A DNA stretch of 20,380 nucleotides. It comes from a virus. A program made the position numbers and the translations under genes. The stretch is from the IMG/VR virus record IMGVR_UViG_3300023257_000822, positions 1-20,380 of that record, one strand, 5' to 3'. Shown here one piece after another: positions 1 to 20,380 of this stretch. The notes beneath the pieces are model-generated. The model was not told where the DNA came from and searched no databases. It worked only from the letters and a program-made list of their open reading frames with translations. Each line of letters opens with the position of its first letter. Position 1 is the first letter of the stretch.

Positions 1-1991
1 AAGGCGGTCACCAGGGCGGACAGGTCCGGGTCTCGGGGGGCGACGGCCAAGGCTGGGGCCCATGCCTTGACGAGCTTGGACCATCGCCAGGAGACTGCCC
101 TGGTTTGAGCCTGCCTCCCGGCCTCCTGCAGGTCCCACTCCCTTATATCCTCGATTGCCGTGCAGAGGGAACCAACGCCGCGATGGACGATCCAGCCGCT
201 CTCGTGGACCATGAAGGCGCCCATGTCTCCCACCCCGGTAGTGATGGCCGGCCGCCCGCACGCCGCCGCCTCCTTGACCGTATTGGGCCCGCCCTCCTCG
301 ATGCTCATATTCACGTAGCATGAGATCCGCCTGTAGAACTTCTCGGCCATCTGGTGGTGAGGGATCGGCTCATCGTGGGCCAGGTCGTGAACCACCAGCG
401 GGACCTTGCACCGCTCGGCGGCCTCCTTGATCAGCTCCAGGCCCTTCAGGTCGTACACATCCACCCCGGCGATGTCCTTGGATGGGTTGCTGTTGCCACA
501 CCAGCCCAGGGTGAACTCTTCGGGGAAGGGCTGCGGCGGGAACAGGTCCAGGTCCACCCCGTCCGGGCAGATGAAGATGGGCGGCAGCTCCTCGCCCTCA
601 AACATCGCCTCCAGGGTCTCTTGCACATCGGCGTTGGCCACCACCACCCCGGAGCAAATGAACAGGGCCTCGGCCAGCTTGTCCCGCTGGTTCGCCCAGC
701 TGTACTTGTCGTAGAGGCAGAGGGTGAATCGGTTCGCCCGGACCTTCCCGGCGATCTCCCGGAGGCCATCCCACCAGAAGGCGATGAAGTGGTCACACCC
801 GTGTGGCTCGGTGGCCGTCATCAGCTCGGTCCAGGGCATGACGGTGAAGTCGTACTCGTGGCCGAAGGCGCGGCGGACCTGCATCGCGTTGTTGTGGAAG
901 GCGTGTCCGTAGCGGTCTATCGAGAGGGTTGTGCCGGTGAGGATCGGGGCGGGCTCTGGCTCTGGCGCGCGCGCGGGGGCCGACCTGGTGCTCTCCATGG
1001 ACTGGATCAGGTCGGAGTAGGACTGGGCCATCTTGGCGGTGGTGTGCTCTCTTCTGGCCCTGTCTCGGCATAAATCGGACAGCAGCTTGTGCTGTTTCGG
1101 GTCGCTTGCCAGGCCGGCAATCATCACCGCAAGGCGGTCGGATGTCGGGGCATCTACATGCCCCATCCATTCGCTGAGCACCCCCTGGCCAAAATGCACA
1201 ATCGGGATGCCCCGCAAGGCCCCCTCGATAGCCGCCATCGGGCAGCCCTCGTAATCCCCGGCGAAGACCAGGCAGTCAACGCGGGCCAGGGCATGATCGA
1301 TGTCAGCGGTGGGGCCGTGGAATGTTGCCCGCCCGCCAACACCAAAGTCAAAGGCACGCTGGCTCAGGGCGCTCTTTATCGGCCCCTCGCCCCAGCACTC
1401 CAGCCGTACATGCTCCGGCAGCAAGGACAGGGCCTCGAGGATGGTGTTGAACCCCTTCTCCGGGGCGTACCGTCCGAGGTGGCCGATGATGAAGGGCTCA
1501 TCCGGGCTGATGCGCTTGCGCCGGGTGAAGGCGTCGGGGGCGGTGGAGCCGTTCTGGATGATCTCCGCTGGGCAGTAAGCCAACACGAGAGACAGCGCCT
1601 CATGGCTCACAGAGACGAGCCCATCAATGAGGCCACCCTCTCCCATCGCCATTGCGTCCCGAGGAACATCGCCGCCCGGCGAATGCAGCACATACACGCT
1701 CCCTGGGGGCTTGTCCTGCCCCTCGAACACGCGACCCCACCAGATGGTAGCCCCCACCCCGGCGAGGTCGGGCAGGCCGTCTCGGGACACGTCCACCAGC
1801 TCCACCGGGTGGCCAAGCTCTGACAGCCCGTGAGCCAGCTCGATAGCCATCTTTTCCGCCCCGCCCATGAGCAGGGAGGGGGTGCAGATCACAACCCGCT
1901 TCAGGGTCGTATCCCTTTTCGGTTGTCTGACTCTCGGCTTCGGAAGGGGGACGCTGCGGGGTACTTCGGAAAAACCTTCTGGGATGCCCAT
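1..1991 (-). CDS. Tandem (two-domain) GT-B glycosyltransferase, 3' end cut by window
   Basis: The frame is open from an ATG at 1991 to the left edge: 663 codons with no stop, so the C-terminus lies outside. Two GT4-like GT-B units are fused. Unit 1 (about residues 32-330) begins with a beta strand and glycine loop (TPSLLMGGAEK, 37-47). It has the GRYAPEKG turn seen before the donor domain and a perfect E-x7-E donor motif (E248 and E256 in EGCPMAAIEGALRG). A Pro/Ala/Glu linker follows (about 336-350). Unit 2 (about 350-660) has GVDLDLF near 477 and a second E-x7-E (E566 and E574 in EEGGPNTVKEAAACG). GT4 enzymes move a sugar from an NDP-sugar to an acceptor; the acceptor here is unknown. The ATG overlaps the stop of the ejection-type gene by one base (TAATG), so the two are probably translationally coupled. 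A phage glycosyltransferase could modify virion proteins or host polysaccharide; that role is inference, the family call is not. Confidence 0.9.
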   Translation of the reverse strand, partial: MGIPEGFSEVPRSVPLPKPRVRQPKRDTTLKRVVICTPSLLMGGAEKMAIELAHGLSELGHPVELVDVSRDGLPDLAGVGATIWWGRVFEGQDKPPGSVYVLHSPGGDVPRDAMAMGEGGLIDGLVSVSHEALSLVLAYCPAEIIQNGSTAPDAFTRRKRISPDEPFIIGHLGRYAPEKGFNTILEALSLLPEHVRLECWGEGPIKSALSQRAFDFGVGGRATFHGPTADIDHALARVDCLVFAGDYEGCPMAAIEGALRGIPIVHFGQGVLSEWMGHVDAPTSDRLAVMIAGLASDPKQHKLLSDLCRDRARREHTTAKMAQSYSDLIQSMESTRSAPARAPEPEPAPILTGTTLSIDRYGHAFHNNAMQVRRAFGHEYDFTVMPWTELMTATEPHGCDHFIAFWWDGLREIAGKVRANRFTLCLYDKYSWANQRDKLAEALFICSGVVVANADVQETLEAMFEGEELPPIFICPDGVDLDLFPPQPFPEEFTLGWCGNSNPSKDIAGVDVYDLKGLELIKEAAERCKVPLVVHDLAHDEPIPHHQMAEKFYRRISCYVNMSIEEGGPNTVKEAAACGRPAITTGVGDMGAFMVHESGWIVHRGVGSLCTAIEDIREWDLQEAGRQAQTRAVSWRWSKLVKAWAPALAVAPRDPDLSALVTA

Positions 1992-4183
1992 TACTGGCCT
2001 CTTTGTAGCCTCTGGGACTGCGTTGCGCTCGCCTTGGCCGCGCCTGTAATGGGTCGAGGCCGCGGTTTCGGGCCTGGCTGGGTTGGCTCCACGAGGGATA
2101 AAAGATACCTCTCGCGGGCCGGGTTGTACTGCTTTGGTGTGCTGACCTTAACACCAATCGCCTGGAGGTTTTTTAGATATTTGCGCTCAACGGTCCCGCC
2201 AAGTGCGTACGTCTTGGTAACCGCTGCCTGAAATATGCCCTGCAGTTGCTGCATGGCCCCGGGGTAAGCCCGCCGCATGGCCTCGACTTCCGGGGAGCCG
2301 GGTGAAAGCCTGCCCTCTGCGAGCGCCTTAAGGAACACCTCGGGATCAACGACGGTTGAGAGCTTGGCTTTAAACTTCGCCGCCGCAGCCCGTGGAATCT
2401 TGCCCTCCTGGTATATATTCGCGGGGTTCACCTCCTGCAGGTAGGCCATGATGTCTGTAACCTTGGATACCGCCTCCTGGGCAACCATATTTGGGATATC
2501 AGGGTTGAGGCTCGACAGCAGGCCGGCCTCCATGCGGGTTAAGTCTATCCCTGCAAGAGCGCGGGCCTTTTCGTCGGTCCAGTCCTCGGTATTCGCCAGG
2601 ATCCCGGTCCCCTTTGACTGCGCTTTTCCTGCAAGAGTTGATGCCCACTCAGATATTCCAAGCCCTCCCTTTTGTGCCGCCCGGGGGAACACCGACTCGA
2701 CGGCCGACATGATGGCGGCGCCTCCCGTCGTCTCCTCAAGGCGCCCAAGGCCAAGTTGAACAGCGGCGCCGGCTGGACCACCAACGGCGAACCCTCCTAC
2801 GGCCCGCTCAAGGGGCCATTTTGCATACTGGATAATCTCTGGCTTGAAAGCGTCCTGTACATCGCGCACAACGCCGCCGATGGGCCCCTTCATCCTTCCG
2901 GCGATGCGGTTCACGTATTTCATCATCCTGGGCCCCATGAAGAACCCAAGAGCCTGCATCCCAACGCCGCCGCCCATGTAGTAGGCCAGCCCCAGCCCTA
3001 CGGCTCGCCCCGTCACCCTGTTGGCAAAGGTTGCCTCGGATGTGGCCAGGCGCTGCTCTCCTGCGAGTATCAACTCCTTCGCCCTGCCTATTGCCGACAT
3101 GTCCGGGGCAAGGGCGGCAACCTCGGCCCGCTCTGCGGCTACAATGGTGCGCTCTTGTGCGGCCTTCAGGGCATTCTTGGCCTTGATTGTGCCCTGTGCT
3201 CCAAGTCCAGCAGCCTCCTCCATGCGGGCTGTTGCCAGGGCCTGCTCAGACACTCCCACGCCTTCCTGGGCGGCTCGCAGTTCAGACCTTGCCATGGATA
3301 CGGCCGCAGGGTCCCCTGTGATCGCCTCAGCTGCCCGCAGGTCGGCCTGTAGCACCTTGAGCGACTTTTGGGACGCCTCCAGATCCTCCAGGCCGCGGCC
3401 AAAGTACTTTTGTGCTGCCTTGGCGCCTCGGCCAACAACGCGCATCCCGGTTCCGAGACCAGCAAAAACCATTGCCCCTGATTTTGTCCCGTCCGCCAAC
3501 TTCTCCAGGACCTGGGCGGAAGACAACTCCTCGGGTGACAGGGCAATATCGCTAGTGGCCTGCCCTGCTCCGATGGCGCCGCCGACGATTCCCTCCCTTA
3601 CAGCTGTTCCGGCCAAGTCCGACAGGAGGCCAGCTTCCGCTGGCTGTGACAGCCTGGCCAATGTTGACATCTCAGCACGAGCGGCGGCGCCGGCGGCCAA
3701 TGGGTGAGCAGCTCCACGGGTGGCGGCAAGGGCGCCACGGCCAACCTGTCTCGCGGCGGAGCCGGCCTCAGCTATCCCGCGAGCTGTAGCCGCTCCGGCC
3801 TTCCCTGCGCCTTTGAGCAGAAGCGAACCAGGTCCGGCGAAAAGAGTAGCGACCGATCCAGCAACATCACCGGCGCCGCTGTAGATGGGGGAGAACTCCT
3901 GGAGGCCTCGAAGTGTTTCTGCCTCCACGGCGCCAGATTGAACCATAGCGAGGTCTGATAGGCCAAAAGTTCCGCCACGAAGGGCGCCAGCCAGCAGAGC
4001 CAGTCCTGGCTTGTCGTACTCCTGACGCCGCTTCTCCTGGGCGATGTCTGCAGGGGTGGCCTGGACAAGGCCCTCGGCTGCAGCCTGCGCGCGCTCTGCA
4101 ACAGACTTCACCTTTGAGACCACACCAGTCCACGGGTCCACCAGGTAGGCGCGGCGGTCTGCCTCGGTGATTATCGGCGCCAT
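1991..4183 (-). CDS. Large Ala/Gly-rich internal virion (DNA-ejection) protein candidate
   Basis: 730 residues, very rich in Ala and Gly and mostly helical by eye. There are several membrane-compatible stretches: about 60-70, 105-125, 198-207 (GIVGGAIGAG), 235-250 and a strong one at 393-420 (GLGLAYYMGGGVGMQALGF). A long charged segment around 260-385 looks like a coiled coil. The C-terminus is basic and proline-rich (PGPKPRPRP). No lysozyme or transglycosylase motif was seen. Size, composition and position after the nozzle gene match the large internal core or ejection proteins of T7- and P22-like phages, which leave the head and cross the host envelope during infection. The ATG lies six bases after the previous stop behind a G-rich site (AGGGGG). 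The specific function is inferred from context; the sequence is too low in complexity for a firm family call. Confidence 0.65.
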   Translation of the reverse strand: MAPIITEADRRAYLVDPWTGVVSKVKSVAERAQAAAEGLVQATPADIAQEKRRQEYDKPGLALLAGALRGGTFGLSDLAMVQSGAVEAETLRGLQEFSPIYSGAGDVAGSVATLFAGPGSLLLKGAGKAGAATARGIAEAGSAARQVGRGALAATRGAAHPLAAGAAARAEMSTLARLSQPAEAGLLSDLAGTAVREGIVGGAIGAGQATSDIALSPEELSSAQVLEKLADGTKSGAMVFAGLGTGMRVVGRGAKAAQKYFGRGLEDLEASQKSLKVLQADLRAAEAITGDPAAVSMARSELRAAQEGVGVSEQALATARMEEAAGLGAQGTIKAKNALKAAQERTIVAAERAEVAALAPDMSAIGRAKELILAGEQRLATSEATFANRVTGRAVGLGLAYYMGGGVGMQALGFFMGPRMMKYVNRIAGRMKGPIGGVVRDVQDAFKPEIIQYAKWPLERAVGGFAVGGPAGAAVQLGLGRLEETTGGAAIMSAVESVFPRAAQKGGLGISEWASTLAGKAQSKGTGILANTEDWTDEKARALAGIDLTRMEAGLLSSLNPDIPNMVAQEAVSKVTDIMAYLQEVNPANIYQEGKIPRAAAAKFKAKLSTVVDPEVFLKALAEGRLSPGSPEVEAMRRAYPGAMQQLQGIFQAAVTKTYALGGTVERKYLKNLQAIGVKVSTPKQYNPARERYLLSLVEPTQPGPKPRPRPITGAAKASATQSQRLQRGQ

Positions 4184-4189
4184 GGCCCC

Positions 4190-5704
4190 CTACTTGAGCC
4201 CCGGGAGCGGGCGGTTTTTGGTGTAGCGCTGCAGGAGTTTGACCATCCCGGGCACGCCTTCCTGGGCGGCTGCTGCCCCTTGGAGGTTGACCGCGATGTC
4301 CGCCGCCACGTTCTTTTGGATCTCGCCCAGGGTCTTGCCCATGTCCTCTGGCGTGGTTAGTTCGGCATCAAGGGATGTCTTTGCCCGGTTGTACTCATCA
4401 TCAGAGAGCACGCCGCCAGCGTTCATCCTCCCGAGCTTGGTCAGCAGGGGCTTGATGAGGACCTCCCTTATTCGCCTCTGGTCCCCTGCGGGCCATCGCT
4501 TGCTGATAGGCCCGTACCCGCCCGAGAGGATCTTCCCCCGGGCAACATCGGACAAGCGCATAACCTGCAGGCCAAGGACAGCATCTTTGCGCACGTCGTC
4601 TGGGAGCTTGGCTGCCTTTTCCACCTTGGCCGCAGCTCCTCCGACGAGGCCGCGCCTGGAGGATCCGCCTCGGGTTACCGTCTCAGTTGACCGCGCCTGG
4701 CGCTTTTCCTCCTCGCTGATGAGCTGATTCTGGAAGCCGATGTCGACCTGCGCCAACCCCGTATCGATGTTTGCGCGGGATATGGCGCTCCCGGTTCGGG
4801 CCTTCATTGTCTGAAGGAGTCCCTTGAAATCCTCTATCCTCATAAGGCGCAGCTCGCTCTCACCCTCTCGGTCGTCGCCGTATTCTGCCCTGAGCATGCC
4901 GAGGTCGTTGGTAATCGCGGCCTCTTGGTCATTTAGGTTTTCAAGCTCCCCCTCTTGCATCTTGATATCCCTGTCAACCAGATCATTCATCATTTGCATG
5001 ATCGGATTCGGGCCACCTATCCCCCGCTCCGACATCACGAAAGCCTTTGCTCCGGCTGCGATTGCCATGGCTAGGCCGCCGAGAAGTCCGGTCGTGTTCC
5101 TGAACCGCCTATGTGGATCAACTTTAAAATCTCTTTTTTCTTGCCTAACTCCCGCGCGCGTTTCCTCTCTCTCCTCGGCGTCGGATAGGTATTTCATTCG
5201 CCGTGCTTCTGCCTTTGCTGCGTCCTTTTTCTTTAAGGACTCATAGACCATGCGGGCGCCCTGTTGCTGTCTGGCCCCGGCCTCAATGGCTCGACCCTCC
5301 GCCTGCTTTGATGCCGCAAGTGCTTGATATGCCCTGTTTCTGCTCTCCGTAAGTTCAGGAGAAACCGGAGCAAGCGGGGTGGTTGTGCTGGTTGTTTTCC
5401 CCCACTGAGAACTGCCACCTAGATTCGCCATCCTGGGTGGTGCAACCGGTTGCACGGGCGCCCCGGCCGGAACAGATTGAGCGGATGAAACAGGAAACAC
5501 GGGAGGCACGGAAGGGGCAATCCCAAGCGGCTGTGCAGCCGCCAAAACCTCCTGCTCAACCGCGTCCTGTCGATCCATGTATGCCGACAAGGCCATCTCT
5601 TCATTCGCTACAGGGGTGGCCGAATATGCAATAGCTGGAACAGGACCTTCGGTGCCGATTGTTGGGTACGGAGGAATATATTCAGACTCGTAAGGTCCGC
5701 CCAT
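4190..5704 (-). CDS. Internal virion / DNA-ejection protein candidate
   Basis: 504 residues from the ATG at 5704. I chose this start because it lies one base after the previous stop, with AAGGAAG just upstream. A longer version from 5770 would run back into the 222-residue gene and add a basic leader that looks like out-of-frame translation. The N-terminal 115 residues are Pro/Ser/Ala-rich and probably disordered. A charged helical region (about 120-200) follows, then a Gly/Ala hydrophobic segment (TGLLGGLAMAIAAGAKAFVM, 205-224), then a helix with DRDIKMQ (244-250) and an acidic coiled region. A hydrophobic Gly/Ala hairpin followed by a D-x-DI-x-x-Q helix is, from memory, common in podovirus internal proteins of this position. 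Likely role: part of the ejected core or channel. Confidence is moderate and rests mainly on context. Confidence 0.6.
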   Translation of the reverse strand: MGGPYESEYIPPYPTIGTEGPVPAIAYSATPVANEEMALSAYMDRQDAVEQEVLAAAQPLGIAPSVPPVFPVSSAQSVPAGAPVQPVAPPRMANLGGSSQWGKTTSTTTPLAPVSPELTESRNRAYQALAASKQAEGRAIEAGARQQQGARMVYESLKKKDAAKAEARRMKYLSDAEEREETRAGVRQEKRDFKVDPHRRFRNTTGLLGGLAMAIAAGAKAFVMSERGIGGPNPIMQMMNDLVDRDIKMQEGELENLNDQEAAITNDLGMLRAEYGDDREGESELRLMRIEDFKGLLQTMKARTGSAISRANIDTGLAQVDIGFQNQLISEEEKRQARSTETVTRGGSSRRGLVGGAAAKVEKAAKLPDDVRKDAVLGLQVMRLSDVARGKILSGGYGPISKRWPAGDQRRIREVLIKPLLTKLGRMNAGGVLSDDEYNRAKTSLDAELTTPEDMGKTLGEIQKNVAADIAVNLQGAAAAQEGVPGMVKLLQRYTKNRPLPGLK

Positions 5705-5705
5705 T

Positions 5706-6374
5706 TTACGCTTCCTTTTTGTAAGCAGACAGCGCATTTCCAGCAGCACCGAGTGCGGTTCCGCCTGCATCGATTAAGGATAGCGTCCGCTGATAATCAG
5801 AATCGCTAATCAATCCGGCTGCGTAGGCTCTCGACGCCCTGGCCTTTTCCTGGGCGTGCCGATAACGGACATCCGCGTCCATCGTATTCCACTTGTCTTG
5901 TGTTGCAAGCTGGGAGTATGCGAGCTTTTCCCTCTCCAGCGCCTGCTGACCAGCGGCTGCCTGGGTTGCGCCAGTTGAGTAGTTCTGCAGGGCCCCTCTG
6001 CGCTCGTCAGCCGCTCCGGCCATGGTTTTTCCGCCGATGGTGCTGCCTGCCTGGCCGTAACCTAACATTGCAGCTCTAGCCGAAGCCGGGTCACCGCCGG
6101 CGGACATGGCACCGGCTCCCTTTTGCAGGGCCTGGCCACCCTGGTAGGCTCCTATCCTCTCGGCAGCCGTTACACCGGTGGTTTGGTCGCCAAGTACCCC
6201 CATGGCGCCAAGTTGTTGATCTCGGAGGCCAGAGGACCTTGACGCGACAGACCGGGCCTCATCCTCGCCCCATCTCGGGATCCCCTTTTTCCACTGAGGG
6301 GCGGTTGTATCGTATATCGGATCGTAGTAGCTATCTTCTTCCCCGGTGGCGCCGGTATATGCGTCAATTGTCAT
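5706..6374 (-). CDS. Small Ala/Gln-rich ejection protein candidate (second of a pair)
   Basis: 222 residues. A short acidic, Tyr-rich N-terminus (about 1-35) is followed by an almost continuous Ala/Gly/Gln/Arg-rich helical body. A less polar C-terminal tail holds LSLIDAGGTALGAAGNALSAY. Composition and layout resemble the preceding 217-residue gene, and both sit where P22- and T7-like phages encode small ejected proteins. An AGGAG ribosome site overlaps the stop of the preceding gene, nine bases before this ATG. No enzymatic motif is visible. A structural role inside the virion is an inference from order, size and composition. Confidence 0.55.
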   Translation of the reverse strand: MTIDAYTGATGEEDSYYDPIYDTTAPQWKKGIPRWGEDEARSVASRSSGLRDQQLGAMGVLGDQTTGVTAAERIGAYQGGQALQKGAGAMSAGGDPASARAAMLGYGQAGSTIGGKTMAGAADERRGALQNYSTGATQAAAGQQALEREKLAYSQLATQDKWNTMDADVRYRHAQEKARASRAYAAGLISDSDYQRTLSLIDAGGTALGAAGNALSAYKKEA

Positions 6375-6385
6375 CTGCTACTCTC

Positions 6386-7039
6386 CTACAGGTTGGAGCC
6401 GAGAGTTACTATAGCAAGGCCGGCATCTCCCATGGCTGTGGATACACTGCTATCTTTCTTTACGTTGCCGAGATAGTCCTGATAGCTTCTGGCCTGGGTG
6501 GATGCCTGCAGGTCATCCATCATTGAAGTAGCCCTTCTACGCTTGTCCTTGTCCTTGATGCCAAGCTGGGTATACCCGCTGGCTGTCCTCTCCAGACCCA
6601 TTTGTGTCTTCATGTTTCGATCTGCCGCCGCTGCATACGCCTTGGCCGCGGCCTGCCTCTCTAGCTGCTGGGCTACAACAGACCGCGCCTGCAGGTCCCG
6701 GGCTCCGGTGTCCCGCTGAAGCGAGGCGCCGCGATCAACGGATGCACTCCTGCCTCCCCTCTGGCCTGTTGACGCGAGAGATTGATACGCCCTGTCCTGC
6801 TGGACGCCCTGGCGCTGAGCCTGCTGTCTGGCCATGCTCTGCTCGCCGGTTGCGTAGGATCGAAGGCGATCCATGGCCAGCCGCTGCCCAGCCATGGCTT
6901 GCTTGCTGTCTCGGTATAGACCGCCAACCATCCCAGATCCGCGGCCAGTCGCACGGCCCATCCCTTCGCCAAAATAAGCACGCGGATCGGGATCGCCTAT
7001 AAGGTCTCCTGGACTTAGTGCATGTGCTTCCCAACCCAT
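6386..7039 (-). CDS. Small Ala/Gln/Arg-rich ejection protein candidate (first of a pair)
   Basis: 217 residues, with many Gln, Arg, Ala and Ser (for example ARQQAQRQGVQQDRAYQSL) and no obvious enzymatic motif. It is mostly helical by eye; the last 20 residues (STAMGDAGLAIVTLGSNL) are more hydrophobic, as in the neighbouring 222-residue protein. The ATG overlaps the stop of the nozzle gene by one base (TGATG), and GGAGGAG lies about nine bases upstream inside that gene. It follows the nozzle gene directly, the usual place for head-internal or ejection proteins in podoviruses. The pair may be distant duplicates, or simply share composition. Confidence 0.55.
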   Translation of the reverse strand: MGWEAHALSPGDLIGDPDPRAYFGEGMGRATGRGSGMVGGLYRDSKQAMAGQRLAMDRLRSYATGEQSMARQQAQRQGVQQDRAYQSLASTGQRGGRSASVDRGASLQRDTGARDLQARSVVAQQLERQAAAKAYAAAADRNMKTQMGLERTASGYTQLGIKDKDKRRRATSMMDDLQASTQARSYQDYLGNVKKDSSVSTAMGDAGLAIVTLGSNL

Positions 7040-10000
7040 CAGCTTGCGCTCCTCCGCGGCCCCAGCCGCATCTCCCGGTTAAGCAGGCCAACTACAGCGG
7101 CCATCCCGGTGAACGTGAAGCTCTGCCCGGTCTGCTCCGCGTCCCTTATCCTCACCCGAAAGCTCGTGATTCTCTGCCTATATGGTAGAGCCCTCATCAA
7201 CAGGGCGTCTTCATTGTAGCTGCCAGAGCCGGCGCCGTAATACTCACCCATCTCAAAAGCGTCCAGATCAACGGTGTCCAACTCCTGCTCATCCTTCCAC
7301 TCTGGGTCATTATCGTACTGGAAGGCCACCAGCAGGCGGAAATCGTCCAGGCTGTAGCCCTCCACCAGCAGCGAGTACAGGCGCTGGAAGGCGGCCAGCC
7401 CGGCGAAGTTGAAGATCCCGCTCTCCAGGGTGGTGGTGGGGCTGATCCCTCCGTCCGTGTAGGCTCCCAGTGTCTGGCCTCGGACGGCCTCTGCGGCGGC
7501 GCCAGCTCCAACCATGGCGAGTTCACCGTCAACCGTGGCGCAGTCCTTGGCCTGGCCGTTCGTCCATGTGGACCACAGGCCGTACAGGTAGTCATACACC
7601 AACACAGGGGCGTCAAGGCCATCGCTGACCCAGGCCGCGGCATGCTGGCCAGGGAGCAGGGCGCCAGAGCGGTAGGTGTAGGCCTCGGTGAAGTGGCGGA
7701 CCTGGTCCCCCAATGCCGCGACGGCAAACTTGGTGCTGAGCTGGTGCAGGCCGGTGGGCGCAAGGAAGGCCAGGGCCCCGGGCAACTCCACCAGGCTCTT
7801 CTGCTTGATGCAACCCACTGCCTCGCTCACCAGGTAGGGCTCGGAGTACCCGCGGCCCAGGCCAAAGGCGCTCAGGCCGGTCCCGGTCACCCTGTAGGCG
7901 CGGTCCACCTTGAAGGCGATCAAGGAATCATAAAAGGATGCAAGAGCTGTGATGGCTCCACCCTCTGGCGGGATGTTGATGACCAGGGTGTCGCTGTGCT
8001 CTGGCGCGATGAGGTTGCTTACGCCGCGCGAGAACACCTTGGAGTAGCGGATCAACGTGTCCGGGCGCTCAGCGTCCACCACGAAGTGCCGGCTCTGGTG
8101 GAGGCAGTGAACCTCCCCAAGCGGGGGCTGAGCGTTCTCAAGTACAGCGCCCGTGGTGTACAGGGTGGAGTTGGTGGACACGACGGCATCGGAGAGCAGG
8201 TCCGTGAAGTCCACGGTATCCAGCACCAGGCTATTGGTCCTCGTGCCCACCAGGTACATGGTGGTGGTGGCAGCCGCTGCCTTGAGGGTCCTGTAGATCG
8301 CGATCCTGACGTTGGGCTTGTTGGTGTTGTGCAGGCACGGGCAGGTGAGCACCACGGAGCTGTTCGGCGGCGCCCCAACGTTGATGGTCACCTGGCTGCT
8401 GGGCGCACTCTCATGGAGCAGGTTCTTCGCGTCGTACCATTGGTAGGTGTACAAGTAGAAGTGCTGGCCCTGGTCCACGGCCCCGACTGCTACGGCCGGG
8501 TTTGCCACCGTTGGGTCCTCGGGCTGCTGCAGCAGGTAGCCGAGCTCCACAACGGTCACCCCGTCCCAGTATTGGGGCAGGCTCCCCCCGATGATCAGGG
8601 CCTCCTCCGTCTCGATGCTCTCCACCTGGTCAGGGTTGCTTATCTCCAGGGATGCCCCGGCGATGGTGTCTCCGTCCTCGTCAAGGATGCGGGCGGCCGA
8701 TGTGAGGTATCCCCCGCTCTGGTCCAGCAGGATGGTGTCTGCGATGCCCCAATCGTTTGTGTTGTTGTTGCTTGCGCTGGAGAAGATCAAGGCCTTTCCG
8801 GCAAGCAGACCGCTCAGATCGATGATGTAGCAGTCCAGGGCATCGGGCTGGGTAACACACAGGGAAACCAGACCGCGGTCCAGCCATGGTTTGCTAATAA
8901 TCTGGGCCTTGCCTTGGATCTTAGTGAATCCGCCATCTACCGGGATAGCGGGCACGGTGAAATCGAGATCAACCCTGTACACCTGCGGCTTGAGCGTCCC
9001 GCCGTCGTACCAGGTGTAGAACAGGTAGCCCGTAGCGGCTGACAGGGCGATCCCGGTCATGTTCGCCGCCTCCTCCCCTGCGTTCATAGTAGGCGGTACG
9101 GCCGGCGCCAGGGGACTGCCACCAACGGCGAAGGGGGCGAAGGTCTGTGTCAGGTCCGTGAGGTTGTAGCCGGTGACGTAGATACGCAGCGTTGTCCTGT
9201 CAAAGTAGGCACCCACCCACAAGGTAGGACTCTGGAGCCAGCAGGCCACGGCGTCTGCGTCTGCTATGGCCTCCGTGGTGGAGGTGTAGGTAAGCGTATT
9301 TGCGTCAACCCGCATGATCCGCACCGAGGCGCCGGCGGCATCCCTTGCGATTCCCTGAAATACCCTCCCGCCTATGCTCACCACGTCAAGCTGAAAGCTG
9401 CTAGTTGCAACCAGGCCGGTATTTACCTCTGCCGAAATCGCTCCCGCCGCAGTGACGATCCTGTATCGGAGTTTGGCCCCTCCGGCTGCCGCGATGTAGA
9501 AACAAAACACCTCCAATGTATCCAGGGCCACGATCAAGCGGGTATGCATGGCGGAAGCGCCAGTCTGCAGGGTCTCCTCGGCTATCATCTGGCCGCTGGT
9601 GGTGTTGTAGGAGCGGATCACGGCGTTGTTGGTGGCGGTGAGGCTGTTGATCTCCTGGGAGCACCTGACCTCGAGCCTGGCAGCCTCTATCCTTGCTGTG
9701 TTGGGCTGCTGTACGGCCACGCCCTGCTGCACCGCGTGGCGCCCCTGGATGACGCTCCATATCGCCAGGGTATCCGCCTGCCGCATCACCCCGGTGGACC
9801 ATGCATCGCCCTCAAAGGCTTTTATGGCCCGGTCCAGCACCACCAGGTCACCCTTGTAGACCGCGGCGTGGGGGTCGGAGTAGGAAGCCGGCAGAGCATC
9901 CAAACCAAAGCGCTTGGTAATGGCCCCTTTCTTGGTCCAGCGTGCATTCTCGACCTTGAGCCAGGACTGGTCCACCAGCTGCGGATTGGTGCCGGTATCC

Positions 10001-10068
10001 AAGCCCACCTGTCCAGCCTTCAGCCCGATGACCTTCTTATCCAGGCCGGTACGCTTGCGGACGGTCAT
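7039..10068 (-). CDS. Large tail nozzle / packaged-DNA stabilisation-type structural protein
   Basis: 1009 residues, beta-rich throughout, with no signal peptide or membrane segment. The N-terminus (LKAGQVGLDTGTNPQLVDQS, then WTKKGAITKRFG) is the kind of opening seen in podovirus nozzle proteins, where the virion protein lists its contacts before a beta-propeller body. Towards the C-terminus, RYSKVFSRGVSN, then SDTLVINIPPEGGAITAL, SFYDSLIAFKVDRAYRVTGTG and LAFLAPTGLHQLS look like successive propeller blades of tail tubular B / P22 gp10-type stabilisation proteins. It is longer than those families usually are, with an inserted beta region in the middle (about 330-640) that may contain Ig- or fibronectin-like folds. 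The ATG overlaps the previous stop (TAATG) with no clear ribosome site, so coupled translation is likely. Likely role: it closes the head-tail channel. The fold call is from pattern recognition only. Confidence 0.72.
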   Translation of the reverse strand: MTVRKRTGLDKKVIGLKAGQVGLDTGTNPQLVDQSWLKVENARWTKKGAITKRFGLDALPASYSDPHAAVYKGDLVVLDRAIKAFEGDAWSTGVMRQADTLAIWSVIQGRHAVQQGVAVQQPNTARIEAARLEVRCSQEINSLTATNNAVIRSYNTTSGQMIAEETLQTGASAMHTRLIVALDTLEVFCFYIAAAGGAKLRYRIVTAAGAISAEVNTGLVATSSFQLDVVSIGGRVFQGIARDAAGASVRIMRVDANTLTYTSTTEAIADADAVACWLQSPTLWVGAYFDRTTLRIYVTGYNLTDLTQTFAPFAVGGSPLAPAVPPTMNAGEEAANMTGIALSAATGYLFYTWYDGGTLKPQVYRVDLDFTVPAIPVDGGFTKIQGKAQIISKPWLDRGLVSLCVTQPDALDCYIIDLSGLLAGKALIFSSASNNNTNDWGIADTILLDQSGGYLTSAARILDEDGDTIAGASLEISNPDQVESIETEEALIIGGSLPQYWDGVTVVELGYLLQQPEDPTVANPAVAVGAVDQGQHFYLYTYQWYDAKNLLHESAPSSQVTINVGAPPNSSVVLTCPCLHNTNKPNVRIAIYRTLKAAAATTTMYLVGTRTNSLVLDTVDFTDLLSDAVVSTNSTLYTTGAVLENAQPPLGEVHCLHQSRHFVVDAERPDTLIRYSKVFSRGVSNLIAPEHSDTLVINIPPEGGAITALASFYDSLIAFKVDRAYRVTGTGLSAFGLGRGYSEPYLVSEAVGCIKQKSLVELPGALAFLAPTGLHQLSTKFAVAALGDQVRHFTEAYTYRSGALLPGQHAAAWVSDGLDAPVLVYDYLYGLWSTWTNGQAKDCATVDGELAMVGAGAAAEAVRGQTLGAYTDGGISPTTTLESGIFNFAGLAAFQRLYSLLVEGYSLDDFRLLVAFQYDNDPEWKDEQELDTVDLDAFEMGEYYGAGSGSYNEDALLMRALPYRQRITSFRVRIRDAEQTGQSFTFTGMAAVVGLLNREMRLGPRRSAS

Positions 10069-10367
10069 TAGTACACACGCGCGGCGAATGTGCAGGCTCC
10101 GGAGGCCCTGAAGGTGATGGTGTTCTTGTCCCAGGTCACACGGTCCACGATGACCCCGGCTCCCACCAGGTCCGACTGCAGCCAGCCCACCGGGAGCCGG
10201 CCAAGGCCGTGGTTTACCTGCTCGGAACCAGCCCCGCCGAATGTGATGGCCACTGGGTTGCTCTTGAAGCCCAAGGACTCGTCCTGCAGGGCGGCAACCT
10301 CAGTCTCAAGGGTATCCTGCCCATCCTGGACATCTTCGCGATCTGTGGCTGTTCTTGCTGGGGGCAT
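10068..10367 (-). CDS. Small beta-rich head-tail region protein
   Basis: 99 residues from the ATG at 10367, which overlaps the adaptor stop by one base (TAATG) with AGGTGG eight bases upstream. A GTG at 10379 would add four residues but is less well placed. The first third is polar and helical (a possible short coiled coil, QDTLETEVAALQDES). The rest is a compact beta domain with the pattern VNHGLGRLPVGWLQ. A similar H-x-L-G-R-x-P-x-G-W signature is, from memory, found in small phage structural proteins between the adaptor and nozzle genes, but I cannot name a characterised family. It could be a joint protein, a short fibre or a decoration subunit. Confidence 0.6.
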   Translation of the reverse strand: MPPARTATDREDVQDGQDTLETEVAALQDESLGFKSNPVAITFGGAGSEQVNHGLGRLPVGWLQSDLVGAGVIVDRVTWDKNTITFRASGACTFAARVY

Positions 10368-11092
10368 TACCTGGACCACCTGGCGTAGATATCGGAGTCG
10401 ACCAGGTCCAGCTCCACGTCTCGCACACGCTTGGGCTCTCCTTCGTCCCGGTCGGTGGCATCAACGTTGATCTCCCCGAGCAGCACGGCCAGGTCCCCCT
10501 GCAGGTCCGCCACGTCCTCCTCCTGCTTCTCCTTCACCTTGATCGTGGCGTGCATGACGATCACCTCATCCCAGCCGACAACGCCGTCCAACTGCTCGGT
10601 GTCGTCGGTCCCGTCGGTGTTCAACTTCGGGGCATTTGGGATGTAAAAGACCGTGACCGTGGCGCCGGCCTGGGGCTCTGGCCTGATCTGGAACTGAACC
10701 TCACCCGTCAACCTGATCCCGCTGTCCACGATGCGGTAGCGCCAGTCTGGGATCTGGCTTGAGATCTGGAGCTGGTAGCGCTCCGAGGACATGTACCGCC
10801 GCATGGGGATGATGCGCCCGTGGTAGGCAACCCCGACGCTGCGGACCTTCCAGAAGTCGCTCGGGAGCGAGTAGGTTGCGGTGCCGGCCACCACGGTGAC
10901 GGGGTGATCTCGCTCAACCCAGTCAGGGCTGCAGCTCACCAGGGTACGGTAATAGAGCCCGATCCCCTCATTGAGGAAGCGGCGCATCTGCGGCTTTGTG
11001 ATGTAACCTGCGGTCTCGTTGGCCGGCTCTGGAATTCCGGCCAGGTCGTAGGCCCGCGTGATCAGGTTGGCAAGGGTCTCATTGCGGGCCAT
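10367..11092 (-). CDS. Head-to-tail adaptor protein (SU10-adaptor-like)
   Basis: 241 residues. The helical start (LANLITRAYDLAGI...MRRFLNEGIGLYYRTLV) is followed by a beta region with the signature TATYSLPSDFWKVRSVGV, then IPDWRYRIVDSGIRL and a strand pair ending in VTVFYIPNAPKL, and a helical, acidic C-terminal part. A helical bundle with a Y-x-LP-x-D-F strand is typical of the phage adaptor proteins exemplified by phage SU10, which form the dodecameric ring below the portal. Position agrees: after capsid and small head protein, before the nozzle. The ATG is 28 bases after the previous stop, with only a weak AGGTG site. The family call is from recognised pattern plus gene order. Confidence 0.75.
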   Translation of the reverse strand: MARNETLANLITRAYDLAGIPEPANETAGYITKPQMRRFLNEGIGLYYRTLVSCSPDWVERDHPVTVVAGTATYSLPSDFWKVRSVGVAYHGRIIPMRRYMSSERYQLQISSQIPDWRYRIVDSGIRLTGEVQFQIRPEPQAGATVTVFYIPNAPKLNTDGTDDTEQLDGVVGWDEVIVMHATIKVKEKQEEDVADLQGDLAVLLGEINVDATDRDEGEPKRVRDVELDLVDSDIYARWSR

Positions 11093-11119
11093 GTTACACC
11101 TGTCCTTGGCTCAGGTAGG

Positions 11120-11485
11120 CTACTTCTCCATCGTGATCTGCACGAATAGGCCCGCGTCGAGAACGTTGACTGCCGCCGGCGGGCTGCTCAGGTTCGTGAA
11201 CTGCAAAACCACGGATGACGTTGTGTGATCCGAGATATACCAGCGCACGCCAGGATCGGCGCTATTGCTGATAGCAACCCGTGCCCCCAGAAACCGCTTG
11301 AAATCGTCCTGGAGGTTGAAGGTGTACTGACCGACTCCAGTTCTCACCAGGGCAGGGTCGGCAACCACACCTGGAAAGTTGACGGAGTTTGCGTCGCCGG
11401 TGCCGTCGGTTGTAATGACGCCTTCAAAGACGACATCGTTAAACCTGGCCCGAGTAACCCCTGGCGCGTATTTCCTGTTGCCCAT
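11120..11485 (-). CDS. Small beta-rich protein after the capsid gene; possible head decoration
   Basis: 121 residues, no membrane or signal segment, mainly short beta strands by eye (FEGVITTDG, QYTFNLQDDF, VRWYISDHTTSSVVLQFTNL, GLFVQITMEK). It starts at an ATG with AGGAG six bases upstream, just beyond the GC hairpin that follows the major capsid gene. Many phages place a capsid decoration or stabilising protein in this spot, but I do not recognise a family and the role is inference. It could equally be a head-completion subunit. Confidence 0.6.
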   Translation of the reverse strand: MGNRKYAPGVTRARFNDVVFEGVITTDGTGDANSVNFPGVVADPALVRTGVGQYTFNLQDDFKRFLGARVAISNSADPGVRWYISDHTTSSVVLQFTNLSSPPAAVNVLDAGLFVQITMEK

Positions 11486-11503
11486 TTCACGCTCCTGTCA
11501 GAG

Positions 11504-11531
11504 CGGGGGCCCCACCGTAGCGAGGCCCCCG
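11504..11531 (-). terminator. GC hairpin directly after the major capsid gene
   Basis: On the minus strand CGGGGGCC pairs perfectly with GGCCCCCG (8 base pairs, 12-base loop), lying eight bases past the capsid stop. No T-run follows (the next bases are CTCTGACAGG), so it is not a textbook intrinsic terminator. It may be a partial terminator or an RNA-stabilising stem that helps keep capsid transcript levels high. The ribosome site of the next gene lies just beyond it. Confidence 0.55.
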
Positions 11532-11538
11532 GAAGGGG

Positions 11539-12807
11539 TTATACGAAGTCGAACCTGCACCACGAGCGGGGGCGCTTGATCCCGAACTGGGGCCACGCCA
11601 CCAGCCGGAACTCACGGGCCAGGGAGCTCTCCATCGGGCGGCCGGACTGAGCCTGCGGGCCCGCCCAGTGGGGGACGCTGCTGATGCTCACCACCTGCAG
11701 CTTGTCCTTGTCGCCAGCGTAGATGCTGTCCCGGGGGCAGTTTCGATCCCCGATGCACTCGATGATCCCGGCCGGGGTAGCGACCTTGATCACCTCGTAG
11801 CCCAGGGTGGCCACCACCTTGCCGTTCTCGGCCTTGAAGGGCACCTGCTTGTAGTACCGCTCCACGCTGCCGACGGCGTTGATCAGGCGCCGGATGCGGA
11901 AGGGGTTCATGAAGCAGGTGTTCATCACGCCGCCGCCGCGTGAGACGTACTCGCCGGCCAGCTGCAGGGCGTCATCCTCGTTGAAGCCGGCGTAATCGCC
12001 GCCAGCCGCATCGGAGAAGTAATACCCGGCCAGGCTCGTCCGGTTGACCACCCGGTTGTAGCCGAAGATGGTCGAGTTTGCCGTGAACTCGGCGGTGGTG
12101 GGGATCCAGGCAGCGAAGCCCAGGAAGCTCAGGCGGTCGGCCGCGGTGACATAGTCACCCTCGGTGAAGATGAGGTCCCCAGCGGCGATACCGGCCGCCA
12201 GGCTGTTCGGGGAGAGGGCCAGGGTGACCGACCCGGCCAGCTCGTCCACGCGGGTGACGGCCAGCGGGGTGGTGCTTCGCAGGGCAGAGGCGGCATTCAG
12301 GGCGAAGACCAGCTGTTGGCCCTCGTGGAAGTTGACCACGTCCAGGGCGTCAGCGAACAGCAGGGTGGTGGTGCCCAGGGCCGCCGTGGCGCTGATGGCC
12401 CCGAGGGAGCCTGAACCATCACCGAACATGTTGCGCCCGCAGCTGTTGCGAAGGGCGGTCAGCGCGCCGTCCGTCTGCACCTTCATGGTGTTTCTGATGG
12501 CCTTGGCGCTGGTGTTGGAGCCCGCCAGCAGCTTCTCGCCGATCTGGATCACGCTGTGATCATCGGCAAAGGTCATCGGGAACTTGGCATGACGCACCCG
12601 GCCGGCGTTGCGCTGGGCCACGGCGAAGGTGTTGCTCCGCCCCGGGATGTCGTACTCGACGTAGAACGAATAGTCCTCGCCTCCGCCATCGGTGGACTTC
12701 GCGGCGGCCATCCAGGCCGGGTTGTAGTTGGCAACGGTGCTTTCGAGACGCCAGGGCGCGTACATGTGCTTGAGTGCGTCCCAGAGTGCGTAGGTGGTAA
12801 CAGCCAT
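11539..12807 (-). CDS. Major capsid protein (HK97-fold type, inferred)
   Basis: 422 residues. The ATG follows AGGAG at good spacing, inside the longest gap in the window. The N-terminus (LKHMYAPWRLESTVANYNPA) and the central block GALTALRNSCGRNMFGDGSGSLG have the layout of many phage capsid proteins, where a helix leads into a mobile G-x-G-S-G stretch. The rest is mixed beta and alpha (for example EGDYVTAADRLSFLGFAAW and VERYYKQVPFKAENGKVVATLGYEV). Size and order agree: it lies directly downstream of portal and scaffold genes, is followed by a strong hairpin, and is preceded by a 104-base gap. I infer the HK97 fold; I cannot see the fold itself. Confidence 0.85.
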   Translation of the reverse strand: MAVTTYALWDALKHMYAPWRLESTVANYNPAWMAAAKSTDGGGEDYSFYVEYDIPGRSNTFAVAQRNAGRVRHAKFPMTFADDHSVIQIGEKLLAGSNTSAKAIRNTMKVQTDGALTALRNSCGRNMFGDGSGSLGAISATAALGTTTLLFADALDVVNFHEGQQLVFALNAASALRSTTPLAVTRVDELAGSVTLALSPNSLAAGIAAGDLIFTEGDYVTAADRLSFLGFAAWIPTTAEFTANSTIFGYNRVVNRTSLAGYYFSDAAGGDYAGFNEDDALQLAGEYVSRGGGVMNTCFMNPFRIRRLINAVGSVERYYKQVPFKAENGKVVATLGYEVIKVATPAGIIECIGDRNCPRDSIYAGDKDKLQVVSISSVPHWAGPQAQSGRPMESSLAREFRLVAWPQFGIKRPRSWCRFDFV

Positions 12808-12911
12808 GAGGGTCTCCTGTTATTGCCGCTCAGGAGTCCCCCTCTTCTGGCTTGGAGGGAGGAAGGTGCTGGCGTTAGGTCGTTAGACCCATCGCGGCGG
12901 TGGTTTAGGTG
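12808..12911 (-). other. 104-base gap between scaffold and capsid genes
   Basis: This is the only sizeable non-coding gap inside the module. It carries the AGGAG site of the capsid gene. It also has two copies of CGTTAG in direct repeat two bases apart (12873-12878 and 12881-12886, plus strand), which together give a short dyad (GGTC-GTTA-GACC). No convincing -35/-10 promoter pair was seen. An extra promoter or leader for the capsid gene would be common in phages but is not shown here. Confidence 0.35.
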
Positions 12912-13859
12912 CTAGAGCTTGGCGCCGCTTCTGATGGCTTTGTCCAGGTAATCCAGCACGTCTTGTTCGGCTTGTTCGGCGGTTACTACCCGCTCCTCGG
13001 TGATCGGCTCCCCGTTTAGGTCGCCGGTGATCGCTTTGCTGGGTGGTGCCCCGAGATCTACTGGCGCGGGTGGGGCGGCCTGGCTTGGTGTGCCCAGCTT
13101 GGACCTTACGTGATCCTCGAATATTTTATTCTTGAGAAGTTCATTGATGTTTGTCAAGACGTTTCCCTTGACCTCCGCCTCCGCACTCACGAGGATTCGA
13201 TCAAAGGACGCCTGATCGGGCATCGCGCCGGCGCCCTGGATTCCCACCGCGTTGCGGGCCTGAACATGGGCCAGCACGCCGCGGTAGACGGCCTGCACAC
13301 CCTGGGTTCCAGTGCTCGCCAGAACGGGGTGGCTGTCCGCTTTTTCGGCCAGGACGGAGGCCAGGCGCGCATGCTCCGCGTTAACGTTGGCCGCCCGGGA
13401 TGCGTCGTTGTCCGCTGCGTCCCGGTCATCCAGGCGCTTCTGCATGGCCGCGATCTGGGCCGTGACGTCCGGAGCCTCCGGGGTCCCGCCCAGGGCGAGC
13501 TCCGTTGCCGCGCCAGCATCGAAGCCCAGGGCCTTCAGGGCCGCGCGCTGCTCCTCCGGGGTTCCAGAGACGCCCTGCTTCAGGGCCCGGAACTGATCCA
13601 GCTCGTGCTGCTGGGCTCGCAAGGCCACGCCTGCGTCATGCTGCTCTCGGTCCTTGCGCTCCAGCTCCAGGCGGGTGGCCTCATGCGGATCAACAGCCAG
13701 GGGGTCCACCACGGGGGGCGGATCGGGCTCGCCCAGCACCGCGGGGGTCACCGGCTCCGGCGCCACGGGGTCCAGCGTGGACATGTCCGGGTCTTCTACG
13801 GGGGGAATCCCGCTCACTTCAAGCTCTGCTGCCGCCTCTTGATCCAACTGGTCTGGCAT
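12912..13859 (-). CDS. Capsid assembly scaffolding protein candidate
   Basis: 315 residues from the second of two adjacent ATGs (13862 and 13859). AGGAGGAG sits right before them, and the second gives the better spacing. The first 65 residues are acidic and proline-rich (probably disordered); a long charged, Gln/Ala-rich helical region follows (about 65-215, ERKDREQHDAGVALRAQQHE and later MQKRLDDRDAADNDASRAAN). The C-terminal helical part includes LLKNKIFEDHVRSKL and an end rich in Glu and Asp with a basic last turn. This low-complexity, charged, coiled-coil profile between portal and capsid genes is typical of phage scaffolding proteins, which bind the inside of the procapsid and leave or are cleaved on packaging. 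No protease motif was seen. Confidence 0.75.
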   Translation of the reverse strand: MPDQLDQEAAAELEVSGIPPVEDPDMSTLDPVAPEPVTPAVLGEPDPPPVVDPLAVDPHEATRLELERKDREQHDAGVALRAQQHELDQFRALKQGVSGTPEEQRAALKALGFDAGAATELALGGTPEAPDVTAQIAAMQKRLDDRDAADNDASRAANVNAEHARLASVLAEKADSHPVLASTGTQGVQAVYRGVLAHVQARNAVGIQGAGAMPDQASFDRILVSAEAEVKGNVLTNINELLKNKIFEDHVRSKLGTPSQAAPPAPVDLGAPPSKAITGDLNGEPITEERVVTAEQAEQDVLDYLDKAIRSGAKL

Positions 13860-13872
13860 CATCTCCTCCTGG

Positions 13873-15774
13873 CTATTGTGGGATTACTGGCTCGGGTAAA
13901 ACATCCGGGGGCATCCCCGGGGGCATTCCTTGGGGTGGAGCGGGTGGGCCGCCGGCGCCCTCTGGCGGCATCTGCTCCGCTGCCTGCATCACTTCCATCT
14001 GCATCTGGCGCTTGGCTACCTCCTCCTCCTGCATGGCCTGGGCCTGATCAATCCAGTCCTGAAGGAGGCTGATCCGGTCCTCCGGGTACTTGTACGACTT
14101 GGCCCGGAACATCGCGGCAGACACCCGGTCGATGATCCCCTGCTGCATCACCATGTAGGGCTCAGGGCTCTGCTCCTCGCCTTCCAGCATCTCCTCGATC
14201 TGGCGGTCCACATCGTCAATGGCCGCCGTGGCCAGGCTGTCGGAGTGCTCCAGGTCGGGGAAGGAGAGCAGCTTGCGCGCCTCCTCCTTGCTTGTGACGA
14301 ATCCGCCCTTCTCCAGCCGCTCCACCGTCTCCAGGCGCCCCGTGGGGGTGATCGGGAGGAACGAGGTGGGGAACACCTGCAGCTCGTAGGCGGTGCGATC
14401 CAGGTCAATCTCAGACCACTTGATCTCGCTGTAGCCGTTCTTGGTCCTGGATCTGCTGACGTGGTCCCCCAGGTCCTTGCATGCCTCAACCGTCAGGTCC
14501 GCGATGTCCATGAAGAAGTTCTCCCAGCTGGTGGACAGCAGGGCATGGCGCCCGGTCTCAAGGTCGGCCAGGGTATTAAGCGCCCGGCCCGACTCGATCC
14601 CGGCAGGCTTGACGCTGGTGGCGCTCATCTGAGAAACGCCCTCGCTCTCAAAAATCCACTCTCGGAGTTGGCCTACAAACCTGAAGACCTCCGAGTTGAT
14701 GCTGGTGGGCATCTCCACCACGGGTTTGACGTTGCCCTCGTACTCCACCAGGTCCCCATTGACGTTGCGGATCTTGTCGGGGTTCAGCTTCGCATCCTTC
14801 GGGGCGATGATCTTGGCATTACTGAACAGGTGCATGGCTCCCTGGACCCGGCGCAAGAGCTTGTTCAGCTCCATCTGAAGGGGCTCCTCACTCTCCATGA
14901 CGCCCTGGCTGTAGAAGCCCAGCACCGGCTCAGACCATCGGAGGAAGGCGAACGGGTAGTGATCTCGGTCGTACTTCTCCTTGTACAGGGTCGCGCCCTT
15001 GATCACGCAGCAATGCTTGCCGTCCCCAGCCTTGGGCCCGCTGGGGAGGTGCCAACCCTCGATCACCTCGATGATGTCCGTCACCCGGGCCACGGACCCG
15101 TCACCGGCCGAGACCTCATCGGTGAAGTCCCCGATGGCGCCCATGATCTCCTCTTCCTTGTCCGGGTATCGGGCCTTGAGCACGCCGGCGCTCACATAGG
15201 CCACCTGGTACAGGGTGCGCGGGATCTCAGCGGTGAGGTAATCGGTCTCCGGGACGATGATCTGCCCGGGGAACACCCGCTCGAAAACAACCTCTCCGTC
15301 CCTCGCGTAGACGGCCATGGCCCCCAGGTCCATGATCCCGGCGTCGTGGAACACCTTTACGGCCTTGCGGTAGACGTTGCCCTTGTACCACTCGCCCTGG
15401 ACGGCCTTCTGCATCTGCTTGGCCTGGCGCTGGAGCTTCCAGGCGTCCGGGTCGCTGATGCTGGTCAAAAAGGTAGGGGTGATCTTCTGAGCCGCGATGC
15501 GGGCGGCCAGGGTCTGCACGCACGACCGGGCAGGGTTCAGGTAGAGCTGCTTTTCGCCCTTCAGCGCGTTGCGCCACCTCGTGTCCTCATCAACCTCGGT
15601 TCCAGGAATCCATCCTGAAACGTCCTTGTTGAGGTAGGCGGACATGTGCCGGCGCAGCTTCACATTCCGCTGATCGATGTCCTGGCGCAGCTCCCCAATG
15701 GTCTCGTAAACGCCCAGGTGTGGGGTTTTTGTCTCCCACCAATGCAGGTTCGATTTCTCATTATTAGAAGTCAT
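13873..15774 (-). CDS. Portal protein
   Basis: 633 residues from the ATG at 15774, which lies inside the last codons of the terminase gene (11-base overlap) with GGTGAG four bases upstream. A longer start at 15846 would add 24 residues that are clearly terminase sequence read in another frame. The protein has the mixed alpha/beta, highly charged profile of podovirus portals: a wing-region opening (LRRHMSAYLNKDVSGWIPG), then YLNPARSCVQTLAARIAAQ, LRWSEPVLGFYSQGVMESEE and a long helix LEHSDSLATAAIDDVDRQIE. The last 35 residues are Met/Pro/Gly repeats (GMPPGMPPDVLPEP), probably a flexible tail. Portals form the dodecameric channel through which terminase pumps DNA. Order terminase-portal-scaffold-capsid supports the call. 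Confidence 0.88.
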   Translation of the reverse strand: MTSNNEKSNLHWWETKTPHLGVYETIGELRQDIDQRNVKLRRHMSAYLNKDVSGWIPGTEVDEDTRWRNALKGEKQLYLNPARSCVQTLAARIAAQKITPTFLTSISDPDAWKLQRQAKQMQKAVQGEWYKGNVYRKAVKVFHDAGIMDLGAMAVYARDGEVVFERVFPGQIIVPETDYLTAEIPRTLYQVAYVSAGVLKARYPDKEEEIMGAIGDFTDEVSAGDGSVARVTDIIEVIEGWHLPSGPKAGDGKHCCVIKGATLYKEKYDRDHYPFAFLRWSEPVLGFYSQGVMESEEPLQMELNKLLRRVQGAMHLFSNAKIIAPKDAKLNPDKIRNVNGDLVEYEGNVKPVVEMPTSINSEVFRFVGQLREWIFESEGVSQMSATSVKPAGIESGRALNTLADLETGRHALLSTSWENFFMDIADLTVEACKDLGDHVSRSRTKNGYSEIKWSEIDLDRTAYELQVFPTSFLPITPTGRLETVERLEKGGFVTSKEEARKLLSFPDLEHSDSLATAAIDDVDRQIEEMLEGEEQSPEPYMVMQQGIIDRVSAAMFRAKSYKYPEDRISLLQDWIDQAQAMQEEEVAKRQMQMEVMQAAEQMPPEGAGGPPAPPQGMPPGMPPDVLPEPVIPQ

Positions 15775-17245
15775 TCCACTCACCTGATCCCTGGTCCTCG
15801 AGGCTATCGAAGTACTCCTGACGCATCTTCTTTGATTCCCGGGCATTCATCTCGCTGGCGGTGAGCACCGTTTCAGGCTCAACCTCGCCCCGTAGATAAT
15901 GCCGCGCATGGCGGAAGGCCACAAGGCGAGCATCGCAGCAGTCATTGGGCATCCCGGGCTGTTCCACCCACGTCCCGTCCGGGCGGTATTTCTTGACCAG
16001 CTTCGTGGTCTCCTCAACGCTTGGGCTCTTTTCTGGCTCCTGAACTGAAAGCCGGCCCTCCGCGGCCTGGCTGTTGAAGATGTCAATCCAGGTCCGCTTG
16101 TCCCACCGCTCGGCCTCCATGATGGGCAAGCCGTGGGCCAGGCGCAGTTCGTTGAAGACCTCCAGGTTGGAGGAGTCGCCCACCATCTGGAACCTGCCGC
16201 CCTGGGCCTCATCCACCGGGTATGATGCAACACACTCGCGGATCACATCAGCGAACGGCTTGAGCAGGAGGAATGATTTTTTCCAGCTCCAGATCTCTAC
16301 CAGGTGTCCACTGTTCTCGCGCCACCCGTTGAGGCTCAGGGCCTTGGCATCATTCCACCCGCTATCTATTCCAAGGACATATCGATCAGACGGCTGCGGT
16401 TTCCAGATGTGCGGATATTTGTTGAGCTTGAAGGGGTCGAACCTGTAGACCTTTTTGCCCAGCTCTTGAACCCAGGCCTTAAAGTAGGTCCGCAGGGTTT
16501 TCGGGTCCTCCATGTACTTGGGGTTGACCCTGGCCTTCTCTGAGAGCTCATCAGCAAACTGGCGGGCCATGTGCGGGTTCTGGGCCGTGGTCCAGGTGTG
16601 CACCTTCCACAGCTCTGCCTCGGGGGCCTTGAGGGTGGCGTGAGGCCGCCGCCCGGAGAAGATATCTTTGTAATCGAATTGGTGGGTGAGCTCATAGTGC
16701 AGGCCCATGGGGATGATGCCCGGGATGCTGGCAATCCACATCGTGCCGTTGTCGTGGTCCAGCGTTCCGGGGTACAGGACGTCCTCTACCAGGTCGTTGG
16801 TCACGGCAGGCATGAAGGCCGCCTCATCCACTGCGGCGCTCAGGATGGCGCGTCCGTACAGCTTGTAGATGACGGCCAGACGGTTCGCGCCGTAGAGCTG
16901 GATGGTGCTTCCGCCCGGCAGGGTGATCCTCAGCTTCTCCTCCTGGAACCGAACATCACGGCCTGGGACCATTCCCACCAGGCGGCAGATCTTCTTTAGG
17001 ATCGGCCAGGCGATGGCCTCGGCAGCATCGAAGGTGAGGCTGACGAAGACGCTCATGCTGTTGATGGTCAGCAGCCCCTTGACCATCATGTCCGCGAGGA
17101 TGGTGAAGGTCTTTCCAGCTCGGCGGGTGGTCCAGAGGCACTTGCGCCTGTTGGTGTCCGCTGCGGCAGCCATCTGGTAATCGAATAAAAGCGCGGCTAT
17201 GGCTGCAGCAACTCGGTTGCGCTGTGATGAGGTCCAGCGGCGCAA
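15764..17245 (-). CDS. terL: Terminase large subunit (packaging ATPase and nuclease)
   Basis: 493 residues if started at the TTG at 17245. All expected motifs are visible. The Q-motif-like FDYQ is at 21-24, a Walker A variant TTRRAGKTFT at 39-48, and Walker B VDEA at 139-142 (D140, E141). IASIP at 171-175 could be the coupling motif. The RNase H-like nuclease acids are D294 in GIDSG, D357 in GDSSN and D438 in NDCCDAR. This is the motor that cuts concatemeric DNA and packs it through the portal. The start is odd: the frame is bounded by the upstream gene's TAG, immediately followed by the TTG, with no clear ribosome site. The next ATG (17173) would remove the FDYQ motif and leave only about 15 residues before Walker A, so the TTG, or readthrough of the TAG, looks more likely. 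Confidence 0.93.
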   Translation of the reverse strand: MRRWTSSQRNRVAAAIAALLFDYQMAAAADTNRRKCLWTTRRAGKTFTILADMMVKGLLTINSMSVFVSLTFDAAEAIAWPILKKICRLVGMVPGRDVRFQEEKLRITLPGGSTIQLYGANRLAVIYKLYGRAILSAAVDEAAFMPAVTNDLVEDVLYPGTLDHDNGTMWIASIPGIIPMGLHYELTHQFDYKDIFSGRRPHATLKAPEAELWKVHTWTTAQNPHMARQFADELSEKARVNPKYMEDPKTLRTYFKAWVQELGKKVYRFDPFKLNKYPHIWKPQPSDRYVLGIDSGWNDAKALSLNGWRENSGHLVEIWSWKKSFLLLKPFADVIRECVASYPVDEAQGGRFQMVGDSSNLEVFNELRLAHGLPIMEAERWDKRTWIDIFNSQAAEGRLSVQEPEKSPSVEETTKLVKKYRPDGTWVEQPGMPNDCCDARLVAFRHARHYLRGEVEPETVLTASEMNARESKKMRQEYFDSLEDQGSGEWNDF

Positions 17246-17500
17246 CTACTCAGGCGGCGCCTGGTCCGGCGCATCGGTCTCGGCGGCGGCCTTGGCCGGG
17301 GTCTTGGGCGGGGCGCCGTAGTGGACCTGCTTGACCATGCACCAGGGCCACAGGTCGGTAATGTGGCCGGTGTCGTAGACCTCCACGCCCTCGGCCGTCA
17401 GCTTGAAGGTGTAGCGGCCGCCAGCGGGCTTGAAGTGGTCAGCGCCGGCGCCCGGCATCATGCGGATCATCTGGATCTCGGGTTTCTTCTTCGGGGGCAT
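17246..17500 (-). CDS. Small unknown protein just upstream of terminase
   Basis: 84 residues with an ATG behind a strong AAGGAG site. A basic, Met-rich start (MPPKKKPEIQMIRMMP) is followed by a short beta-like core (GRYTFKLTAEGVEVYDTGHI, then LWPWCMVKQVHYG) and an Ala/Pro-rich acidic tail. No known family recognised. It is in the same reading frame as terminase and separated from it by only a TAG stop, so translation of the two is probably linked. Small genes in this position sometimes encode packaging or head-completion helpers; nothing in the sequence shows that here. Confidence 0.65.
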   Translation of the reverse strand: MPPKKKPEIQMIRMMPGAGADHFKPAGGRYTFKLTAEGVEVYDTGHITDLWPWCMVKQVHYGAPPKTPAKAAAETDAPDQAPPE

Positions 17501-17508
17501 GGTTCTCC

Positions 17509-17991
17509 TTACGACTGGTAGATCCTGGGCTGCTGGGCCTGCTCGTCGGCCCGGTCGGCATCCTGCTCCGCCTTGGCCGCGACGTGGTTCTGGTACTCCT
17601 CAAAGAGGGTGATCCCGATCTCGTAGTTCTCCAGATCCAGGCCCTCGAGGATCACACCAGCGATGGTGGAGGCGTCCACCAGGGCCACCAGCTCCTGGTC
17701 AACCTCGTTGGGAACGTGCATGGGTTCCGACCTGATCAGCACCACGTCCCCCTCCTTGTACAGCATCGGGGCCCGCTCGCCAGTCGGGAGCATGCGGCCC
17801 AGGCCGACGGCCGCCACCATGCACAGGTTCATCGTGTACTTGGCGGCCTCCTTCTCCGGGATGAGCAGGCCCTGGGTGCCGTCCTTGGCCGTGAAGGCGT
17901 CGCCGCCCACCAGCATCTCACTGGTCCTGCGCATGGTGCGCACCAGGTACTGACCCTCGCCCGGGCCGATCTTCAGCTTGAAATCGCTCAT
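17509..17991 (-). CDS. GroES-like (Cpn10-fold) protein, possible phage co-chaperonin
   Basis: 160 residues; ATG with a strong GGAGG four bases upstream. The core (about 10-113) follows the GroES plan. A GLLIPEKEAAKY segment (41-52) sits where GroES has its mobile loop ending in GGIVL. Then come LCMVAAVGLGRMLPTGE (57-72), which matches the GEVLAVGNGR strand pair, LYKEGDVVLIRSE (77-89), matching the conserved VGDIVIF turn, and a terminal LVDASTIAGVI (104-114), matching ESDILAIV. The last 40 residues are a charged, probably disordered tail absent from GroES. Phage co-chaperonins (T4 gp31 and others) replace GroES so that the host GroEL can fold the phage capsid protein. The location near head genes fits, but the similarity is remote. 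Confidence 0.55.
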   Translation of the reverse strand: MSDFKLKIGPGEGQYLVRTMRRTSEMLVGGDAFTAKDGTQGLLIPEKEAAKYTMNLCMVAAVGLGRMLPTGERAPMLYKEGDVVLIRSEPMHVPNEVDQELVALVDASTIAGVILEGLDLENYEIGITLFEEYQNHVAAKAEQDADRADEQAQQPRIYQS

Positions 17992-18036
17992 GCTACCTCC
18001 AGTAAAAAGAAAGATATGTCACACGCCGTTCCGTAT

Positions 18037-18888
18037 CTATCGCGCGCGGAGCTCAAAGGGAAGCTCGGCGCACTGGAACCCGGCACCTCCGGCGTGTCCG
18101 CCTCCGCCCAGGGCCTTGCAGGTGGCGCCCAGGTCAAGCCCTTCCTTGTCTGTGAACAGGTTCACCGTCCACTTCTCGGCAGATGGCGACCAGCGAAACA
18201 AGCACATCGCGTCGTACTTGTCAGCGTCCCATACGGAGTCGAAAAACTTGCTGTTACTCGGCCCGGTATTGGCGGCCAGAAGTTTTAGTTCTCCCAGGGT
18301 GGTATCGAAGCACAGGTGCTTGGCGTGCCCGGCGTCCTGCTCTTTTTGATATTGAAGGACAGTACGGCCTCCGGACACGATTTCATTAATTCCATGGCCA
18401 TCAAATAGCAAATTCCAGTCAACCTGCTTTCGGCCTTCAATCCCAAGCCGCATCCCGTACTGAAACGGGAGGCATTCAGGATCGTGGTGGTCCCATACGT
18501 CGTACTCGGCAAGAAGCTGCACGGCCCGGGGAACGGCATCATTCGGGAATAGATACTGCCAGGTTAGGGCGCAGGCGCCGAGGCCTGTAGAAGCAAGGCC
18601 TGCAAACTGAACGTGTGTCCCGTCCATCACGGATGAGCAGTGATCCGTGATGGCGCTCTTGTGGTGGTCAATCCAGGTCAGCGTGCACATGCCGTTTAGG
18701 CGGACCATGTCCACAAAAGGCTGAAGGCTGAAATCAACCATGAAGACAACCTCGTCATCCTTGATGTCATCCCAGGGGAAAGGCTGGCCGTGGTCTATGC
18801 CGATCATCTCGCAGCAGGGATGCTTTCGCAGCACGATGGCCGCCGAGCACTTACCGTCGAGATCCGCCGAGTGATAAAAACACTTCAT
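18037..18888 (-). CDS. DHH-DHHA1 family phosphoesterase (NrnB-like)
   Basis: 283 residues from the ATG at 18888, which overlaps the previous stop (TGATG) with GGAGG six bases upstream. An in-frame ATG at 18891 and a longer start at 18960 are less well placed. All landmarks of the DHH superfamily are present. They are H6-SAD-LDG (D9 and D11), VDFS (D52), the name-giving WIDHH (D74, H75, H76), EYDVWDH (D130, D133 and H134), and in the C-terminal DHHA1 domain the GGGGHAGGAGF loop (261-271). These enzymes use two metal ions, usually Mn, to hydrolyse short RNAs, pAp or cyclic dinucleotides; the layout is closest to the NrnB / COG2404 group. The substrate is not readable from sequence. Degradation of a host defence signal, recycling of nanoRNAs or nucleotide salvage are all possible. 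Confidence 0.85.
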   Translation of the reverse strand: MKCFYHSADLDGKCSAAIVLRKHPCCEMIGIDHGQPFPWDDIKDDEVVFMVDFSLQPFVDMVRLNGMCTLTWIDHHKSAITDHCSSVMDGTHVQFAGLASTGLGACALTWQYLFPNDAVPRAVQLLAEYDVWDHHDPECLPFQYGMRLGIEGRKQVDWNLLFDGHGINEIVSGGRTVLQYQKEQDAGHAKHLCFDTTLGELKLLAANTGPSNSKFFDSVWDADKYDAMCLFRWSPSAEKWTVNLFTDKEGLDLGATCKALGGGGHAGGAGFQCAELPFELRAR

Positions 18889-19370
18889 CATCCACCTCCA
18901 GAAAACGCCACGAAGTACGGGTTCCACTGCAGGCCGTACCCCTTGCAGAGCTTGGACCACAGCTTCATGTTCCGCTTCGTGAGCTTGGTCTCATGCGTCA
19001 CGTACCCGGGCGCCACATGATCACCCCAGAGCTGGTCCAGCAGACCGGAGAGCACGCCCTGCTTGCGCCACGGGTTGCGAACATAGGCGAAGTGCAGCAC
19101 CCGGAAGGGGCCCACCTTACCGCCGCAGGCGAATCCGTAGATCTGCGGCGGGAAGTCCTTGGGGTGCGCGATGATCGGGGGGAAGCGCTCAAGGAGCAGC
19201 TCTATCAGGGCGCGGTGGTCCCGGAACCTCTCCTTGGTCATGTGGGTGAAGGGGAGCACCTGGCCCGGCCGTGGCGGGCGGATGGCCTTGCACCAGCTGT
19301 CCATGACCAGGCCCACGTCCCCCTCTGGGTCGTAGGGGCGGTAGATCGGGGTGAGGCGTTGAGCGCTCAT
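18888..19370 (-). CDS. GNAT-like acetyltransferase
   Basis: 160 residues from the ATG at 19370, which overlaps the previous stop (ATGA). A longer frame to 19421 would read through the upstream gene. The best motif is LHFAYVRNPWRKQGVLSGLL (92-111): a beta strand followed by R-K-Q-G-V-L, matching the acetyl-CoA pyrophosphate loop (R/Q-x-x-G-x-G/A) of GNAT folds. The preceding PQIYGFACGG and following YVTHETKLTKRNMKLWSKL would be the usual beta4 and alpha5 parts. The second glycine of the loop is replaced (V106), so activity is not certain. Phages often carry acetyltransferase-like genes near terminase; the target is unknown. There is nothing to show whether it acts on protein, small molecule or toxin. 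Confidence 0.6.
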   Translation of the reverse strand: MSAQRLTPIYRPYDPEGDVGLVMDSWCKAIRPPRPGQVLPFTHMTKERFRDHRALIELLLERFPPIIAHPKDFPPQIYGFACGGKVGPFRVLHFAYVRNPWRKQGVLSGLLDQLWGDHVAPGYVTHETKLTKRNMKLWSKLCKGYGLQWNPYFVAFSGGG

Positions 19371-19882
19371 CGTATGTTGTCCCCTGCAAGGGATGCCAGC
19401 CCCTTCGCAATCCTCTTCCACTTCTTGACCTTCTTGGTGAGCTTCTTGATATCCGACTCCAGACCATCGGCCCGCTCTGCCTCTATTTCCCGGGCCTCAT
19501 CAGAATCAACCAGCTGGCAAAACTTCTTCTTGATCTCGCACACCTGCTCCCGGGCGGCCTCGGCCTTCCCCTTCCAGTCATCGGCTCGCTTGACGGATGC
19601 TTTGCTCGCCACCTTGATCCTGGCATCCAATCCACGGATCTGCTCACGGGATGAGATGTTCAAGGTCTCGACGACATCCATCAGCCGCTCAAGCTCCTTT
19701 GTGCGATCCGCCAGGGTCTGGCCGACCTGCAACAGGCCGTACCTGATGGATCGGGCATCCATGACGCCGCCGAGCTCAAGGATTGTTGCCGCGGGGGACT
19801 TCTCACAGATCTTGATCAGATGCGAGAATGCCCCGTAGATCTCGGTGATGGCCTCGGCTTGCCTCTCTTCGCTCTTGGTCAC
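19367..19882 (-). CDS. Coiled-coil protein of unknown function
   Basis: 171 residues. The start is a GTG that overlaps the previous stop (GTGA) with GGAGGAA directly upstream. The protein is highly charged and helical. Residues about 50-100 (TLADRTKELERLMDVVETLN, SREQIRGLDARIKVASKASV) and 100-165 (a Lys/Glu-rich stretch with two cysteines, ending in DIKKLTKKVKKWKRIAKGLA) look like coiled coils. The C-terminal third is strongly basic (KKLTKKVKKWKR), which could bind nucleic acid. No family recognised. It lies between the zinc-knuckle-like and GNAT-like genes, overlapping both, so the three are very likely co-translated. Confidence 0.65.
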   Translation of the reverse strand: MTKSEERQAEAITEIYGAFSHLIKICEKSPAATILELGGVMDARSIRYGLLQVGQTLADRTKELERLMDVVETLNISSREQIRGLDARIKVASKASVKRADDWKGKAEAAREQVCEIKKKFCQLVDSDEAREIEAERADGLESDIKKLTKKVKKWKRIAKGLASLAGDNIR

Positions 19883-20292
19883 GCTTCCTCCGTGGGGGGT
19901 GCCCCGGCGTAGGGGTCAGGCGCGGCAGCTGGAGCGCCAGCGGCGGGCGGCCTTTCATCCTCGGGCGCTGCCTTCTCCGACGCCTTGAGCGCGGTCTCCA
20001 TCAGCTTCGCCACGGCGGCGCCCTGCTGGGGGGTCATCTTCCCCTCCATCGTTCGCACCGCGGCCTGGGCCGAGATCCGGGCGATGTCCGACGCGGTCGG
20101 GTTCTTCGGGATGTCGATGCCACCGGATGAGCCGTTGCCCCCTGGCGTCCTGGCCTCCGGGTGGACCTGGGCATCATCGGGGTGATTCTGGCAGAACGGA
20201 CGGGGGGCCTGACGGGGGCGCCTGCACCGATGGCCGGCCCCTGTTGCGGCCTGGCATTGATTCTCCGGGGTGACGGTGTAGTGGCGACCCAT
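19879..20292 (-). CDS. Cys/His-knuckle protein; possible small-terminase-like or DNA-binding role
   Basis: 137 residues from the ATG at 20292; an ATG at 20355 gives 158 residues, but the extra leader would translate the dyad repeats upstream. Neither has a good ribosome site, so the start is uncertain. The N-terminal part has C13, C23, C34 and H37 in the pattern C-x9-C-x10-C-x2-H (QCQAATGAGHRCRRP then FCQNH), a G-x-x-C-R...C-x-x-H knuckle that I recall from small phage and bacterial proteins and that probably binds zinc. After a flexible Gly/Pro linker comes one helical domain (67-108, SDIARISAQAAVRTMEGKMT then GAAVAKLMETALKASE), then an Ala/Pro-rich tail. It could be the small terminase subunit, which is otherwise missing from the window, but no such family is recognised. 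Confidence 0.6.
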   Translation of the reverse strand: MGRHYTVTPENQCQAATGAGHRCRRPRQAPRPFCQNHPDDAQVHPEARTPGGNGSSGGIDIPKNPTASDIARISAQAAVRTMEGKMTPQQGAAVAKLMETALKASEKAAPEDERPPAAGAPAAAPDPYAGAPPTEEA

Positions 20293-20303
20293 GTCTGCAT
20301 AAT

Positions 20304-20341
20304 TGCCCCAGGCAATTGCCAATTGCAAGGTAATTGGGGCA
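20304..20341. promoter_or_regulatory. Nested dyads upstream of the operon's first gene: operator-like
   Basis: Within 38 bases there are an outer inverted repeat (TGCCCCA at 20304-20310 and TGGGGCA at 20335-20341) and an inner perfect dyad, GCAATTG-C-CAATTGC (20312-20326), overlapping the palindrome GGCAATTGCC (20311-20320). The patch is AT-rich compared with the rest of the window. A weak promoter-like pair reading left (TTGCAA, about 18 bases, AATTAT) overlaps it. An operator or promoter of the leftward operon is a reasonable reading; if the first gene starts at 20355, the dyads would instead be in coding sequence. Confidence 0.4.
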
Positions 20342-20380
20342 CATTGCCTCGCCATTTTGGGCGTTTCGTCAGGAACTGCT

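Follow-up and report, generated by a model that had tools for sequence, protein, structure and literature searches.

The question raised by this locus is whether a tailed phage known only from uncultivated material encodes, just ahead of its packaging and head genes, a co-chaperonin of its own. The window, that is, the whole stretch of DNA that was analysed, is a virus contig of 20,380 bases; it was classed as linear and is without end repeats, and is therefore probably a fragment. The sequence-only reading of this DNA had proposed a remote GroES-like protein at positions 17509-17991 on the basis of a series of motifs, and all of them are present in the open reading frame, which lies on the minus strand: GLLIP at residues 41-45, VAAVGLGR at 59-66, GDVVLI at 81-86 and a closing strand at approximately 110-114. 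The ORF starts with ATG, is immediately preceded on its 5' side by a GGAGG ribosome-binding site (CTGGAGGTAGCATG) and is one of a row of phage genes on that strand, and we judged it to be a real gene. The results described below indicate that this phage carries its own copy of GroES/Cpn10, the lid protein of the bacterial protein-folding chamber, and we consider it highly probable that the product is a co-chaperonin of this family which most likely caps the GroEL of the host, with the capsid protein as likeliest client.

Family membership was supported by several searches. The Cpn10 model PF00166 matched the ORF above its curated cut-off (E 5e-7), the match spanning residues 39-114 of the protein and positions 21-93 of the 93 in the profile, and the PHROG family annotated as "co-chaperonin GroES" matched at 1e-5. 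The NCBIfam GroES models matched weakly and did not reach their own cut-offs, the expected behaviour for a diverged sequence. With phmmer, the protein retrieved the Cpn10 of Thermus at 1e-4 and the GroES of E. coli at 5e-4; a profile built from three relatives reached GroES at 4e-5, and profile-profile comparison (hhalign) against a small GroES alignment gave a probability of 93% (E 3e-7). A small Cpn10 profile built in this analysis served as control: this ORF scored 23.1 bits against it, the next best of the 375 six-frame ORFs of the window 2.7 bits, and the highest-scoring of 2000 shuffled versions of the protein 7.1 bits. Judged by these sequence comparisons, the match is well beyond chance.

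The predicted structure points in the same direction. Modelled from an alignment of three sequences with modest confidence (pLDDT 58), the protein shows a predicted GroES-like barrel with the strand order of GroES, the confidence being lowest at residues 25-53, the expected location of the mobile loop. Among solved structures, the top 29 PDB chains found with Foldseek were all Cpn10/GroES (best E-values about 4e-4 to 1e-3), and a fold search of BFVD was led by viral co-chaperonins, several of them of 125-141 aa. In VIA-align, GroES chains scored Z 7.7-9.2, T4 gp31 6.3 and 5.8, and a chain of a chloroplast ClpP complex (7ekq) 6.7. Chains of the alcohol dehydrogenase family also appear further down the ranking, at Z of about 3-5 (5.2 at most), so that the match might be to some other family with a GroES-like fold; the N-terminal domain of zinc alcohol dehydrogenases would be one example. 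We regard this as exceedingly improbable, given that the best Cpn10 chains score well above these (69-86 residues aligned) and that the significant sequence-profile matches are all to Cpn10, with not a single dehydrogenase among them. The sequence-only reading had named two outcomes that would refute it, the lack of a significant Cpn10 hit and a predicted fold with another order of strands; both were checked, and neither was obtained.

In reading direction, the co-chaperonin gene is followed by a small ORF and by the genes for the large terminase, the portal or connector, a protein in scaffold position and an SU10-type capsid protein (Table 1). It had been placed beside the terminase; it does precede the packaging and head genes, but as the second gene before the terminase, with the 84-aa ORF in between. 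This small ORF found no family match in Pfam and PHROG searches; its product shows 29-45% identity among relatives, and a small ORF occupies the equivalent spot in Xanthomonas phage PBR31. The ORF in scaffold position likewise gave no convincing family match in Pfam and PHROG.

Table 1. Coordinates of the co-chaperonin gene, its protein regions and the neighbouring genes in the window
Feature	Position	Strand	Basis or remark
Cpn10/GroES-like co-chaperonin, 160 aa	17509..17991	-	PF00166 30.1 bits against a cut-off of 21.1; phrog_3188; GroES fold match Z ~9
Mobile-loop region, residues 25-54	17830..17919	-	Model confidence lowest at 25-53; aligned with E. coli GroES
Roof hairpin, residues 63-80 (GLGRMLPTGERAPMLYKE)	17752..17805	-	Gapless alignment to GroES 44-61, equal length
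Conserved extension beyond the Cpn10 domain, residues 117-142 (GLDLENYEIGITLFEEYQNHVAAKAE)	17566..17643	-	20/26 identical, three relatives
Charged, variable tail with terminal IYQ(S/A), residues 143-160	17512..17565	-	2/18 identical among relatives
84-aa ORF between co-chaperonin and terminase	17246..17500	-	Same place in two relatives; evolves fast
Large terminase subunit, TTG start	15764..17245	-	phrog_2, E 2e-16
Portal / head-tail connector	13873..15846	-	phrog_332, E 4e-13; phrog_156; PF12236 and PF23899 below cut-off
Probable scaffold	12912..13862	-	Assigned only from its location between portal and capsid
Major capsid protein, SU10 type, 422 aa; candidate substrate	11539..12807	-	PF17236 29.6 bits against a cut-off of 24.1
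DHH phosphoesterase-like gene	18037..18960	-	phrog_4771, 1e-29
177-aa gene, motif reminiscent of GNAT acetyltransferases (WRKQGVLSGLLDQL)	18888..19421	-	Kept in L007 and L008
158-aa protein, possibly the small terminase subunit	19879..20355	-	Cys/His motif and MTPQQG stretch; relative at L007:80-499

The other genes of the window add some observations on the phage itself. The DHH phosphoesterase-like gene lies between the co-chaperonin gene and the gene preceding it, and is absent from the corresponding place in two related contigs, L007 and L008; it was therefore gained or lost in this phage. The 177-aa gene upstream of it had no match in Pfam and PDB searches. In a collection of 50,697 phage records, the terminase found just a single, weak match, to cyanophage S-2L (32% over 29%), and the major capsid protein found none, which places this phage group far from the sequenced isolates.

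The co-chaperonin itself recurs in related viruses. Three contigs (L002-L004) encode a protein identical to that of the window, and L007 and L008 encode relatives of 146 and 160 aa with 66% and 59% identity, respectively, both of them above the PF00166 cut-off (25.6 and 30.6 bits) and both with the same arrangement of co-chaperonin, small ORF and terminase. The dN/dS ratio was approximately 0.34-0.37 between the window and these relatives and 0.20 between the two relatives; values of about 0.2-0.4 denote purifying selection, and the protein has thus been maintained. Beyond this group, viral contigs were scanned with the protein itself, with the alignment and with each of the relatives as query, which recovered only the same virus and the two relatives (a hit of 26 residues in L013 was taken as a chance match), and no relative was found in the prokaryote genome contigs searched. 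A tblastn search of the 50,697 phage records with the co-chaperonin gave no match either, which shows only how far the sequence has diverged. GroEL was not found in five related records, among them a 37-kb contig, and the co-chaperonin therefore most likely caps the GroEL of its host, although the records are fragments and a GroEL gene might lie elsewhere in the genome.

The alignment with E. coli GroES also permits the functional regions of the protein to be located. A mobile loop with a putative GroEL-binding hydrophobic tripeptide can be recognized, the tripeptide LLI (residues 42-44) aligning at IVL (25-27) of GroES and reading LII in L007 and LAI, with a central alanine, in L008. In an alignment of the relatives, the PBR31 co-chaperonin and E. 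coli GroES, strand 1 and the glycine of the tripeptide are separated by 11 residues in E. coli, by 23 in the window protein, by 14 in its L007 relative and by about 28 in that of L008. Conservation in the loop region is below that of the barrel, and the relatives differ by 14 residues in loop length. All three relatives keep the roof hairpin and, at the right place, a hydrophobic tripeptide, and a gp31-type protein devoid of a roof was rejected since the hairpin is present in the alignment. Towards the C-terminus, the sequence-only reading had described a disordered charged tail that GroES lacks. Such a description would suit only residues 143-160, which are variable and charged, and not residues 117-142, which in the alignment are the most conserved part of the protein: across the three relatives, identity is higher in this extension than in the barrel (32/62), the loop region (9/30) or the last stretch. 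A helix is predicted with low confidence at residues 130-152, and comparison of the extension with PHROG gave nothing convincing, a lone weak match (E 0.035) being obtained with one of the three sequences.

Could a protein with these features have left the service of GroEL? A Cpn10-fold protein repurposed for a structural role or for packaging, for instance as a decoration or terminase-associated protein, would explain both an extension more conserved than the barrel and a loose mobile loop of varying length, and the position of the gene beside the terminase would suit it as well. We nevertheless deem it improbable, because a hydrophobic tripeptide and the roof hairpin are retained in all three relatives and because the loop of gp31, a working co-chaperonin, also exceeds the GroES loop in length (PMC6318259). 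A different matter, compatible with the main explanation and in fact an alternative inside it, is that a working co-chaperonin might serve another phage protein, such as a tail, scaffold or terminase protein, rather than the capsid. In CRP-901 and in Shewanella/Vibrio siphophages, GroES lies among other head and tail genes and not beside the terminase, and the authors of the B8b study propose capsid or tail roles (PMC4294664), whereas the precedent of gp31 favours the capsid protein (PMC6318259). We hold a client other than the capsid to be possible, if on the whole doubtful.

Under the preferred reading, as a co-chaperonin that works with the GroEL of the host, seven copies of the protein would form a dome, their mobile loops would dock through the LLI tripeptide onto the apical domains of host GroEL, and the dome would close the folding chamber around phage proteins made late in infection, most likely the major capsid protein. 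The link with capsid folding is drawn by analogy, that with T4 gp31 being a plausible one, and a GroES gene upstream of a terminase-portal-capsid block would fit capsid folding as the need of the phage. The conserved C-terminal extension might add a contact of its own. It is tempting to speculate that it is a working module dedicated to, for example, the capsid protein or the outer surface of GroEL, which would turn the protein into a client-specific lid, but we consider this unlikely enough to be put forward only tentatively.

Phage GroES genes are widespread, and the present one is a diverged but otherwise ordinary member of a kind known in many phages. In the phage collection, 90 records match E. 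coli GroES, although some are likely host sequence. The placement before the terminase is not new either: in the isolate Xanthomonas phage PBR31, where PBR31_00017 is also a Cpn10, the order of GroES, small ORF, terminase, portal, scaffold and capsid is identical. The PBR31 co-chaperonin differs in being 107 aa long, with a short loop and without the C-terminal extension, and shares 23% identity with the window protein. Among marine phages of 50-60 kb, GroES belongs to the 13-gene core of the HTVC023P-type pelagiphages (PMC9599517) and is an annotated gene in the CRP-901-type roseophages (PMC10149686); in CRP-901 it sits with genes of the head region, a long way from TerL, and encodes a protein of 134 aa with an N-terminal addition and no such C-terminal extension. 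GroES is known in siphophages too (PMC4294664).

With cellular GroES/Cpn10 (E. coli, Thermus thermophilus), the window protein shares the barrel strands, a roof hairpin of equal length and the hydrophobic tripeptide after the mobile loop, yet it is only 30% identical to E. coli GroES, has more residues before the tripeptide glycine and carries approximately 44 additional C-terminal residues. The co-chaperonin CocO of phage RB49 acts with the GroEL of its host and has a mobile loop longer than that of GroES. The same is true of the phage-encoded T4 gp31, which in addition has no roof loops (PMC6318259). The window protein keeps the roof hairpin absent from gp31 and is therefore nearer in anatomy to cellular GroES than to gp31; its fold match to gp31 is weaker than that to GroES. 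The known picture of phage co-chaperonins is left unchanged by the addition of a diverged lineage, whose distinctive features, a conserved extension and a long, variable loop, may offer a simple system for studying how these proteins are tuned to the GroEL of the host and to their clients.
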